From Methanolobus profundi (lineage in GTDB: Archaea; Halobacteriota; Methanosarcinia; Methanosarcinales; Methanosarcinaceae), in assembly GCF_900114835.1 (NCBI RefSeq), contig NZ_FOUJ01000006.1, forward strand, positions 62,001 to 126,000: a DNA stretch of 64,000 nucleotides, given 5' to 3'. The translations under genes were made by a program, and so were the position numbers. Numbering within the stretch: the stretch's first letter is position 1; each line of letters begins with the position of its first letter. Below the pieces are notes generated by a model, which saw nothing but the letters and a program-made list of their open reading frames with translations, was not told the DNA's origin and did no database searches. Below, in pieces: positions 1-64,000 of the stretch.

Positions 1-1
1 T

Positions 2-991
2 GCACAGCAGAGAAACGCTTTTTTAGAGATGGAAGCTGGAGATCTGGCACAGAATATGCTTGATAGTGCCAAGATATTGTATACCCAGAAGGGCGACACG
101 ATCAACGTACTTGGAGAGGATGCATTCAAATTTTCCAATGTATTCAATAAAGGGATAAGAAGACCAATGAAACAGGGAATTATAAGCCCTGATGAAAAAG
201 AATCTATCCCAATGATCAAACTGATAATTGAAAGAGTAATTGGTCAGCCTGAGAAAGATGGAGAGATAGCATATATTTCAGTCCCGGCTGCCCCTGTTGA
301 CAGCAAAGTGAACGTACTATACCACAGCAAGACCGTTGAAGCTCTGGCAAGAAAACTTGGTTACGAGACAAGTCTTATCGATGAAGGCCTGGCAGTTGTA
401 TTCTCAGAACTCGGAGACTTTAATTTCACAGGCATAGGAATCAGTGTAGGAGCAGGCATGACGAACATAACTGTCGCATACCTTGCCACACCTATTGTAT
501 CATTTAGCATTACAAGAGGCGGGGACTGGATCGATGAACAGGTATCCAGTGCAACTGGCGTTGCGATCGAGAGAATTACATCAATAAAAGAAACCGATTT
601 CTCATTTGACTCGGATTATGAGATAGGAAGCGTACAGGGTGCACTTGCCCTTTACTATGATGCTCTGATAACATATATAATTGGAAACCTGAAAAAGAAG
701 TTATCTGAAGTTGCACCGCCTGATGCAGAGTTCCCTATCGCCATTGCAGGCGGCAGCAGTCGTGCAAAGGGATTCATGGAAATGTTTGAAACCAGAATAT
801 CTGAAGCAAGCCTTCCAATAAACATCTCAAAAGTGAAAAAGAACAAGTATACACTTTCAGACTCTAAGGACCCTATATACTCAATTGCAAGAGGATGCCT
901 TATCGCAGCTCTGACAAGAGAAGATGCTGAATCAGTAGAAGAAGTTGAAGAGAAAGCCACTAAGGCTGAAAAGAAGGCTGCTGCAGTTTGA
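2..991 (+). CDS. Actin-like (MreB/Hsp70-fold) ATPase, 5' truncated
   Basis: The reading frame is open back to the window edge (AQQRNAFLE precedes the first ATG at 29), so the true start probably lies outside the window. Actin/Hsp70-fold signatures are visible. A phosphate-type loop (GIGISVGAGMTNIT) lies near residues 135-148 counted from the ATG, followed by SITRGGDWIDEQ. An adenosine-type motif (IAGGSSRAKGF) lies near 240-250. The C-terminus is a Lys/Glu/Ala-rich tail. Archaeal relatives are mostly uncharacterised cytoskeleton-like or chaperone-like ATPases. The function is inferred from the fold only. It converges on the next gene and is followed by a T-rich stretch. Confidence 0.75.
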   Translation, partial: AQQRNAFLEMEAGDLAQNMLDSAKILYTQKGDTINVLGEDAFKFSNVFNKGIRRPMKQGIISPDEKESIPMIKLIIERVIGQPEKDGEIAYISVPAAPVDSKVNVLYHSKTVEALARKLGYETSLIDEGLAVVFSELGDFNFTGIGISVGAGMTNITVAYLATPIVSFSITRGGDWIDEQVSSATGVAIERITSIKETDFSFDSDYEIGSVQGALALYYDALITYIIGNLKKKLSEVAPPDAEFPIAIAGGSSRAKGFMEMFETRISEASLPINISKVKKNKYTLSDSKDPIYSIARGCLIAALTREDAESVEEVEEKATKAEKKAAAV

Positions 992-994
992 GCA

Positions 995-1016
995 CCTTCA
1001 TTTTTCTTTTTTTATC
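995..1016 (+). terminator. T-rich terminator after the actin-like gene
   Basis: Two T-tracts follow the TGA of the actin-like gene directly (TTTTTCTTTTTTT). This is the usual form of archaeal intrinsic termination. The gene converges with the leftward gene that ends at 1032. Confidence 0.45.
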
Positions 1017-1031
1017 ATACATTATTTATTT

Positions 1032-1301
1032 TTAGAACAACTGTTTTTGAATGTCCTTTAACAATTCCCTTGCTACATGGTCAGCAATTTTCCTGTTCAA
1101 AGCCTCTGAAGGATGAACCTGGTCCAGGTTGTTGTTGCAGAGCGGGCATTCTATGCACTCATATAGTGCCATACTGTCATCCACCACGTTGGAAAATGAG
1201 ATTGTTATCTCTCCCTCACAATCAGGACATGTCACCAACGTTTCGCCACCAGGACCTACATCCATATTCTCTTTTATGTGGAATACCTCTACTTTACTCA
1301 T
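1032..1301 (-). CDS. Small zinc-binding hypothetical protein (89 aa)
   Basis: Not recognised as a named family. Two cysteine knuckles are visible, CPDC near residues 25-28 and CIECPLC near 49-55, which suggests one bound Zn(II) in a rubredoxin-like knuckle fold. The C-terminus is helical and charged (ARELLKDIQKQLF). There is no signal peptide. The gene stands alone between the actin-like gene and tRNA-Ser. The start is chosen at the first ATG. It is probably real because the Cys pairs are well formed, but the function is unknown. Confidence 0.6.
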   Translation of the reverse strand: MSKVEVFHIKENMDVGPGGETLVTCPDCEGEITISFSNVVDDSMALYECIECPLCNNNLDQVHPSEALNRKIADHVARELLKDIQKQLF

Positions 1302-1376
1302 AATGTAGCCTCATTCATTGAATAGTATGGAGAATAATTCGTAAGATCATTTAGTAACTAATGTAAGATATAGATT

Positions 1377-1387
1377 GAAAAAAGTTA
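1377..1387 (-). terminator. T-run downstream of tRNA-Ser
   Basis: On the minus strand the encoded CCA end is followed by AACTTTTTTC, a short T-tract typical of archaeal termination. It would end the tRNA, and possibly the transcript coming through cbf5. Confidence 0.4.
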
Positions 1388-1474
1388 TGGCGCCGAGAGG
1401 GGGATTCGAACTCCCGAGGGGCGGATGCCCCACAAGCTTTCCAGGCTTGCGCCCTACCGCTAGACTATCTCGGC
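1388..1474 (-). tRNA. tRNA-Ser (anticodon GGA), CCA encoded
   Basis: Read on the minus strand it starts GCCGAGATAGTC and ends TCTCGGCGCCA, giving a perfect 7-bp acceptor stem, discriminator G and encoded CCA. The anticodon arm is CAAGC-CTGGAAA-GCTTG with anticodon GGA. A long variable arm precedes the GTTCGAATC T-loop, as expected for class II tRNA-Ser. The 5' end is only 9 nt after the cbf5 stop codon, so it is probably transcribed with cbf5 and released by RNase P and the 3' tRNA nucleases. Confidence 0.96.
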
Positions 1475-1483
1475 ACACGTATT

Positions 1484-2506
1484 TTATTCTGTGTTATCTG
1501 GCTTGCTGTGCCAGCCTTGCGGATAAGTGCCAGCATCTATTATTACTCTTTCGGTCGTAGCCACGATCCCGTGAGTATTTTGAAGCATTTCATCAGTACT
1601 CATAAGAGATCTGCACAATGCCACAGCTTCTCCTTTTAAAGTAAAGAGGCAAATATCATCATCTTTGTTGATATTCTTGTCAAAACTCAGTATACCGGGC
1701 ACCGCAATTGCCGCACCACGGCACACCGCATCTACTGCGCTGTCACGAATAATGACCTTAGGAAGATGTGAAAGACCTTCCTCCATAGGCCGGATAACCT
1801 CACGCAGGAATGATTCATCATTCTCTTCTTTCAAGAGAACATAAGCATCTTTCAGATCATGGAGTGTGACAAGAGTGTCTTCCCTGAAAGGACCGGTCTT
1901 GGTCCTGCGAAGTTCCTGCATATGAGCACCACAGCCCAATGCAACACCAATATCATGGCATAACTTGCGCATGTAAGTACCCGCCTCACAGCCAACACGC
2001 ATAAGAACAGACTTTTCCTTTACGTCAAGGACTTCCAGATAATAGATCTTACGCACACGTACCGCACGCTTGACAGCAGAAATGATAGGTGGCATCTGAA
2101 ATAACGGACCAGTGAAATCCTTGCAGACCCTGCGGACCTTTCTCTCAGGAACCGCCTCATGCAACGTCATCAAACAGATGTATTCCTTACCTGACAAACG
2201 AAGAGCAGAAACTGTTTTCGTAGCCCTCCCCAGCATGATCGGCAATACGCCGGTCACAACAGGATCCAATGAACCGGAATGACCTGCTCTGTTCAGCTCA
2301 AGAATATCTTTTACCCACGCAGTGACCTCATGACTCGTAGGTCCCGCAGGCTTATCAAGATTTACTACACCCATCTCAATATATTGCTTCATTGGACGTT
2401 CGTAAGGAGAGCAACCATGCAAGAGACTTGTTGTTGCCTCAGCTTTATGGACTAGCTCCCTTTTTTGCTCAGAAGGTAAAATACAAGTATCAGTATGAGA
2501 TCTCAT
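1484..2506 (-). CDS. cbf5: tRNA/rRNA pseudouridine synthase Cbf5 (TruB family)
   Basis: Catalytic subunit of the archaeal H/ACA RNP, which isomerises guide-selected uridines in rRNA; alone it can also modify tRNA U55. The TruB core begins near residue 47 (VVNLDKPAGPTSHEV). The catalytic Asp is in GHSGSLDPVVTGVLP (near residues 75-90), followed by the LRLSGKEY strand. A C-terminal PUA domain covers about residues 250-325. The roughly 45-residue N-terminal extension is longer than the bacterial TruB start, as in other archaeal homologues. It is the last protein gene of the spc block, 21 nt after cmk and 9 nt before tRNA-Ser. No L14e gene lies between cmk and cbf5, unlike in some other euryarchaea. 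Confidence 0.95.
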   Translation of the reverse strand: MRSHTDTCILPSEQKRELVHKAEATTSLLHGCSPYERPMKQYIEMGVVNLDKPAGPTSHEVTAWVKDILELNRAGHSGSLDPVVTGVLPIMLGRATKTVSALRLSGKEYICLMTLHEAVPERKVRRVCKDFTGPLFQMPPIISAVKRAVRVRKIYYLEVLDVKEKSVLMRVGCEAGTYMRKLCHDIGVALGCGAHMQELRRTKTGPFREDTLVTLHDLKDAYVLLKEENDESFLREVIRPMEEGLSHLPKVIIRDSAVDAVCRGAAIAVPGILSFDKNINKDDDICLFTLKGEAVALCRSLMSTDEMLQNTHGIVATTERVIIDAGTYPQGWHSKPDNTE

Positions 2507-2527
2507 TAGAACCGCCAGAATATATGA

Positions 2528-3073
2528 TCAGAAGTAAGAACTATTATCTATCGCACAGGAAATAATATTTGTTATCTGGAACTGGTCCCATTTCTCTGAA
2601 TCTATCACAAGGTCATAGACAGACAGATCATTTATCTCAATTCCATGTATCATCTTGTACCTGATAGCCTCAGATGCCTCACGCTCAATGGTCTCATTGA
2701 GCTTATCCTCAAAAGAACCACTTTCCCTGCTGACAATACGCTCTACACGAGTATTGACAGAAGCTTTTATCCACACTTTGAGAGCCTTTTCAGCCATGTG
2801 ACCTGCAAGTCTCCCTTCAAGAATGATATTATCACGGGTATTGGCGATCTCTTTCTGACGTTCATCGATCTTAATATCGATACTATCATCAGATTCGGCC
2901 AGTTCACCGAATTCGGCCAGGGTCATACCATATTCCTTCGCAAGGGAACGAAAAACCTCTCCTGCGGAGATCATCCCAAGACCATACTTTTCAGAAAGTA
3001 AACGGGAAACAGTGGTAGTTCCACTGCCCGGAAGGCCGCTGATAGTCAGTAACACCTTATACGCCACCGACAT
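2528..3073 (-). CDS. cmk: Cytidylate kinase (archaeal type)
   Basis: Phosphorylates CMP/dCMP with ATP in the cytoplasm. The P-loop is near the N-terminus (ISGLPGSGTTTVSRLL, residues 10-25), with the archaeal short architecture of about 180 aa rather than the longer bacterial enzyme. The internal ILEGRLAGHMA motif (about 85-95) belongs to the NMP-binding/core region, and VERIVSRE to the lid. The start overlaps the end of the EMC3-like gene by 17 nt. There is no room for an L34e gene, which sits here in some other archaea. Confidence 0.9.
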   Translation of the reverse strand: MSVAYKVLLTISGLPGSGTTTVSRLLSEKYGLGMISAGEVFRSLAKEYGMTLAEFGELAESDDSIDIKIDERQKEIANTRDNIILEGRLAGHMAEKALKVWIKASVNTRVERIVSRESGSFEDKLNETIEREASEAIRYKMIHGIEINDLSVYDLVIDSEKWDQFQITNIISCAIDNSSYF

Positions 3074-3677
3074 CCAGAGCCTTTCTTATCAACTGACTTA
3101 CAGCCAGTGAAGCAATAAAATACCAGAAGATCCAATGCTGGAACGGGCCGATCAGAGGATCGGTCAGTATTTGTTCTCCCCAGAAAGGGAATACAAGAGA
3201 AGCTGCTTCATGGCCTTTGATATAATGATAAGCCCACATGAACAGCGGAAGGGATATTACACTGATGTATGCCATTGGCTTGAACTGCTGCTTTGACATC
3301 TCCATCTGGTCGTCCATCATCCCTTTACGCTCCTCTTCCATCTTCTTCATAAGAGCAGTATTGTTAGAAAGCTGGGCTTCCCTGAACTCTTTCTGGAATC
3401 CCTTCATCTTTTCCTGCGTATTACGCATCAGATCCCAGTCAATAGTATATTTCTGGATAAGTGATGCATAAAGAGCAGTAATAGAGGCCATTATGAAAAG
3501 GACAATGTGGAAATTACTTGCCCCAAGAATGGTCACTACCGGATCCATTATGACACTCATGGCACTTCCGAGAGAGTCTCTGAAGTCCTGCCCAAGTATC
3601 ATGATACCCACCATTAAGGAAATACCAAAAGCAAGCAGGAATTGATCAAGTTTCTTCTTGAATTGTTCTGTAACCAA
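3057..3677 (-). CDS. DUF106/EMC3-type Oxa1-superfamily membrane protein
   Basis: An archaeal member of the YidC/Oxa1/EMC3/Get1 superfamily, expected to insert membrane proteins beside SecY. Hydrophobic segments lie near residues 12-30 and 50-72, and again near 135-150 and 180-198. A long charged helical hairpin (about 75-130, rich in K, E, Q and M) separates them and should be the cytosolic coiled coil typical of this family. It is encoded between adenylate kinase and cytidylate kinase and overlaps cmk by 17 nt, consistent with co-translation. Function is inferred from the superfamily and the SecY neighbourhood. Confidence 0.85.
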   Translation of the reverse strand: MVTEQFKKKLDQFLLAFGISLMVGIMILGQDFRDSLGSAMSVIMDPVVTILGASNFHIVLFIMASITALYASLIQKYTIDWDLMRNTQEKMKGFQKEFREAQLSNNTALMKKMEEERKGMMDDQMEMSKQQFKPMAYISVISLPLFMWAYHYIKGHEAASLVFPFWGEQILTDPLIGPFQHWIFWYFIASLAVSQLIRKALDVGGV

Positions 3678-3699
3678 GGGATAGCCTCTTTATGTAGTT

Positions 3700-4347
3700 T
3701 TATTTGTATTGATCCATTATCTTACAAACATCAGCAAAGACAGCATCTACAGCACCTGCGCCGTTGACATTTACAAGAAGTCCTGCATTGTCGTAATAAT
3801 CGATCAATGGTTTTGTCTTATCATTATAGACGGCAAGTCTCTGGCGTATAACCTCTTCCTCGTCGTCATCCCTCTGATAGAGTTCAGCACCACATGCGTT
3901 ACATACACCTTCCTTCTCAGGAGGGTTGAACATTACATGATAGCTTTCACCACAAGTGCAGCTGCGACGTCCACTGAGCCTTTTAACGAGCTCCTCGTCA
4001 CTTACCTCGATATTGATAACAGAATCAAGGGGCTTACTTATCTCAGAAAGGATATCTTTGAGAGCATCGGCCTGTGGAATGGTCCTTGGATAACCATCAA
4101 GAAGATAGCCAGCTTCACAATCTGGTTCTGTAAGTCTGTTCCTGATAAGTCCTATAAGGACCTCATCAGGGACAAGTTCACCTTTGTCCATGTATTGTTT
4201 TGCTTTCAATCCAAGCTCGGTCCCATCACGGACATTTGCTCTGAGAATATCACCTGTAGAGATATGAGGGATATTATAATGCTTTGATAATTCCTTTGCC
4301 TGGGTGCCTTTGCCAGCACCCGGTGGGCCAAATAATGCAATATTCAT
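3700..4347 (-). CDS. adk: Adenylate kinase, bacterial-type with zinc LID
   Basis: Converts ATP + AMP to 2 ADP. The P-loop is FGPPGAGKGTQA at residues 5-16. ISTGDILR and LLDGYPRT mark the NMP-binding region. The LID carries four cysteines (CTCGESYHV ... CNACG), a Cys4 zinc site. At about 215 aa it is the long monomeric type common in bacteria and Methanosarcinales, not the short trimeric archaeal AdkA. I chose the second ATG (4347), which starts MNIALFGPPG; an in-frame ATG lies three codons upstream. The gene begins 11 nt after the SecY stop. Confidence 0.93.
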   Translation of the reverse strand: MNIALFGPPGAGKGTQAKELSKHYNIPHISTGDILRANVRDGTELGLKAKQYMDKGELVPDEVLIGLIRNRLTEPDCEAGYLLDGYPRTIPQADALKDILSEISKPLDSVINIEVSDEELVKRLSGRRSCTCGESYHVMFNPPEKEGVCNACGAELYQRDDDEEEVIRQRLAVYNDKTKPLIDYYDNAGLLVNVNGAGAVDAVFADVCKIMDQYK

Positions 4348-4357
4348 GATATACACC

Positions 4358-5836
4358 TTATTCTTGTCCGAAGAAGGACCGTACCATCGGATGCATCTCC
4401 ATCATCTGCTCAGATGCTATATCCTCATACAAACGATATACAATACTTACCGTAAGCAGAAGACCAGTACCACCTGCACCTCCAAGGGTACCAAGCAGAC
4501 TTGCGACCAATGTAAGGAAACCAATGAAAGCACCACCAATTACGGTTACTTTCGGGATATACCTTAACATGACCTTCTCGATACTTCCGATATTCCTTCT
4601 GAAACCTGGGATCTGCATCCCTGAGTTAAATATCTTTTTAGCTGTTGGTTTTGCACCCATTCCCGTCGTCTCGATCCAGAACAGTGCAAACACAATACCT
4701 CCTACTATCAGGAACACAGCATCTGTTAATACGTGCAGACCGATCTGCCAGAAAGCAGGAACAGGTGCACCATAACTTGTGAATGATTCCCTTACAAGAG
4801 AAGGTATCCAGTCATATGGACTGTGGATTGGAGCCAGATAATACATAATACCATTGATAGGAGTTGAGCCACTGAACTCACCAAGGAATGTTATTCCTTT
4901 ACTGCTGAGCAGAAGACCTACCATCTGGATATTCGCCTGCAATGCCCTTACAAGGATCATTGGCAGAACTGAAGCATATATGAGTTTTACAGGGAACTTA
5001 CCCCTTGCACCCCTTACTGCACTATGTGCCAGAGGGATCTCGATACGTGTACTTTCTACATAGACTACAAGCAGGAAGATCACTATAGTACTTACCAATG
5101 CAAGTATTCCACCACTTATAAGCATGAACATTATACCATCGCCAGAGAATAGGAAATCTGCTTCCACATTCTGCACGATGTATAACCATTTAGGGAAGAA
5201 ACCTGTTGGAAGGCCACTTGAATCCGATGTCCAGTTGAAAAGACCGGTAACGATCTGCTGGGAAACACCAGCCACAATGAAAAGACCGACACCAGAACCG
5301 ATACCCCATTTGGAAACTACCTCATCCATGAAGAGTACCAGTACACCGCCTATGCATATCTGTATAAAGATGATAAATGTAACTACACCAAGGCCTACGC
5401 CTAAGGTTGATGCGAGAGCTGCATCCGGCTGGATATAACCACCAGCGATCTGTGGAAGAGCCTCAAGTACTATCATTACAAAGACCATGAACTTCTGTGC
5501 GCCCTGGAAGAACGCCTGGTCTGATGGGTTGGACATGTCGAGCTTAATGACATCAGCACCGACCAATAGCTGAAGGACAATGGATGCGGTAACAATAGGA
5601 CCGATACCCAGAAGCATCAGAGAACCCGAAGCTCCGGCAAAAAATGCTCTATAGGACTCGAACAGGTCGATCGAATCCGCTGACAATCCAAACAGCGGTA
5701 CATTAGCAAGTGCAAAATAGAGCACGAGAATTCCGAGAGTCCACATTAATTTGTTTTTAAAATGGACGTGCCCCTCTGGACTTGCAACCGCAGGCAATTT
5801 ATTAAAAATTGGTTCCAAACTATCCTTAAGACTCAT
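4358..5836 (-). CDS. secY: Protein translocase subunit SecY (Sec61 alpha)
   Basis: Central pore of the Sec translocon. About 492 aa with ten predicted membrane spans. The plug/TM2a region follows LANVPLFGL near the N-terminus. Cytosolic loops include ESTRIEIPLAHS, before TM6, and the Arg-rich loop GFRRNIG. The ATG at 5836 is chosen because GGGTGG lies 6 nt upstream of it on the minus strand; the open frame extends ten codons further but lacks such a site. A terminator-like hairpin and a TATA-like box lie between uL15 and this gene, so it may be partly uncoupled from the ribosomal genes. Confidence 0.95.
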   Translation of the reverse strand: MSLKDSLEPIFNKLPAVASPEGHVHFKNKLMWTLGILVLYFALANVPLFGLSADSIDLFESYRAFFAGASGSLMLLGIGPIVTASIVLQLLVGADVIKLDMSNPSDQAFFQGAQKFMVFVMIVLEALPQIAGGYIQPDAALASTLGVGLGVVTFIIFIQICIGGVLVLFMDEVVSKWGIGSGVGLFIVAGVSQQIVTGLFNWTSDSSGLPTGFFPKWLYIVQNVEADFLFSGDGIMFMLISGGILALVSTIVIFLLVVYVESTRIEIPLAHSAVRGARGKFPVKLIYASVLPMILVRALQANIQMVGLLLSSKGITFLGEFSGSTPINGIMYYLAPIHSPYDWIPSLVRESFTSYGAPVPAFWQIGLHVLTDAVFLIVGGIVFALFWIETTGMGAKPTAKKIFNSGMQIPGFRRNIGSIEKVMLRYIPKVTVIGGAFIGFLTLVASLLGTLGGAGGTGLLLTVSIVYRLYEDIASEQMMEMHPMVRSFFGQE

Positions 5837-5905
5837 TAATTCCACCCTTTGAATGGAAAGATCCATGCAATTATTAGGTAAAGTACACCTAAATAGATCT
5901 ACACA

Positions 5906-5916
5906 TTAATAAATAT
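5906..5916 (-). promoter_or_regulatory. Possible TATA box for secY-adk-DUF106-cmk-cbf5
   Basis: The minus strand reads ATATTTATTAA in the 132-nt spacer between uL15 and secY. A start site about 25 nt downstream (near 5885) would leave a leader of about 50 nt. No strong BRE is visible, so this is a moderate call. Confidence 0.35.
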
Positions 5917-5933
5917 GTATGCCTTATCCGCAT

Positions 5934-5972
5934 AGAAATAAAAATAAAATAGGTAATGCCAGATGGCATTAC
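5934..5972 (-). terminator. Hairpin plus T-rich terminator/attenuator after uL15
   Basis: Perfect 9-bp stem (GTAATGCCA / TGGCATTAC with a 2-nt TC spacer; 5953-5972) that overlaps the uL15 stop codon. On the minus strand it is followed by CTATTTTATTTTTATTTC. It looks like a terminator or attenuator dividing the ribosomal block from secY. Confidence 0.6.
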
Positions 5973-6412
5973 TCTTCTATCTCAGTGCAAGATCCACCTG
6001 CACCTTCGATCTTTTCCTTAGCACTTGCTGAAAATTCAGATGCTGTGATTGAAAGCTTCTTGGATACCTTTCCGGAACCAAGTACCTTGTCAATATCTAA
6101 TACAGCAAGATCGATGACATATGTGCCATCCTGAAGTTCTGCAAAACCGTCTTCAACAAGCTGATCAGCTAGTTCATCGAGTTCACCGACGTTCACAATT
6201 GAAGCATCGTTCAGAACCTTCAATGGGCGCTTGAATCCTCTCTGATGTCCACGGAAGTATCCGAGCTGAAGTGCACGTGTAGAATGGTGTTTGTTCTCAC
6301 CACATCTACCTCTTCCACCACGGTTACCTGCACCACGTCTGTTCTTGGTTGTTCCGCCACCACATGTGCGTGAACCTCTGAACTTCTTTGTGTTGGTTTT
6401 CTTAGATGTCAT
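5969..6412 (-). CDS. rpl15: Large-subunit ribosomal protein uL15
   Basis: 147 aa. Gly/Arg-rich N-terminal tail ([19 protein letters not shown]), which threads into 23S rRNA, followed by the globular L15e-like domain. The ATG at 6412 has GAGGTGA 5 nt upstream; an in-frame GTG three codons earlier would lack this spacing. Last gene before the terminator-like hairpin that separates it from secY. Confidence 0.95.
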
Positions 6413-6417
6413 CAGGA

Positions 6418-6879
6418 TCACCTCATCTTCTTCAACAATTTGTTGATGTCTTCACCATGGTTACCCAGTACACCGCCCTGCTGGACCGTTCTCTTCATAC
6501 CGGAGTGCCCCTTCCTTGGAGGGTGGAGCCTGAATACCGGCTTGAGCTTTGGTACATCTTTAAGGGTTGCGTTACCGTCACAGACAGCCTGTGCAAGAGC
6601 CTTGATGGAATCATAGTCTGTATTCTCAGCTACATATTCCTCGGTGAGCCTTACGTCACCCTCAAGTCTTCCACGGTTTGTGAGCATCTCTGCAAGTGTG
6701 TCAGCATCAATGACACCATAGGCCACATAGTCCTTTACTTTCTGGATCATTCCTGCATTGTGAGGATTGTCAGCAAGGAGAACACAGTGGTTCACTTTGT
6801 GCAGACGGACCATTTTAAGGGTATCCTTGATGGTACCCCTAACATTGACGTCTCCACGTACTCTGACCAAAGCGTACAT
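6418..6879 (-). CDS. rpl30: Large-subunit ribosomal protein uL30
   Basis: 153 aa, the long archaeal/eukaryotic form. The N-terminal ferredoxin-like domain begins [11 protein letters not shown] and contains [12 protein letters not shown]-terminal helical extension ends in the basic segment after [10 protein letters not shown]. It begins 1 nt after uS5 stops and ends 5 nt before uL15 starts, so it is tightly coupled. Confidence 0.95.
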
Positions 6880-6880
6880 T

Positions 6881-7516
6881 TTAAGCCTCCTTGTTCTCCA
6901 TGTTTGCAGGCATTCTTACAACACCTGAGTTCTCAAGTGCGTTGAATGTAGCCTTTGCGAAGTTCAAGGTTGTCCTTGTGGTACCTTCTGTCCTTGTCCA
7001 GACATCCTTGATACCTGCCTTCTCGAGTACTTTCCTTGCAGTGTCTCCAGCAGCAAGACCAAGTCCACGTGGTGCAGGTTTAAGCTCTACAAGAACACTG
7101 CCGGCCTTTCCACGTACCTGTGAAGGTACTGTGTGCTCAAGACCGCATGCGCATTCCCATGAACCGCAGCCACGTTTTACCTTGATTATGTTTATCTTTG
7201 CATTGCTGATAGCTTTCCTGATAGCTGGTCCGACCTGAACGTCCTTTGCCTGTCCAAGTCCAACGAAACCATTGCCGTTACCAACAATTACAGTTGCTCT
7301 GAACTTTACACGACGTCCGGAGTCAGTCATCCTCTGGACCATGTTGATATCAAGAACCTCATCCTCAAGATCAGGTAACAGGATATCGATTATTTGGTAT
7401 TCCCTTATTGGAAGACCTGACTCTATTACTTCATCCATGGAAGTGATCTGCCCTTCTTGAACGAGTGTTCCGAGTCTTGTCTGTGGAACCCATGCGTCTT
7501 CATATTGATATGCCAT
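6881..7516 (-). CDS. rps5: Small-subunit ribosomal protein uS5
   Basis: 211 aa. Double-stranded-RNA-binding-like N-domain ([21 protein letters not shown], about 66-86), then the S5 C-terminal domain with [12 protein letters not shown]. Archaeal N-terminal extension of about 50 residues. Acts at the decoding and mRNA-entry side of the 30S subunit. Separated from uL18 by 8 nt. Confidence 0.96.
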
Positions 7517-7524
7517 GTAATCAC

Positions 7525-8046
7525 CTAGTTGAACTCAGCAGAGATCTTTTCCTTAACTGCATCGAACAGTTCAGGCAGATTTGAGTCTTCCATGTACTCT
7601 GCTACGTGTTCTCCTCTTACTCTCTCATCTGAAGGAAGGACAGATGAGTCATGAGGAATCTCGAATCCTGCATCTACTATACCTTTAAGGGTTGCATATA
7701 CACGTGATCCGGATGATGATGCCTGGAGCCCTATGTCAAGAACGCCGTAATCATATCCTTTGCTCAGCGCCCTGTAACCGAATAACAGACCGGTAAGGTA
7801 GGCAGCTGTTGTGTTTCCTGTAGATGCGTTGTATCCGTACTTTGCAAGTTCTTTAGAAACTGCAGCTGAAAGGGTTACATCCCCTTCAGGTTTTGGAGCT
7901 ACAAGCTGGACCTGCATGTGCCTTGAGCTCTTGCGTACTACCACACGGTCTTCCTTTGAAAGGAGTAACCTCAATCTCTGGTGGTAATCAGTACGCCCTT
8001 CTCTTCGTCGTCTGAATGCGACTTTATATCTGGGTCCTGTTGCCAT
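7525..8046 (-). CDS. rpl18: Large-subunit ribosomal protein uL18
   Basis: 173 aa, archaeal L18/L5e type that binds 5S rRNA with uL5. N-terminus [18 protein letters not shown] and central [11 protein letters not shown] are typical. Longer than bacterial L18 through an acidic C-terminal helix. Two nt from the eL19 stop. Confidence 0.95.
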
Positions 8047-8048
8047 GA

Positions 8049-8507
8049 TTATTCCTCGTGCTTAATGAGTTTTTCTGACTCAAGGTGTGCCTTAAGGTGA
8101 GCTACACTACGGTATTCTCCACCCTTTGCCTTGCGGTAAACCTTACAATAGGTTGACCTGTCCAATGAGCCATCTGCACGCATTTGTTTAAGTTCCTTCC
8201 TCAGAGCACGGATCTTCTTCATCCACTGCTCTTTACGAGGATTACGTGCACCCTTCTTACCTTTTCTCTTACCATGTCCTTTACGGTGACCATACTTACG
8301 CTTGGCATCTCTTTCTCTTGCACGACCACGGCTTACACCCTTTACAGGGATGGCCTTGACGCTGCCAGCTTCTATGAGCTCACGGATGTCAGCTCTGGTG
8401 ATAGCCACTGCAATATCATCTGCTGCTTCAGGGTCGAGCCATACTCTGTGGACCCCACACCCTAAAACTGCTGCAGCAATTCTTTTCTGATTGGTCAGAT
8501 CGGTCAT
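8049..8507 (-). CDS. rpl19e: Large-subunit ribosomal protein eL19
   Basis: 152 aa archaeal/eukaryotic-specific protein. N-terminal globular part ([20 protein letters not shown]), then a very basic middle segment ([19 protein letters not shown]) and a long C-terminal helix. The ATG at 8507 is chosen because GGGGTGA ends 5 nt upstream; that same TGA is the stop codon of eL32. Confidence 0.95.
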
Positions 8508-8508
8508 C

Positions 8509-8898
8509 TTATTCACCCCTTGTTGGGTTGAGGACCTTTATTGAAAGCTCTGCAGCCTTTGCCTCTATGATAGCCTTCTTTCTTCCGCCAACCTTTGCAG
8601 CTATCCTGATAGCTTCAACTTCTGCATTGACAGTGTCAAGCTGTGAAATTGTGCATACAAGGACCTCTGCATAGCCGGATGGGTGTAAACCCTTTACAGC
8701 AGCAGGACTTCCATAGCCTACCTGAGCAACAGCACCCTTTGCCTTGATACCCTTGCGCTGCTTACCCTGAAGACCCCTTGGGCGCCTCCAGTTGTCGTCC
8801 AGACGCTTGTACTTGTGGCTCTCGGTCCTTTTGAAATCAGGTTTTTTGTGCTTCTGGATCTTCCTTACCTTAAAAAGGCGTTTAATTTTATCATCCAT
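8509..8898 (-). CDS. rpl32e: Large-subunit ribosomal protein eL32
   Basis: 129 aa, absent from bacteria. Conserved core [19 protein letters not shown] (about 25-43) and [12 protein letters not shown]. Its terminal TGA forms part of the ribosome binding site of eL19, so the two are probably translationally coupled. Confidence 0.95.
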
Positions 8899-8907
8899 TC
8901 AAATCAC

Positions 8908-9441
8908 CTACACTATCTTCTCCACTGTGTATATTCCGTCCTGGAATACACGGGGGTCGAATCTCTTGATCCTTGTTGCCTGCTCGATGTTAGCAGCTGT
9001 CTGTCCGACATCCTCTTTGTTGATACCGGTCACAACAACCTCATCACCAGAAGCCTTTACCTTTGACTCACCAAGGATGTTAGCAGATCTTGCCTTTTTC
9101 TCTCCAAGGAAATTGCCGATCATTAACTGCTTCCCTTCTACCTTGATCTGCATAGGGAAGTGAGAGTAAACGACCTTCATGCGATATTCGAATCCCTCTG
9201 TGACACCTTTGATCATATTAGAGATATGTGATGCAAAGGTTCCGACCATTGCTTTCTGGGTCTTCTTCATGACCGAGGAGTCCACGACCACTTCTGAATC
9301 CATTACCTCTATCTTGATACCAGGATACCAGAAGGTCCTCTCGTTCTTGCCTTTCTGACCAGACACTGTGAGAACCTGGCCCTGGAATGTGACGGTCACA
9401 CCTTCAGGGATAGGGATTATTTTCTTTATTTCTTTTGCCAT
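8908..9441 (-). CDS. rpl6: Large-subunit ribosomal protein uL6
   Basis: 177 aa with the two tandem L6 folds (about 1-85 and 86-175). Start [17 protein letters not shown]; second-domain entry [20 protein letters not shown]. It contacts the sarcin-ricin region at the factor-binding site. Gap of 15 nt to uS8. Confidence 0.96.
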
Positions 9442-9456
9442 GCGACATCACTTCCA

Positions 9457-9849
9457 TCAGTACACATATGCAATTAACTGTCCACCAACGTTATTCTCAC
9501 GAGCTTCGTACTGGGATATTACACCATTTGAGGTTGTAAGTATGAGTGTTCCGAAGTTCTTTGCAGGAAGGAACTGCTTTTCCCATCTTTCGAAGTCTGC
9601 AGCACCTACTGAATAACGTGGTTTGATAGCACCACATTTGTTGATCCTACCAATAAGTTCAACTTTATAGATTCCAGCCTTACCATCTTCAACAAACTCG
9701 AATTCACCGACATATCCACGGTCCTTCATGACCTTAAGTACGGTACCAATGAGTTTTGATGCTGGTCTTATGACACAGGAATCCTTACCAATTGCCTCTG
9801 CGTTCTTTATTGTAGACAGAGCGTCAGCAAGCGGATCTAATAATACCAT
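9457..9849 (-). CDS. rps8: Small-subunit ribosomal protein uS8
   Basis: 130 aa, central-domain primary binder of 16S rRNA. N-terminal [14 protein letters not shown] and C-terminal [11 protein letters not shown] are diagnostic. GAGGTG precedes the ATG. Ten nt from the uS14 stop. Confidence 0.96.
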
Positions 9850-9859
9850 TTCTTACACC

Positions 9860-10012
9860 TCACGTATACTTTTCGAATCCCATATCGTGGGCAACTTCAC
9901 GGAAGCAGTGTCTGCAAAGGTAAATTCCATATTTCCTTACAAGACCCTGTTTTCTTCCACATCTCTTGCATTCGCTTGCTCCTCTTCCAAAGCTCTTTGT
10001 GGTTTGTACCAT
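9860..10012 (-). CDS. rps14: Small-subunit ribosomal protein uS14, zinc type (50 aa)
   Basis: A very short gene, read directly from the minus strand. It starts [11 protein letters not shown] and ends [14 protein letters not shown]. Four cysteines in two CxxC pairs (residues 15/18 and 33/36, CKRC and CRHC) form the C+ zinc ribbon of archaeal S14. The ATG directly follows the uL5 stop codon with no spacer, and the uS8 ATG is 10 nt downstream. The S14 position between uL5 and uS8 is the standard spc order. Confidence 0.95.
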
Positions 10013-10522
10013 TTATATTACCTCCACGGAGTATTTGTCTTTGAAGAAAGCAATTGTATCCTCTTTTGTGATCTTGTGAGATGTTGGGATCTTCCTCTTG
10101 ACGATCCTTCTTTTGTTGATCCTGTAACCTGGACGGTTCACAATAACATTGATATCCATTCCAAAGATACCGATGTTAGGATCATACCTCATGCCTGGGA
10201 AGTCAGTGTGCTCCTCAATACCAAAGGCAACATTCCCATATTTATCGAACTGGGATGCTCTGAGATTGCTCTCTACTATATTAAGTGCTGTCTTCAGGAA
10301 CTCTTCTGCACGGTCAGACCTGAGTGTGACCTTACATCCAATTGGCTCGTTCTTCTTGATACCAAATGCTGGAAGAGTTCTCTTTGAATATGTCCTTACA
10401 ACGGTCTGTCCGGTAATCTCTCCAAGAATGCCTTCAGCATCTACAAGATGCTGACCACTTTCTCCGACACCCATGTGAACAACTACCTTTTCTACTACAG
10501 GCGTTCTCATTGGATTACTCAA
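10013..10522 (-). CDS. rpl5: Large-subunit ribosomal protein uL5
   Basis: 169 aa; binds 5S rRNA and contacts the P-site tRNA. Core [18 protein letters not shown] and the loop [16 protein letters not shown] are typical. The start used is a TTG at 10522, three codons after GGTGA, and it overlaps the eS4 stop. An ATG four codons further in (10510) is the alternative, but its spacing from a Shine-Dalgarno is poor. Confidence 0.93.
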
Positions 10523-11225
10523 CTACCTCACCACCTAATTTAATATCTGGCTCCTTCTCGCCGATGACGACAACGAAGTCCTCGATGGTCTCAAACTCAT
10601 AGTCTCCGGAAATTGCGACCGTGTTGTGCTTGGAACTTCTTACAGTGTTGATCTCCTTGATAGTACCGATCTCACCTGTGTGTCTTCCACCAACGATCAT
10701 AGCAAGGTTACCTACCTCATACTTGATGTGCTTGACAATGTTCTTGTCAGGCAGAGAGAGGATGAGTGAATCCTTTGGCTTATAATCATTGGAACCAAGG
10801 AGGTTTGTACCGTCATTGAGGTTAAGCTGTACTGCTCCGCCCTTTATTATGGTCTTACCGTTGATCCTGCAAAGCTTGTTTGCACCTACATCTTCAAGCT
10901 TATGAACTTCAAGTCTTCCCTTGCGGTCCAGCAGCATACGGTATGCTACATTCTCGAGAGGGATAGTAATTACATCTAAAAGACCTACAGGGAACCTGAG
11001 ATCCTTTCTGATAACACCATCAACAAGTATGTTGCCTTCTGAAAGAACGCGCTTTGCTTCTGCGCGGGTGTCTACAATACCCAGCATGTCCCTCAGGAGT
11101 ACACCAAGAGGAATGCTCTGCTGTTTGTTATGTGGACCCGGTCTTGTTGCGGTGACCCATTTGTTGGATTTCTTTGATACCTGCCAGCTCTTTGGGACAG
11201 ATATTCTTTTCTGATGTTTGCCCAC
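10515..11225 (-). CDS. rps4e: Small-subunit ribosomal protein eS4
   Basis: 236 aa with an S4-like RNA-binding region followed by the central S4e domain and a KOW motif ([15 protein letters not shown], about 172-186). Start is GTG ([14 protein letters not shown]) with AGGTGA 4 nt upstream. Archaeal/eukaryotic protein placed between uL24 and uL5, as usual. Confidence 0.95.
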
Positions 11226-11229
11226 AAAA

Positions 11230-11583
11230 TCACCTGTTACTGATAACTTCTTCTCTGTGTTTATCCTTCATTTCCAGGGACGTGATCATCACATTTGAAG
11301 GGTATACAGGTCTTGCAACCTCTGTACCATCTGCCTTTGAGACAGTTACACCTTCTACAACGATCGTTCCGTGTTTGAGGGATATTGCTTCTACCTTACC
11401 AGAGGTTCCTGCATGATCTCCACGCATTACCTTCACAGTGTCCCCAACGATAACGCTGGCACTGCGGCAACCGTATTTGTCACGGAGGTCCTTGGAAAGG
11501 GGAGCACCCATGTATTTCTGTTTGATGTGCAGAGGAGCAGTATATCTTGCCTTTCTCTGTTTTCTTGGTTGATTTGATACCAT
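11230..11583 (-). CDS. rpl24: Large-subunit ribosomal protein uL24
   Basis: 117 aa. KOW motif [19 protein letters not shown] near 45-63; assembly initiator on 23S rRNA. The ATG at 11583 follows GAGGTG by 6 nt; an in-frame GTG three codons upstream is less likely. Four nt before eS4. Confidence 0.94.
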
Positions 11584-11593
11584 TTTACACACC

Positions 11594-11992
11594 TCAAACT
11601 ACCATAGATGCGGTTGTACCGATCTTTGGGAACCTTTCTGCTGCTTCCCTTGCTACAGGACCTTTGATGTCAGTTCCTTTTGGTATACCGTCTGCGTCAA
11701 CAATGACAACTGCGTTATCTTCAAAGGAAACCCTCAGACCATCTGGACGGCGCATTTCCTGTTTCTGGCGTACAATCACTGCGAGAAGGATCTGCTTGCG
11801 CATTTCCGGTGTTCCTTTCTTTACGGAAACCACGCACATGTTACCAACACCAGCTCTAGGATGTCTGTTCTTAACGCCTCTGTAGCCCTTTACGGAAATG
11901 ATCTCAACTACACGTGCACCTGTATTGTCCACGCAGTCGATCTTAGCACCGGCATTGAGTGCACGTGGAACGGTGGATTTAATTCCCCTCAT
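11594..11992 (-). CDS. rpl14: Large-subunit ribosomal protein uL14
   Basis: 132 aa five-stranded barrel protein at the subunit interface. Motif [20 protein letters not shown] at 16-35 is diagnostic. Its ATG overlaps the uS17 stop by 4 nt. Confidence 0.96.
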
Positions 11993-12318
11993 TCCTGTGC
12001 CTCCGCCTTGATTACTACATAGGATTTAGTCTTACTAAGAGGCCTGCATTCAGCCACTGTCACAACGTCCCCTACCTTTGCATCTATGCATGGAGGATTG
12101 TGTGCGTGGATCTTGGATTGCCTCTTTTCATATCTCTGATATTTCTTAATTAGCATCTCGTGCCTACGCTGGATGACCACTGTCTTGTCCATCTTGTTGC
12201 TGACAACGGTCCCTACAAGGACCTGTCCGCGAACCGGAAGTGCTCCGTGGAAAGGACAATTGACATCGTCACACTCCACTTCGGGAGCTGGGACATCCAA
12301 TCCAATATCTTTAACCAT
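11989..12318 (-). CDS. rps17: Small-subunit ribosomal protein uS17
   Basis: 109 aa OB-fold primary rRNA binder. [19 protein letters not shown] near 36-54 and [19 protein letters not shown] near 82-100. The archaeal N-terminal extension contains [15 protein letters not shown] precedes the ATG. Confidence 0.95.
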
Positions 12319-12323
12319 GATTA

Positions 12324-12635
12324 TTACCTCATGTGTATTTTTCTTATATTCTTTGTTCTGTTCTCAGGTTGTGAGATCAGAAGGTTTCCATCAACTTTAA
12401 CATACCTCTCAGCATGCCTTTTGGATAATCGGGAAGGTATCTGAAACACAAAGGATGATCCCTTTTTCGGAACCTTTCGTTCGGTCCCGTCCTCTTTGAG
12501 AACAATGATCATGTTCTTTGTTTCGTCAACCACTTTGCCGCTCATATCGTTCAATGTCGGATTTGTCGCCTCTATTACCTTTACGTTCGACCCGATCAGT
12601 TCATGGAATACCAGTTTAGAAGGAGTGATCTCCAA
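12324..12635 (-). CDS. rnp1: RNase P protein component 1 (Rpp29/Pop4)
   Basis: 103 aa Sm-like barrel subunit of archaeal RNase P, which removes 5' leaders of tRNA precursors. The core runs [20 protein letters not shown] ... [13 protein letters not shown] ... [10 protein letters not shown]. It lies between uL29 and uS17, its usual place in euryarchaea. One nt from uL29, so production is tied to ribosomal proteins. Confidence 0.93.
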
Positions 12636-12636
12636 A

Positions 12637-12840
12637 TCAGATCTCCTTCATCTCTCTCTGGATAGTCTTTATCCTGGCGACGGTCTTCCTGAGTTCAGCA
12701 ATCCTGCCCGGATTGTCAGGAGCTCCACCAGCTGATGAAAGTGCACGTTCGCGAATGAGTTCGTCTCTCATTTTCTCGAGTTCGTCCATCCTTTCTTCAG
12801 GGGACATGTCCCTTATCTCGTTCAATCGAAGAATTGCCAT
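12637..12840 (-). CDS. rpl29: Large-subunit ribosomal protein uL29
   Basis: 67 aa two-helix protein near the exit tunnel. [20 protein letters not shown] and the second helix [15 protein letters not shown] are typical. Its start overlaps the uS3 stop by 1 nt. Confidence 0.95.
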
Positions 12841-13757
12841 TACTTATCCTCCTTATGGATACGTGCGACTGGGTGCCAGTAGTCATAGCCATCATGCTTA
12901 TGCTGCCATACACCGTCAACCAGCCTCTTGTTATCATCTTCGACATCTTCATCGTCAGTTACAGGTGCCTCATCTGCATTTGCCTCCTCAACAACTTCCT
13001 CAGCTGGAGTCTCTTCAGCAACCTCTGTTTCTACAGATTCCTCGGCAACTTCTACTGCTTCTTCCTCGTCTGCAACCTCACCCTCAGACTCTTTCTCTAC
13101 AAGTTCTGCGATGTCAGCCTTTGCAGCTTCCGGTGCAACAGCCTCGACCACTTCGGTCTCAACGACTTCCCTTATGTCAAAAGCGTCAGGTAATACTACA
13201 TCCGGAGGGATGATCCTAACTTTACATCCAAGGGTTCCCAGCTTCTTAACAGCTACTGCGAATCCCTCGTCAACCATATCTTCAGCAGGTTTTCCAGCGT
13301 GCTTGATGTATCCGTCAACAAGTTTCTCAACCCTTGACCTTGCACCTGTCAATTTACCTGAAATTACGATCTCACAGCCCAGTGCGCCTGAGTTCATAAT
13401 TGCCCTAAGGGTATTATGACCGGCTTTCCTGAAATACCAGCCTCTCTCTATGGAAGAAGCAAGGCGGCTTGCCATCATCTGGGCATTGAGCTCAGGCTTC
13501 CTGACTTCCTGTGCATCGATCTGTGGATTGTCTATGTCATACATCCTGTCGATATCACGGGTAAGTTTACGGATGACCTTACCAGCCTTACCAATGACCA
13601 TGCCTGGCTTTTCAGCATATACAGTGATCTGGGTACCCATTGGGGTACGGTTGATCTCCATTCCACCGTAACCGGCTTTGCTGAGCTGTTTTGCGAAATA
13701 TTCGTCCATTGAAGCTTTTACATAGCCTTCCTGTACGAACTTCTTCTCTATTGCCAT
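12840..13757 (-). CDS. rps3: Small-subunit ribosomal protein uS3 with long acidic tail
   Basis: 305 aa. Type-II KH domain in the first 110 residues ([12 protein letters not shown]) and the S3 C-domain to about 195. Residues about 198-278 form a low-complexity acidic stretch rich in Glu, Val and Ala. It is followed by a distinct aromatic/His-rich end ([20 protein letters not shown]). The core handles mRNA entry and helicase activity of the 30S subunit; the tail has no known role that I can name. Overlaps its neighbours on both sides by 1 nt. Confidence 0.95.
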
Positions 13758-14212
13758 TAGCGCACCTCATTCAAAATAATCTCTACATTCACAGTCTCTG
13801 TATTACTTGGACTGCCACGTCCACGTGCCCTTGGCCTCATACCATGGATCACACGTCCGCGTTTTGAAGCAATATGTGCAATGTACATGTTATCTGGGTC
13901 AAGTCCCTTGTATTCAGCGTTGTTCCTGGCATTCTCAAGGATCTTGAGGAAAGCCTGGGCAACCTTTACAGGGTACCTACCGTTTGCCATTGGACCTTTT
14001 CTGTGTCCAGAACCATCGCTGTGCCTCTTGAAAGGAACTGCCTGCTTCATTATGACGACTTCTTCGAGGTATCTCTGTGCTGCAGTTGTACGCATGCCTT
14101 TGATCGCTTTACCAAGTTCACGTGACTTTTTAGGGGAGATATGAAGCTCAGCGCCCATTGCCTTAGAACTTACTTTTGGGTCCAATTCGATTGAATATCC
14201 AATTCTTGCCAT
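13757..14212 (-). CDS. rpl22: Large-subunit ribosomal protein uL22
   Basis: 151 aa. Its extended beta-hairpin reaches the exit tunnel. [19 protein letters not shown] near 22-40 and [19 protein letters not shown] near the end (hairpin tip). One-nt overlap with uS3. Confidence 0.95.
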
Positions 14213-14222
14213 TTATCTCACC

Positions 14223-14636
14223 TTACTTAAGTGGCACGAACTTGCTTGAACGGGTTGCTCCTACACCAGCGCTACCGTGGGAAACCTTTGGTCTGGTTGG
14301 GGAGAACTCTCCGAACCTGTGTCCGATCATCTCAGGCTGTATCTCAAATGCTACAAATGACTTGCCATTGTACACTTCTACATTTTTGCCGACCATCTCA
14401 GGGAATATTATGATATCCCTGTAGTGGGTCCTCAAATTGTCTTTACCATCTCTGAGCTGCTGAACAACGTCCTTTCTGCCTTCTGTGTAGCCCCTCTTAA
14501 GAGTACGGCGTTCACGTGCAGGCAACATCCCAATAAACTCGTCAACATCCAGAGCCTGGAGTTCTGCTACCGTTTTACCACGGTAGGTATATTCACCTTT
14601 TCGTTTTGGTAATCTTGATGATGATTTCTTTGCCAT
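14223..14636 (-). CDS. rps19: Small-subunit ribosomal protein uS19
   Basis: 137 aa archaeal form. [20 protein letters not shown] and the C-terminal [18 protein letters not shown] are typical. Basic N-terminus. Located between uL22 and uL2 in the S10 order. Confidence 0.95.
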
Positions 14637-14650
14637 GTACTAACCTCCGG

Positions 14651-15364
14651 TTAACGCTTTCCGGTCCTGCGTGCTGCTATCTGACCTACCTTACGACCAG
14701 GAGGTGCGTTCCTTCCAACAGTTGTTGGCTTACCAGGGTGCTTGCGGTTACCTCCACCGAATGGGTGGTCAATAGCATTCATAGCAATACCTGATACACG
14801 AGGATACTTTGCAGCTCTTGTCTTCATCTTGTGGTACTTCTTACCAGCCTTAAGGAAAGGCCTGTCAACCCTGCCACCACCAGCAACGATACCAATAGTT
14901 GCACGGCATTTAGGGTTCAACCACTTCATTTCACCTGATGGCATCTGAACAACTGTCTTTCCACGGTCGTGGGATACAACTGTTCCATAGGCACCAGATG
15001 CACGTGCGAACTGTCCGCCATCGTTTGGCTTGGACTCTATGTTACAGACCGGGATACCTTCTGGGATCTCTGCAAGAGGCAGGATGTTACCAGGTTTGAT
15101 CTCAGCTGAGATTCCGCAAGCGATCTTCTCACCTACTGATATACCTTCAGGAGCAATGATCAGGCGCTCTTCACCATTATCAAAGGAAACTTTGACAATA
15201 GGTGCTGAACGTGCCGGATCGTGTGTAATTTCGATAACTGTACCATAAACCGTGCTTTCTTCGTCGACACGTGGGTGTTTAAGTGCAGCTTTGAACTTGT
15301 GTGATGGAGCTCTGTAAGTTGGAGTTCCACGACCTCTGTTCTGTGATATGATTCTCTTTGTCAT
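14651..15364 (-). CDS. rpl2: Large-subunit ribosomal protein uL2
   Basis: 237 aa. Two beta-barrel domains and a basic tail. The conserved His/Gly-rich loop near the peptidyl-transferase centre is seen as [20 protein letters not shown] (about 197-216). N-terminus [19 protein letters not shown] is archaeal. Confidence 0.96.
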
Positions 15365-15375
15365 TTATGTCCACC

Positions 15376-15624
15376 TCACATCAGGCCAATTCTGGTCGCG
15401 ATCTCGTGGGCTGCTTCTGTGCCTTCGAATGTAACGATCGCCTTTTTCAGACCTTTCATTGTGCTCATTGTACAGACAGATTCGACAGGGAACCCGTACA
15501 TCTTCATTACATCAGCTTTGATCTGCTTCTTGTTCGCGCGGGTGTCCACGATGAACTGAAGTTTGTTATCTTCAAGCAGCATCATTGCCTTTTCTGTAAT
15601 AAACGGATATTTTATGATGGTCAT
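15376..15624 (-). CDS. rpl23: Large-subunit ribosomal protein uL23
   Basis: 82 aa, the short archaeal form at the tunnel exit, where SRP and nascent-chain factors dock. Starts [37 protein letters not shown] is the conserved core. Overlaps the uL4 stop by 4 nt. Confidence 0.95.
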
Positions 15625-16382
15625 TCGAACATCCCTCCAAGTGAAGCTATTGCAGACTCTGTCCAGACGGTCAATCTGCCTGCGTGTGTACCTGGTGCAA
15701 GAAGTTCAGCATTGAGCGAGTCAACGGATACGACATCTACACCGGAAAGGTTCCTTGCGGACCTCATGAGTGGGCTGTCACAGGTTGCAACAATAAGAAG
15801 ACTCTTCTTGTTCTTGAATCTCCTTCCACGTACCTTACCCTTTCCTGCACGGATGTTCCTTCCGTCCTTTGCACGGAGTACGTCGTCATATACACCTGCG
15901 TTCTGCAGGAAGCTTATGACATCCTTTGTCTTTTCGACGTCCTCAAATTCGCTTGCAGCGACCAGTGGAAGCTGTGCTTCGAATCTGTGACCACGTGCCT
16001 TTACGATATCTGCATCAGATGTTGCAGCGATCGCGGAGCGAATAGCCATACGTCTTTCTTTCTTGTTGACCTTCTCAGTTCTATCTGCTTCAGGCTTTGG
16101 AGGGTGTGCTCTCCTACCGCCTACAGCCTGAGGAACTCTTGCTGCACGGCTTCCGTTAGCGATCCTTGGGATCTGGGCAACACCTCTTCCTGAGCCCCAG
16201 GAATGTGCAGATGTGTCCATACCGGAGTACATCCTTGGACCATATGGCTGGTACCTGTTGGACTGAGCTGCAAGAACTGCTCTTTTGATAAGGTCAGGTC
16301 TGTATACCTCGTTGAATACCTCAGGAAGGTCAATGTCTCCCTTGGCATTTCCTGATAGATCTATAATTTTTGCTGTAACCAT
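15621..16382 (-). CDS. rpl4: Large-subunit ribosomal protein uL4
   Basis: 253 aa archaeal L4/L1e. Extended tunnel loop about 55-90 ([20 protein letters not shown]), with C-terminal core [18 protein letters not shown]. Five nt after uL3. Confidence 0.95.
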
Positions 16383-16387
16383 TCAGT

Positions 16388-17401
16388 TCACCCCTGCTTG
16401 GACTGTGTGCTTACGTGAACGATCTCTGGTTCACCCATAGCAGGTACTTTTGACCTCATTGGGTCTCTGAGCCTTACAAGCCTCTTTGAAGGTCCTGGAA
16501 TGCTGCCCTTGATGAGGATATATTCACCACGTACAAGACCGTAGTTAAGGAAACCGCCTGCTGGAGTGATATCTCCACCATCTTCGCCTACCTTAAGGAT
16601 ACGCTTGTTGTATTCGGTTCTCTGGTGGTAACCCATCTGACCCATCTGTGGTACTGTCCATCTGACAACTGCTGGATGCCATGGACCGAGGGTACCGATC
16701 TGCCTGAGACTACCCTGACGTGAGTGCTTGTTCTTCTGCAGGTTGATACCCCATCTCTTTACAGGACCCTGGGTACCCTTACCGGTTGTAATAGCTGCTA
16801 CGTCTACGAATGTGCCTTCGTTGAAGACATCAGTGATCTTGATCTCTGAACCGAGTACGGACTTTGCATACTCGAGCTTTGCCTTCACGTCAGATCCACT
16901 TACTGCTGTTTCCATGATATCAGCGTTCTTCTTAGGAACACCAGTGAGCTTCTTTGGTAAAGTGTATGTGATGACTTTGATATCTGAGACCTTGCCCTCT
17001 TCTACAAGAGCGTCGATCTTTGCCAGAGCTTCATCTGTGTTTGATTCCTTTGGAAGGGTAATTGTCTTCCCAAGGCCTTCATCAAGATCAGCTGCCCATG
17101 CTTCAGAAAGAGCCTTCTCACCATCTGTAGAGCTACCGTATGCACGAACTGCAGCAACACGTACAGCAGGAGTTTCTACTACAGTTACAGGAACTGAGAT
17201 CTCCATGCCTTCTGTAAGGCTGTTCTTAACGTCGTCGATCATTACCACATGGGTCATACCTACTTTATAGCCTGCAAAGTCCTGGAGCTTTGATTCTCCA
17301 GCTGCCTGCGGCCATGAGTTGAACCTTGGTATGTGGCTTTTTGCTCTTACGCGTGGACTGAAAGCGAGTGATCCTCGTTTTGGTCTGTGTCCTTTTGCCA
17401 T
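16388..17401 (-). CDS. rpl3: Large-subunit ribosomal protein uL3
   Basis: First gene of the S10-spc block; 337 aa. [20 protein letters not shown] is the typical archaeal start, and the ATG at 17401 has AGGAG 6 nt upstream. The frame stays open 18 codons further but has no binding site there. The tip reaching the peptidyl-transferase centre is in [19 protein letters not shown]. It is preceded by a long structured leader. Confidence 0.96.
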
Positions 17402-17624
17402 TATTATTCTCCTAATTTCACATTTTCTTCTTGGCAGGTCTATGCAATTTTGCATAGGCCAGTTTACGCGAGAAAGTCAGGCAGGAACCGCAAATAGAAA
17501 TGAAGTGGACATGATAGGGCGGACTCCACGTACCCTCATGGTACGCATTCAACGCCAAACCTGTACATTCCTCCAGTCATCAACGGACCTTAGCATGCCA
17601 TACGGCATTACTGAGTGGTCATCT

Positions 17625-17640
17625 CGAAAAGATTTAAACA
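17625..17640 (+). promoter_or_regulatory. BRE/TATA-like element inside the uL3 leader region
   Basis: The plus strand reads CGAAAAGATTTAAACA, a good match to an archaeal BRE plus TATA box pointing right, away from uL3. The same bases on the minus strand (TGTTTAAATC) could also serve a leftward promoter. No rightward gene follows, so an antisense transcript or a second leftward promoter are both possible. Confidence 0.3.
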
Positions 17641-17794
17641 TCCCAGTATTTTAACACATTGTTGTGTAAACGGGCATTCTTGAAGAGGCCCAATTATACT
17701 TCATGTTAAATCCGACTTTTTCGCACTGTAATCTTAATACATCCAGATCATCATATCTCTATGTAATCTACGTTGCGCCATTAAAGGGAGATAT

Positions 17795-17812
17795 CATATA
17801 TAAAGCCTTTGC
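17795..17812 (-). promoter_or_regulatory. BRE/TATA promoter of the S10-spc ribosomal block
   Basis: The minus strand reads GCAAAGGCTTTATATATG, a textbook archaeal BRE plus TATA box. Initiation is expected near 17773, giving a leader of about 370 nt to the uL3 ATG. No other promoter this strong is seen upstream of uL3. Confidence 0.6.
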
Positions 17813-17967
17813 AAGAATATCTACTAAAAAAAGAAATGAGCCTAACTCATCATCACCTGCATCAAGGAACATTAACAATGACTATACGTAACTGATACTT
17901 TTAATATAGTGCAGATACAGCGACACTACCTACGTATGAGATTCTAATTTCAGCAATGCATAATTAA

Positions 17968-18234
17968 TTACTTATCAGAAGTATCTGGAACCTTAGAAAT
18001 GCGCTTTACAACTTTCCTGACAGCCCTCCCCCTGAAATTAACGCCACCCACGACCAGGACACCAGGTTTGCGTTTAATAATCTCTGAATGGTCACTATTA
18101 AAAGTAGCTATTATACTTTTGTTTGCAACGACCTCAACACGCCCGCCTATACTTACAAGGACTTTAAGGATACCTTCTATCTGAGAGGGGGTTGCATTAT
18201 CTGCAACCCTTATCAGATGTGATTCAACAGGCAT
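17968..18234 (-). CDS. Small I9-like (ferredoxin-fold) protein, 88 aa
   Basis: Last gene of a four-gene cluster, overlapping the PASTA gene if the upstream GTG is used. The residue pattern fits a beta-alpha-beta-beta-alpha-beta peptidase-propeptide (inhibitor I9) fold: HLIRVA, a helix TPSQIEGILKVLVSIGG, strands RVEVVANKSIIATF, helix DHSEIIKRKPG, strand VLVVGGV. Free-standing I9 domains act as protease inhibitors or chaperones, but no subtilase is encoded nearby. The C-terminus is basic (RGRAVRKVVKRIS). The ATG at 18234 is preferred over a GTG three codons earlier. The fold is inferred from pattern only, and the function is unknown. Confidence 0.6.
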   Translation of the reverse strand: MPVESHLIRVADNATPSQIEGILKVLVSIGGRVEVVANKSIIATFNSDHSEIIKRKPGVLVVGGVNFRGRAVRKVVKRISKVPDTSDK

Positions 18235-18239
18235 AATGA

Positions 18240-19328
18240 TCACGTTCTGGAAATGGACTTTCTGATAGGAGACAGAACGGATGTCTGTTTGGCAGCAGAT
18301 ATTTTAGAAATGGTCTTTGCGCCATTATTATTAAGTGAAGCATTGACCACGCCCCCTCTTCCAGAGACAGCTGCAAATTCTACTTTTTCACTTGCAACTA
18401 TAACATCGATAGAAGCACCGATATCAGCATAATCCCCGGCAACTACAGACTGACCTATGACCGTGCCAGCCTTCAAAGCATCTGCCTGCTCTGTTACCCT
18501 CCCAATAGTAAGCTTACTTTTTGCCAATGCACTCCTCGCAGAGACAAGTGGCATACCTACAAGATCAGGGACCGGAACTGAAGTTATCTTTGATATCACC
18601 AGATCCACGGCATCGCCTGGCCTTGCAACAGAACTTCCCGATGGGATCTGTGAAAGCACAGTACCCTGTATCAAATTACTTTCCTTCTCAATAACCTCAC
18701 CCTTTGCAAATCCGGCATCCTTTATTATAGATACTGCCGAGTCCATATCAAGTCCCACAACATCCGGGACATCAATAAGGTCAGTGAGAACTGATCCCTT
18801 TGACGAGGAACTGATGGTAAACTCTACCTCGCTCAAATTGGCAGCAGGGATCACATCATCTGCCTTAGGTAACTGAAAGCGCAGTTCATTGTCCCGGACA
18901 GCAAGGTTCGTCCTGAGCTTTATATTCATTGAACTGATACTGTAATCCACATTTGATGAAGTGGAGTTCATGGCGCCATCCATCTCTTCAAGAGAATCAC
19001 GAAATGCCATTACAAGATTGGACGACGTGAGTTCCGGCCTTGTACGTGAAAGCTGTTCCAACTGCTTTTCAACTTCAGCTTTCTCCCTTAGTATTTCCTG
19101 CACCCTGTTGTCAAGGATAGCATAATCCTGCTTCAAAGTAAGGTTCTCACTTTTCAATAATTCCAATGACCCTTCTTTTGATATGAGCTCCTTTTGGATA
19201 GATTCATATGTGGATTCCACATCTTCAATTGCTCTCTGAACCAGAGTATAGCTCTGTTTCTTAGATGCTGCTGTTGTTGACCGGTTCAAACGATCAACAT
19301 TCTTCCTGAGTTCTGTAATATCGGCCAT
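18240..19328 (-). CDS. Cytoplasmic coiled-coil protein with two PASTA domains
   Basis: 362 aa. Residues about 30-95 are a heptad-rich coiled coil. About 98-175 is an undefined segment with strand-like VDYSISSMNIKLRTNLAV. Two PASTA repeats follow: VPDVVGLDMDSAVSIIKDAG (about 187-246) and VPVPDLVGMPLVSARSALAK (about 251-312). A Ser/Lys-rich tail ends the protein. There is no signal peptide or membrane span, whereas bacterial PASTA repeats normally sit outside the cell on penicillin-binding proteins or Ser/Thr kinases. Methanogens of this group have no peptidoglycan, so another ligand is likely. It lies 16 nt after the 135-aa gene and overlaps the I9-like frame. Confidence 0.8.
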   Translation of the reverse strand: MADITELRKNVDRLNRSTTAASKKQSYTLVQRAIEDVESTYESIQKELISKEGSLELLKSENLTLKQDYAILDNRVQEILREKAEVEKQLEQLSRTRPELTSSNLVMAFRDSLEEMDGAMNSTSSNVDYSISSMNIKLRTNLAVRDNELRFQLPKADDVIPAANLSEVEFTISSSSKGSVLTDLIDVPDVVGLDMDSAVSIIKDAGFAKGEVIEKESNLIQGTVLSQIPSGSSVARPGDAVDLVISKITSVPVPDLVGMPLVSARSALAKSKLTIGRVTEQADALKAGTVIGQSVVAGDYADIGASIDVIVASEKVEFAAVSGRGGVVNASLNNNGAKTISKISAAKQTSVLSPIRKSISRT

Positions 19329-19344
19329 CCCCTTCCCCCAATGA

Positions 19345-19752
19345 TCATTCTTCCACTACTTTAGAAGAAGAAGGAACCGACACGATCCTGGCCTTGAGAA
19401 CACTTGAACCCTTTACATCGTAAGAATTAAGAGAATTATATGAAGCGTTCAGTGGTGCTGCACTAAGAACACGCTTATATCCCCTTATACGGTTCTTTGA
19501 ATCCCTTTCTTCCTCATACTTCATGGACAGGGCCATCTTAAGCTCAATATCAACTTCTGGTATATGATACCATGTCGCTTCAATATTATAGTCCTTAAGT
19601 GCCTCATCGCCCTCAAGCTCTATCTGAGTATCAATGGAATTGCGGTCGAGCGTTTTCTGAGTCTCTGCAATAGATTTCCCCATCTCGCTCAATATTGTAG
19701 AGAGAGGACTGACAAGTACCTCTTCAATATTCACGTTGCTACTGGATGGCAA
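19345..19752 (-). CDS. Unknown protein, short paralogue of the 202-aa gene (135 aa)
   Basis: Not recognised as a named family. It shares a layout with the gene at 19824-20432: an N-terminal helix (PLSTILSEMGKSIAETQKTL followed by DRNSI), a strand IPEVDIELKMALSMKYEEE near 63-82, and a C-terminal strand region ending GSSVLKARIVSVPSSSKVVEE. No signal peptide, membrane span or cysteine. It is compact and mostly beta after the first helix. Gap of 71 nt from the upstream paralogue and 16 nt to the PASTA gene. Confidence 0.75.
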   Translation of the reverse strand: MPSSSNVNIEEVLVSPLSTILSEMGKSIAETQKTLDRNSIDTQIELEGDEALKDYNIEATWYHIPEVDIELKMALSMKYEEERDSKNRIRGYKRVLSAAPLNASYNSLNSYDVKGSSVLKARIVSVPSSSKVVEE

Positions 19753-19823
19753 TATGCTACCTCCTTCAATGGTCGTAAAAATAAATTATCAACGCAGCAA
19801 TTCCTGCATTGATATTACCTTAA

Positions 19824-20432
19824 TTACTCAGCTGCCTCTTTCACGCGGACTGTAGGAACAGCACGTTCTGGAGGTGGTACTGGCTTGAGGGTAGTTCTCA
19901 GAAGACTCGTACCCTGTTCATTGAAGGTGTATTTGGACTTGTAGGTAGCATCATATGTCGATGTATATGCAACATTGGTAGTGTTCTCTGCACTTACCTT
20001 GGCCTTTCCAAAGAGGAGACCTGCAAGACCACTTGACTGGTAACTACCTTTTATCTTCGATTCGTTTGTGAACTTGAATTCCCTGCCATATTTCTTTTCT
20101 GTAGAGAATTCCCTCTTCATCGAGATGGTCATCTTTACTTCGATAATGGATTCAGTGAATTCATAGAAACGTGGTTCTAAGCCATAGGTCAGCAACGACA
20201 TTGGCTCATCGTTCGTTACAACATCTGTTGCTGTAACGTTACCATCCTCATCCACGGTTTCTTCTATATAGAGAATTACACTCCCTACATCCAGTTCTGT
20301 CTCTGCAAGGGCCTGTGCTACATTGATAGAGTTCATATCAAGAGCTGTCTGCCCCTCTGCGATGGCAAAGGCCATCTCTTTTATCATATCTCCGAATGGA
20401 ACATCTAATAATCTTTGTCCAACAGATACCAT
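19824..20432 (-). CDS. Unknown protein, first gene of the PASTA cluster (202 aa)
   Basis: Not recognised as a named family. The N-terminal amphipathic helix PFGDMIKEMAFAIAEGQTAL plus DMNSI matches the start of the 135-aa paralogue. FTESIIEVKMTISMKREF (about 91-108) matches its central strand. The C-terminus is beta-rich and repetitive (TSTYDATYKSKYTFNEQGTSLL), ending in a Pro-rich then acidic tail. Predicted soluble and cytoplasmic. GGGAGG 6 nt before the ATG and a TATA box about 40 nt upstream make it the head of the operon. The two paralogues probably form a hetero- or homo-oligomer, which is inference. Confidence 0.78.
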   Translation of the reverse strand: MVSVGQRLLDVPFGDMIKEMAFAIAEGQTALDMNSINVAQALAETELDVGSVILYIEETVDEDGNVTATDVVTNDEPMSLLTYGLEPRFYEFTESIIEVKMTISMKREFSTEKKYGREFKFTNESKIKGSYQSSGLAGLLFGKAKVSAENTTNVAYTSTYDATYKSKYTFNEQGTSLLRTTLKPVPPPERAVPTVRVKEAAE

Positions 20433-20470
20433 GTTAAACCTCCCACATTATGGTTACTATAAATATAGGT

Positions 20471-20490
20471 CGATATAAGTTAAAGGCTTT
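20471..20490 (-). promoter_or_regulatory. BRE/TATA promoter of the PASTA cluster
   Basis: The minus strand reads AAAGCCTTTAACTTATATCG. A start near 20456 would leave about 24 nt of leader containing GGGAGG. A second AT box (CTATATTTATA) lies closer to the gene but would leave almost no leader. Confidence 0.45.
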
Positions 20491-20614
20491 ACTAAAAATA
20501 AAGTACCAAATATAAAAATAAGAGTGAATATATTAGTGCCATCAAAATAGTACCAGCATTACCGAAAAATCATATTCAAATGAGCATTGAATATATTGAA
20601 AATAAGGCACCATC

Positions 20615-20662
20615 TATACTAAAAAATAGAAAGAGAGAAAGAATACTTTATTCTCTCTTACT
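20615..20662 (-). terminator. Terminator-like imperfect hairpin after the vWA gene
   Basis: Leftward from the vWA stop codon, an imperfect AGAGAGAAT/ATTCTTTCTCTCT stem is followed by CTATTTTTTAG. Position and T-run fit termination of the vWA gene. Confidence 0.4.
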
Positions 20663-21844
20663 GAATACAAAAGCCAGTCCTACAATTGCGATCATTGGAA
20701 TCGCTACTGTGGGGAATTCTGGAATTTCCTCACTTGGTGGAATATTTTCGCCGACAGAAATGTATGCCTGAGGAATACCTACAGATCCTGCATCATTTCC
20801 TTCACTGTCATCATAATTGACCACTGCATCAGGAACAACATCAACAGGAAGCCTGTTTCCAATCTGATCACACTTTGCTTCGAAGGTCAAAGTGACTGTT
20901 TCATCAGCAGACATATCAGGATCCTTATCACTTAACTCTCCAATATTGAGCCATGTAATTGTTGTAGTCCCAGTGATCGGATCCTCATATATGCTATCAG
21001 GAATAACATTGAATGATCCTTCATCTACAATATAAGCTTGAGTTATTTCAATGACATCTACATTATAAGGAATCGTAGAAGCAGCCACCTCAGAGTATAT
21101 ATCCTGATAAATGGCATCAAGGTTAGCTGCAGTTGGAGCTGGGTAGTAAGCTCCTCCTGTCGTAGTAGCCATATCCATTAAGCCTGCTGTGTCAACAGAT
21201 GAACCCAGCCCTATACTATAAATCGTGTATCCTGCGGTTGCAGCTGCTACAGCAGTATCGTGGCTATAGGATCCTGATCCATCACTAAGGAAAATAATTA
21301 TCTCTGCAGATGATCCGGACCTTGCATTTGCATTTAAAAGATTTATTGACTCTGTCAGTCCTACATTGAGATTTGTGCCTCCACTATGATCAACGGCATC
21401 TATTCTTGTCTTGAGATATGCAAAATCATTGGTCAATGCTTCTGAAAAATCAATGTCACTATCCCAACTTACAACACCTGCTGTGTCCTTAGTTGAATCC
21501 ATCTTATCAAGGAAAGCTTTTGCAGCATCCAATCTAAGGTTGTTAGGGTCACCATAAGAATAACCCATACTTCCAGAACTGTCTATTGCAAATATAACAT
21601 CCATTGGTACAGACGTTGTAGTAGCACTACCTGCACCTGTTACCTCAATAGTCACTGTAGTAATTTCATTACTGCCACTTCCAGCAATGTTGATACTTGT
21701 TGGTGATGCAGTCTTTGTAACAGTAGGTTCTGCAATAACAGCACTTGCGCTTACCACCCCAACCATAGAGATAGTAACGATACATAAAATAGCTATCAAG
21801 AACATATCTTTCGACAGCTTATTAAATTTGCTTATTTCAATCAT
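20648..21844 (-). CDS. Secreted von Willebrand factor A protein with PEF-CTERM tail
   Basis: 398 aa. N-terminal signal/TM segment (MFLIAILCIVTISMVGVVSASA, about 14-35). vWA domain about 75-260, with an intact MIDAS start (FAIDSSGSM) plus the conserved Thr/Asp loops (SGGTNLNVGL and FLSDGSGS). A DUF11-like beta region follows. The C-terminus EIPEFPTVAIPMIAIVGLAF plus a basic end is a PEF-CTERM sorting signal, processed by an archaeosortase in Methanosarcinales; that enzyme is not in this window. Likely a surface-anchored, metal-dependent adhesion or binding protein. Stands alone, with GGAG before the ATG. Confidence 0.85.
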   Translation of the reverse strand: MIEISKFNKLSKDMFLIAILCIVTISMVGVVSASAVIAEPTVTKTASPTSINIAGSGSNEITTVTIEVTGAGSATTTSVPMDVIFAIDSSGSMGYSYGDPNNLRLDAAKAFLDKMDSTKDTAGVVSWDSDIDFSEALTNDFAYLKTRIDAVDHSGGTNLNVGLTESINLLNANARSGSSAEIIIFLSDGSGSYSHDTAVAAATAGYTIYSIGLGSSVDTAGLMDMATTTGGAYYPAPTAANLDAIYQDIYSEVAASTIPYNVDVIEITQAYIVDEGSFNVIPDSIYEDPITGTTTITWLNIGELSDKDPDMSADETVTLTFEAKCDQIGNRLPVDVVPDAVVNYDDSEGNDAGSVGIPQAYISVGENIPPSEEIPEFPTVAIPMIAIVGLAFVFSKRE

Positions 21845-22058
21845 AAGTCATACTCCACTATACCGTACCGTGTATGAAACCAGATACTCCATACATGTAA
21901 TTGATCATGCAATGAAAATAGTATCATAGTTCCGTAACAATATTTCAGATTACAACTCTAGTGTATAAAGATTTCTATATTGTTATTTGTAGATTAGTAT
22001 AATAATTAAAAAATAGGGAGTTTTGGATAACCAAAATCAATCAAAAACTTAGTAACTA

Positions 22059-22095
22059 CAAAAAAATAAACATATAGGATGACCAGTAGTCATCC
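22059..22095 (-). terminator. Terminator after iorAB
   Basis: A perfect 7-bp stem (GGATGAC-TACTG-GTCATCC; 22077-22095) overlaps the end of iorB. On the minus strand it is followed by TATATGTTTATTTTTTTG. Good terminator for the iorAB operon. Confidence 0.6.
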
Positions 22096-22686
22096 CTGAG
22101 TTATATCCCTACCCATCTCAAAGGCACGGACATTGATATCCACGGTTTTCGGAGGAACAAGTTCCTTCACACATTCCTTCAGAGTATCCGGAGATATCGG
22201 AAGATAATTTGATATTGCACCTACCATGACAACGTTCATGGATTGAGGATTACCTGCCTCTTTTGCAAGTTCAGTAGCATTGAAAGCTTTTACTTCATGG
22301 GTCTCTTTGAGCTTTGCAATGATAGCATCAACATCAGGATAAGAACAAAGTCCGGAGGTCACAGTAACCGGAAGTATAGGATCTGTGTTCACTATTATAG
22401 TCCCATCATCAGAAAGGAACTCAAGATACCTGAGAGCCTCACTTGGTTCAAGTGCAAGTAATACGTCAGCACCCTTCATAGGGATCATGGAACCGAGCTC
22501 ACAGCCAAGTCTGATATGATTGACAACCGAGCCACCACGCTGTGCCATTCCATGAGTCTCTGCTGCACGAACAGACAGGTCTTCCTTCACGGCAGCTTTG
22601 CCGATAATATCTGACGCAAGGATAGTACCCTGTCCACCTACACCAGCGATCACAAGGTCGAATTTGGAAATTCCTTCTGCACTCAT
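22090..22686 (-). CDS. iorB: Indolepyruvate:ferredoxin oxidoreductase beta subunit
   Basis: 198 aa gamma-type pyruvate/ketoisovalerate oxidoreductase domain. FDLVIAGVGGQGTILASDII (9-28) is the conserved N-terminus and HGMAQRGGSVVNHIR follows. With IorA it oxidatively decarboxylates aryl pyruvates to aryl-acetyl-CoA, reducing ferredoxin, or runs in reverse to make aromatic amino acid precursors. Its ATG overlaps the iorA stop by 4 nt, the usual arrangement. Confidence 0.94.
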   Translation of the reverse strand: MSAEGISKFDLVIAGVGGQGTILASDIIGKAAVKEDLSVRAAETHGMAQRGGSVVNHIRLGCELGSMIPMKGADVLLALEPSEALRYLEFLSDDGTIIVNTDPILPVTVTSGLCSYPDVDAIIAKLKETHEVKAFNATELAKEAGNPQSMNVVMVGAISNYLPISPDTLKECVKELVPPKTVDINVRAFEMGRDITQG

Positions 22687-24512
22687 TTCTTCACCTCCGA
22701 GATAGCATCGAACTTACAAAGACTGGCACATACTCCACAGCCAGTACACATTGAATTAATAGATGCCTTTTTGGTATCTTTGTCAAACTCAATGGCAGGA
22801 CAACCCAGATTCACACATAACCTACATCCCACACATGCATCTGCATCAATGGTGAATGGCTTTCTGCGAAGACCTGAACGCTTTGCATCTATGACACATA
22901 ATTGTTCTGTGATAACAACAGATGTGCCCTTGAACTCCTTTGCCCTTTTGAAGACTTCTTCGGTCTGCTGAAGGTCATAGGGGTCTGCCTTTTCAACGAA
23001 ACCTGCACCCAGGCTTTTACAAAGTGCAACCAGATCAACTTCAGAGGTTTCCTCACCAGTAGCAGTCTTACCCATTCCAGGGTTTGGCTGGTGACCGGTC
23101 ATTGCAGTTATGCGGTTATCCACTATAGTTACTGTAATGTCAGCTTTATTGTAGATAGCATTGAGAAGACCATTCATTCCGGTATGGAAGAAGGTTGAAT
23201 CACCAATTGAGCAGCAGATAGGTTTTTTCTCCCCTGCCTGATACATTCCACTTGCCACGGTAATACTTCCACCCATACAGAGTGTTGTATCAACTGTACC
23301 GCTCTGGATACCAAGTGTGTAGCAACCAATGTCACTTGGGAAAATAGCATCCTTGCCATAGACCTTTTTCATGACATGGAAACTTGCCCTGTGAGAACAT
23401 CCAGGACACATGACAGGAGGACGCATTGGAAGATCGATCCTGCATGCATTATAATCGAAGTCCTCAGCAACTTCAGCAGGAACATCCGGCCTTTCAAGTC
23501 CGAGAACCTCTGCAAGAACGTCAGAACAGATATCGGTGTTCAGCTCATAAACCCTTGGAACAGGGCCCTGAAGCTTACCGATCACTTCCACAGTTGAACC
23601 TGTTTCCTGTGCAATTATCCTGACCTGCTCTTCGACAACAGGTTCCATCTCCTCGAAAATGAGGACACGTTCAGTGCTCTCCAGAAGAGTACGTATCTTG
23701 TTCTCAGGAACAGGATAGGTTCCGATCTTAAGGAATGATGCGTTGATGCTCTGTTTGATTATGGCTTCCTTTGCATATACTGAAGCGATACCTGATGCGA
23801 TCACTCCAACATTTGCACCATCGCTTAGTTCGAGTGAGTTCCATGGAGAGTTCTCCAGCCCTTCCTGCATGGTCTTCTGTACCTCAAGCAGACGTACATG
23901 CTGCACCCTTGCATTCTTCGGGACCATGACCCATCTTTCAAGCTCCTTCACGAACTCTGCTACAGGTCTTGTCTCGTTCACAGGCCCTAGCTCCACATCG
24001 GATTTACCATGTGAGATACGCGTTGTAGGTCTATAGATAACAGGCATCTGTACCTTGTTAGAAAATTCAAATGCAAATGACATCATGTCCTTGGCTTCCT
24101 GTGGTGTGGAAGGATCAAGACATGGTATAAGTGAGAATTGTGAGTATCTGCGAGTGTCCTGCTCGTTCTGTGATGAGTGGCATGATGGATCATCTGCAAC
24201 GATAATTACCATGCTGCCCTTTACACCAGTATAAGCCAGGGTCAGTAACGGGTCTGCTGCTACATTAAGTCCGACATGTTTCATTGTGACAACAGAACGG
24301 ACACCGGTCATTGCAGCACCTGCAGCCACTTCAAGTGCAACCTTCTCATTGACCGACCATTCTACATAAAAATCCCTTTCTTTCATTGCTGCCAGTGTAC
24401 CGATGATCTCAGATGACGGTGTTCCCGGGTATCCGGATATGACCTGCCCGCCTCCTTCAACGATACCGCGTGCAATTGCAACGTTTCCCAGCATGTACTC
24501 GCGTGTGCTCAT
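22683..24512 (-). CDS. iorA: Indolepyruvate:ferredoxin oxidoreductase alpha subunit
   Basis: 609 aa. N-terminal pyrimidine-binding domain (GYPGTPSSEIIGTL). The central TPP-binding region CPGCSHRASF, then CSIGDSTFFHTGMNGLLNAI, lies near 375-460. Two 4Fe-4S motifs at the C-terminus are CVGCRLCVNLGCP and CTGCGVCASLCK. The ATG at 24512 has GGAG 6 nt upstream; a farther ATG (24533) is in frame but lacks a site. Divergent from the DUF155 gene. Its promoter and first codons have a diverged second copy at about 25839-25936. Confidence 0.95.
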   Translation of the reverse strand: MSTREYMLGNVAIARGIVEGGGQVISGYPGTPSSEIIGTLAAMKERDFYVEWSVNEKVALEVAAGAAMTGVRSVVTMKHVGLNVAADPLLTLAYTGVKGSMVIIVADDPSCHSSQNEQDTRRYSQFSLIPCLDPSTPQEAKDMMSFAFEFSNKVQMPVIYRPTTRISHGKSDVELGPVNETRPVAEFVKELERWVMVPKNARVQHVRLLEVQKTMQEGLENSPWNSLELSDGANVGVIASGIASVYAKEAIIKQSINASFLKIGTYPVPENKIRTLLESTERVLIFEEMEPVVEEQVRIIAQETGSTVEVIGKLQGPVPRVYELNTDICSDVLAEVLGLERPDVPAEVAEDFDYNACRIDLPMRPPVMCPGCSHRASFHVMKKVYGKDAIFPSDIGCYTLGIQSGTVDTTLCMGGSITVASGMYQAGEKKPICCSIGDSTFFHTGMNGLLNAIYNKADITVTIVDNRITAMTGHQPNPGMGKTATGEETSEVDLVALCKSLGAGFVEKADPYDLQQTEEVFKRAKEFKGTSVVITEQLCVIDAKRSGLRRKPFTIDADACVGCRLCVNLGCPAIEFDKDTKKASINSMCTGCGVCASLCKFDAISEVKK

Positions 24513-24590
24513 ATTGATCTCCTGCCAAGTCATACAAAATGATCATTGATAAAGATATCTAGAAGAATGTGGCATGTTAACATGTATCAC
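24494..24590. repeat. Direct repeat copy A (iorA 5' end and promoter)
   Basis: Covers the first six codons of iorA, its ribosome binding site and about 75 nt upstream. Copy B at 25839-25936 matches it with about nine mismatches over the first 69 aligned positions, and more loosely beyond. Both are in the same orientation and they bracket the DUF155 gene. Confidence 0.7.
24573..24584. promoter_or_regulatory. 12-bp palindrome in the iorA/DUF155 divergent spacer
   Basis: CATGTTAACATG is a perfect palindrome located between the two divergent start regions, a reasonable operator candidate. In copy B of the repeat the corresponding segment (TGTTAGTATGTAAT) has lost the symmetry. Confidence 0.3.
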
Positions 24591-24660
24591 TGCATGATGA
24601 TTTAGTGAGAAATAACTGAAATACAAAAAGGAACTAACAAAGCTACTAACGGCTTCCTGT

Positions 24661-24674
24661 AAAGGTTTATAAGC
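24661..24674 (+). promoter_or_regulatory. BRE/TATA promoter of the DUF155 gene
   Basis: AAAGGTTTATAAGC is a strong archaeal BRE/TATA match. Initiation is expected near 24693, about 30 nt before the ATG, with AGGAG in the leader. Confidence 0.6.
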
Positions 24675-24721
24675 TTACACACTAAACTGTGAATATAGTT
24701 CTCCGCAGGAGATGATCATCC

Positions 24722-25783
24722 ATGATAACGATTCGTTTTTACAGGATCTATGACATTGGACTGGATATCGACCTTGACTGGCTTGAAAAGGAACTTGCCA
24801 GCAGCTTCAGCACGGCAAGAGCAAGTTTTGTGCGTGTCAGACCTACATCCATTATTATGGAGATACCGCCACTGCTTATCAGACTTGGACAATGCAGTGT
24901 GGAGAAGGAAGGAGAGAACTTTGAGTTCTCTGTTTTCGCACGTATTTTCCGTGTTGGTGCTATCAGCCTGTGTTTTGCTTATGAGAAAGAAGATGCGGAC
25001 TTTGAATTCCTCGAGAACACGGCACTTTTATTCTCTGAACAGGAAGGACTTGAGGATCTGTTCCTTTCACATCTCAATACTCTGGCAGATATACTCAAAC
25101 CGCATATCAGAGGGTTTTCACTCAGCCCGGATTTCTTTGAAGATTATACCATTTACCACATGGACCGGATGGATGATTCCATTGACCCGATACCAATTCT
25201 TGCAGGCGAGAAAATTGACTTCTCACCCCAGGTGAGAGAGGAGATCCTCAAAGGTTCACATAGTTATACTAAACATGACCGTGCTATTTTTTCCTGGGAC
25301 TCTGCCCTGATCTGCGATCCTGAAACTCCTACAGACCTTTTTGACCTCATTGAGTTTGCAAATGTACAGGTCTTTGAGCTGCGTTACTACGACAGGGAAC
25401 TGAGCAGGAGCATGGAAAAGATGTACGAGGATATCGCCTTTGCAGATAAACTCTCGTTCTTCAAAAGAAGACAACTCTACAGGACAATTATGACACAGCT
25501 CATGCAGGACAATGCAGCCCTTTCTGAAGTCACCGAGAAGGTCAACAACCTTATCAAGGTCACTGAGGACGTATATTATGCAAGGGTATATGCAACTGTC
25601 CTGAAAACGCTACGAAGCGAGCAGTGGAGCGAGAGTGTGAATCGTAAAATAGACATGATACAGGACAATTATTCAATGCTCTCTGATGAGGTCAGGATCG
25701 AGCACTCCAATTATCTTGAATGGATAATTATTGTGCTGATCGCTATTGAGATCGTTATGGCTGTGGTGGAGAGGATCGTTTGA
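24722..25783 (+). CDS. DUF155 / RMND1-Sif2 family membrane-anchored protein
   Basis: 353 aa. The C-terminal half carries the DUF155 (COG1723, YagE/RMND1) signature: VFELRYYDRELSRSM, then VYYARVYATVLKTLRSEQW, RKIDMIQDNYSMLSDEV and IEHSNYLEWIIIVLIAIEIV, the last being the single C-terminal membrane span. Eukaryotic relatives (RMND1) sit in the mitochondrial inner membrane and support translation; archaeal roles are unknown. It has its own promoter and is bracketed by a direct repeat of the iorA 5' region, which suggests it was inserted or rearranged there. Confidence 0.88.
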   Translation: MITIRFYRIYDIGLDIDLDWLEKELASSFSTARASFVRVRPTSIIMEIPPLLIRLGQCSVEKEGENFEFSVFARIFRVGAISLCFAYEKEDADFEFLENTALLFSEQEGLEDLFLSHLNTLADILKPHIRGFSLSPDFFEDYTIYHMDRMDDSIDPIPILAGEKIDFSPQVREEILKGSHSYTKHDRAIFSWDSALICDPETPTDLFDLIEFANVQVFELRYYDRELSRSMEKMYEDIAFADKLSFFKRRQLYRTIMTQLMQDNAALSEVTEKVNNLIKVTEDVYYARVYATVLKTLRSEQWSESVNRKIDMIQDNYSMLSDEVRIEHSNYLEWIIIVLIAIEIVMAVVERIV

Positions 25784-25838
25784 GGGTAAGTGAAGAAAGA
25801 GTGCTTTTTGGAGAAAATACATTGCTATATCAACAGCC

Positions 25839-25936
25839 TGTACTCACGTGTTCTCATGTTGATATCCTGCCAGGTCATAAAAAACGATCATTGATAGAGA
25901 TATCCAAGAAAAGCACAATTCTGTTAGTATGTAATA
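25839..25936 (-). pseudogene. Remnant of an iorA-like 5' end (direct repeat copy B)
   Basis: The minus strand reads ATG AGA ACA CGT GAG TAC, i.e. MRTREY, against MSTREY of iorA, then runs into a stop within a few codons. The upstream 75 nt also match the iorA promoter region, including GGATATC...TATCAATGATCG. It is a truncated relic of a duplicated iorA start, in the same orientation as the intact gene. Confidence 0.55.
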
Positions 25937-25956
25937 TGCCTGGATATAAATATAGG

Positions 25957-25992
25957 AATAAAAAAGAAGTGACACTTTGTTATTAAAGTGTC
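25957..25992 (-). terminator. Terminator after the 247-aa PEF-CTERM gene
   Basis: An 8-bp perfect stem GACACTTT/AAAGTGTC (25971-25992, 6-nt loop). In the leftward direction it is followed by ACTTCTTTTTTATTCC. Confidence 0.55.
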
Positions 25993-26039
25993 AAAAATGA
26001 AACATAGGACATTAGCTACAGAAGTTCTTTTGTCCCCTA

Positions 26040-26783
26040 TTATTTTCTACGCTGGATGAATACCATCAGACCTATTATTGCCATTACAGGAATAACAATA
26101 GATGGGAACTCCGGGATCTCAGTATTGCAGCCACCCTGTCCGCCACCTGCTGTACCGCTGGTATGGGTTTCACCACCATGGTCCTCAGTGCTATCACTTC
26201 CACCACAATTACCGTTTCCTCCTGAACCGCCTCCCTGTGAATTCATACTGACATCCACAGTAAAAGCATCTCCTGCAATGATCTTTCCATTACCATAAAG
26301 TTGCCCTCGTATCCTGAAATCAACCTTGCCTTCAAGCGTAGCATCATCGCATGCATCCTTCAGATAATCAAGGACATTGGTATTCACGATCACAGTCTTC
26401 CCTTTTGGATTCACATATTGATACGAGAACGGTGTATCGTACAGCTCCTGCCTGTAATACATCAGGACCAACTTGTCATCCTGTTCATTTATTTCGGGAT
26501 TGGGTTTTACCATCTGTAGTTCACCCACATCCACATAACCAGGAATGCTTCCAGCAGGCAGGTCGATCATTATCCTGAGAGAATCAGGCTTTATTTCTCT
26601 TATATCATAATTACCATTTGTATTGAAGATCTCAACTGCAAAATATGGTGCTTTGGAATTCAGCATCAGAGTATCAGGAGAGATTATGTAATCCACACTT
26701 TCATCTGCTATAGCAGAGCCCGTACACATGAACAGAAGCAGGAACATAGTCCAGACTATGCATGTTGATCTTTGTTTACCCAT
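26040..26783 (-). CDS. Secreted PEF-CTERM protein with Gly-rich linker
   Basis: 247 aa, no recognised catalytic domain. Signal peptide MGKQRSTCIVWTMFLLLF through SAIA (1-27). Beta-rich body about 30-180 (ISPDTLMLNSKAPYFAVEIF). A Gly/Ser/His-rich linker with two CG/GC cysteines (about 185-220) precedes the PEF-CTERM signal EIPEFPSIVIPVMAIIGLMV and RRK. Expected to be processed and surface-attached by an archaeosortase. The ATG at 26783 has GGAGGT 7 nt upstream. Monocistronic with its own promoter and terminator. Confidence 0.82.
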   Translation of the reverse strand: MGKQRSTCIVWTMFLLLFMCTGSAIADESVDYIISPDTLMLNSKAPYFAVEIFNTNGNYDIREIKPDSLRIMIDLPAGSIPGYVDVGELQMVKPNPEINEQDDKLVLMYYRQELYDTPFSYQYVNPKGKTVIVNTNVLDYLKDACDDATLEGKVDFRIRGQLYGNGKIIAGDAFTVDVSMNSQGGGSGGNGNCGGSDSTEDHGGETHTSGTAGGGQGGCNTEIPEFPSIVIPVMAIIGLMVFIQRRK

Positions 26784-26801
26784 ATTGTACCTCCAACCCA
26801 A

Positions 26802-27187
26802 TGTTCATACTTAGACTTATCAAAGTATGATCATCAGTAACAAATATGTTTTAAATATATGAATATAAATTTTACTGAGTATATGTTGATAAATATAGAC
26901 ATAGAGTGCATAGAAGTAGAAAACATAGATAGTAACCCATTTGATCCAGATATGAAAGCTAGAAATGAAAATCTAAACAATAGAAATAGATAGATGATAT
27001 TTTTAATTTAAATACCAGCAAGAAAATATTGAATGATCAGGGAAAACAAAAACAAAATACATTTTTAGGACATACTTGCATAATCGACAAATATAAAACC
27101 AAAGAACTATGTGCAATATCACTATATTAGATAATAACTTTTAATAATCCTACATCACTCTTTTAAAAAACCCAAGGTGGTTTATTC
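26802..27187. other. AT-rich divergent spacer between PEF-CTERM gene and proA
   Basis: About 385 nt, strongly AT-rich. It holds a leftward TATA box at 26846-26860 (ATATATTTAAAACAT on the minus strand) for the PEF-CTERM gene and a rightward TATA-like box near 27138-27150 for proA. I see no gene, stable stem or repeat in the middle. Confidence 0.5.
27138..27150 (+). promoter_or_regulatory. TATA-like box of proA
   Basis: CTTTTAATAATCC lies about 40 nt before the proA ATG, leaving a short leader with GGTGG as ribosome binding site. Confidence 0.35.
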
Positions 27188-28543
27188 ATGGTTCTGGAAA
27201 TTGAAGAAAAGGTCATTGAAGCAAAGAAGGCATCCATTATACTTGCAAGTGTCAACACGGACACAAAGAATGCTGCTCTTGAAGCAATGGCACAGGCACT
27301 TGACAATAATCGCGATAAGATACTTGAGGCAAACCAGAAGGACGTTGAGACCGCAGAGAAGCTGAAAAGGAAAGGCGAACTTTCCCAGGCCCTTGTGGAC
27401 AGGCTCAAGGTCAACGACAGCAAGATCAGTGGAATGATAGATGGTATCCGTGATGTTATCAACCTCGAAGACCCTGTAGGCAAGACAATAGATGCTCTTG
27501 AACTCGACCAGGGACTGGAACTCTATCAGGTAAGCTGCCCAATAGGACTTATCGGAGTCATATTCGAAGCACGTCCTGATGTAGTGCCACAAGTAATGGC
27601 ATTATGCCTCAAAAGCGGGAATGCCACCATATTCAAAGGCGGAAGCGAGGCACTTAACTCCAACCGTACTATATTCGACCTGTTGAATGAAGCAGCAGAA
27701 TCCGTGAAAGGAATGCCAGAAGGTGCATTCCAGCTAATGGAAACAAGAGAAGAGGTCAACGACATCCTCAGTATGGATGCATACATCGATCTGCTCATTC
27801 CAAGAGGTTCCAATGCATTCGTAAAATACATGCAGGACAACACCAAGATACCAGTACTCGGACACGCCGACGGTATCTGCCACGTATATGTCGATGAAGA
27901 GGCTGACCTCTCAAAGGCATACGAGGTCTGTTTTGACTCAAAGGTACAATACCCTGCCGTATGTAACGCAATGGAAACACTCCTTATCAACGAGAACATC
28001 GCAGAGAGATTCCTGCCAAAGATGGCAAGGATGTACGATGAAGCTGGCGTAGAGATGCGTTGCGATGAAGCTTCTTTTGCTATACTGGAACAGATAGACT
28101 TCCTCAAGAGCATACTGAGAGCTACCGAGGATGACTGGAAGACCGAGTACAATGACCTGACACTCTCTATCAAGATAGTAGGATCAATGGAAGATGCCAT
28201 CGAGCACATCAACCACTACGGATCCCACCACACAGATGGTATCATAACCGAGAACGACCTTAAAAAGAAGAAGTTCACCGACCTTATCGATTCATCAAGT
28301 GTGATGCTCAATGCGTCCACAAGATTTGCTGATGGATTCCGTTATGGAAAAGGTGCGGAAGTAGGTATCAGCACCAACAAGATCCATGCACGTGGTCCTG
28401 TAGGAATGGAAGGACTGCTCATCTACAAGTACATCCTTGTAGGCAACGGTGACAAAGTAGCGGACTATGCCGGAGCGGACGCAAAGAAATTCACACATCG
28501 CAAGCTCAACAAGAAAGCTTCATCCACACTTTCAGGAAACTGA
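27188..28543 (+). CDS. proA: Gamma-glutamyl phosphate reductase
   Basis: 451 aa aldehyde-dehydrogenase-fold enzyme; second step of proline synthesis (gamma-glutamyl phosphate to glutamate semialdehyde with NADPH). The active-site Cys lies in YPAVCNAMETLLI (near residue 258). FKGGSEALNSN and the C-terminal GPVGMEGLLIYKYI are typical. GGTGG precedes the ATG. proB follows after 46 nt; a proC gene is not in the window. Confidence 0.95.
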   Translation: MVLEIEEKVIEAKKASIILASVNTDTKNAALEAMAQALDNNRDKILEANQKDVETAEKLKRKGELSQALVDRLKVNDSKISGMIDGIRDVINLEDPVGKTIDALELDQGLELYQVSCPIGLIGVIFEARPDVVPQVMALCLKSGNATIFKGGSEALNSNRTIFDLLNEAAESVKGMPEGAFQLMETREEVNDILSMDAYIDLLIPRGSNAFVKYMQDNTKIPVLGHADGICHVYVDEEADLSKAYEVCFDSKVQYPAVCNAMETLLINENIAERFLPKMARMYDEAGVEMRCDEASFAILEQIDFLKSILRATEDDWKTEYNDLTLSIKIVGSMEDAIEHINHYGSHHTDGIITENDLKKKKFTDLIDSSSVMLNASTRFADGFRYGKGAEVGISTNKIHARGPVGMEGLLIYKYILVGNGDKVADYAGADAKKFTHRKLNKKASSTLSGN

Positions 28544-28589
28544 ACCTGAAGAGAACAAAATACAGGAAATGACATAAGGAGCATCACTT

Positions 28590-29714
28590 TTGACAGACAG
28601 GAAAGAGCTCTTCAGCGATGTAAATAAGATAGTCATAAAGATCGGCACCTCATCCATCAATACAGAAGATGGAAGACTTAACCGGCAATTCATGGAGAAC
28701 ATGGCTGCACAGGTAGCAAAGCTTCATGAAATGGGAAAGAAGGTCATTCTTGTAAGTTCAGGTGCGATCGGCATAGGCATCGATATACTGGACTTTGACA
28801 CAAGACCAAAGGAGATACCTGTCAGGCAGGCATGTGCTGCTGTTGGCCAGGGCGTCCTTATGCAGGAATGGGGAAATTCCTTTGCAAAACATAACCTGAA
28901 GGTCGCCCAGATCCTCCTTACCTATGAATCATTCTCTAACAGGCTCACCTATCTCAACCTCAGGAATAGTATATCCACTCTCCTGAGCTATGGTGTCATA
29001 CCTATCATCAATGAAAATGACAGTACCTGTGTAAATGAGATCGAAGCCACTTTTGGTGACAATGACAAGCTTTCAGCAATGGTTGCAAGCAAAATGGAAG
29101 CTGATCTCCTGATAATACTTTCTGATATTGATGGGCTCTATGACAAGAACCCAAAAAGGAACGATGATGCAACGCTCCTTAGCCTTATCGAAGAGATAAC
29201 ACCAGAGGTTGAAAGCTATGGTGGCAGCCCTACAAGCATGAAGGGCGTAGGTGGCATGAGAACAAAGATCGAAGCCGCTAAAATATGTAACATGTCAGGA
29301 TGCTATCTCGTGATCGCAAACAGCGCCACAGAGAATGTTATCACAAAGATCCTCAGTGGTGAAGAGATAGGCACACTTTTCCTTGCTAACCAGGATGTAC
29401 ACAAGAACAGGATACGCTGGATACTGCTCTCCAAGTCATGTGGTTCCATCGAGGTCGATGCAGGAGCAAAAGAGGCGATCCTCAACAGCATGAGCCTGCT
29501 ACCATCAGGAGTTACAGGCGTTAATGGCGATTTTGACAGAGGAGAGATCGTTGAGATCATGTGTGAAGGAAAGGTCTTTGCAAAAGGCATCACCGACTAC
29601 AGCTCCGAGGAACTGGAGAAGGTCAAAGGCCAGCATACCGACATGATAGCTGATATCCTTGGTTACAAGAACTATAACCATGTCATAAAGAAAGAGAACG
29701 TAGGTATTTGCTAG
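28590..29714 (+). CDS. proB: Glutamate 5-kinase with PUA domain
   Basis: 374 aa; first step of proline synthesis. Amino-acid-kinase domain about 10-265 (IKIGTSSINTEDGRL, VSSGAIGIGI, SDIDGLYDKNP, GVGGMRTKIEAA). C-terminal PUA domain about 285-365, common in this enzyme and linked to regulation. The start is TTG, with AAGGAG 8 nt upstream. Order proA-proB, one operon. Proline accumulation would suit a salt-adapted methanogen, which is inference. Confidence 0.95.
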   Translation: MTDRKELFSDVNKIVIKIGTSSINTEDGRLNRQFMENMAAQVAKLHEMGKKVILVSSGAIGIGIDILDFDTRPKEIPVRQACAAVGQGVLMQEWGNSFAKHNLKVAQILLTYESFSNRLTYLNLRNSISTLLSYGVIPIINENDSTCVNEIEATFGDNDKLSAMVASKMEADLLIILSDIDGLYDKNPKRNDDATLLSLIEEITPEVESYGGSPTSMKGVGGMRTKIEAAKICNMSGCYLVIANSATENVITKILSGEEIGTLFLANQDVHKNRIRWILLSKSCGSIEVDAGAKEAILNSMSLLPSGVTGVNGDFDRGEIVEIMCEGKVFAKGITDYSSEELEKVKGQHTDMIADILGYKNYNHVIKKENVGIC

Positions 29715-29820
29715 GTCATTGTTCATTTTAACCCTGGCAGGGTGCATATCCTAACCTGTGACGTTCATTAATTTTTTATAACTTGTATCTAATATTTAGA
29801 ATTAAATCATAAGGTCAAAA

Positions 29821-31167
29821 ATGACACTGGAAGAGAAGATACTTGCCAGGATCAAGCCCAGTCCTGAAGAAAAAAAGAAGCTTGAAGAAGTAGCCTCAGA
29901 ACTGCTTGAGAAGGTAAGCAAAGCAGCCAGGACCCTGGAGGTAAGTGATATAATTCCAAAACTTGTAGGCTCTGCTGCAAGGAACACATGGATATCCGGC
30001 ACTCATGATCTTGACATCTTCATATCGTTCCCTGCTGATACCAGTCGTGATGATCTGGAAAATAACGGCCTTCTAATTGCACGAGAAGTTGCAAAGGAAG
30101 GAGAGAACATAGAAGAACGTTATGCAGAGCATCCATATCTGAACATGCACTATGGCGGATTCGATGTGGACCTTGTCCCATGTTTTGCTGTAGATTCTGC
30201 TTCTGAGATAATATCAGCCGTGGACAGGACACCTTTTCACAACGAATTCATAAAAATGGCCATACCGGGTCGTGAAGATGATGTGCTCATCATGAAACAG
30301 TTCATGAAAGGCACCGGAACCTACGGTTCAGAGCTTCGTACACAGGGTTTCTCAGGATACCTCACAGAGCTGCTGACGATCCATTATGGATCATTCCGCA
30401 ACACCCTCAGGAATGCATGTAACTGGAAACCGGGACTTACTATCGATATGCTGGAACATGGGAGCATCAAGCATAAGGACCCCCTTGTTGTGATCGACCC
30501 AACCGATCCAAAAAGAAATGTTGCAGCTGCGCTTTCCATGAACCAGTTCGCAAGGTTCATAGATGCTGCCAGAGAATACACAGAAGAGCCTACAGAAGAA
30601 TTCTTCTTCCCAAAGCAAAAGAAAGCAATGAAAGATGATGAGATCATCGATATGATAACATCAAGGAGAAGTTCCTTCGTTGCGATCTGTTTTACTCCAC
30701 CCGACCTTGTGGATGACATACTATACCCACAGCTGGATAAAATGGAACACTCTGTACGTTCACTCTTCGAAGAATACGAGTTCCAGGTGCTCAACTCGGG
30801 CTACTGGGTAAATGAAGAGGCAATGATCCTGATAGAACTTACCACATCCCAGCTACCTCTTGTTAAAAAACACAGAGGTCCGCCTGTATGGGCATACGGA
30901 CATGCAAAGGGATTCAAGGACAAGTACATAGGTTCAGATGAGCTATTCTCCCTGTATCTGGAAGATGGATTCTACGTTGCAGATATCAGGCGTAAGTTCA
31001 GCACAGCAAAAGAACTACTTGAAGGAAGAATGCACCACTGTTCACTTGGGAAGCATCTTGGAAAAGCAGTGGAATCAGGATTTACTGTGCTTGAGAACAC
31101 AGATATTGCTAAGATCAACGACCCCGGATTCAGGCGTTTCCTCAGAAAATGGGAACAAGGCAAATAA
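29821..31167 (+). CDS. cca: CCA-adding enzyme (class I tRNA nucleotidyltransferase)
   Basis: 448 aa. Adds or repairs the 3' CCA of tRNA without a nucleic acid template. Class I nucleotidyltransferase signature GSAARNTWISGTHDLDIFI (residues 50-68), with catalytic Asp pair in DLD and a third Asp in GGFDVDLVP (about 116-124). The archaeal-type central and tail domains follow. A TATA-like TTTTTTATAAC lies about 45 nt upstream. At least one tRNA here already encodes CCA, so repair may be its main role for that tRNA. Confidence 0.95.
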   Translation: MTLEEKILARIKPSPEEKKKLEEVASELLEKVSKAARTLEVSDIIPKLVGSAARNTWISGTHDLDIFISFPADTSRDDLENNGLLIAREVAKEGENIEERYAEHPYLNMHYGGFDVDLVPCFAVDSASEIISAVDRTPFHNEFIKMAIPGREDDVLIMKQFMKGTGTYGSELRTQGFSGYLTELLTIHYGSFRNTLRNACNWKPGLTIDMLEHGSIKHKDPLVVIDPTDPKRNVAAALSMNQFARFIDAAREYTEEPTEEFFFPKQKKAMKDDEIIDMITSRRSSFVAICFTPPDLVDDILYPQLDKMEHSVRSLFEEYEFQVLNSGYWVNEEAMILIELTTSQLPLVKKHRGPPVWAYGHAKGFKDKYIGSDELFSLYLEDGFYVADIRRKFSTAKELLEGRMHHCSLGKHLGKAVESGFTVLENTDIAKINDPGFRRFLRKWEQGK

Positions 31168-31197
31168 AATCCCAACCATTGCCCATCAAATTAAGGT

Positions 31198-32052
31198 TCA
31201 GAGACCTTCAAGTCTTTTCTGATAGAAGAAATACTGCTGTGCATAGCCACAGTAGTGTCCAAAATACATTCGACCCCATTTACCGATCTTGCTCTTTGTG
31301 GCATTTCCATTGAAGAACTCATGGTCACCGTAAACTGTCTTCACGACCTTTTCCACATGAGTATCCACAGGGAATGCTTCCATTTTTTCAAAAGCAAAGA
31401 GAAGTATGCAGTCAGCAACCTTTTCCCCTATACCCTCAAGGAACATCAATTTCTGTTTTGCGGACTCATAGTCCAGTTTGAAGACATCATCAAGAACAAG
31501 AGTTCCACTGTCTACATGTCCTGCGGCTTTAATTACACGACCTCCCCTGAAACCAAGCTTGCAGGCTCGCAGGTCATCGTCACATGCATGGACAAGTGAA
31601 TGAGGTTCAGGAAAACTGTAATAGCCTTCTCCAAGATCATTACCATAGTTACTGCACATCATAGAGATCGCCCTTTTGATGTTAGGGATGCTCCAGGCAG
31701 TTGCAAGCATATACGAAATTAGACATTCCCATGGGTCCTGCCTTATGAGACGCAGCCCCATGTACTTGTTTATTGCCTCATCCATGAACTCATCTTTGTT
31801 CACTTCCCGAAGGATCGAATCGAGGTCATCGTCAAAGCGGAAATAGTTCTCAAAGAAGCTTTTCGGCAGCTTTGAATCAACGGTAACCTCACCTGTATCA
31901 TCATCCTGCTGTAACCTTGCAACATCGCCGTTCACTACCCCGGTCCACCAGCCATCGATAAAGTCCCACCGGAAAACCTGCCCACAATCAAGAGTGTAGT
32001 TCAGGTTGAAGTTCTCTGAGAAAAGAGTATACATATCAGGAGTTGAGTTCAA
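31198..32052 (-). CDS. ogg1: 8-oxoguanine DNA glycosylase, Ogg1 type
   Basis: 284 aa. N-terminal Ogg1-like domain (NFNLNYTLDCGQVFRW, about 14-29), then the helix-hairpin-helix core. LEGIGEKVADCILLFAF carries the catalytic Lys (GEK) and AFPVDTHVEKV the catalytic Asp. Removes 8-oxoguanine opposite C with associated lyase activity. This is the full eukaryote-like OGG1 layout rather than the shorter Ogg2/AGOG. The start overlaps the end of the ADP-dependent kinase paralogue by 17 nt, so it is expressed with sugar kinases. Confidence 0.92.
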   Translation of the reverse strand: MNSTPDMYTLFSENFNLNYTLDCGQVFRWDFIDGWWTGVVNGDVARLQQDDDTGEVTVDSKLPKSFFENYFRFDDDLDSILREVNKDEFMDEAINKYMGLRLIRQDPWECLISYMLATAWSIPNIKRAISMMCSNYGNDLGEGYYSFPEPHSLVHACDDDLRACKLGFRGGRVIKAAGHVDSGTLVLDDVFKLDYESAKQKLMFLEGIGEKVADCILLFAFEKMEAFPVDTHVEKVVKTVYGDHEFFNGNATKSKIGKWGRMYFGHYCGYAQQYFFYQKRLEGL

Positions 32053-33385
32053 GCTCCCTTAAAAAAATAGCGGCCGATATTGTGTCCCCAAGTCCCACAG
32101 TAGATACGGGCTCATCACATATCCGGGTCGGAACAATGGTTACCTGATATGAGTTATATATCCCACAGACACCACTACAGTTCCATTCTTCCTCCATGTG
32201 CTTTGCCAGTCTTATTGATGCTGCCTTACCAGGATCGCTTTCCCTGATCCCACCGGCCATATCCAGCAGTTCATCCCTGTCCGAAAGCTTTCCTGAACAT
32301 GCGAAAGCTGCTGCACACTTCACACCGAAATCCATGGCCTGTATGATAAGTTCAGGATCATCTTCATCCATGCATGAGACCGAAAGCACGAATTCCCTTG
32401 TATGCACCAGCATCCTGCAAAGCCCGTGATCATTACAAAGAACTATTGCAGCTTCTGCTATTGCCACAGGGTCCATTCCAAGTATTGGTTTGGGATCCAT
32501 GTCATTGACCCGTGCAAGGATCGCAAGTTCATCCTCGTTCATACCTATCCTGTCAACCACGGGAGAAAGTGTCGAGAATGCGTAGGAAGCTATATTCTCA
32601 GAAGAGAAATGCCCCATTTCAACATGGAGGTGAAGATCTGCCCTTTTCTTTTTCCAATCTATGAGCTGTGCAAGGGACTCATCCACCCTTGTTTTGTAGT
32701 CACCATCATCCAAATCCTCCTGAAGCATATGGTAACCCGAAACTATAGCACCATCCATCTCTTCTGCATGTTCCAGAGAATATTCTCTGAAATGCTCATC
32801 CATGTAAAGTCTGAAATTAAGAGGATCATATGTTGCTATGAAACGATTCTCTCTGGGAACAGATATCCTTTTACCTGACAATATGAATGTGTCACCCTTT
32901 TTGAAATCGAAGACAAAATGAATTAGTTCCTGCCAGGATCCCCCTGAATGAAGTATATGTTCCAGATCACTGCTATTGTACAGTTTACCCTTGTAAGGAT
33001 GAAGGATCGCCTTTCTGGAAAAGAACGATGCCTGGAGTTCGGTCAGGCTTGCAACATTGGGTATGACCTTTGTAGCTCCAAGTTCAGATAGAACATTGGA
33101 CATTATTCCCATATTGCCACCCATTCTCATGAACGACCTTTCGAGAAATGTCTCTTTCAACCACTCGAACACATTACTGTCATGGATAAGCCACTCAGCA
33201 CCTGTTCCATCACGCATACATATAACAAGACCTGCAAGGAAATCGGATACTGAAGATATTGAACCAGTAGGATCGTTCATCTTTTCTGGAATATTGTCAT
33301 GAACTTCAAGCATCCGGGTAAGCTCTTCACAGTCTACGTGAACTATGGAATCTATATTCGCATTGTAAGCACAGAGAATATTCAT
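32036..33385 (-). CDS. ADP-dependent sugar kinase paralogue (PfkC/GlkA family)
   Basis: 449 aa ribokinase-fold kinase of the archaeal ADP-dependent glucokinase/phosphofructokinase family. The substrate motif NANIDSIVHVD is at the N-terminus, MRMGGNMGIMSNVLSELG near 89-106, and the catalytic GxGD is intact in STVGLGDTISAA near the end. It diverges from the upstream 491-aa gene (33399-34874), so its sugar specificity may differ. ADP is the expected phosphoryl donor. Tandem with pfkC (13-nt gap) and overlapping ogg1. Confidence 0.82.
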   Translation of the reverse strand: MNILCAYNANIDSIVHVDCEELTRMLEVHDNIPEKMNDPTGSISSVSDFLAGLVICMRDGTGAEWLIHDSNVFEWLKETFLERSFMRMGGNMGIMSNVLSELGATKVIPNVASLTELQASFFSRKAILHPYKGKLYNSSDLEHILHSGGSWQELIHFVFDFKKGDTFILSGKRISVPRENRFIATYDPLNFRLYMDEHFREYSLEHAEEMDGAIVSGYHMLQEDLDDGDYKTRVDESLAQLIDWKKKRADLHLHVEMGHFSSENIASYAFSTLSPVVDRIGMNEDELAILARVNDMDPKPILGMDPVAIAEAAIVLCNDHGLCRMLVHTREFVLSVSCMDEDDPELIIQAMDFGVKCAAAFACSGKLSDRDELLDMAGGIRESDPGKAASIRLAKHMEEEWNCSGVCGIYNSYQVTIVPTRICDEPVSTVGLGDTISAAIFLRELELNS

Positions 33386-33398
33386 CAGTTACTCCGTA

Positions 33399-34874
33399 TC
33401 AGCATATGTTGATCTTTGGCATCCTGGCGAGCAATGCAATAAAAGCACCTGCAGATATCGCATCACCAATGCCAACTGTCGCCACGGGATCTTTAACGAC
33501 CTTTGAAGGGACTATCACCAGACCGTGTCCTTCCGCACTGATACAGCCATCTTCGAAATCCTCAGATGAACAGATACCACGCCTTACGAGATATTTCTCA
33601 AGTTCCAGAAGGTCATCATATCCCTGATCATAGACAGGAACACCAAGTCCTACCGAAATATCATCGATGTTTGTAACAGAACCAAGGGTAGCCTGTGTAG
33701 CTGCAAGGGCTGAAGCAAAAAGAAGAGCTTCCCTCTGGATGTTCGCATCCAGAGGATGATCCTTTGAGACTACGCAGATATAGTAGCCAAGTGAATGGAT
33801 GTGGACCCTCTGGAGTTCAAGCTCCTTTAAAAGCTTGACAGCTCCTTCATAAAGAGAGACAACACTATCCTCACCTTTGTTGATCACTGAGTATGCCAGC
33901 TCCTCATATCCAAGTACATTGAGTGCATTGGCAACCTCTACCGTATCAAGTCCAAGGGAAGTTACATGCTTCTTAACGATCTCAGTGAGAAGAGCTTTAC
34001 GGATCACCTTGTTCTGTATGGAGGTGAATTCCACATGTATACGCATCTGGGGATTACATCCTTTCAGGCGCTCGATGACATTCACGGCTTTTTTGACATA
34101 GTCAACATAGGTGGTTCCATCCTCATATTCCTCTTTGATCATCTGATAACCGGCAAGTATGGCACCATCGATATCTTCCCTGATCTCATCCAGTTGCTCA
34201 TACATGTCATTGCCCATGTCGATACGTAACCAGTTCGGTCTTGAGGACACTATGAGACGATTGTCCCTTGGAACCTCGAAATCTTCGCCAGCACAACTGA
34301 ATCTCATACCCTTTGAGAATTCGATTATCCAGTTGATCTTGGGTTTCTGCTCAGGGTCGAATGCTTCCTTCGGGTGTTTTAAAATAAGTTTTCCATCCTC
34401 GATAACAGGATGTTTGAGATGAGGAGAATCAATGAAATATTCCGCCTGCTCTCTTGAGAGCCATGGAACATAGGTGATAACGTTCTTCACACCAAGGTTG
34501 ACCAGAAGATTGGACATGATTCCGGCCTGACCGCCCATCCTGGCAGAATCAAAGACAAGATTGTCCATGAGCCACTCATGGAGATCTGTGGTGTATGTCG
34601 GCACCTCGGCAGCTTTGCCATCCCGCATGGCTATGAAAAGCCGGGCCATGAAATCTGTCGGGTCCTTTATCTCTCTCGGATATTCAATTATCCTTTCCCG
34701 GAGATTCTTATAACCAATTATACTTACGAGCTTTTTGATCTCATCTACCCTGATATGTTTCATGGCATCAACATTGCTGTTATAAGCCACGAACACTCCC
34801 TGCACATTCCCAATATGTTCCTTCACATTGAAAACAGCTTCCTCATACCGTTTCTCCCAATCGGCGATATCCAT
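33399..34874 (-). CDS. pfkC: ADP-dependent phosphofructokinase/glucokinase
   Basis: 491 aa. AYNSNVDAMKHI near the N-terminus (substrate-binding NxxD), ARMGGQAGIMSNLLVNLG near 110-127, and catalytic TVGIGDAISAGAFIAL at the C-terminus. Phosphorylates fructose-6-phosphate, and in several methanogens also glucose, using ADP; feeds glycogen breakdown and glycolysis. The ATG at 34874 has GGGTGA 4 nt upstream; an in-frame TTG four codons earlier is rejected. First gene of the pfkC, paralogue, ogg1 operon. Confidence 0.92.
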   Translation of the reverse strand: MDIADWEKRYEEAVFNVKEHIGNVQGVFVAYNSNVDAMKHIRVDEIKKLVSIIGYKNLRERIIEYPREIKDPTDFMARLFIAMRDGKAAEVPTYTTDLHEWLMDNLVFDSARMGGQAGIMSNLLVNLGVKNVITYVPWLSREQAEYFIDSPHLKHPVIEDGKLILKHPKEAFDPEQKPKINWIIEFSKGMRFSCAGEDFEVPRDNRLIVSSRPNWLRIDMGNDMYEQLDEIREDIDGAILAGYQMIKEEYEDGTTYVDYVKKAVNVIERLKGCNPQMRIHVEFTSIQNKVIRKALLTEIVKKHVTSLGLDTVEVANALNVLGYEELAYSVINKGEDSVVSLYEGAVKLLKELELQRVHIHSLGYYICVVSKDHPLDANIQREALLFASALAATQATLGSVTNIDDISVGLGVPVYDQGYDDLLELEKYLVRRGICSSEDFEDGCISAEGHGLVIVPSKVVKDPVATVGIGDAISAGAFIALLARMPKINIC

Positions 34875-34958
34875 TATCTCACCCAATGGATATAAATTAT
34901 GTTTAGAGAGTATTTATATGCGATGGATGAGGGGAAATAATAGAAAAAATAGGTGGTT

Positions 34959-35900
34959 TTAGAGGAGACCGGTGGTCTCATCCATACCAAGCATAATGTT
35001 CATATTCTGTATCGCTGCACCTGATGCGCCTTTGCCTAGATTGTCAAGACGGGATATTACCTGTATCTGATTATCATTACCGTAGATGTAAAGGTCCAGA
35101 TAGTTGGTGTCGTTGCTTCCCTGCACATCAAAAGCATTGTCCACAAGATCATCTGCCTCATCTGGCACATGGACACGGATAAAGATAGAATCTCCGTAGT
35201 ACTTCTGATAAAGTTCATACAGCTCATTCTTTGTCACAGGTTTCTCCAGCCCATTAACAGACAAAGGCAATGTTGCTGCAAGTCCTCTTGGGAAATTGGA
35301 AACCACTGGCATAAGAATTGGTTTCACGTTCAGACCCGAATGGACCATTATCTCAGGAACATGCTTATGGGTAAGCCCAAGAGCATACTGCCTTGGAGCC
35401 TTATAGGCACGTTCTTCTGTGGTCTCATAGGTCGCGATCATCTGTTTCCCGCCACCAGTATACCCGGTTATGGAGAACAGAGGAACTGCTGTCTCCCTGG
35501 AAACTATCCCTTCTTTCACAAGAGGATAAAGAGCTGCAATAGAAGCCGTAGCATGACAGCCCGGATTGGACACCTTGCTTGCACCGATGATCTTTTCCCT
35601 GTGTTCAGAAGAGAGTTCAGGCAAACCATAAGCCCATGCTTCATTTATACGGTTGGCTGTGGATGCATCGATGATCTTTGTATTCGGATCTGTGATCAGA
35701 CCCACTGTATCCTCTACCGCCTCGTCCGGCAGGCACAGGAACACAAGGTCTGCCTCGTTGAGCAACTGAGTCCTCAATTCCCTGTTGTGGCGCTCCTCAT
35801 ACGGAATCTCAAGTATCTCAACCTGCGGATGCTTTGCCAGACGCTCATTAACCAGTAAGCCGGTCGTTCCATGTTGACCGTCCACGTATATCTTGTACAT
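34959..35900 (-). CDS. argC: N-acetyl-gamma-glutamyl-phosphate reductase, type 2
   Basis: 313 aa; NADPH reduction of N-acetylglutamyl phosphate in arginine synthesis. The N-terminal motif YVDGQHGTTGL (4-14) and total length are those of the type-2 (short) family known mainly from proteobacteria, rather than the roughly 340-aa type 1 usual in methanogens. The catalytic Cys is in NPGCHATAS (about 112-120). GAGGA precedes the ATG. It is separated from argJ by two WD40-like genes. Confidence 0.93.
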   Translation of the reverse strand: MYKIYVDGQHGTTGLLVNERLAKHPQVEILEIPYEERHNRELRTQLLNEADLVFLCLPDEAVEDTVGLITDPNTKIIDASTANRINEAWAYGLPELSSEHREKIIGASKVSNPGCHATASIAALYPLVKEGIVSRETAVPLFSITGYTGGGKQMIATYETTEERAYKAPRQYALGLTHKHVPEIMVHSGLNVKPILMPVVSNFPRGLAATLPLSVNGLEKPVTKNELYELYQKYYGDSIFIRVHVPDEADDLVDNAFDVQGSNDTNYLDLYIYGNDNQIQVISRLDNLGKGASGAAIQNMNIMLGMDETTGLL

Positions 35901-36000
35901 TATCTTCCTCAGATACTCTGATAGATTATATTGTTATTCTATATTTCGGCTCTGGAATGTTCTTCATCATTTAGAAGTGTAGTTAAAAAATATTAGAGGA

Positions 36001-37347
36001 CTATTCTTCAAGCTTTTTCCTTCTTTTTGGAGCCACAAAGAGTATGATAAAAAGAACCATAATAGAAGTGACTACAAAAGCTATTCTGATGATATAAAAA
36101 AGTGTATCCAATGTATCCTCTATATACTCATTTTCCTTTATGTCCTGAAAGTCCCAGAGGAAAACAGCATCACTTTTTAGCATCGTACTATAAACTTCAA
36201 AATAAATTCCATCTTCATATGCATTTGAAAATGCCTTCTCAGCTGATCGATAGTACTCCGAACTCTCCGAAAGGTCTCCACCGTTTGCAAGATAAGTCAT
36301 GTTTGGAGAGAAAGAAACACAATCAAGCCAATAAGCATTTGAGCTCATCGAAAAGTCTGCAATCTTTTCTTCGTTATCAACATCCCATACAACCATATTG
36401 CCACCGTAAACAACTGCAACGTATTTTCCATCTGGAGAAAGGTCATATGAAACAAAATATTCATCCATACCATACTTTTTAAAGTCACGATATAGGTTTC
36501 CATTTGTGGAATTGAATACCTTTATTGAATTCGTACTTCTGGAACGACCAGCAAATATGTTTCCATCATCTGAAAATTGGATCTCTTCGAGAGAACCTGT
36601 GTTCACACTAAAACTGGGAGTTTCATTTTTCCAATCCCAGAAAATAGTTTCTGAAGATGTTTTCTCGTTATAGTAATTTACAGCAAGATAGTGACCATCT
36701 GGAGTAAATACCAGTGATGATACCTCTTCATTATTGCTTTCTAAAAATGATGCTGACGCTTGTGATGATATGGACCATATTTTTACGACATTGGTCCCGC
36801 TGGAGATATTGTTGTAATAAGATGCTGCAAAGTACTTTCCATCAGGGGAAAATGCCACATTTCTTACAACGTTATTTTTCATTTCATATTTCAGATACTC
36901 ACCTGTTTCAAAATCCCATAAGTAGATATCTGATATAGAAATTCCAGGATTCTCACGTTTACGGTGTTCCTTGGTGTATGATTCAAAATCAAATAAAGTC
37001 CCTCCAGTCAAAACGTATTTTCCATCAGGAGAGAATTTCACAGAATGCACATGTGTTCGATCATGTTTGCCAAGAAGGGATACCAAACGTTCTTTTTCTG
37101 TTACATTGTTGGGGTCAGATATGTCCTCTCCTGTCTCTAGATTCCAGATAAGGACATATCCTGAATAATCCCCAATAACAAGAAAGTTTTCATCAGGAGA
37201 AAAATCCAATGTCGCGATATTGACTATAGATGGATAAGAAACCTTGACAGGAATTGGTTCATCTGTGGCAGACACTTGAGGTAAGAATGCTATAGCTACG
37301 AGCAATACAAACAGGAAAAACATTAATTTGTTTATTTTATTGCACAT
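36001..37347 (-). CDS. Secreted, membrane-anchored WD40-like propeller protein
   Basis: 448 aa. Signal peptide about 1-27 (LMFFLFVLLVAIAFLPQVSA). Seven or so WD40-type blades recognised by repeats of SPDGKYxA plus VxIW/VWD endings (FSPDENFLVIGDYSGYVLIW, FSPDGKYVLTGG, FSPDGKYFAASY, LSPDGKYVAVVY). A C-terminal membrane span (FVVTSIMVLFIILFVAP) is followed by RRKKLEE. Topology predicts a propeller outside the cell, tethered by the C-terminus. Paralogous to the next gene, 33 nt upstream. No enzymatic residues seen; probably a protein-binding scaffold. Confidence 0.82.
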   Translation of the reverse strand: MCNKINKLMFFLFVLLVAIAFLPQVSATDEPIPVKVSYPSIVNIATLDFSPDENFLVIGDYSGYVLIWNLETGEDISDPNNVTEKERLVSLLGKHDRTHVHSVKFSPDGKYVLTGGTLFDFESYTKEHRKRENPGISISDIYLWDFETGEYLKYEMKNNVVRNVAFSPDGKYFAASYYNNISSGTNVVKIWSISSQASASFLESNNEEVSSLVFTPDGHYLAVNYYNEKTSSETIFWDWKNETPSFSVNTGSLEEIQFSDDGNIFAGRSRSTNSIKVFNSTNGNLYRDFKKYGMDEYFVSYDLSPDGKYVAVVYGGNMVVWDVDNEEKIADFSMSSNAYWLDCVSFSPNMTYLANGGDLSESSEYYRSAEKAFSNAYEDGIYFEVYSTMLKSDAVFLWDFQDIKENEYIEDTLDTLFYIIRIAFVVTSIMVLFIILFVAPKRRKKLEE

Positions 37348-37380
37348 GCGAATGTTTCCTTAAGCCATAGAGTAAAAAAA

Positions 37381-38541
37381 TCACTCATAGTAACTTTCTA
37401 CAATCTCCGTGAAATTATAGATGAACACCATGCCCTCATCAAACTTGGTTCCTACTAAATACCTGGAGTCTTCAGTAGCTTTAAGTCCAACTATGATCTC
37501 TTTTCCGTCAGCAGAGAAAATTGCTGCATTAAAATTATCTACATAGTCCAGCTTGTAACTTTTAGTCCTAAGAATCTGCTTTTCCGAAGATATATCCCAT
37601 ACAATTAAAGCAGATGGATCAACTGCCATCAGGAATTTACCATCCGGTGATAAAGAGAGATCATAAGGCATATCTGCGTCATAAAACTTACTTTTTACCT
37701 CGTACGAATCAGTATCCCATACAAAAAGTCCCCTACCATCCCCATTTTCCCCTGCCAGAATGCTACCATCTTTAGAAAATTGCAACTTAAATGCAGAAAT
37801 TCCATCCAATGTTGTCTGAGTTGCTCCGGTCTCTGCATTAAAGAAAACGATGCTGTCTGCACAGTCTTCATGACCTTCAAAACTTATGACTACAAATTCA
37901 CCATCAGGAGAAAATACAAGGGATTTTACTCTATAATTGTCGCTAATAATAGATTTTTCAACCTCACCTGTTTCCGTATCCCACAAGTTAACAGTACACT
38001 GACCAGACCCTTCTCCTATTTTGTAAGAAGATGCATAATATCTCCCATCTGGAGAAAAAGCCACATAATTTATTAGATTATTTTCCATATCATGTGCTCT
38101 AACAGTGGTTTTATTTTCTACATCATATAAGGTAAGGTGAGACTCGAAAAGTTCAGGATTATAATAATTAGAATATACCAACAAATATTTGTTGTCCGGT
38201 GAAAACTCCAAGCCTGCTGGATTGTATGGTTCATTTCCTAAAATATCGATGTCCCCACTGTTTTGAACCCCGTTATAACCAAATGATCCTGTTTCTTTTG
38301 TTTTATTCCACAACATAATAGATCCATCAATAGCACAACCAAATGCAACATAGTTATTATCTGGAGAACAATCAATACCACTTATCCTACCATAGTCATA
38401 TGCAACCTTTTCAGGAATAAAGTCATCCAGTGACTCAGCAGGAGTTACACTATCCAAGAAACCACTTTTGACATCAGGAAAAAGGCTAGCTAAGATAATA
38501 AATATGAAAATAAGTCGGGCTGTCTTCATTTGTGATTCCAT
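37381..38541 (-). CDS. Secreted WD40-like propeller protein, paralogue
   Basis: 386 aa. Signal peptide about 5-27 (MKTARLIFIFIILASLFP). WD40-like blades: CSPDNNYVAFGC, FSPDNKYLLVYS, FSPDGRYYASSYKIG, FSPDGEFVVISF, LSPDGKFLMAVDPSALIVWD. No C-terminal membrane span, so it may be released or held by its neighbour. It heads a two-gene unit with a TATA box (AAATAAATATATAATG on the minus strand) at about 38640. The first ATG is used; MKTARL four codons later is an alternative start. Confidence 0.82.
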   Translation of the reverse strand: MESQMKTARLIFIFIILASLFPDVKSGFLDSVTPAESLDDFIPEKVAYDYGRISGIDCSPDNNYVAFGCAIDGSIMLWNKTKETGSFGYNGVQNSGDIDILGNEPYNPAGLEFSPDNKYLLVYSNYYNPELFESHLTLYDVENKTTVRAHDMENNLINYVAFSPDGRYYASSYKIGEGSGQCTVNLWDTETGEVEKSIISDNYRVKSLVFSPDGEFVVISFEGHEDCADSIVFFNAETGATQTTLDGISAFKLQFSKDGSILAGENGDGRGLFVWDTDSYEVKSKFYDADMPYDLSLSPDGKFLMAVDPSALIVWDISSEKQILRTKSYKLDYVDNFNAAIFSADGKEIIVGLKATEDSRYLVGTKFDEGMVFIYNFTEIVESYYE

Positions 38542-38743
38542 GATATGTGATCCGGTTTCATTTGATCTTATGTTGAAAAAAGCAATAAGAATTACTGAAT
38601 ATTGAAACTATTTTCAACTCTACATACCAGAATACATTATATATTTATTTCGATTTGCGTTTATTCCAATCAGTAATGGATGAAGAAGAGAAAAACAATA
38701 AAAGAACCACAGAGGGAACACTCCCTCAAACTATTAATGAAAA

Positions 38744-39928
38744 TCAGGTCGTATACTCAGCATTGATCCTGACATAATCGTACGTCAGGTCACAGCCCCA
38801 TGCTGTGGCACTCTCGTGACCCATTCCGAGGTCAGTTATGATGAATATCTCATCCTCTGCCATGATGGACTTAAGCTGAGAGAGTGTTTCCTCGTCGTTC
38901 TTCACGACCTCGCCGTTCTTTACCAGTTCCACGACCTCGGTCCCTGCTGAGAATGAGAGTGAGATCTTCGTCTGGTCCATATTGGCACCGGAATATCCTG
39001 CTGCAACTACGATACGTCCCCAGTTCGGGTCCTGACCGAATATGGCGGATTTGACCAATGGAGAGCGAACTATCGACTTAGCTGCAAGACGGGCATCCTC
39101 CTGTGTGGCTGCTCCTGTAACTTTGGATTCTATGAGCTTGGTAGCTCCTTCGCCGTCTATGGCTATCATCTTTGCAAGCTCGGTAAGTACGAGGTCAAGA
39201 CCTGCCTGAAGGTCAGTGATCTCAGGAGTGATGCCGGACTGTCCTGTGGCTGTCAAAAGAACCATGTCGTTGGTGCTTGTGTCACCGTCCACGACTATCA
39301 TGTTGAAGCTCTTATCAACAGCAACCGTAAGACATGACTGTAATACATCCGGGTGGACCTCTGCATCGGTGTAGATAAATCCAAGCATGGTTCCCATGTT
39401 CGGCTCGATCATACCCGAACCCTTGGCAATACCTGCAATGCGGATACCACAGTCCATCTCAATGGCTATCTCCTTTGGCACAGTGTCGGTTGTCATGATA
39501 GAACGTGCTGCGCTCATGCTGGCATCGGCGTCCTCACCCATTAAGTCCAATACCTCGCCCAGATGAGTGGTTATCCAGCTTGTGTCAAGCTTGCGTCCCA
39601 CAACACCTGTGGAAGCCACACCGATAAGTTCTTCCTCAGTTCCAAGTTTGGATGCAAGTGAAGATGCCATGATCCTTGCATCAGCAAGTCCCTGAACACC
39701 TGTAAAGGCATTGGCATTGCCACTGTTCACGATAACACCGGAAAGCCTGCCGGTCCTATTGATATGCTCTCTGGTGACCACCAGTGGAGCTGCAATTACT
39801 TTGTTCCTGGTGTATACTCCGGCAGCGTTCCCTTCTGCCTGAATGATAGTCAGTCCCATCTTTCCGGGTTTAATGCCACCGGCACGCACGCCTTTTACAG
39901 CACATATACCGCCTTCAATGAATTTCAT
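38744..39928 (-). CDS. argJ: Glutamate N-acetyltransferase (ornithine acetyltransferase)
   Basis: 394 aa. Transfers acetyl from N-acetylornithine to glutamate, closing the arginine acetyl cycle; may also use acetyl-CoA. Self-cleaves into alpha and beta chains before the conserved Thr. The site here is in GEGATKLIE (Gly-Glu-Gly-Ala|Thr-Lys), and the KGSGMIEPNMGTMLGFIYTD motif confirms the family. The CBS-domain gene starts 11 nt upstream, forming a CBS-argJ operon. Confidence 0.95.
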   Translation of the reverse strand: MKFIEGGICAVKGVRAGGIKPGKMGLTIIQAEGNAAGVYTRNKVIAAPLVVTREHINRTGRLSGVIVNSGNANAFTGVQGLADARIMASSLASKLGTEEELIGVASTGVVGRKLDTSWITTHLGEVLDLMGEDADASMSAARSIMTTDTVPKEIAIEMDCGIRIAGIAKGSGMIEPNMGTMLGFIYTDAEVHPDVLQSCLTVAVDKSFNMIVVDGDTSTNDMVLLTATGQSGITPEITDLQAGLDLVLTELAKMIAIDGEGATKLIESKVTGAATQEDARLAAKSIVRSPLVKSAIFGQDPNWGRIVVAAGYSGANMDQTKISLSFSAGTEVVELVKNGEVVKNDEETLSQLKSIMAEDEIFIITDLGMGHESATAWGCDLTYDYVRINAEYTT

Positions 39929-39939
39929 GATATTCCTTC

Positions 39940-40407
39940 TTACAATTTTCCAAGACCGTTAATGATGTCACCACGTGTGACAATTCCCACAAGAGTTCCG
40001 TCCTCATCCACAACTGGAAGGCGGTTTATCCTGTGTTTGCTTATGACAGTGGAAGCATCCTCTATAGATGAGTCAGGACCAATTGCATAAACACTCTTTG
40101 TCATTATCTCCTTGATCGGTTTTGAACCCACATCCTCAAGCATATCCTTGGTCTCCTCCCAGTTGAGCAGTTCGCGGAGAGGAACCTCAATAACCTCAAA
40201 AGGACTTGGTAACCAGAGTCCCCCATGTTCTGGGATCTCAAGCAGTTTAAGGATATCTCCTTCGGAAACTATTCCAACTACCTTTCCACCATCAACAACA
40301 GGAAGACCACTAACACTTTTTTGCTTCAGGAGCTGTGCTACCTCACGAATAGGAGTTTCAGAGGAGCAAGTAACAACTTCAGTGTTCATTACATCTTTTA
40401 CGTCCAT
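39940..40407 (-). CDS. Stand-alone CBS-domain pair protein
   Basis: 155 aa. Two CBS motifs: about 7-60 (VMNTEVVTCSSETPIREVAQ, GLPVVDGGKVVGIVSEGDIL) and about 98-153 (IMTKSVYAIGPDSSIEDAST, RLPVVDEDGTLVGIVTRGDI). Such pairs bind adenine nucleotides or S-adenosyl compounds and gate partner proteins. It lies 11 nt before argJ and could sense nucleotide state, but no partner is proven. AAGGT precedes the ATG. Confidence 0.88.
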   Translation of the reverse strand: MDVKDVMNTEVVTCSSETPIREVAQLLKQKSVSGLPVVDGGKVVGIVSEGDILKLLEIPEHGGLWLPSPFEVIEVPLRELLNWEETKDMLEDVGSKPIKEIMTKSVYAIGPDSSIEDASTVISKHRINRLPVVDEDGTLVGIVTRGDIINGLGKL

Positions 40408-40627
40408 GATTATACCTTACTTTACTATGATATTTCAGGATTTGCACCTTAAGGAAAGATCACACCATCCACATGATCTCTTCCCTGTTATCTGAGCATA
40501 TGATGAAAAGTAGTTTTTGTGTATAATGCTTGTGCTTTGGAAAAGCGGGAATATGTAAAGAAGTGACTTCCGGGTCTATTCATAACTGAAATGAGCAGAG
40601 ATACAGTCAAAACATACTACATAATAG

Positions 40628-40642
40628 CAGAAAGTATATAAT
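40628..40642 (+). promoter_or_regulatory. BRE/TATA promoter of the large beta-helix gene
   Basis: CAGAAAGTATATAAT is a good BRE/TATA match, with initiation expected near 40663, about 36 nt before the ATG at 40699. Confidence 0.5.
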
Positions 40643-40698
40643 TGATGTATTAAATAATGCACTCAATATATTATAACAGATATATACGAGTGTACATT

Positions 40699-43600
40699 AT
40701 GAAAAATAAAGGGACATTATTATTAAGACAACTTATCATAGCGACGATATTGCTGGTGTTGTCCTCATGCATCTGGACAGGTTCAGCAGCAGAATTAATG
40801 GTTGGTGACGGACAGACATATTCGAGTATCACTAATGCACTTGCCATTGCAAACAACGGTGATATAATTACCGTAACAGATGGCACATATGTTGAGAACA
40901 TAGACGTTAGCAAGGAAGTAACCATCCGCTCTGAGAATGGCTCTGCAAACACAACAGTTCAGGCCGCTACAAACAGTGATGATGTGTTCTATGTTACTGC
41001 TGATCATGTAACCATCAGTGGATTCAATATCACAGGTGCAGATTCAGCTTGCGGTATTTTCCTTGTGTCTGCAAGCAACAATACACTAACAGACAACAAG
41101 ATATACGGAAATGACAAAGGTGTCTACCTGCATACTTCTTGTGACTATAACACCCTGGACAATAATATTGTAGATTCGAATATCAATTATGGAATATGGG
41201 CAGATGAAACATCGAACTGGAATGAGTTTACAAACAACTCTCTCATTAACGACACTAGTGGTATTTACATCAAAGAATCAGAACATAACATATTAATAAA
41301 TAACACTGCCACTGAAAATGTAAGAGGGATCTATCTATTATCATCCGAAAATTCTACTGTCATTGACAATTATCTGTATGAGAATAATTATGGTATATAC
41401 TTTAGTTCTTCAGGCAACAATACTCTAACAGGTAACAATGCAAGTTCAAATTCTGTTTACGGTATTTATCTATACACTTCAAACAACAACACTCTGACAA
41501 ACAGTATTGCTAATAACAATAATTTAGGCATTTACCTGGATTCTTCAAGCAACTATAATGATCTGACAAATAACACTGCCGCTGGAAATACAATCGGAAT
41601 CCATCTATTATCATCCGAAAATTCTACTGTCATTGACAATTATCTGTATGAGAATGATGAGGGTATTCGCTTGCATACGTCAGGCAACAATACTCTGACA
41701 GGCAACAATGCAAGTGAAAATGGTTACGGAATTTGCCTGACATCATCAAGCAACAACACTCTAACAGACAATATTGTCAGTGGAAATGATTATAGTGGTA
41801 TTTACTTGCAGACATCAGGCAATAATACTCTGACAGGCAACAATGCAAGTGAAAATTCTGCTTATGGTATTCTTCTACACACTTCAAGCAACAATACTTT
41901 GACAAACAGTACTGCCAATAACAACAATTTTGGCATTTACCTGTCTTTATCAAGCACCTATAATGATCTGACAAACAATAGTGCAAGTGGAAATGATTAC
42001 GGAATTTACCTGTCATCATCAAGCAACAACACCCTGACAGACAGTACTGCTAATAACAACAGTTATGGCATTTACTTGTATTCTTCAAGCAATGATAATG
42101 ACCTGACAAATAATAACGCCAATGAAAATACTAATTATGGAATTCACCTGTTATCATCAAGCAATAGTACTTTGACAAACAACAATGCCAATAACAACAG
42201 TTATGGAATTTACCTGTCATCATCAAGCAACAGTACTTTGACAAACAATAGTGCCATTAACAATGATGTGTATGGAATTTACCTGTCATCATCAAGCAAT
42301 GGTACTTTGACAAACAACAATGCCATCAACAATTCAAACGGGATCTACATATACTCTTCAAGTAATAGCAATATGACAGAAAATACCATGTCAGCAAATT
42401 CCTATAATCTTGAAATTGTTGATCCTTCGTCAGAATATCAACATTATGACATCGATACGAGCAATCTTGTTGATAATAAGCCTGTATATTATCTTGTAAA
42501 CCGTTCTGATATGACAGTACCTTCTGAAGCAGGAGTGGTGTATGCAATTAACTCTACCAACATCACTATTAATGGAGCTGAGATCGGTAATGAATACTAT
42601 GGTATCTATTTCCTGAATACCGAAAATTCCACCATTGAAGATGTTACGGTCTCAAATTGTTACCAGGGCATCTATCTTGAGTCTTCAGGAAATAATACAC
42701 TCAGAGGCAATACCGTCACAAGCAATGATGACGATGGTATCCATCTTGAATCTTCAGAAAATAATACACTCAGAGACAATACTATCACAAGCAACGGTGA
42801 CAATGGTATCTATCTTTATTCATCAGGAAATAATACACTCACAGGCATCACTGCCACTGAGAATCGTGATTATGGCATATATGTTTCCAGCTCAAATTAT
42901 AACTCGTTTATAAGTAATGTATTAAGTTCTAATGAATATGGGATATACCTGTCCTCATCAAGCAACAACGACCTCAGGGAAAATGATGCAAGTTCAAATG
43001 CAATGTATGGATTTTATCTATATTCATCTGACAATAATACTCTGATAGAAAACATTGCAAATAACAATGAATATGACAGTAGTTATATTGATATCAGGTC
43101 TATGTTTGTCAACTCTGTGATAGAACCTACTGGAGCCATATCCAGCGGGACTGCAACAGGCTTCTGCATTTTGTATTCAGACAACAATATCCTTACCAAT
43201 AACAGTGCCAATTACAATGTTGGTTCCGATGCTGTCCCTGTAGATACAGCTTTGAATAGTGTTGTAACCCCTAATGTTGCTTCAGGTTCCATTTATTCCT
43301 GTGGTTTCTATCTTGAGTCAGCAGACAATACAACCCTCACAGACAATACTGCAATAGGAAATGATGACTATGATATCTATTCCACATCCTCCCCGAACTG
43401 TACTGTTGATAAACTTGTACTGACAGGAGATTCCATGCAAATGTCTTTCATCACAGATAGTTATATAACTGCAATAAGTGGAAATGAAACAATTTCCTAT
43501 ACCCTTTCCGGTAAAGCCAATGTCAATGGCTATGTGGATATTGGTAATGCAAATAATGTCAATGCAACGTTCTTCTATGACGATTCAGGAATGAGCAGTT

Positions 43601-44454
43601 CCGCTGAATCATCCATAGCTTTGTATAGACTGAATGGCAGTGCATGGGTAGCGGTTCCAAATACTTCACTCAACACATCAGCAAATTATATATCTGTGAA
43701 TCTGACCGATCTTGGATATAGTATAGAGATTATCGCAATTGAAGACTATACAAGTACTTTCGGACTCTTCAGGGATGCTCCAAGCTCTTCAAGTTCCGGT
43801 TCAGATGGAGGTTCTGTAGCTACAAGGGTAAGGTATGAAGGAACGATAACTGACCTTTCTCTTGGCGATGATGGAAAAGTAAAAGGTGATACAGTTGTCA
43901 AGTCATCTGATGCTAAGACAACACTGACATTATACAAAGGAACTAAGGGTGTTGATCCAAATGGCGATCCCGTTAGCAAGATCATAATCACTACACCTGC
44001 ATCCCTTCCATCTGACACTCCAAAGGAGGTACTTGAATCAGGACTTTATGTTGACTTCGGACCTTCTGGAACGACATTTGACAATAAGGTCATGATCAAT
44101 ATTGATTTCGACCCGGCAGATTTTGAAGGTAAGACACCGGTGATATACACCTACACATCTGAAGATGGATGGATAGCCCTGGAAACAACCGTAGACTGGG
44201 AAAATGGCAGAGCAACAGCCTATACCACACACTTCTCACTGTATGCGGTGTTTGCATCAGATGAAGTGGAAGGAACAGATGACCCTGTGATCAAGACTGA
44301 AGAAGACACAGAGGAAACATCTACAGTTCCGCAGGAAGACACAGAGGATGATGAAAGTGGTTATGGATACCTCTATGGACTACTGGGAATAGGAACTGTC
44401 ACAGCTCTTGGGATCGTATATGTAAAAGGCCAGAATGGTAGAAGAGGACTTTAA
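40699..44454 (+). CDS. Giant secreted right-handed beta-helix (NosD-like) surface protein
   Basis: 1251 aa. Signal peptide about 1-32 (LLLRQLIIATILLVLSSCIW). The beta-helix starts with AELMVGDGQTYSSITNALAI. There follow some 25 parallel beta-helix (PbH1/NosD, CASH-type) coils of about 22-24 residues with consensus YGIYLSSSSNNTLTNNxAxxN (about 100-590 and 640-790). After about 950 comes a Ser/Gly linker and a beta-domain. The end is an acidic stretch, then a membrane span (LYGLLGIGTVTALGIVYV) and basic residues. Abundant NxT/NxS sites suggest N-glycosylation. Likely a cell-surface carbohydrate-binding or adhesive protein. The start at 40699 begins the signal peptide. Confidence 0.9.
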   Translation: MKNKGTLLLRQLIIATILLVLSSCIWTGSAAELMVGDGQTYSSITNALAIANNGDIITVTDGTYVENIDVSKEVTIRSENGSANTTVQAATNSDDVFYVTADHVTISGFNITGADSACGIFLVSASNNTLTDNKIYGNDKGVYLHTSCDYNTLDNNIVDSNINYGIWADETSNWNEFTNNSLINDTSGIYIKESEHNILINNTATENVRGIYLLSSENSTVIDNYLYENNYGIYFSSSGNNTLTGNNASSNSVYGIYLYTSNNNTLTNSIANNNNLGIYLDSSSNYNDLTNNTAAGNTIGIHLLSSENSTVIDNYLYENDEGIRLHTSGNNTLTGNNASENGYGICLTSSSNNTLTDNIVSGNDYSGIYLQTSGNNTLTGNNASENSAYGILLHTSSNNTLTNSTANNNNFGIYLSLSSTYNDLTNNSASGNDYGIYLSSSSNNTLTDSTANNNSYGIYLYSSSNDNDLTNNNANENTNYGIHLLSSSNSTLTNNNANNNSYGIYLSSSSNSTLTNNSAINNDVYGIYLSSSSNGTLTNNNAINNSNGIYIYSSSNSNMTENTMSANSYNLEIVDPSSEYQHYDIDTSNLVDNKPVYYLVNRSDMTVPSEAGVVYAINSTNITINGAEIGNEYYGIYFLNTENSTIEDVTVSNCYQGIYLESSGNNTLRGNTVTSNDDDGIHLESSENNTLRDNTITSNGDNGIYLYSSGNNTLTGITATENRDYGIYVSSSNYNSFISNVLSSNEYGIYLSSSSNNDLRENDASSNAMYGFYLYSSDNNTLIENIANNNEYDSSYIDIRSMFVNSVIEPTGAISSGTATGFCILYSDNNILTNNSANYNVGSDAVPVDTALNSVVTPNVASGSIYSCGFYLESADNTTLTDNTAIGNDDYDIYSTSSPNCTVDKLVLTGDSMQMSFITDSYITAISGNETISYTLSGKANVNGYVDIGNANNVNATFFYDDSGMSSSAESSIALYRLNGSAWVAVPNTSLNTSANYISVNLTDLGYSIEIIAIEDYTSTFGLFRDAPSSSSSGSDGGSVATRVRYEGTITDLSLGDDGKVKGDTVVKSSDAKTTLTLYKGTKGVDPNGDPVSKIIITTPASLPSDTPKEVLESGLYVDFGPSGTTFDNKVMINIDFDPADFEGKTPVIYTYTSEDGWIALETTVDWENGRATAYTTHFSLYAVFASDEVEGTDDPVIKTEEDTEETSTVPQEDTEDDESGYGYLYGLLGIGTVTALGIVYVKGQNGRRGL
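41333..41385 (+). repeat. Exact 53-bp intragenic direct repeat, copy 1
   Basis: Identical to 41603-41655, an offset of 270 bp within the beta-helix gene. Encodes LLSSENSTVIDNYLYEN. Exact identity indicates a recent internal duplication or conversion. Confidence 0.8.
41603..41655 (+). repeat. Exact 53-bp intragenic direct repeat, copy 2
   Basis: Second copy of the 53-bp block at 41333-41385. Differences begin immediately outside the block. Confidence 0.8.
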
Positions 44455-44470
44455 AGTCCTCTCTTTTCTT
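44443..44470 (+). terminator. Terminator of the beta-helix gene
   Basis: AGAGGACTTTAAAGTCCTCT is a perfect 20-bp palindrome (44443-44462) spanning the stop codon, followed by CTTTTCTTT. Confidence 0.6.
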
Positions 44471-44541
44471 TAATGCTAAATAAGAACAAAGGATCAATAT
44501 ATCCTTTGATCATCATTTTTAAGGATCAGCTTTTCTAAAAA

Positions 44542-45000
44542 TCAAAATCCGAACAACGATGTTACATCCATTACCACGCTGGCAACAGTATATTTCACGG
44601 TACTTGTAACACCTACAGGCTCTACAACGATCTCACCATTATCCTTTGCTGCGATGAACTCTGACAATGGGTCTGATGATCTTAGAACGCTCCTTATTGT
44701 AAATTCATTTGCACCTACAACCATAGTAGCATCGAAGTCCTCATCATCATCAACCTCTTCAAAACTAACTATAGATGCATCTTCTGTGACCGCCTTCACA
44801 TAGACCTCATCACCGTCGTCAGTGACGATCACAAGTTTGATGACCTCATCACCCAGAAGAGATACAAGGTAAGATGGGACCGAGTCCACGTTCGCATTAT
44901 ATTCATCTACATCATTTTCAAGATCCTTGACTATATCAGCACTTGCCACCGGCATAAGCAGCATCAGAAATAACATTGATATTATGAGTATATGTTTCAT
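44542..45000 (-). CDS. Small secreted SCP2-like protein
   Basis: 152 aa with signal peptide MKHILIISMLFLMLLMPVASA (1-21). Acidic mature part. DATMVVGANEFTIRSVLRSS and DNGEIVVEPVGVTSTVKYTV resemble the C-terminal half of SCP2 (sterol-carrier) domains, which bind lipid-like ligands. That assignment is by pattern only. The long upstream frame (to 45099) is rejected because the ATG at 45000 begins a clean signal peptide. Convergent with the beta-helix gene. Confidence 0.68.
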   Translation of the reverse strand: MKHILIISMLFLMLLMPVASADIVKDLENDVDEYNANVDSVPSYLVSLLGDEVIKLVIVTDDGDEVYVKAVTEDASIVSFEEVDDDEDFDATMVVGANEFTIRSVLRSSDPLSEFIAAKDNGEIVVEPVGVTSTVKYTVASVVMDVTSLFGF

Positions 45001-45224
45001 CCACGTCCTCCATTTTTGATATGTCTTTATACCCCCTAGTGTCACATAGAGATTATGTGAAATACCCTGAGCACCCCTTACATACCAGTACGCCATCATT
45101 CTAATTATACATTTTTGACAGTAATTAAAATATATAGCTAATGTTGAAGAGTTGATGTACTTAATTCAATATATAGATGCCTATAATACAGAACCTGGCC
45201 ATATCCAAAAAAGGAAAAGGAGGG

Positions 45225-46403
45225 TCAGCTGAACCATCCCTCTGTTCTCAGACATACTCTCACAAGCATCAGCATCACAGGCACCTCGATAAGAACACCC
45301 ACAACAGTTGCAAGAGCAGCACCTGATGAAAGCCCGAACAGTATTGTAGATGTGGCGATAGCCACCTCGAAATGGTTCGATGCTCCGATCATTGCAGAAG
45401 GAGCAGCATCCTTATAGCTTAGTTTCAGGAGCTTTGCAAGCACATATCCAAGAGTGAAGATGAACACAGTCTGGATGAAAAGTGGAACAGCGATCCACAG
45501 TATGGTCAATGGCTGTGAGAGTATCGTCTCACCCTTGAAACTGAATAGCAGTATCAGTGTGACAAGAAGTGCTGTAATGGTCACTGGTGTCAGCAGATGG
45601 ACAAAACTCGTATTGAACCATTCCTCACCTTTCGTCCTGATTATCATCTTCCTGGAAATATAACCTGCTGCAAGCGGAAGTGCAACATATATCCCTATTG
45701 ACAAGGCCAGTGCCTGCCAGGGCACAGGAAGCTTTCCAACCCCTAGCAGGAAACCTCCCAGAGGACCGTAAAGGAAGAGCATTGTCAGTGAATTGATAGC
45801 GACCATCACAAGCGTATGGCAGTCATTTCCACGTGCAAGGAAACCCCATACAAGTACCATTGCAGTACATGGAGCAATACCCAGAAGGATACAGCCTGCA
45901 AGATAACTCCTCCATAGAGGGATCTCAAGCATTTTAACACCATCCTGAAGCACAACAGTACCTTCACCATAGCTCGCGCCAACAGGAAGGTCGAGTCCGA
46001 ATGGCATCTTCACAAGATCTGTTGCTTCAGGACCAATGAACCCGAGAAACAAAGTTCCCAGGAAGAATATCGAAATAAGATACATGGTGAACGGCTTGAT
46101 AGCCCAGTTGATGAACAGTGTAAGCCCTACTGGCTTCAGGTTCTGTCCTGCTTTGAGCACTTCACCAAAGTCTATCTTCACCATGATCGGATACATCATG
46201 AAAAAGAGACAGATGGCTATAGGAATAGAAACCACTGGTGCTTCATCCACATATATTGACAGGCTGTCAAGGTATAGTGCAACCCCTGGTGCGAACCTAC
46301 CCAGAAGGATCCCCGCAACGATACAGAGGATCACCCAAACGGTCAGATACTTTTCAAAGAAAGCAAGGCCTTGCGGCTCCTTAGTTATGCATGCTTTTGC
46401 CAT
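45225..46403 (-). CDS. acr3: ACR3-family arsenite efflux transporter
   Basis: 392 aa, ten predicted membrane spans. The essential Cys of TM4 is in [19 protein letters not shown] (about 173-191). Further signatures are [20 protein letters not shown] (about 59-78) and [20 protein letters not shown] near the end. Exports arsenite or antimonite using the proton motive force. No arsR, arsA or arsenate reductase gene is adjacent. The ATG at 46403 is preferred; an in-frame GTG five codons upstream is possible. A TATA box lies at 46457-46468. Confidence 0.92.
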
Positions 46404-46456
46404 AGAACTTATCCCCACTGATGTTCTTTTTGCAATACTAGATACAACGGCATAAG

Positions 46457-46468
46457 GATTTATAAGGA
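46457..46468 (-). promoter_or_regulatory. TATA box of the ACR3 gene
   Basis: The minus strand reads CCTTATAAATCC, giving a start near 46435 and a leader of about 30 nt before the ATG at 46403. Confidence 0.45.
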
Positions 46469-46644
46469 TTGTTCTAAAGGCAAAAATAGATAATTTATCT
46501 AAATTCAGATAAGCAGAGATATTGCATACCGAACCACAAGACCTAGGTCCCCATCACTTCTTCCAAAATATAAGCCTCAACATTACCTGTCATTGGAGTA
46601 TTTAAATTTTATTTGAAATGCAAGGACTTTTATAGGAACAGGCC

Positions 46645-46668
46645 GTCCTGAAGCCGAGGACTATTTTT
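46645..46668 (+). terminator. Orphan hairpin with T-run
   Basis: GTCCT-GAAGCCG-AGGAC then CTATTTTT. It has terminator form for a rightward transcript that no gene explains, starting possibly at the TATA-like element near 46600. Confidence 0.3.
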
Positions 46669-46699
46669 CAATAGTACCACCCCCCCAAACCCCCAATTG

Positions 46700-46724
46700 A
46701 ACACTGATAATGATTATCAGTGTT
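46700..46724. promoter_or_regulatory. Perfect 25-bp palindrome matching the Fur-box consensus
   Basis: AACACTGATAAT-G-ATTATCAGTGTT is a perfect 12-1-12 inverted repeat. Its core TGATAATGATTATCA equals the 7-1-7 Fur-family consensus known from bacteria. Archaeal Fur/DtxR-type regulators bind similar sites. It lies about 300 nt upstream of ACR3 and 110 nt after the DUF2148 gene, so its target is unclear. A cruciform or RNA hairpin is the alternative. Confidence 0.5.
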
Positions 46725-46829
46725 CTTTTACATAATTGACCTTAAAAGAGAGATCTTTTACAGTTGTTATAAATAACACCGCTTTTTTACAGATATCCTA
46801 ACGATCGCCTACCTCGTAGACGGTCTGAC

Positions 46830-46852
46830 GGCCATTCACCTAGTGGATGGCC
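46830..46852 (-). terminator. Stem over the DUF2148 stop codon
   Basis: GGCCATTCAC/GTGGATGGCC pairs with one G-T wobble around a 3-nt loop and spans the stop codon. No T-run follows on the minus strand, so termination is uncertain; it may protect the mRNA end. Confidence 0.3.
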
Positions 46853-47384
46853 TGTCAAAGAAGATGTTCTTGCCCTTTACACTCAAGGGAATTGCCATTG
46901 CAACATCTGCATCTATCATATCATAGTAACATGCAGCAGCACCAGCTGAGTACAACACCCTGTTGTCCACACACAGATCCTTTGCCTTTGCAGCTGCAGA
47001 GCCAACAGCAATTCCAAGGTCCATGTATTTGATCATACAATGAGGACCTGTGAACTCAACCTTTACCTTCTTGTGTTCTATCATTTCCTTGCAGGTCTCA
47101 AAACCACATGCACCACAATTAAGTGAACTCACACCTGAAGACTTCAGTCCGATAAGCACAAGGCTATCTGCATCCCTTACATTCTTTGCATCACGCATCA
47201 GGAACTTCATGCCCTTGATATCACTGAGCTCTTCCATTTTATCCGCAAGCTGCATTCTTTCATCATCATGAAGAAGATATGTAACGATATCATCGACACC
47301 TTTTCCTTTTGGTGCGGTCCTTGCAGCTACAAGAATGGTCTTTGCAAGTGGTCCGATCACATCGAGTTCAGCATTCTGTATCAT
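46836..47384 (-). CDS. DUF2148 ferredoxin-like Fe-S protein
   Basis: 182 aa member of the DUF2148 family found in methanogens and other anaerobes. SSLNCGACGFETCKEMIEHK (about 84-103) with C-x2-C-x4-C, and a fourth Cys in GPHCMIKYMDLGIA (about 113-126), fit a 4Fe-4S site like that of CO dehydrogenase/corrinoid proteins. GSAAAKAKDLCVDNRVLYSAG is family-typical. Cytoplasmic, redox role unknown. Ninety-five nt downstream of the CobW gene. Confidence 0.85.
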   Translation of the reverse strand: MIQNAELDVIGPLAKTILVAARTAPKGKGVDDIVTYLLHDDERMQLADKMEELSDIKGMKFLMRDAKNVRDADSLVLIGLKSSGVSSLNCGACGFETCKEMIEHKKVKVEFTGPHCMIKYMDLGIAVGSAAAKAKDLCVDNRVLYSAGAAACYYDMIDADVAMAIPLSVKGKNIFFDRPSTR

Positions 47385-47479
47385 AAAAAGAGAAATGCTT
47401 CAATGATATTTAGTCATTAAGATAGAAAAGATGATGGCAGGAACATAGAAGCAGTTCCTGTCATGAAATTAGTGTACGA

Positions 47480-48532
47480 TCATAGCTCAAGAGTTATGAT
47501 ATTTGGTTCATCATGAACCTCTGAACTTATCTTCTCAAAAGAGACACCTTCCTTTTCCAGTGTCTCCTGAATACTGCCATCCACGATATCTACAAGTTCC
47601 TCTTTAGGGACCTTTGTCACAGCACTCAGGAATTTGAGGTGCTCCTCACCATCACCGAACTCATCAAGGATCTCAATGACAGGTTCACCTTCAGAAGAGG
47701 TCAGACTTCCCTTTATAAGACCTTCCTTGAACTTGAAACTGAACTTAATATGACCTATAAAATCAGGATTCAACTGTTTTACCTTATCTTTGATGTCCAT
47801 CAAAAGATTCACCAGCATCGTTGTGACCTTATCAGGATGAATGTCCTCTGCCTGTATGGAATACTCACCTGCATACGTGCCAACACCTGACACTTCCATT
47901 GAATTGAGATCCTCACGTTCCTGGTGAATCTCACTTTCACCCGTGAGCAGGTCCATGAACCTTTCAAACTTCTCATCAGCGTTCTTTGCAGAGAACTCAA
48001 CAACGATCGCATCCGGATTTATCTCCAGTACTTTCTGCGTTGAGGAAGCTATGGTTTCCCTGTCCACTAGATCTATCTTATTGATACAGACGATCTCAGA
48101 CTCCTTTATCTGGTTCTCAATGAACTTTGGTATCTGCTCCCATTCAACACCGAACCTGCTTGCATCCACAATAGATACAACAGGTGAGAAAGACACTTCT
48201 CCCAGATCCATAAGCTCGATATGTTCCTTGATCTGCAGAGGGAAAGCGATACCTGTGGGTTCGATTATAACAACATCCGGTTCATAATCCTCGATAATGG
48301 TCTGAAGGGTGAATTCCATGCTGACCTTAAGTGAACAGCATATACAGCCACTGGTGAGTTCTTTTGTGACAAGACCGCTACTTGAGATGGTCTCACCATC
48401 CACTCCAACCTCTCCAACCTCATTTACGATTATGGCTATCTTATGTCCCTTATCGATCAGATGTTTACCAAGGTTCCTTAAAGTAGTCGTCTTTCCACTA
48501 CCAAGAAAACCACCTATGATTATCACTTTCAT
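47480..48532 (-). CDS. CobW/COG0523 family GTPase (metallochaperone)
   Basis: 350 aa G3E GTPase. Walker A GGFLGSGKTTTLRNL at 8-22, the metal-binding CxCC motif in TSGCICCSLK near 62-71, Walker B VVIIEPTG, and NKID for guanine specificity. The C-terminal part differs from bacterial CobW_C. Relatives deliver Zn, Co or Ni. The COG0523 subfamily cannot be fixed from sequence alone; supply of zinc to enzymes or cobalt to corrinoid proteins are both plausible in a methylotrophic methanogen. Confidence 0.9.
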   Translation of the reverse strand: MKVIIIGGFLGSGKTTTLRNLGKHLIDKGHKIAIIVNEVGEVGVDGETISSSGLVTKELTSGCICCSLKVSMEFTLQTIIEDYEPDVVIIEPTGIAFPLQIKEHIELMDLGEVSFSPVVSIVDASRFGVEWEQIPKFIENQIKESEIVCINKIDLVDRETIASSTQKVLEINPDAIVVEFSAKNADEKFERFMDLLTGESEIHQEREDLNSMEVSGVGTYAGEYSIQAEDIHPDKVTTMLVNLLMDIKDKVKQLNPDFIGHIKFSFKFKEGLIKGSLTSSEGEPVIEILDEFGDGEEHLKFLSAVTKVPKEELVDIVDGSIQETLEKEGVSFEKISSEVHDEPNIITLEL

Positions 48533-48658
48533 TATTTCACCATGATTAGCAGATATAAGGAGTAAAGGATGTTCACTGACCTTATATTGATCCCGGAACG
48601 GTCAGTATCCTGATATACCCTATACTAAAAGGAATTACAAATAAATAGCCATTGACGA

Positions 48659-51600
48659 TCAATCAGGAACAGAATGCTGCTGTAAAGGCAGACGGATGTG
48701 TATCGTTGTTCCTTTACCTTCTTCACTTGTGACATGAATGTCCCCTTTATGATCCTCGACTATCTTTTTACAGATATAAAGACCAAGCCCGGTACCTCCA
48801 TATCGTCTTTTTTCCGAGGAATCAACCTGATAGAACCTCTCGAAAAGTTTTGGGATCTTGTCTTCCGGGATGCCGATCCCCGTATCTGAAACTTTCAGGT
48901 ACATGGAACCTTCGGAAGTATGAGCTGAGATCGTTACTTTACCGTCCTGAGGTGTGAATTTCACAGCATTGTCTATTAGATTGACAAAGACATCCATCAT
49001 CTTATCGCGGTCAGCATACAATAACGGTAGCTCACCCTGAATATCCTTAACAAGCTCAATACCCTTGCTCTCTGCCTGAAGTATGAGGTCCTGAATGGAA
49101 TTACTGATAACATCCTGTATATCTATATTGTCGAACGAGTAGTTCAGCTTACCGGACTGCGCCCTGCTTAGATACAGCAGCGAGTCCACAAGTCTGCGAA
49201 GCCTCTCAGAGTTACGGATCACGGTGTCTACTGCCTTCTTTTGCTGTTCGTTCACAGGACCCAGGGTCTCATCTGCCACCAACTGGCTGTAACCCTGTAT
49301 AGATGTAAGTGGTGTTTTGAACTCATGGCTCACATTGGACAGGAAATCATCCTTCATCTTATCAAGGGATTTCAGTTCTTCGTTAGCTGCTGAAAGCTCA
49401 TCGTTTGCTCTTGAAAGTTCATCCGCATACTCACGCAGCTTATCCTCTGCTCTCTTGCGCTGGATCATCCTCCACATGCCTTCCATGAACAAGGTCAATT
49501 GCCTGACGTCAGCATCATTGTATTCCTCTTCCTTGTTCGCAACACCGGCATCCCCCACTATTTTCTTGCCATCGACTATCGGGATGCCCATGTAGCGCTG
49601 TATCGTTATATGGCCTTCCGGATAACCATGTTTCAACGGATTTGGAGCCTGGAAATCATTGACAATGATAGCTTTTCCCTGCCTTACAGCTTCTCCCCAG
49701 ACACCTGTACCGGCAAGAGAATACTCCAGTTTCTTACCCTTGACCCTGCACTCTTTCATGATGTTCTTCGACCAGGAGTAAACAGTAAGTGTCTCACCAT
49801 CATCGTTCAGGAAAGCAACATAACCTATCTTGCTCTGAGTGAGCCTGACCGCTTCTTCCTGTACGAAATCGGCTATCTCCTTTAACGAGATATCCGACAT
49901 CTGGTTGATCTTCCAGAGGGCCTCAAGGCGTGATTCGTCAAGTCGCAGGGCCTCCTCTGCCTTTTTCCGCACAGAGATATCACCAAAGATACCAATACCA
50001 CCGAGGAAGGAACCATCATCACCAATATTAGGACTGTAATCTGCCTTGAGATAGACATCCTTACCGCTTATCACTGTATGATATCTTCCTTCAAAATGGC
50101 CTACCTTTCGGGAAAGAACATCATCCACAGCCTTCCTCATGAGTTTGTCCTTTATTCCGGCAACCATGTCAAAGCCAATGACATCCTCTTTCTTCTTCAG
50201 ACCTATTATATGCAGAAACTTCTCATTGCAATGGGTCACGATACCATTGGAATTGAAATGGAAGATACCAAGAGGTGAATTCTCAAAGATAAGGCGGTAC
50301 TTCTTCTCAGCCTCATGAACAGCTTCTTCGGCCATTTTCCGTTCTGTGATATCCTGTAATGCTCCAGTGACGGTCACGACCTTACCATCTTCGATCATTG
50401 GATTTCCAATTGTTCTAACCCATTTGTGCGTACCTTTGGCTGTGATCATTTCCAGTTCAAGGTCGTAAGATACACCTTTTTCTACGGCTTCATTGACAGC
50501 CTTTTCAATACGCTCCCTTGAATCCGGTGTGTAGAAACTCAATCCCAATTCAACATCAGTAGGAGTTGAAGGATCTAATTCATGGATCGTTGCAATTTCA
50601 GGCGTCCATGTTCCCTTACCAGTAGCAGCATCAAATTCCCAACCTCCTATTTTGGCTATCCTGCTAACCTCATTAAGAAGAGCTTCACTTTTTTGCAGTT
50701 TATCTTCAGCAAGTTTACGCTCGGAGATATCCTCAAAGACCCCAATTCCACCAAGGAATGTACCATCTTCTGCAATATTTGGACTATAATCCGCTTTGAT
50801 GTTGATCGTGATATCGGTCGTAACTGTGTGGTATGCTCCTTCAAAGTGACCGACCTTCCTTGAGAAAACATCAGAAACAGCTTTTTTCATGTCCTCATCT
50901 ACGATCGAGGCAATAATATTGAAGCCTATTACATCCTCTTTTCTCTTGAGTTGCATTATTTCCAGGAACTTTTCATTACAATGGGTAATGATACCTTTCT
51001 CATCGAAGTGGAATACACCGAAAGGGGAATTCTCAAAGATCATGCGATATTTGGCTTCAGATTCCAGAGCAGCTTCTTCGGCTTTTTTCCTGTCTGTGAT
51101 GTCGATCACAATGCCCTGATAATAAGCAGGACCACCACTCTCATCCCTGATCAGATGGGACCTTTCGGTCACCCAGCGAACTTCCCCTGATTTAGTGAGG
51201 ATACGGTACTCCTTGGAGAAGAACATCTTCCCCTCAACCTCAAGCTGGAACACATCGTTCTTCACATGTTCAAGGTCATCGGGATGGATCATATCCCTGT
51301 ATTTCATGTTCCCGGATGTGAGATCATCTGGAGCATAGCCGAACTGTGCTATGTTCTCTGATACGAAGACCACGGGCCAGTCTTCTTCTGCGCTCCACAG
51401 GAAAGCTACAACCGGACTTTTCCTGTAGATATCTTCCTGTTTCTCGATGGACTTGAACTTGTCCTTCAATGTCCTGTGATCTACCTTCTGCTCCAACAGT
51501 TTACCGATGGTCCCAAGCATACCCCCGTAATTACCTTCATCATCAGTAAGTGGAAGCAGGAATCCACTGTGGTAAATGAACTGCCCGTCCGGTTTGACGA

Positions 51601-52522
51601 AGGGGAAGATGTCATAGTTCCTTGACCTGAGACTATCTTTTGCTATCTGGAAGATATCGACAAATCCAAGCTCACCTTCGTCCTTGTGATGAGGGATGAA
51701 ACTTGCCAGTTTCTTTCCTATAACTCCTGACCGGTCCAATCCTGAAATGGATTCCATTCCCTTGTTGAAGTAGACCACATTGTCATTCTTATCTACCACC
51801 CAGACACCGGTCCACACGTTCTCGAGCATATCATCCGTTAAATGTGTCTCTTTCTGTATGGTCTTACATGAGGAAGAGCTCTGGAGCAGGGTCCATCTGC
51901 CATTCTGCTGTATGATAGTACCGTCGTGCATTCCGATGATATCTATTATCTCCGAGCGGGTTCGTGCTTCCAGCAGGAAAGCGAATATAGCAACGATACC
52001 TTTCATCTTTATCAGGTCCATTGCCTTCTTTTCGTATTCAACGAACCTGTCCCAGGCATCATCACCCACAATGGTGAACTTATCGACTATCCTCAGTCCC
52101 TTGTAGCCTTCTGCTATTGCAATGTTGTAAAGCTCTTCCCATTTATTGAGGTCCATTTCAGAGACCGCACCCTCACCTGCAATATAGCACTCGTTACAGG
52201 CTGTGAGCATGAGCTGACCATTATCCAGATATTTTTCAACATCAAGACCTGCGCCTTTCAACATTTCCTTTGCGCTGTCCTGATCAAGCTGGCCGGAAAC
52301 ACCCCACAGACAGCACTCGTTGTTCCTGAATCCTGCTTCAAAGAAAGCTGCCACTATGTCAACGAACTCTTCAGTGTTCTCATATAACAGGGAGAAATAG
52401 CTACCCTGCGTCATGTCCTCAACGAAGTCTATGTCCGAATCGATGTTGTGTATGCTGATGTTATAACCCCTGAATGACAATAATTGTTGGTCTGTGATAT
52501 GAATTGATATTAGTAAGAGCAT
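48659..52522 (-). CDS. MEDS-PAS-GAF sensor histidine kinase (1287 aa)
   Basis: Domains in order: MEDS about 35-195 (SYFSLLYENTEEFVDIVAAF); PAS about 230-345; PAS about 365-475 (PAS-PAC ending VIDITDRKKAEE); PAS about 485-600; PAS about 610-735; PAS about 745-855; GAF about 875-1020 (SKIGYVAFLNDDGETLTVYS, with MKECRVKGKK and GVWGEAVRQGKAI); HisKA with phospho-His in VSHEFKTPLTS (His near 1066); HATPase about 1165-1280 (DNAVKF, DTGIGIP, GGTGLGL). No membrane span, so cytoplasmic. The GAF resembles that of methanogen heme kinases such as MsmS, including its Cys. No response regulator is adjacent. The start could instead be the ATG at 52414. A sorbosone-dehydrogenase-like gene ends 43 nt upstream. 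Confidence 0.92.
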   Translation of the reverse strand: MLLLISIHITDQQLLSFRGYNISIHNIDSDIDFVEDMTQGSYFSLLYENTEEFVDIVAAFFEAGFRNNECCLWGVSGQLDQDSAKEMLKGAGLDVEKYLDNGQLMLTACNECYIAGEGAVSEMDLNKWEELYNIAIAEGYKGLRIVDKFTIVGDDAWDRFVEYEKKAMDLIKMKGIVAIFAFLLEARTRSEIIDIIGMHDGTIIQQNGRWTLLQSSSSCKTIQKETHLTDDMLENVWTGVWVVDKNDNVVYFNKGMESISGLDRSGVIGKKLASFIPHHKDEGELGFVDIFQIAKDSLRSRNYDIFPFVKPDGQFIYHSGFLLPLTDDEGNYGGMLGTIGKLLEQKVDHRTLKDKFKSIEKQEDIYRKSPVVAFLWSAEEDWPVVFVSENIAQFGYAPDDLTSGNMKYRDMIHPDDLEHVKNDVFQLEVEGKMFFSKEYRILTKSGEVRWVTERSHLIRDESGGPAYYQGIVIDITDRKKAEEAALESEAKYRMIFENSPFGVFHFDEKGIITHCNEKFLEIMQLKRKEDVIGFNIIASIVDEDMKKAVSDVFSRKVGHFEGAYHTVTTDITINIKADYSPNIAEDGTFLGGIGVFEDISERKLAEDKLQKSEALLNEVSRIAKIGGWEFDAATGKGTWTPEIATIHELDPSTPTDVELGLSFYTPDSRERIEKAVNEAVEKGVSYDLELEMITAKGTHKWVRTIGNPMIEDGKVVTVTGALQDITERKMAEEAVHEAEKKYRLIFENSPLGIFHFNSNGIVTHCNEKFLHIIGLKKKEDVIGFDMVAGIKDKLMRKAVDDVLSRKVGHFEGRYHTVISGKDVYLKADYSPNIGDDGSFLGGIGIFGDISVRKKAEEALRLDESRLEALWKINQMSDISLKEIADFVQEEAVRLTQSKIGYVAFLNDDGETLTVYSWSKNIMKECRVKGKKLEYSLAGTGVWGEAVRQGKAIIVNDFQAPNPLKHGYPEGHITIQRYMGIPIVDGKKIVGDAGVANKEEEYNDADVRQLTLFMEGMWRMIQRKRAEDKLREYADELSRANDELSAANEELKSLDKMKDDFLSNVSHEFKTPLTSIQGYSQLVADETLGPVNEQQKKAVDTVIRNSERLRRLVDSLLYLSRAQSGKLNYSFDNIDIQDVISNSIQDLILQAESKGIELVKDIQGELPLLYADRDKMMDVFVNLIDNAVKFTPQDGKVTISAHTSEGSMYLKVSDTGIGIPEDKIPKLFERFYQVDSSEKRRYGGTGLGLYICKKIVEDHKGDIHVTSEEGKGTTIHIRLPLQQHSVPD

Positions 52523-52565
52523 TGAGCTCTTATATTTTACTTACCTCAGCCGTGCCGGACATTGA

Positions 52566-53750
52566 TCATCCTGCATAGTATATCCTGTATATCTTCCCCG
52601 CATTGTCATCGCTGACAAGTAGTGAACCATCATCTGCAACTATCACATCAACTGGTCTGCCGCTTATGGTAGCAGCTCCGAGCCAGCCTGTTGCAAAGTC
52701 ACTTACCTCACGGGTATCCATGTCTATACTGACCACCTTGTAACCGGTAGGGTCCTGACGGTTCCATGAACCGTGGAAACAAACAAAGAGATCATCTTGA
52801 TACTCTTGAGGGAAAGTTTCACCATCGTAGAATGTAAGTCCCAGTGGAGCTGAATGGGCCTGGAGATCAACAAAGCTCGGGATCTTCCCTGTATCATTGC
52901 AGGGATCGCCTGTGTATTCACTGTTATTGAAGTCCGTGTCATAGATGTTCTGACCATAACACGTTGGCCATCCATAGTCGCCGCCTTCTGTTATGAGATT
53001 TACCTCATCCGGTGGCAGGTCATCGCCAAGCCAGTCCCTGCCGTTCTCTGTAGCATATAGCTCACCTGTGACAGGGTGGAATGCCAATCCCACTGAATTA
53101 CGAAGACCTTTTGCAAATACTGTGAGGTTACTCCCGTCAAGGTCACTTTTTGATATAGCTGCCCTCATCTCGTTCGATTCATAGCATACGTTACAGGAAG
53201 AACCAACACTCAGGTAAAGCTCTCCATCATGTATCTTCACTGTCCTTGTGTAATGCCCGCCTGTTGGAAGCTTATCGATGATAACTTCCAGACTTTCATC
53301 GTCTGCCACAAGGTCCCCATCATCATCCCTGACTCTGATCACTCTGCTTTCCTCTGCAATGTAGAACCATCCATCATAATAGTCGATGCCATGAGGATAA
53401 TCCAGATCAGATATGAATACCTGCACCTCATCAGCCACATTGTCCCCGTCCCTGTCAGGAAGAATGGCAACAAGACCTTTGTTAGGAATAGATACGAAAA
53501 GCAGTCCATCTTTGATCATCATCATGCGCGGACCAGGAGACGGACCTCCGAATGAGAGCAGGGTACTTCCAAGGTCATCAGCGTACACATCAATGACAAA
53601 ACCGGATGGGAGATCGATCCCCTCCACACCGGAACCTGCCACAGTGGGCCTCACACCAAGATAGTTTGCTGAGAATAGCACCAGAAGGACTATCACTATA
53701 AAAACAACAAAGATCCACCAGATCCTCAGACCTATCAATAATCGTGACAT
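52566..53750 (-). CDS. Membrane-anchored sorbosone/glucose dehydrogenase-like propeller
   Basis: 394 aa. N-terminal membrane anchor about 8-28 (IWWIFVVFIVIVLLVLFSAN). Six-bladed GSDH-type propeller: LPSGFVIDVYADDLG, FVSIPNKGLVAILPDRDGD, YPHGIDYYDGWFYIAEESRV, AKGLRNSVGLAFHPVTGELY, GGDYGWPTCYGQ, VCFHGSWNRQDPTGYKVV and ISGRPVDVIVADDGSLLVSD. The ATENGRDWLGDDLPPDE segment is typical of the family. Bacterial relatives use PQQ; methanogens are not known to make PQQ, so the role may be non-catalytic sugar binding. Faces outside. ATG 53750 has AGGGG upstream. Confidence 0.85.
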   Translation of the reverse strand: MSRLLIGLRIWWIFVVFIVIVLLVLFSANYLGVRPTVAGSGVEGIDLPSGFVIDVYADDLGSTLLSFGGPSPGPRMMMIKDGLLFVSIPNKGLVAILPDRDGDNVADEVQVFISDLDYPHGIDYYDGWFYIAEESRVIRVRDDDGDLVADDESLEVIIDKLPTGGHYTRTVKIHDGELYLSVGSSCNVCYESNEMRAAISKSDLDGSNLTVFAKGLRNSVGLAFHPVTGELYATENGRDWLGDDLPPDEVNLITEGGDYGWPTCYGQNIYDTDFNNSEYTGDPCNDTGKIPSFVDLQAHSAPLGLTFYDGETFPQEYQDDLFVCFHGSWNRQDPTGYKVVSIDMDTREVSDFATGWLGAATISGRPVDVIVADDGSLLVSDDNAGKIYRIYYAG

Positions 53751-53945
53751 ACGCAACCCCTGTTAATTGTTATTGTTCGTAGGATAAAAGGATTTGCCAG
53801 TTTCTGGTGTCCTGTACGTGTGTCTCTGGAACTGCTGTCATTTATTGACCATAAGTCTAAAATACAAAATATGCACAATCTATTTTGCTATTTTCAGTAA
53901 ATACTGAATATAGCATATTTGTACTGGAACATAGCAGGTGACAAC

Positions 53946-54281
53946 ATGAGTGAAGAAGATATGAGAAAAAAACACGAGTGGATGAGCAAACTGGAAAAAG
54001 AGGGCAGGCTCAAGGCAAATCCCACTGAGGACCATGCAATAGGTTTGAGGACAATGCAGAACCCGATCCGCAGAAAGATATTGAAGCTCCTGTACGGAGG
54101 ATCACTGAGCCTGGAAGAGATAGGAGAAGAGATCAGCCTCAATAGCTCTCTGGTGAAATTCCATGTGGAAATGCTGGAAAATGCCCTGTATGTTGACAGG
54201 ATAGAGAACAGCGAACCACTTGCATATCAGATATCACCCCGTGGAGAAGGATATCTTGTAAATGTAGAGGAGGCAAAATAA
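53946..54281 (+). CDS. ArsR-like winged-helix regulator
   Basis: 111 aa. Helix-turn-helix region NPIRRKILKLLYGGSLSLEE, then IGEEISLNSSLVKFHVEMLE (about 42-82), and a wing ending AYQISPRGEGYL. No cysteine metal site, so not an arsenite sensor of the classical kind. GCAGGTGAC precedes the ATG at 53946. Its stop overlaps the ATG of the CMD-like gene by 1 nt, so it probably controls that gene. Confidence 0.85.
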   Translation: MSEEDMRKKHEWMSKLEKEGRLKANPTEDHAIGLRTMQNPIRRKILKLLYGGSLSLEEIGEEISLNSSLVKFHVEMLENALYVDRIENSEPLAYQISPRGEGYLVNVEEAK

Positions 54282-54565
54282 TGAATGACCCGGATAAAAT
54301 GGAAGAGATCGACCGAAGGATCGGTTTCTCTGCAATGAAAAAAGCTATTATGGAAGACGGGGCAATTGACAGAAGGACAAAGAAGCTGCTTGCTATTGCA
54401 AGTGCTGTTGCGGTTGGCTGTGACACATGTTTTATCACAAATTCAGGATACGCAAAGGATGCCGGCATATCTGATGAAGAGATACAGGAAGCAATACTTG
54501 TAGCCTCACTTATCAGAATGGGATCCGGGCTGAATTATACCTGGAAGACCATAAACAAGGAATGA
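54281..54565 (+). CDS. Carboxymuconolactone decarboxylase/AhpD-like protein
   Basis: 94 aa. KKLLAIASAVAVGCDTCFIT contains the CxxC redox pair (Cys near 47 and 50), then YAKDAGISDEEIQEAILVAS, the CMD-fold signature. The His that normally follows the CxxC by a few residues is replaced here (CDTCFITNSG, Asn), so peroxidase or proton-relay chemistry may be altered. Translationally coupled to the winged-helix gene. Likely a small thiol-based redox protein. Confidence 0.85.
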   Translation: MNDPDKMEEIDRRIGFSAMKKAIMEDGAIDRRTKKLLAIASAVAVGCDTCFITNSGYAKDAGISDEEIQEAILVASLIRMGSGLNYTWKTINKE

Positions 54566-54671
54566 ACAGGTCACCCTATACGACTGCTGCAACCATACAG
54601 GATATTATATCCAAAGAAAGTATATTGGTTGAACATCTGTCCGGCACGGAACTGATGTATGAGGTTAAAGT

Positions 54672-55325
54672 ATGGATACAGACGGGAAAAAGGAAAAGTT
54701 AACAGCTAACATACGACCGGTCCGTCCGGGTGACGACAGGATCGGCAAAGCTGAGCACCATAGTTTCCCCTCTCCATGTCTGCTGTGCAATAGAAGATCA
54801 GTTTCCCAGGAGTATCCTGAAAGTGCGAAGGATGAGTTCACAGAACTTCTGACACAGAACCTCAAAGCAATGGGATTCGATGAGATATCATCAAAGATAC
54901 TTGCTTTCCTTTTCTTCGAGACCGAGGAGATGTCACTTGAAGAGATCTCAGTTGAAACGGGTTACAGCCTTTCTGCCATCAGCACGGCCATGAAGAAACT
55001 TTCACAATACCACATACTGAAGCGGTTCACAAGGCCCGGGTCCAAAAAGGTATTCTTTATCCTTGAGAAGGACCTCATATCCCTCAGTACACAAATGCTT
55101 CGAATGAGATATGAGAGTATTTTCCCCCTTACAAAGAAGATACTCCCCGGTATCATCAGGGAATATGAGCAAAAAGGACCAGGAAGCATAGAAGATGATC
55201 TTGAGGTCATAAAAGCTTACTACGGTCAGATGCTGGAACTTGAAAATATCTATGGAAAATTACTGGAGATAATGGACAATACAAATATTGATATTGGGAA
55301 CAGGAATTCTCTGCAGGACGAATGA
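54672..55325 (+). CDS. GbsR/MarR-family regulator
   Basis: 217 aa. Winged-helix core MGFDEISSKILAFLFFETEE, then MSLEEISVETGYSLSAISTA (about 70-108), and KLSQYHILKRFTRPGSKKVFFI as recognition and wing region; a helical C-terminal dimerisation part follows. GbsR relatives control glycine betaine uptake or synthesis, but no transporter is adjacent. The first 45 residues are atypical (SPCLLCNRRSVSQ, a CxxC), so a downstream start is possible. Followed by a T-run. Confidence 0.82.
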   Translation: MDTDGKKEKLTANIRPVRPGDDRIGKAEHHSFPSPCLLCNRRSVSQEYPESAKDEFTELLTQNLKAMGFDEISSKILAFLFFETEEMSLEEISVETGYSLSAISTAMKKLSQYHILKRFTRPGSKKVFFILEKDLISLSTQMLRMRYESIFPLTKKILPGIIREYEQKGPGSIEDDLEVIKAYYGQMLELENIYGKLLEIMDNTNIDIGNRNSLQDE

Positions 55326-55658
55326 ACATATCCTTTTTTTATCAAAAACGACCATACCAGATCCCTGTATAGGGTGCTGAATACAATACCAACTGCAAAA
55401 TTGCCTTTTTTTATATGTATTTCAATATCAGAGAACTCTAATTAAGGGTCATTCATATACATTCAAAATTAATAGTTCATATGTATTAAATTCTATAGTC
55501 ACTGCATATATAAATATCATTAATGCACAAAAACTAAAGAATAGATACTAAACAATTGTACTGATCACAGATAAGAACAGAGATGCAGATCATAAAAATA
55601 TAGAACAGAGTAGCTACTTTTACGAATATGAAAGCAACAGCATACCAGATGTGAACCT
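55326..55658 (+). other. AT-rich spacer before the second sensor kinase
   Basis: 333 nt without a gene. It begins with TTTTTTTT (55331-55340), a terminator for the GbsR gene. A TATA-like CATATATAAATAT at 55505-55517 would start transcription near 55537, leaving a leader of about 120 nt. I see no stable stem in that leader. Confidence 0.45.
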
Positions 55659-58600
55659 ATGGAAGATGGATGTGAGCCTCAGGTAAGCTCAGACCACCTG
55701 AGAAAGGAACAGGGGACAGCATGTCCCGTGGAGAGGACCACATCAGGGAAGTGGTCAGGTACAACGGAAGAGAATGGAACAGATGATTCCGAAAGAGAGA
55801 TCACTATCGAACTTCTTGACCTTTTTAATCGCTCGAACGACCTTCATGACATGATCAGGTCTGTAATAGAACTATTAAAAAGCTGGTCTGACTGCGAGGC
55901 AGTTGGTATCAGATTGAAGCAAGGAGATGACTATCCATATTACCAGACAGAAGGTTTCCCTGAAGCTTTTGTAGAGATGGAGAACTCACTTTGTATAAAG
56001 GACATAAATGACCAGATATCCAGGGATGATACCGGTAACCCTGTCCTTGAATGTATGTGCGGGAACGTTATATGTGGACGCATAGACGACCAACGAACAT
56101 TTTTTACCCGGAAAGGAAGTTTCTGGACGAATTCCACATCGGAGCTACTGGCAAATACCTGCGAAGAGGACAGACAGGTACGCACACGTAACCGCTGCAA
56201 TGGTGAAGGATACGAATCAGTAGCACTCATTCCGTTACATGCCGATCGGGAAATATTCGGACTTATACAGCTCAACGATCACCGCAAAGGTATGTTCTCA
56301 AAAAAGCGGATAGATCTTATTGAGCGTCTTGCAGACAGCATAGCTCTGGCACTTGCACAAAAGCATGCAAAAATGGAACTTCAGCTAAGCGAGAAAAGAA
56401 TGAAAAGTATTTTCAAGGCTGCACCTGTGGGTATTGGTGTGGTCTCGAACCGCATTCTTACAGAAGTTAATTCAAAGATCTGCGAAATGACCGGGTATGA
56501 GCCAGAGGAACTCATAGGTTCAAGCTCAAGAATATTGTATCCCAGTAATGAAGAATACGAGTATGTTGGCAGTGAGAAATACAGGCAGATAGCAGAGGAT
56601 GGAACTGGTACAGTTGAAACAAGATGGGAGAAAAAGGATGGTACCATCATAGACATATTATTATCTTCAACCCCTATCGACCCAAATGATCTCCATTCAG
56701 GGGTAACGTTCACGGCTCTTGACATCACGGAGCGTAAGAACGCCGAAGACACATTAAGGACCATGGCTGAAACCGCTGTATCTCCAGGAGAGGATATATT
56801 CAGGATCATTGTCCGACAACTTGCAGTTTCCCAGAAAGTACCTGTTGCAATACTTGCAAGTATAGAACCTGAAGGATCTGCAATTGCAAGTACTATGGCT
56901 GTCTGGAACAACGGGGAATACGTTGATAATTTCAGTTACGATACCAATGGAACGCCATGCCATAATGTCACTAACAATGGACCTTGTTTCTATCCTTCGG
57001 GTATCAAAGAACTGTTCCCTAAGGATGAGATGCTAAAAGAGATAAATGCTGAAAGCTACTGGGGCACTCCTTTAAAAGATAGTGACGGGAAGAACATCGG
57101 ACTCCTCTTGATCCTTGATAACAAGCCAATGGAACATTCAACAAGGACCCATTCCATACTCAACAGTTTTGCTGCACGTGCCGCTGCTGAAATGGAACGA
57201 AAGAGAGCAGAAGAGGCTTTAAGGGAAAATGAAAGGAAATTCCGCAGCTATGTGGACAATTCACCCACCAGCATATTCGTAATTGATAAAAATGGTCATT
57301 ACGTCGATGTGAATCCTGCATCATCACAGATCACCGGATATAGCCGTGAAGAATTATTATCCATGGACCTTATGGACCTGTCACCTGATGATGATAAAGA
57401 TAACTGTCTATCGCTCTTCCAGGAACTTATCGAAAAGAACAGTCTTTCTGCAGAAATGCCCTTTGTTAGAAAAGAGGGGACACATGGCTACTGGTCATTT
57501 GATGCCATCAAACTCTCAGATGAACACTACCTTGGTATACACAATGATATCACAGACAGGATAATTGCCGAGGAAATGCTTCATGCAGCAACACAGAGGC
57601 TGACCATTGCAACCAGATCTGCGGGAATAGGTATATGGGAACTGGACCTTGGAACGAATTCCATCATATGGGATAGGCAGATGCATGCATTATATGGCAC
57701 CGAATGGAGCGAAACACATGGAACCCACGACCATTGGAAGAGCATGATCCATCCGGATGATCTTCAAGAGGTCAACAGGACCATAGAAGGATCCATAAAT
57801 GGGAAAAGAGAACATGATAATGAATTCCGTATTATACGTCCTGACGGTGAAGTACGGTTCATTGAAGCTCACTGGGTAGTTAAGCATGACAGGAATGGCA
57901 AACCTCTAAAGATCATAGGAACTAACTGGGATATCACTGACCGTAAGTTATCCGAACAGAACCTGATAGATAGTGAAGGAAAGCTTGAACTCGCAATGGA
58001 GACATTCGGACTGGGATTCTGGGAACTGGACCTCAATACAAATATGCTGTTCCAGAGCCCACAGATGAATGAGATGATCGGTCTGGGACCTGACCATCAG
58101 TTCGATGACATTGAACTATATCTTGCCAGGATACATCAGGATGACAGGAAGATAGTTGCATCAGAGTTCTCTAAAGCCATAGAAACTAACAGCTCTTTTA
58201 ACCTTGACTGCAGGATAGAACATCTTTCCGGCGAATGGCTGTGGATATCGCTTAAAGGTAAGCCTTTTGGAACCAGTGAAAATGGGAAACCTCACCGCAT
58301 CATTGGTACCCAGGTAGACATCACCCCAAGAGTAAAGGCTGAAGAGGCATTATTGTACTCCAAGATCATGGCCGACGATGCGAACCGCATCAAGAGCGAA
58401 TTCATGAAGAACATGTCCCATGAGCTCAGGACACCTTTAACAGCCGTGATAGGATTCTCAGATGTATTGCTTGATCAGGACTGTGAGGGATTAAGTGACT
58501 CCCAAAGGAACTACGTGCGGTACATACACCACAGTGGTAACAGTTTGCTGGAACTGATCAATCGTATCCTTGATTTTTCAAAGTATGAGATAGATGATCC

Positions 58601-59078
58601 TGACAGGATCACTCTTAAAATGCTCTCTTTTGACACATTCATCAATGAGAGAACTAAGATCATGTCGCAGAGAGCTTCAAAGAAGAACATCAAATTCACT
58701 GTTAAGAGAAAAGATTCTATTAAGAAGTTCTATGCTGATGAAGACAAACTTACCCAGATAATCCACAACCTGCTTGACAATGCGCTTAAGTTTACAACAG
58801 AAGGTGGTTCAGTGACCGTGGAAACAAAGGAACATGGGAACATGTTGCAGGTCTCGGTCATGGACACAGGAATAGGTATCGAAAAAGAGATGATCGGAAA
58901 GATATTCAAGCCCTTCGTGCAGATAGATGGATCCGTTGCCCGCAAGTATAGCGGTACCGGGATCGGTCTTGCCCTTACAAAGAAGTTCGTGGAACTTCAC
59001 AATGGCAATATCATGGTAGATAGTGAACCAGGAAAAGGTAGCAGGTTCACCTTTGAGATACCGACCGACCCCAGATGA
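55659..59078 (+). CDS. GAF/PAS sensor histidine kinase (1139 aa)
   Basis: Domains in order: a variant GAF about 45-235 with conserved DYPYYQTEGFPEAFV, LECMCGNVICG, GSFWTNSTSELLA and NRCNGEGYESVALIPL; PAS about 245-360; a second GAF-like region about 370-520; PAS about 525-640; PAS about 645-765; PAS about 770-890; HisKA with phospho-His in MSHELRTPLTAV (His near 921); HATPase about 1015-1135 (DNALKF, DTGIGIE, SGTGIGL). No membrane span. The first GAF has several invariant Cys that could bind metal or sense redox. The start is the only ATG after an in-frame stop about 30 nt upstream. No response regulator adjacent. Confidence 0.92.
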   Translation: MEDGCEPQVSSDHLRKEQGTACPVERTTSGKWSGTTEENGTDDSEREITIELLDLFNRSNDLHDMIRSVIELLKSWSDCEAVGIRLKQGDDYPYYQTEGFPEAFVEMENSLCIKDINDQISRDDTGNPVLECMCGNVICGRIDDQRTFFTRKGSFWTNSTSELLANTCEEDRQVRTRNRCNGEGYESVALIPLHADREIFGLIQLNDHRKGMFSKKRIDLIERLADSIALALAQKHAKMELQLSEKRMKSIFKAAPVGIGVVSNRILTEVNSKICEMTGYEPEELIGSSSRILYPSNEEYEYVGSEKYRQIAEDGTGTVETRWEKKDGTIIDILLSSTPIDPNDLHSGVTFTALDITERKNAEDTLRTMAETAVSPGEDIFRIIVRQLAVSQKVPVAILASIEPEGSAIASTMAVWNNGEYVDNFSYDTNGTPCHNVTNNGPCFYPSGIKELFPKDEMLKEINAESYWGTPLKDSDGKNIGLLLILDNKPMEHSTRTHSILNSFAARAAAEMERKRAEEALRENERKFRSYVDNSPTSIFVIDKNGHYVDVNPASSQITGYSREELLSMDLMDLSPDDDKDNCLSLFQELIEKNSLSAEMPFVRKEGTHGYWSFDAIKLSDEHYLGIHNDITDRIIAEEMLHAATQRLTIATRSAGIGIWELDLGTNSIIWDRQMHALYGTEWSETHGTHDHWKSMIHPDDLQEVNRTIEGSINGKREHDNEFRIIRPDGEVRFIEAHWVVKHDRNGKPLKIIGTNWDITDRKLSEQNLIDSEGKLELAMETFGLGFWELDLNTNMLFQSPQMNEMIGLGPDHQFDDIELYLARIHQDDRKIVASEFSKAIETNSSFNLDCRIEHLSGEWLWISLKGKPFGTSENGKPHRIIGTQVDITPRVKAEEALLYSKIMADDANRIKSEFMKNMSHELRTPLTAVIGFSDVLLDQDCEGLSDSQRNYVRYIHHSGNSLLELINRILDFSKYEIDDPDRITLKMLSFDTFINERTKIMSQRASKKNIKFTVKRKDSIKKFYADEDKLTQIIHNLLDNALKFTTEGGSVTVETKEHGNMLQVSVMDTGIGIEKEMIGKIFKPFVQIDGSVARKYSGTGIGLALTKKFVELHNGNIMVDSEPGKGSRFTFEIPTDPR

Positions 59079-59227
59079 TAGTTCTCTGGTGCTTGTTTCC
59101 CGGCAAGTGATGATAAAGGAGATACCATAGGAATGATCCCTTTTATATTATTTTCACTTCGCTTACAACACTGTTATTAAGCAGACTGACAATATACAGC
59201 TCCCTTAATTCAATGGATGGAATAATA

Positions 59228-59656
59228 ATGGATGGAAAAAAACAGATCTACTTAGCAGGACCTCTATTCTCACAGGCGGAGATGGATTTTAACGTAATGC
59301 TCAGGGATAGATTGGTGGAAATGGGTTTTTCAGTATTCCTGCCACAGGAAGATGGCAATGATACAAGATCCAGTCGTATGGAAGAAAGGCAGAGAAACAT
59401 CTTTGAGAACGATGTTCGTGGTGTTGATGGCTCCGACATAGTACTTGCAGTACTGGATGGTGGCAGCGATGTGGACTCAGGAACCGCATGGGAGATGGGA
59501 TATGCCTATGCAAAAGGAATTCCGGTCCTTGGGCTTAAGACCGATTTCAGGACATTCGGTGACGAAGGCATTATTAATCTGATGATGGAAATGTCGATCG
59601 AAGCCCTTGAGAGAGATATAGAGAGCATGCTCAAAGTGCTTGAGAACTATCTTTGA
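59228..59656 (+). CDS. Nucleoside 2-deoxyribosyltransferase family protein
   Basis: 142 aa. IYLAGPLFSQAEMDFN near the N-terminus and DVDSGTAWEMGYAYAKGIPV (about 87-106), which holds the expected Glu nucleophile. Members transfer deoxyribose between bases or hydrolyse deoxynucleoside monophosphates (as DNPH1 does). Cytoplasmic salvage enzyme. An in-frame ATG five codons upstream (59213) is the alternative start; MDGKK fits the family better. Convergent with the AMMECR1 gene. Confidence 0.88.
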   Translation: MDGKKQIYLAGPLFSQAEMDFNVMLRDRLVEMGFSVFLPQEDGNDTRSSRMEERQRNIFENDVRGVDGSDIVLAVLDGGSDVDSGTAWEMGYAYAKGIPVLGLKTDFRTFGDEGIINLMMEMSIEALERDIESMLKVLENYL

Positions 59657-59667
59657 AACATATCGAA

Positions 59668-59696
59668 ACAAAAAAGAAGTGAGTTCTTACTCACTT
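59668..59696 (-). terminator. Terminator after the AMMECR1 gene
   Basis: A 7-bp perfect stem AAGTGAG/CTCACTT (59677-59696, 6-nt loop), followed leftward by CTTTTTTGTTTCG. Confidence 0.6.
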
Positions 59697-60322
59697 GAAC
59701 ATTCCCTGTCATTGAAGTCCTTTTCAATGATCTCACCATTTGGCTCTTTTTCGGAGAAGATCTGACCTTCAAAGGCATATACCTCCGCACCTTCGGCCCA
59801 GGCATCACATGGTAATCCTGCCTTCATACATGTATGGTTCAGGAACTCTATCTCATCAAAGTCATTCTCCGGTGCTACCTGTGGCAGAAGAAGACCCTGT
59901 CTGTAACCGCTTTTAACTATGAGACCATGTCGTCCTATCTTGATGGAAGATGGAAGTTCCTTTGGAGGGACATCCATAAGCTCCGGTCTTGTCAGGATAG
60001 TGACCTCGATCGTTATATCCTCTATCTCCCTGACACTCACAGGAGGGAAACGCGGGTCTCTCAGAGCTGCTGACAGAGCAGAATCAGCAATTGCATTTCT
60101 CAGATGAGAATCAGCATATGGATGACCGATGCAACCCCGGAGATCACCATTCATTGTCAGGGTCACAAAGACCCCCCGAACCTCATTGAATATCGCAGGT
60201 AATTGGATCTCTGATCCATCCAGCATCTCACCTGTTCTCAGATATGTCTCAATGGCATCCCTTGCGAGCTGAACAGCCGCCTGACCTTCGGTATGTGAAA
60301 GTAGTTTTACCCCTTCGCTCAT
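59687..60322 (-). CDS. AMMECR1-domain protein
   Basis: 211 aa, COG2078 family. GVFVTLTMNGDLRGCIGHPY holds the invariant LRGCIG; DPRFPPVSVREIEDITIEVT, the HGLIVKSGYRQGLLLPQVAP stretch, and FLNHTCMKAGLPCDAW complete the signature. Conserved from archaea to human; biochemical role unresolved, sometimes paired with MEMO1-like proteins. It starts 39 nt after pgk ends, so it is co-transcribed with it. Confidence 0.92.
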   Translation of the reverse strand: MSEGVKLLSHTEGQAAVQLARDAIETYLRTGEMLDGSEIQLPAIFNEVRGVFVTLTMNGDLRGCIGHPYADSHLRNAIADSALSAALRDPRFPPVSVREIEDITIEVTILTRPELMDVPPKELPSSIKIGRHGLIVKSGYRQGLLLPQVAPENDFDEIEFLNHTCMKAGLPCDAWAEGAEVYAFEGQIFSEKEPNGEIIEKDFNDRECSSE

Positions 60323-60361
60323 AGACTTAACTCCTGTTATTCCTTACAGGAAGTTAGTCAC

Positions 60362-61594
60362 TTATCTGTTAAGTCTGTATCGTGTAGCTGCGATCTTAAG
60401 AGCCTCTATTCCAGGAAGTTTCTCGCCTGCAAGGTAGTCGATACATGCACCGCCACCTGTACTAAGGTGTGAGAACTTGTCCTCATAACCAAGGTTGCGG
60501 ACCTCAGCAGATATATGTCCGCCACCAGCGATCGAATACTCTGAATCAACTGCTGCCTTGATGATCTCATGTGTACCAAGTGCAAAATCACTGATCTCAG
60601 AAAGTCCTGCAGGACCATTCAGGACCACGGTCTTTGCATTCTTGATCTCTTCAGAAAAAGCTACTATGGTCTCAAGACCAATGTCATTTATAGGAAGACC
60701 ATCACCGGGTAGCTCACTGACCTGTGCCTCGGTCCTTTTACCACCATCGTTGAAAGCAATGTCAATTGGCAGACCTATTTTGCCATTGAACTTTTCAAGG
60801 ACTTGTTTTCCTCTTTCGATCTGGTCTGTATATCCCTGTGACTCGATGAAATCCAGATTGGTCTTTCCGATATCAACACCTGATGCTGCAAGCATTACAT
60901 TCGCAACGACACCGGTAACAAGAACCTTATCAGCGCCACCGTTGATCAGAACGTTCTCTGCAACCTTAAGGGAATCATCGACCTTTGCACCTCCAAGAAC
61001 AAAGATACATGGTCTTTCACCACCCTTGATACCTCTGTCAAGGGAACTTATCTCTTTCTCCATTACCCTTCCGGCACCGGTAGGGAGGGTCTCAGTGAAA
61101 CCCATTATGGAAAGGTGACTTCTGTGAGAAACAGCAAAAGCATCGTTCAGGAAGATATCGATCAAAGGAGAGAGTTTACGTACCATATGTGTGCCTGCAT
61201 GATCAGAAGCTGATCTTTGCAGACTTTCCTCGGAGTAGAACCTGACATTCTCAAGCAGTATGACATCTCCTTTTTCCATTGCGGAGATAGAGTTACGGGC
61301 ATGTGTGCCGAATATGTCATCTATGTATTTTACTTCCTTACCAAGGTACTGGGACATACGCAAAGAATGCGGCTTCATGGATGTGAAGTCGTTCTTTCCT
61401 GCCCTGCTCTGATGGGCCAGAAGTACAACCTTTGCATCATCAAGGTCCTTTATGGTAGGTATATGGCTCCTTATTCTCATATCATCGAGAATATTATCGT
61501 CCGGATCCATGGGGGTGTTCAGATCCACTCGCACAAGTATGGTTTTACCGTCAGTATCAAAATCATCAATAGTAAGATAGTCCCTGGTAGTCAA
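60362..61594 (-). CDS. pgk: Phosphoglycerate kinase
   Basis: 410 aa. Catalyses 1,3-bisphosphoglycerate + ADP to 3-phosphoglycerate + ATP. VRVDLNTPMDPDDNILDDMR at the N-terminus, VILLENVRFYSEE, HRSHLSIMGF and the C-terminal GGGHISAEVRNLG and STGGGACIDYLAG are family signatures, with archaeal spacing. The start is TTG (MTTRDYLTID) with GGTGATG about 8 nt upstream; an ATG in the leader hits a stop after three codons. Acts in gluconeogenesis/glycogen turnover, connecting with the ADP-dependent kinases elsewhere in this window. Confidence 0.95.
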   Translation of the reverse strand: MTTRDYLTIDDFDTDGKTILVRVDLNTPMDPDDNILDDMRIRSHIPTIKDLDDAKVVLLAHQSRAGKNDFTSMKPHSLRMSQYLGKEVKYIDDIFGTHARNSISAMEKGDVILLENVRFYSEESLQRSASDHAGTHMVRKLSPLIDIFLNDAFAVSHRSHLSIMGFTETLPTGAGRVMEKEISSLDRGIKGGERPCIFVLGGAKVDDSLKVAENVLINGGADKVLVTGVVANVMLAASGVDIGKTNLDFIESQGYTDQIERGKQVLEKFNGKIGLPIDIAFNDGGKRTEAQVSELPGDGLPINDIGLETIVAFSEEIKNAKTVVLNGPAGLSEISDFALGTHEIIKAAVDSEYSIAGGGHISAEVRNLGYEDKFSHLSTGGGACIDYLAGEKLPGIEALKIAATRYRLNR

Positions 61595-61634
61595 AATTCC
61601 ATCACCGCTCCTTTAACCTGAATGACCATTGATC

Positions 61635-61650
61635 AATATATAAAGGCTAT
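61635..61650 (-). promoter_or_regulatory. TATA promoter of pgk
   Basis: The minus strand reads ATAGCCTTTATATATT, a strong archaeal promoter; a start near 61613 leaves about 20 nt of leader with AGGAG and GGTGATG. Confidence 0.55.
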
Positions 61651-61777
61651 ATGAGTATAAATGACATACGTAGTTTAATTTTTTGTCATAACGAACTAAT
61701 CTTATTATACCTTTTCCGTGAAGGTCCGGAAGCCAAAAACTAATATCCCTTGCTCACAATTCCAGAGAGGTGATCAT

Positions 61778-62344
61778 ATGAAGATACTCGGAATATCAGG
61801 AAGCCCTAAAGTCGGCCAGAATAATGATACTTTGATAAAGGAAATGCTTGAGATCGCAGAAAAAAGAGGTTTTGAGACAGATGCTGTCTTCCTCTCATCA
61901 TCAAAGATAGGACCATGTACTGCATGTGGCGTATGTGCAAAGGATGGAGAAAAATGTGTTATCGATGATGACATGCAGCCGGTCTACGACAAACTCGTGG
62001 AAGCAGATGCTATAGTAGTATCCTCACCTGTCTACTTCGGCACCATGACAGCACAGCTTAAAGCTCTCTGTGACAGGAGTGTCGTTCACAGAAGACAGGG
62101 TTTCAAGCTCAGCAACAAACTTGGTGCAGCAATGGCCATTGGTGGTTCAAGGAATGGCGGTCAGGAAAAGACTATCCAGACCATCCATGAATGGATGCAC
62201 ATCCATGGAATGATAATCGTAGGAGATGGAGGCCACTTCGGCGGTATACTCAAGAAGCCTGCTGCTGAAGATGAAGAAGGTATGAAGACCGCAGTTGACA
62301 CTATCAACAAGGTCTGTGATGTCCTTGAAATGATGAAGAAATAG
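61778..62344 (+). CDS. Iron-sulfur flavoprotein (Isf-like NADPH-dependent FMN reductase)
   Basis: 188 aa. Flavodoxin-fold N-terminus ILGISGSPKVGQNNDTLI with the FMN phosphate loop; compact cysteine motif CTACGVCAKDGEKC near 47-60 (CxxCxxC plus a fourth Cys), as in Methanosarcina iron-sulfur flavoprotein Isf, which passes electrons from ferredoxin to oxidants. SSPVYFGTMTAQLKALCDRS follows. The ATG at 61778 has AGAGGTGAT 4 nt upstream; the frame extends 20 codons further without a site. Monocistronic; T-rich downstream region. Confidence 0.9.
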   Translation: MKILGISGSPKVGQNNDTLIKEMLEIAEKRGFETDAVFLSSSKIGPCTACGVCAKDGEKCVIDDDMQPVYDKLVEADAIVVSSPVYFGTMTAQLKALCDRSVVHRRQGFKLSNKLGAAMAIGGSRNGGQEKTIQTIHEWMHIHGMIIVGDGGHFGGILKKPAAEDEEGMKTAVDTINKVCDVLEMMKK

Positions 62345-62382
62345 GTATCTTCATCTTTTCAGAGACACGGGTCATAGCACCC

Positions 62383-62420
62383 ATTCTTTTTTCTTTTTGT
62401 ACCTTTTCGTTTATTTTCTT
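62383..62420 (+). terminator. T-rich terminator after the Isf-like gene
   Basis: Series of T-tracts (TTCTTTTTTCTTTTTG, then TTTATTTTCTTC) starting about 40 nt after the stop codon. Confidence 0.45.
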
Positions 62421-62536
62421 CTATTTTAACCGGGTGCTGTTCTGTCCCCTGTTACATCCATGACCACACAACAAACCATATAAACAAATTGATACAATGT
62501 TATTAAAGAGACTTTTTCGTTCATGTGGGTGCTATT

Positions 62537-64000
62537 ATGGGAGAAAGAACAGGATCTAAAAAAGATATAGATGGTTTCAGACCACCGGAAGACTTCTCAG
62601 AGAATGCCGTTGTCAATGACCCTGACATTTACAGGAGAGCTGAAGAAGACCCCGAAGGTTTCTGGGAGGAGAATGCTAACAATATCTACTGGTACAAAAA
62701 ATGGGACAAGGTACTGGAATGGGAGCCTCCTCACTCTAAATGGTTCCTCGGTGGAAAGCTCAATGCATGTTATAACTGTCTTGATGCTAACCTTGATACG
62801 CGTGCAGATAAGGCAGCACTGATATGGGAAAGTGAGGATGGGGACATTCGTCAATATACCTATCAGGAGCTTCTGGATGAGGTATGCAAACTGGCCAATG
62901 TGCTGAAGGATTCGGGCATCAGGAAAGGAGATATCGTTACGATATATCTTCCGATGATCCCCGAGGTCATTATATCAATGCTTGCATGTGCCCGTATCGG
63001 AGCACCGCATAGTGTTGTCTTTGCAGCATTCTCAGGAGATTCCCTTGCCACTCGCATTAGTAATGCCAACAGCAGACTTCTCATCACCTGTGATGGTTAC
63101 GCCCGCAGAGGAAAGGTCGTCGAGCAGAAGAACAAGGTAGATGACGGGATAAGCTCCATTGAGCTTTTGGAAAGGGTCATTGTTGTGAAGAACAGTGATA
63201 ATGACATTTCCATGAAAGAAGGAAGAGATGTCTGGTGGCACGATGTCATGAATGGCTCTGATATTGTATGCGAGCCAGAGATAATGGATTCAGAGGATAT
63301 GCTGTTCCTTATGTACACCAGCGGTACCACAGGCAAACCCAAAGGAATCGTCCACACCACTGGAGGTTACATGGTAGCCACAAATACCACATCAAGGTTC
63401 GTCTTCGACCTTAAGGAAGACGATATCTATTGGTGTACAGCAGACGCCGGATGGATAACAGGGCACTCATACATCGTTTATGGACCCCTTTCCAATGGTG
63501 CCACACTTCTTACCTATGAAGGTGCCCCCGATTATCCTGAAAAGGACAGATACTGGGACATTATTGAAAGACATAAGGTCACGATACTTTACACTGCACC
63601 AACAGCCATCAGGACATTCATGAAATGGGGAACATCCTGGCTGAAGATGCATGACATATCATCATTGAGACTCATGGGTTCGGTGGGAGAGCCTATCAAC
63701 CCTGAAGCATGGAAATGGTATCATGAGAACGTAGGAATGGGAAAATGCCCCATAGTTGATACATGGTGGCAGACCGAGACCGGAATGATAATGATATCAC
63801 CACTTCCAGGAGTAACTACCACTAAACCCGGAAGTGCTACCATGCCTTTCCCCGGCATCAAGGCAGCTGTGCTTGACGAAAAAGGGAACGAGACCGCTCC
63901 GGGAGAGGATGGATTCCTGGCAATACTGGAACCCTGGCCAAGCATGGTACGTACGGTGTTCGGAAACGAGGAACGTTTCATCGAAACATACTGGAGCAAG
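62537..64000 (+). CDS. acs: Acetyl-CoA synthetase (AMP-forming), 3' truncated
   Basis: Open to the end of the window, 488 codons seen of an expected 630 or so. Starts MGERTGSKKDIDGFRPPEDF with GGGTG 5 nt upstream. ANL-superfamily P-loop YTSGTTGKPKGIVHTT (about 258-273), WCTADAGWITGHSYIVYGPL, GSVGEPINPEAW and DTWWQTETG (about 408-416) are all present and diagnostic of AcsA. Activates acetate with ATP and CoA; the acetylatable catalytic Lys lies in the missing C-terminal part. Confidence 0.95.
   Translation, partial: MGERTGSKKDIDGFRPPEDFSENAVVNDPDIYRRAEEDPEGFWEENANNIYWYKKWDKVLEWEPPHSKWFLGGKLNACYNCLDANLDTRADKAALIWESEDGDIRQYTYQELLDEVCKLANVLKDSGIRKGDIVTIYLPMIPEVIISMLACARIGAPHSVVFAAFSGDSLATRISNANSRLLITCDGYARRGKVVEQKNKVDDGISSIELLERVIVVKNSDNDISMKEGRDVWWHDVMNGSDIVCEPEIMDSEDMLFLMYTSGTTGKPKGIVHTTGGYMVATNTTSRFVFDLKEDDIYWCTADAGWITGHSYIVYGPLSNGATLLTYEGAPDYPEKDRYWDIIERHKVTILYTAPTAIRTFMKWGTSWLKMHDISSLRLMGSVGEPINPEAWKWYHENVGMGKCPIVDTWWQTETGMIMISPLPGVTTTKPGSATMPFPGIKAAVLDEKGNETAPGEDGFLAILEPWPSMVRTVFGNEERFIETYWSK

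Follow-up and report, generated by a model that had tools for sequence, protein, structure and literature searches.

A conserved four-gene cluster of Halobacteriota with optional PASTA repeats and a profile-level relationship to DUF2589 cassettes

Results

Layout of the locus

The window, that is the whole stretch of DNA analysed here, comprises 64,000 nucleotides of Methanolobus profundi (contig NZ_FOUJ01000006.1, positions 62,001 to 126,000 of the forward strand). At its positions 17968-20432, the minus strand carries four open reading frames of 202, 135, 362 and 91 aa, which we call A, B, C and D in their order of reading. A and B are 71 nt apart, B and C 16 nt, and C and D about 5 nt, as expected from the initial annotation, which had described one tight operon of four genes. 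The features of the locus are the following.

20437..20495, minus strand: Shine-Dalgarno sequence GGGAGG and conserved AT-rich, TATA-like putative promoter region upstream of A (alignment of nine relatives)
19824..20432, minus strand: gene A, 202 aa, with a long helix, a small beta hairpin and long beta strands; remote relative of the long type of DUF2589
20301..20396, minus strand: predicted long N-terminal helix of A, aa 13-44, with the invariant D32/N34/S35 region (AlphaFold2 pLDDT about 80-88; conservation)
20007..20030, minus strand: hydrophobic turn GLAGLLFG of A, aa 135-142, between two predicted long strands (alignments; a low-confidence part of the model)
19345..19752, minus strand: gene B, 135 aa, begins with TTG; short paralogue of A; the prediction gives a long helix and three strands
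18240..19328, minus strand: gene C, 362 aa, with a coiled coil, a module apparently related to A, B and the DUF2589 cassettes, two PASTA repeats and a basic tail
18789..19031, minus strand: middle module of C, aa about 100-180, possible counterpart of the third gene of DUF2589 cassettes (hhalign 69.7%, E 4e-5; alignment)
18588..18773, minus strand: PASTA repeat 1 of C
18393..18578, minus strand: PASTA repeat 2 of C
17968..18234, minus strand: gene D, about 88 aa from ATG, small, with a basic C-terminus; GTG at 18243 is an alternative start

A strong Shine-Dalgarno sequence precedes both A and B, and the TTG start of B is backed by GGAGGT just upstream and by an ATG at the equivalent site in the relative L002 (L and G numbers are our own handles). 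Judged from its relatives, translation of D probably begins with the ATG at 18234, which gives 88 aa. The initial annotation had also proposed that the cluster has its own promoter; the TATA-like AT-rich blocks and the purine-rich ribosome-binding site upstream of A do recur in relatives, whereas the cluster-specific promoter itself is plausible and no more. The GC content of the cluster (0.434) is close to that of the window (0.436). Comparison with two Methanolobus-type relatives gives A and B a dN/dS of 0.03-0.04, and C and D one of 0.14-0.17; these low values indicate that the four genes are real and constrained, A and B being under very strong purifying selection. None of the four proteins has a signal-peptide-like N-terminus, and none has a hydrophobic segment or membrane helix, the highest 19-residue Kyte-Doolittle mean being 1.39. 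Just upstream of A lies a gene for a surface VWA-domain protein (20648-21844, minus strand) with a C-terminal IPEFPTVAIPM...KRE segment, which we take to resemble a PEF-CTERM sorting signal. This gene was considered as a fifth member of the cluster and dropped, as L031 lacks it at this position.

Distribution and gene order

In our sample of the order Methanosarcinales, A had a match in 31 of 120 genomes and B in 30 of 120; two of the 31 matches of A are short fragments (G057 and G073) and one is cut by a contig end (G113). Every intact and long enough Methanosarcinales locus that we read has the order A-B-C-D, and such loci occur in Methanolobus, Methanosarcina, ANME-2, GoM-Arc1, Argoarchaeum and others. 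The genes are not scattered, and the synteny across genera that the initial annotation had named as support for a four-gene system is present and extends across families. The flanks are family-specific but constant within Methanosarcinaceae, in which the ribosomal protein L3 operon adjoins the cluster; in some genomes, nothing but decayed remnants is left beside rpl3 (G057, in L097). Several relatives lack the cluster or have it in decayed form, so it can be lost and is dispensable.

A profile search with B gave strong matches in seven further families of the phylum Halobacteriota. The clusters of L088-L095 contain A, B and C; some have an additional A-like gene (A'), and in some a D can be recognised. 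Haloarchaea and other Halobacteriota carry A-B-C with a variable D. By tblastn, a bacterial locus was found on a plasmid of Sphaerotilus sulfidivorans (E 4e-18), with A, A' and three more genes for small or coiled-coil proteins. Only A and A' are clearly homologous in this locus; the other three genes, which gave no significant match to B, C or D, correspond by position and pattern. The search of bacteria covered plasmid and phage records. No relatives of A were found in viral contigs and phage records, and a phage tail- or injection-type system, which we had considered, was rejected on this ground and for the lack of any PHROGs match better than E 0.025.

The PASTA arrays of C, and gene D

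C carries two PASTA repeats (PF03793, E 2.7e-23; 82.1 bits against a cut-off of 23.2) behind a coiled coil, with neither signal peptide nor hydrophobic segment, so that the initial annotation was right to describe a coiled-coil PASTA protein without an export signal; the membrane anchor and export features of PASTA sensor proteins were not found in C. Among its relatives, C varies in length. It has no PASTA copy in L092, where it is made of coiled coil and module, one copy in haloarchaea, L088 and L090, two in the window and in ANME-2, three in L046 and L089, and four in L038 and L040. L108 encodes a giant C paralogue (5053-9024, minus strand). Its 1324 aa hold a repeated coiled coil, the middle module and an array of about 12 PASTA copies, and it ends in RLTLRRLARLRR; a decayed B copy adjoins its gene (9225-9494), and a second decayed B is present in L113 (707-973). 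As C relatives have none to four copies, and one giant paralogue about 12, PASTA is an accessory of C and not the core of the system; it does not define the cluster, which the initial annotation had named after it. Many C relatives, in ANME-2, other Methanosarcinales and haloarchaea, end in HHH_5/DUF4332 (E 1e-15 to 1e-5). Across the 247 genomes searched, the cluster holds most of the strong PASTA matches, and most of the remaining ones belong to a separate Methanosarcina family of proteins about 180 aa long. Our literature search found no mention of PASTA domains together with ANME or haloarchaea.

D has a net charge of +7 and a conserved basic C-terminal end. By eye, its strand/helix order had been likened to that of the Inhibitor_I9 propeptide, yet D has no match to Inhibitor_I9 (PF05922) in Pfam or in a PDB sequence search at E up to 10, which leaves this proposal of the initial annotation without profile support. 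The PDB sequence search with the D profile gave no significant match, and a search for I9 in haloarchaea gave partial matches in large proteins only.

Paralogy and predicted structure of A and B

That the two uncharacterized proteins are paralogous, as first proposed, is borne out by hhalign, which aligns A with B at 98.1%, and at 99.5% (E 1e-22) when diverse members are included. In a maximum-likelihood tree they form separate clades (support 100/100) that each span distant families, which places the A/B duplication before these lineages; judged from the tree, the A-B pair is old and co-inherited. Of the two Sphaerotilus copies, A is placed with haloarchaeal-type A and the second one with A'; some branches of the tree are long, so that its details are unsure.

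AlphaFold2 prediction, run on the alignment without the plasmid rows, gave models of moderate confidence (pLDDT 64 for A and 69.5 for B). In A, the helix and the beta core are reasonably confident (pLDDT about 75-88 to residue 100), and residues 89-121 and 154-185 are each modelled as a very long strand; the long hairpin is uncertain, and its turn is the least confident part (pLDDT 33-54). Foldseek comparison of A and B with the PDB gave no significant match (best E 0.39), nor did a PDB sequence search with the A profile. Among viral models, Foldseek matched A to one unnamed 178-aa protein (E 4.4e-3, prob 0.99).

Relation to DUF2589

Scans against Pfam, NCBIfam, PHROGs and PADLOC gave no match for A, B and D, and PASTA and a coiled coil for C. 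Since A and B match no Pfam, NCBIfam or PHROGs family, their link to DUF2589 (PF11655) rests on profile-profile comparison. The A profile aligns with the long form of DUF2589 at 94.8% (E 5e-8) and 95.4% (E 2e-8), and the match runs collinearly through about 160 columns. As a control, the columns of the same alignment were shuffled ten times, which gave E 0.03-0.95. At the level of profiles, these values show A to be a remote homologue of DUF2589. B alone gave no significant match to DUF2589, and would be related to it because it is paralogous with A. The hairpin is near-superimposable between the A of L092 (KAKAGWGPFSASVNASYS) and a Vibrio DUF2589 protein (NAKVGWGPLSVTAKVSGS), and a turn of the GWGWG/GFGLW type occupies the position of GLAGLLFG both in A relatives and in DUF2589. 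The Pfam model PF11655 itself gave no match up to E 10 to A, B or their relatives in ANME-2, GoM-Arc1 and Sphaerotilus, and no match anywhere in the genome from which the window comes. Among the matches listed, no genome carries both DUF2589 and A/B, but as only about one such genome would be expected by chance, this absence is uninformative.

Searching the phylum with PF11655 revealed tandem long and short copies, followed in several genomes by a third small gene, and the A-B-C layout is the same, with long and short tandem paralogues and a third gene. The alignment of the C module with the third cassette gene extends over 52 columns, and B aligns with the C module at 61.5% (E 8e-5), or at 27% with a different B alignment; both comparisons are suggestive of a relationship. 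Given A's profile match, B's kinship through A and the pairing of the C module with the third cassette gene, the proteins that the initial annotation called unknown do have relatives; DUF2589 itself has no function assigned, and no family of known function was matched. Our literature search returned a single mention of DUF2589, as the related genes AF0414-AF0417 of Archaeoglobus fulgidus, which are up-regulated on lactate with no function given (PMC3949148).

Several features were noted around DUF2589 in bacteria. In two cassettes (L098:10814-11416 and L115:3215-4012, both plus strand), an N-acetylmuramidase gene (PF11860) comes next on the same strand, hinting at a link of bacterial DUF2589 to peptidoglycan or lysis. 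L115 (MT839761.1) is an unverified 4 kb record from human faeces, labelled 'Bacteriophage sp.', and this label may be wrong. On a Vibrio plasmid (L107:17-6105, plus strand), genes for a peptidase-type ABC exporter and an HlyD-family adaptor precede the DUF2589 pair, and a 91-aa gene that accompanies the pair recurs beside DUF2589 in L098 and L099.

Discussion

In this study, we have explored a four-gene cluster that keeps its order across genera of Methanosarcinales and that reaches, with a variable D, into other Halobacteriota. To the reading that A-D make up one cytoplasmic multi-subunit assembly with C as its scaffold, representing a remote branch of the DUF2589-type cassettes, we give about even credence. 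A, B and the central portion of C would be related modules, in each of which a beta meander follows a long helix; they are predicted to pack via these helices and sheets. C would serve as the scaffold, its N-terminal coiled coil bundling C chains and its module docking A and B. The C-terminal PASTA array, joined in many relatives by a helix-hairpin-helix/DUF4332 domain, could act as an extensible spacer or binding arm, and D may bind the finished complex or the arm of C. Going further, one could imagine a new class of archaeal intracellular scaffold (fibre, tube or shell-like), whose building blocks would be DUF2589-type modules on a coiled-coil/PASTA backbone with its length tuned by repeat number, and which would be shared across Halobacteriota as a whole cassette with a bacterial offshoot; this larger proposal is tentative, and we consider it doubtful at present.

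Other explanations have to be weighed against this. One possible mechanism would be an action on membranes, in which the beta hairpin of A inserts its hydrophobic turn as part of a pore-like ring of subunits, and B and C act as its chaperone or regulator. The two very long strands around a hydrophobic turn that is conserved in DUF2589 (GWGWG) would fit such a role, as would the predominance of beta-pore proteins among the non-significant PDB matches of A and the muramidase genes that follow two bacterial DUF2589 cassettes (PF11860, E about 1e-66 and 1e-69). However, those structural matches, at E 0.39 or worse and TM-scores of at most about 0.18, probably echo any long hairpin, the turn is where the A model is least confident, A-D have no export signal, and the muramidase genes are neighbours of DUF2589 in bacteria and not of the A-D cluster; we therefore regard this explanation as unlikely. 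It is also unlikely, in our view, that the cluster encodes a nucleic-acid complex in which the HHH/DUF4332 end or basic tail of C, together with the basic D, tethers A and B to DNA or RNA. The HHH_5/DUF4332 ends of C in ANME-2, other Methanosarcinales and haloarchaea speak for it, and C proteins without HHH have a basic tail instead (RKSISRT in that of the window, RLTLRRLARLRR in that of L108). D, with a net charge of +7, likewise has a conserved basic end. Against it, the C of the window and the Methanosarcina C that we examined have no HHH, no nucleic-acid enzyme is found among the constant neighbours, and we know of no DNA binding by DUF4332.

The helix and beta-meander unit could alternatively be akin to Trypco2, a domain that predicted conflict systems combine with proteases (PMC7159879), in which case the cluster would sense or scaffold a response to stress or phage. 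Trypco2 is the best, though weak, Pfam match of the third gene in one DUF2589 cassette (E 0.64), and a Methanosarcina Trypco2 protein (L100:1216-3184, minus strand), whose gene adjoins one for a subtilisin-TPR protein, can be read as a tandem of two helix-beta units. Nevertheless, the comparison of one Trypco2 protein with A, B, the C module and DUF2589 by hhalign was not significant (E 0.001-0.3), protease, ATPase and effector are absent from the cluster, and PADLOC gave no meaningful match other than the PASTA repeats, which makes a conflict or sensor function quite improbable. Finally, it could be argued that PASTA is central, C binding incoming cell-wall fragments, for instance those of neighbouring bacteria, and the other genes signalling. 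The two repeats are bona fide and well over the Pfam cut-off, and bacterial PASTA binds peptidoglycan. The host archaeon, however, makes no peptidoglycan itself, L092 keeps the A-B-C core with a PASTA-free C, and the copy number drifts freely, so that we see very little chance for this explanation.

The kinship with DUF2589 matters in both directions. The archaeal four-gene cluster and DUF2589, formerly separate unknowns, are joined as one multi-gene cassette superfamily, and a structure or phenotype obtained from either would inform the other. Archaea that lack peptidoglycan keep and even enlarge PASTA arrays in proteins without an export signal, and the wall-binding role of PASTA becomes testable against a structural or spacer role. 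The presence of the cluster in cultured relatives, Methanolobus and Methanosarcina, makes deletion and purification feasible.

There are clear similarities and differences between the A-D cluster and the systems already described. Trypco2 (PF19631) is likewise a small unit of a helix followed by strands, with a similar strand pattern, but its profile similarity is not significant and its gene neighbours are others. With PASTA kinases and penicillin-binding proteins, C shares true PASTA repeats; unlike them, it has no kinase domain, transpeptidase domain or membrane anchor, is predicted to be cytoplasmic in a host without peptidoglycan, and treats its PASTA part as optional. With the DUF2589 cassettes of Archaea and Bacteria, the cluster has in common the long and short tandem paralogues, the collinear profile match of A to the long form and the hairpin motif, and perhaps also a third gene with a helix and beta strands. 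It differs from them in that the Pfam model misses A and B, in the coiled coil of C, to which PASTA and/or HHH are usually added, and in D, which is an extra gene.
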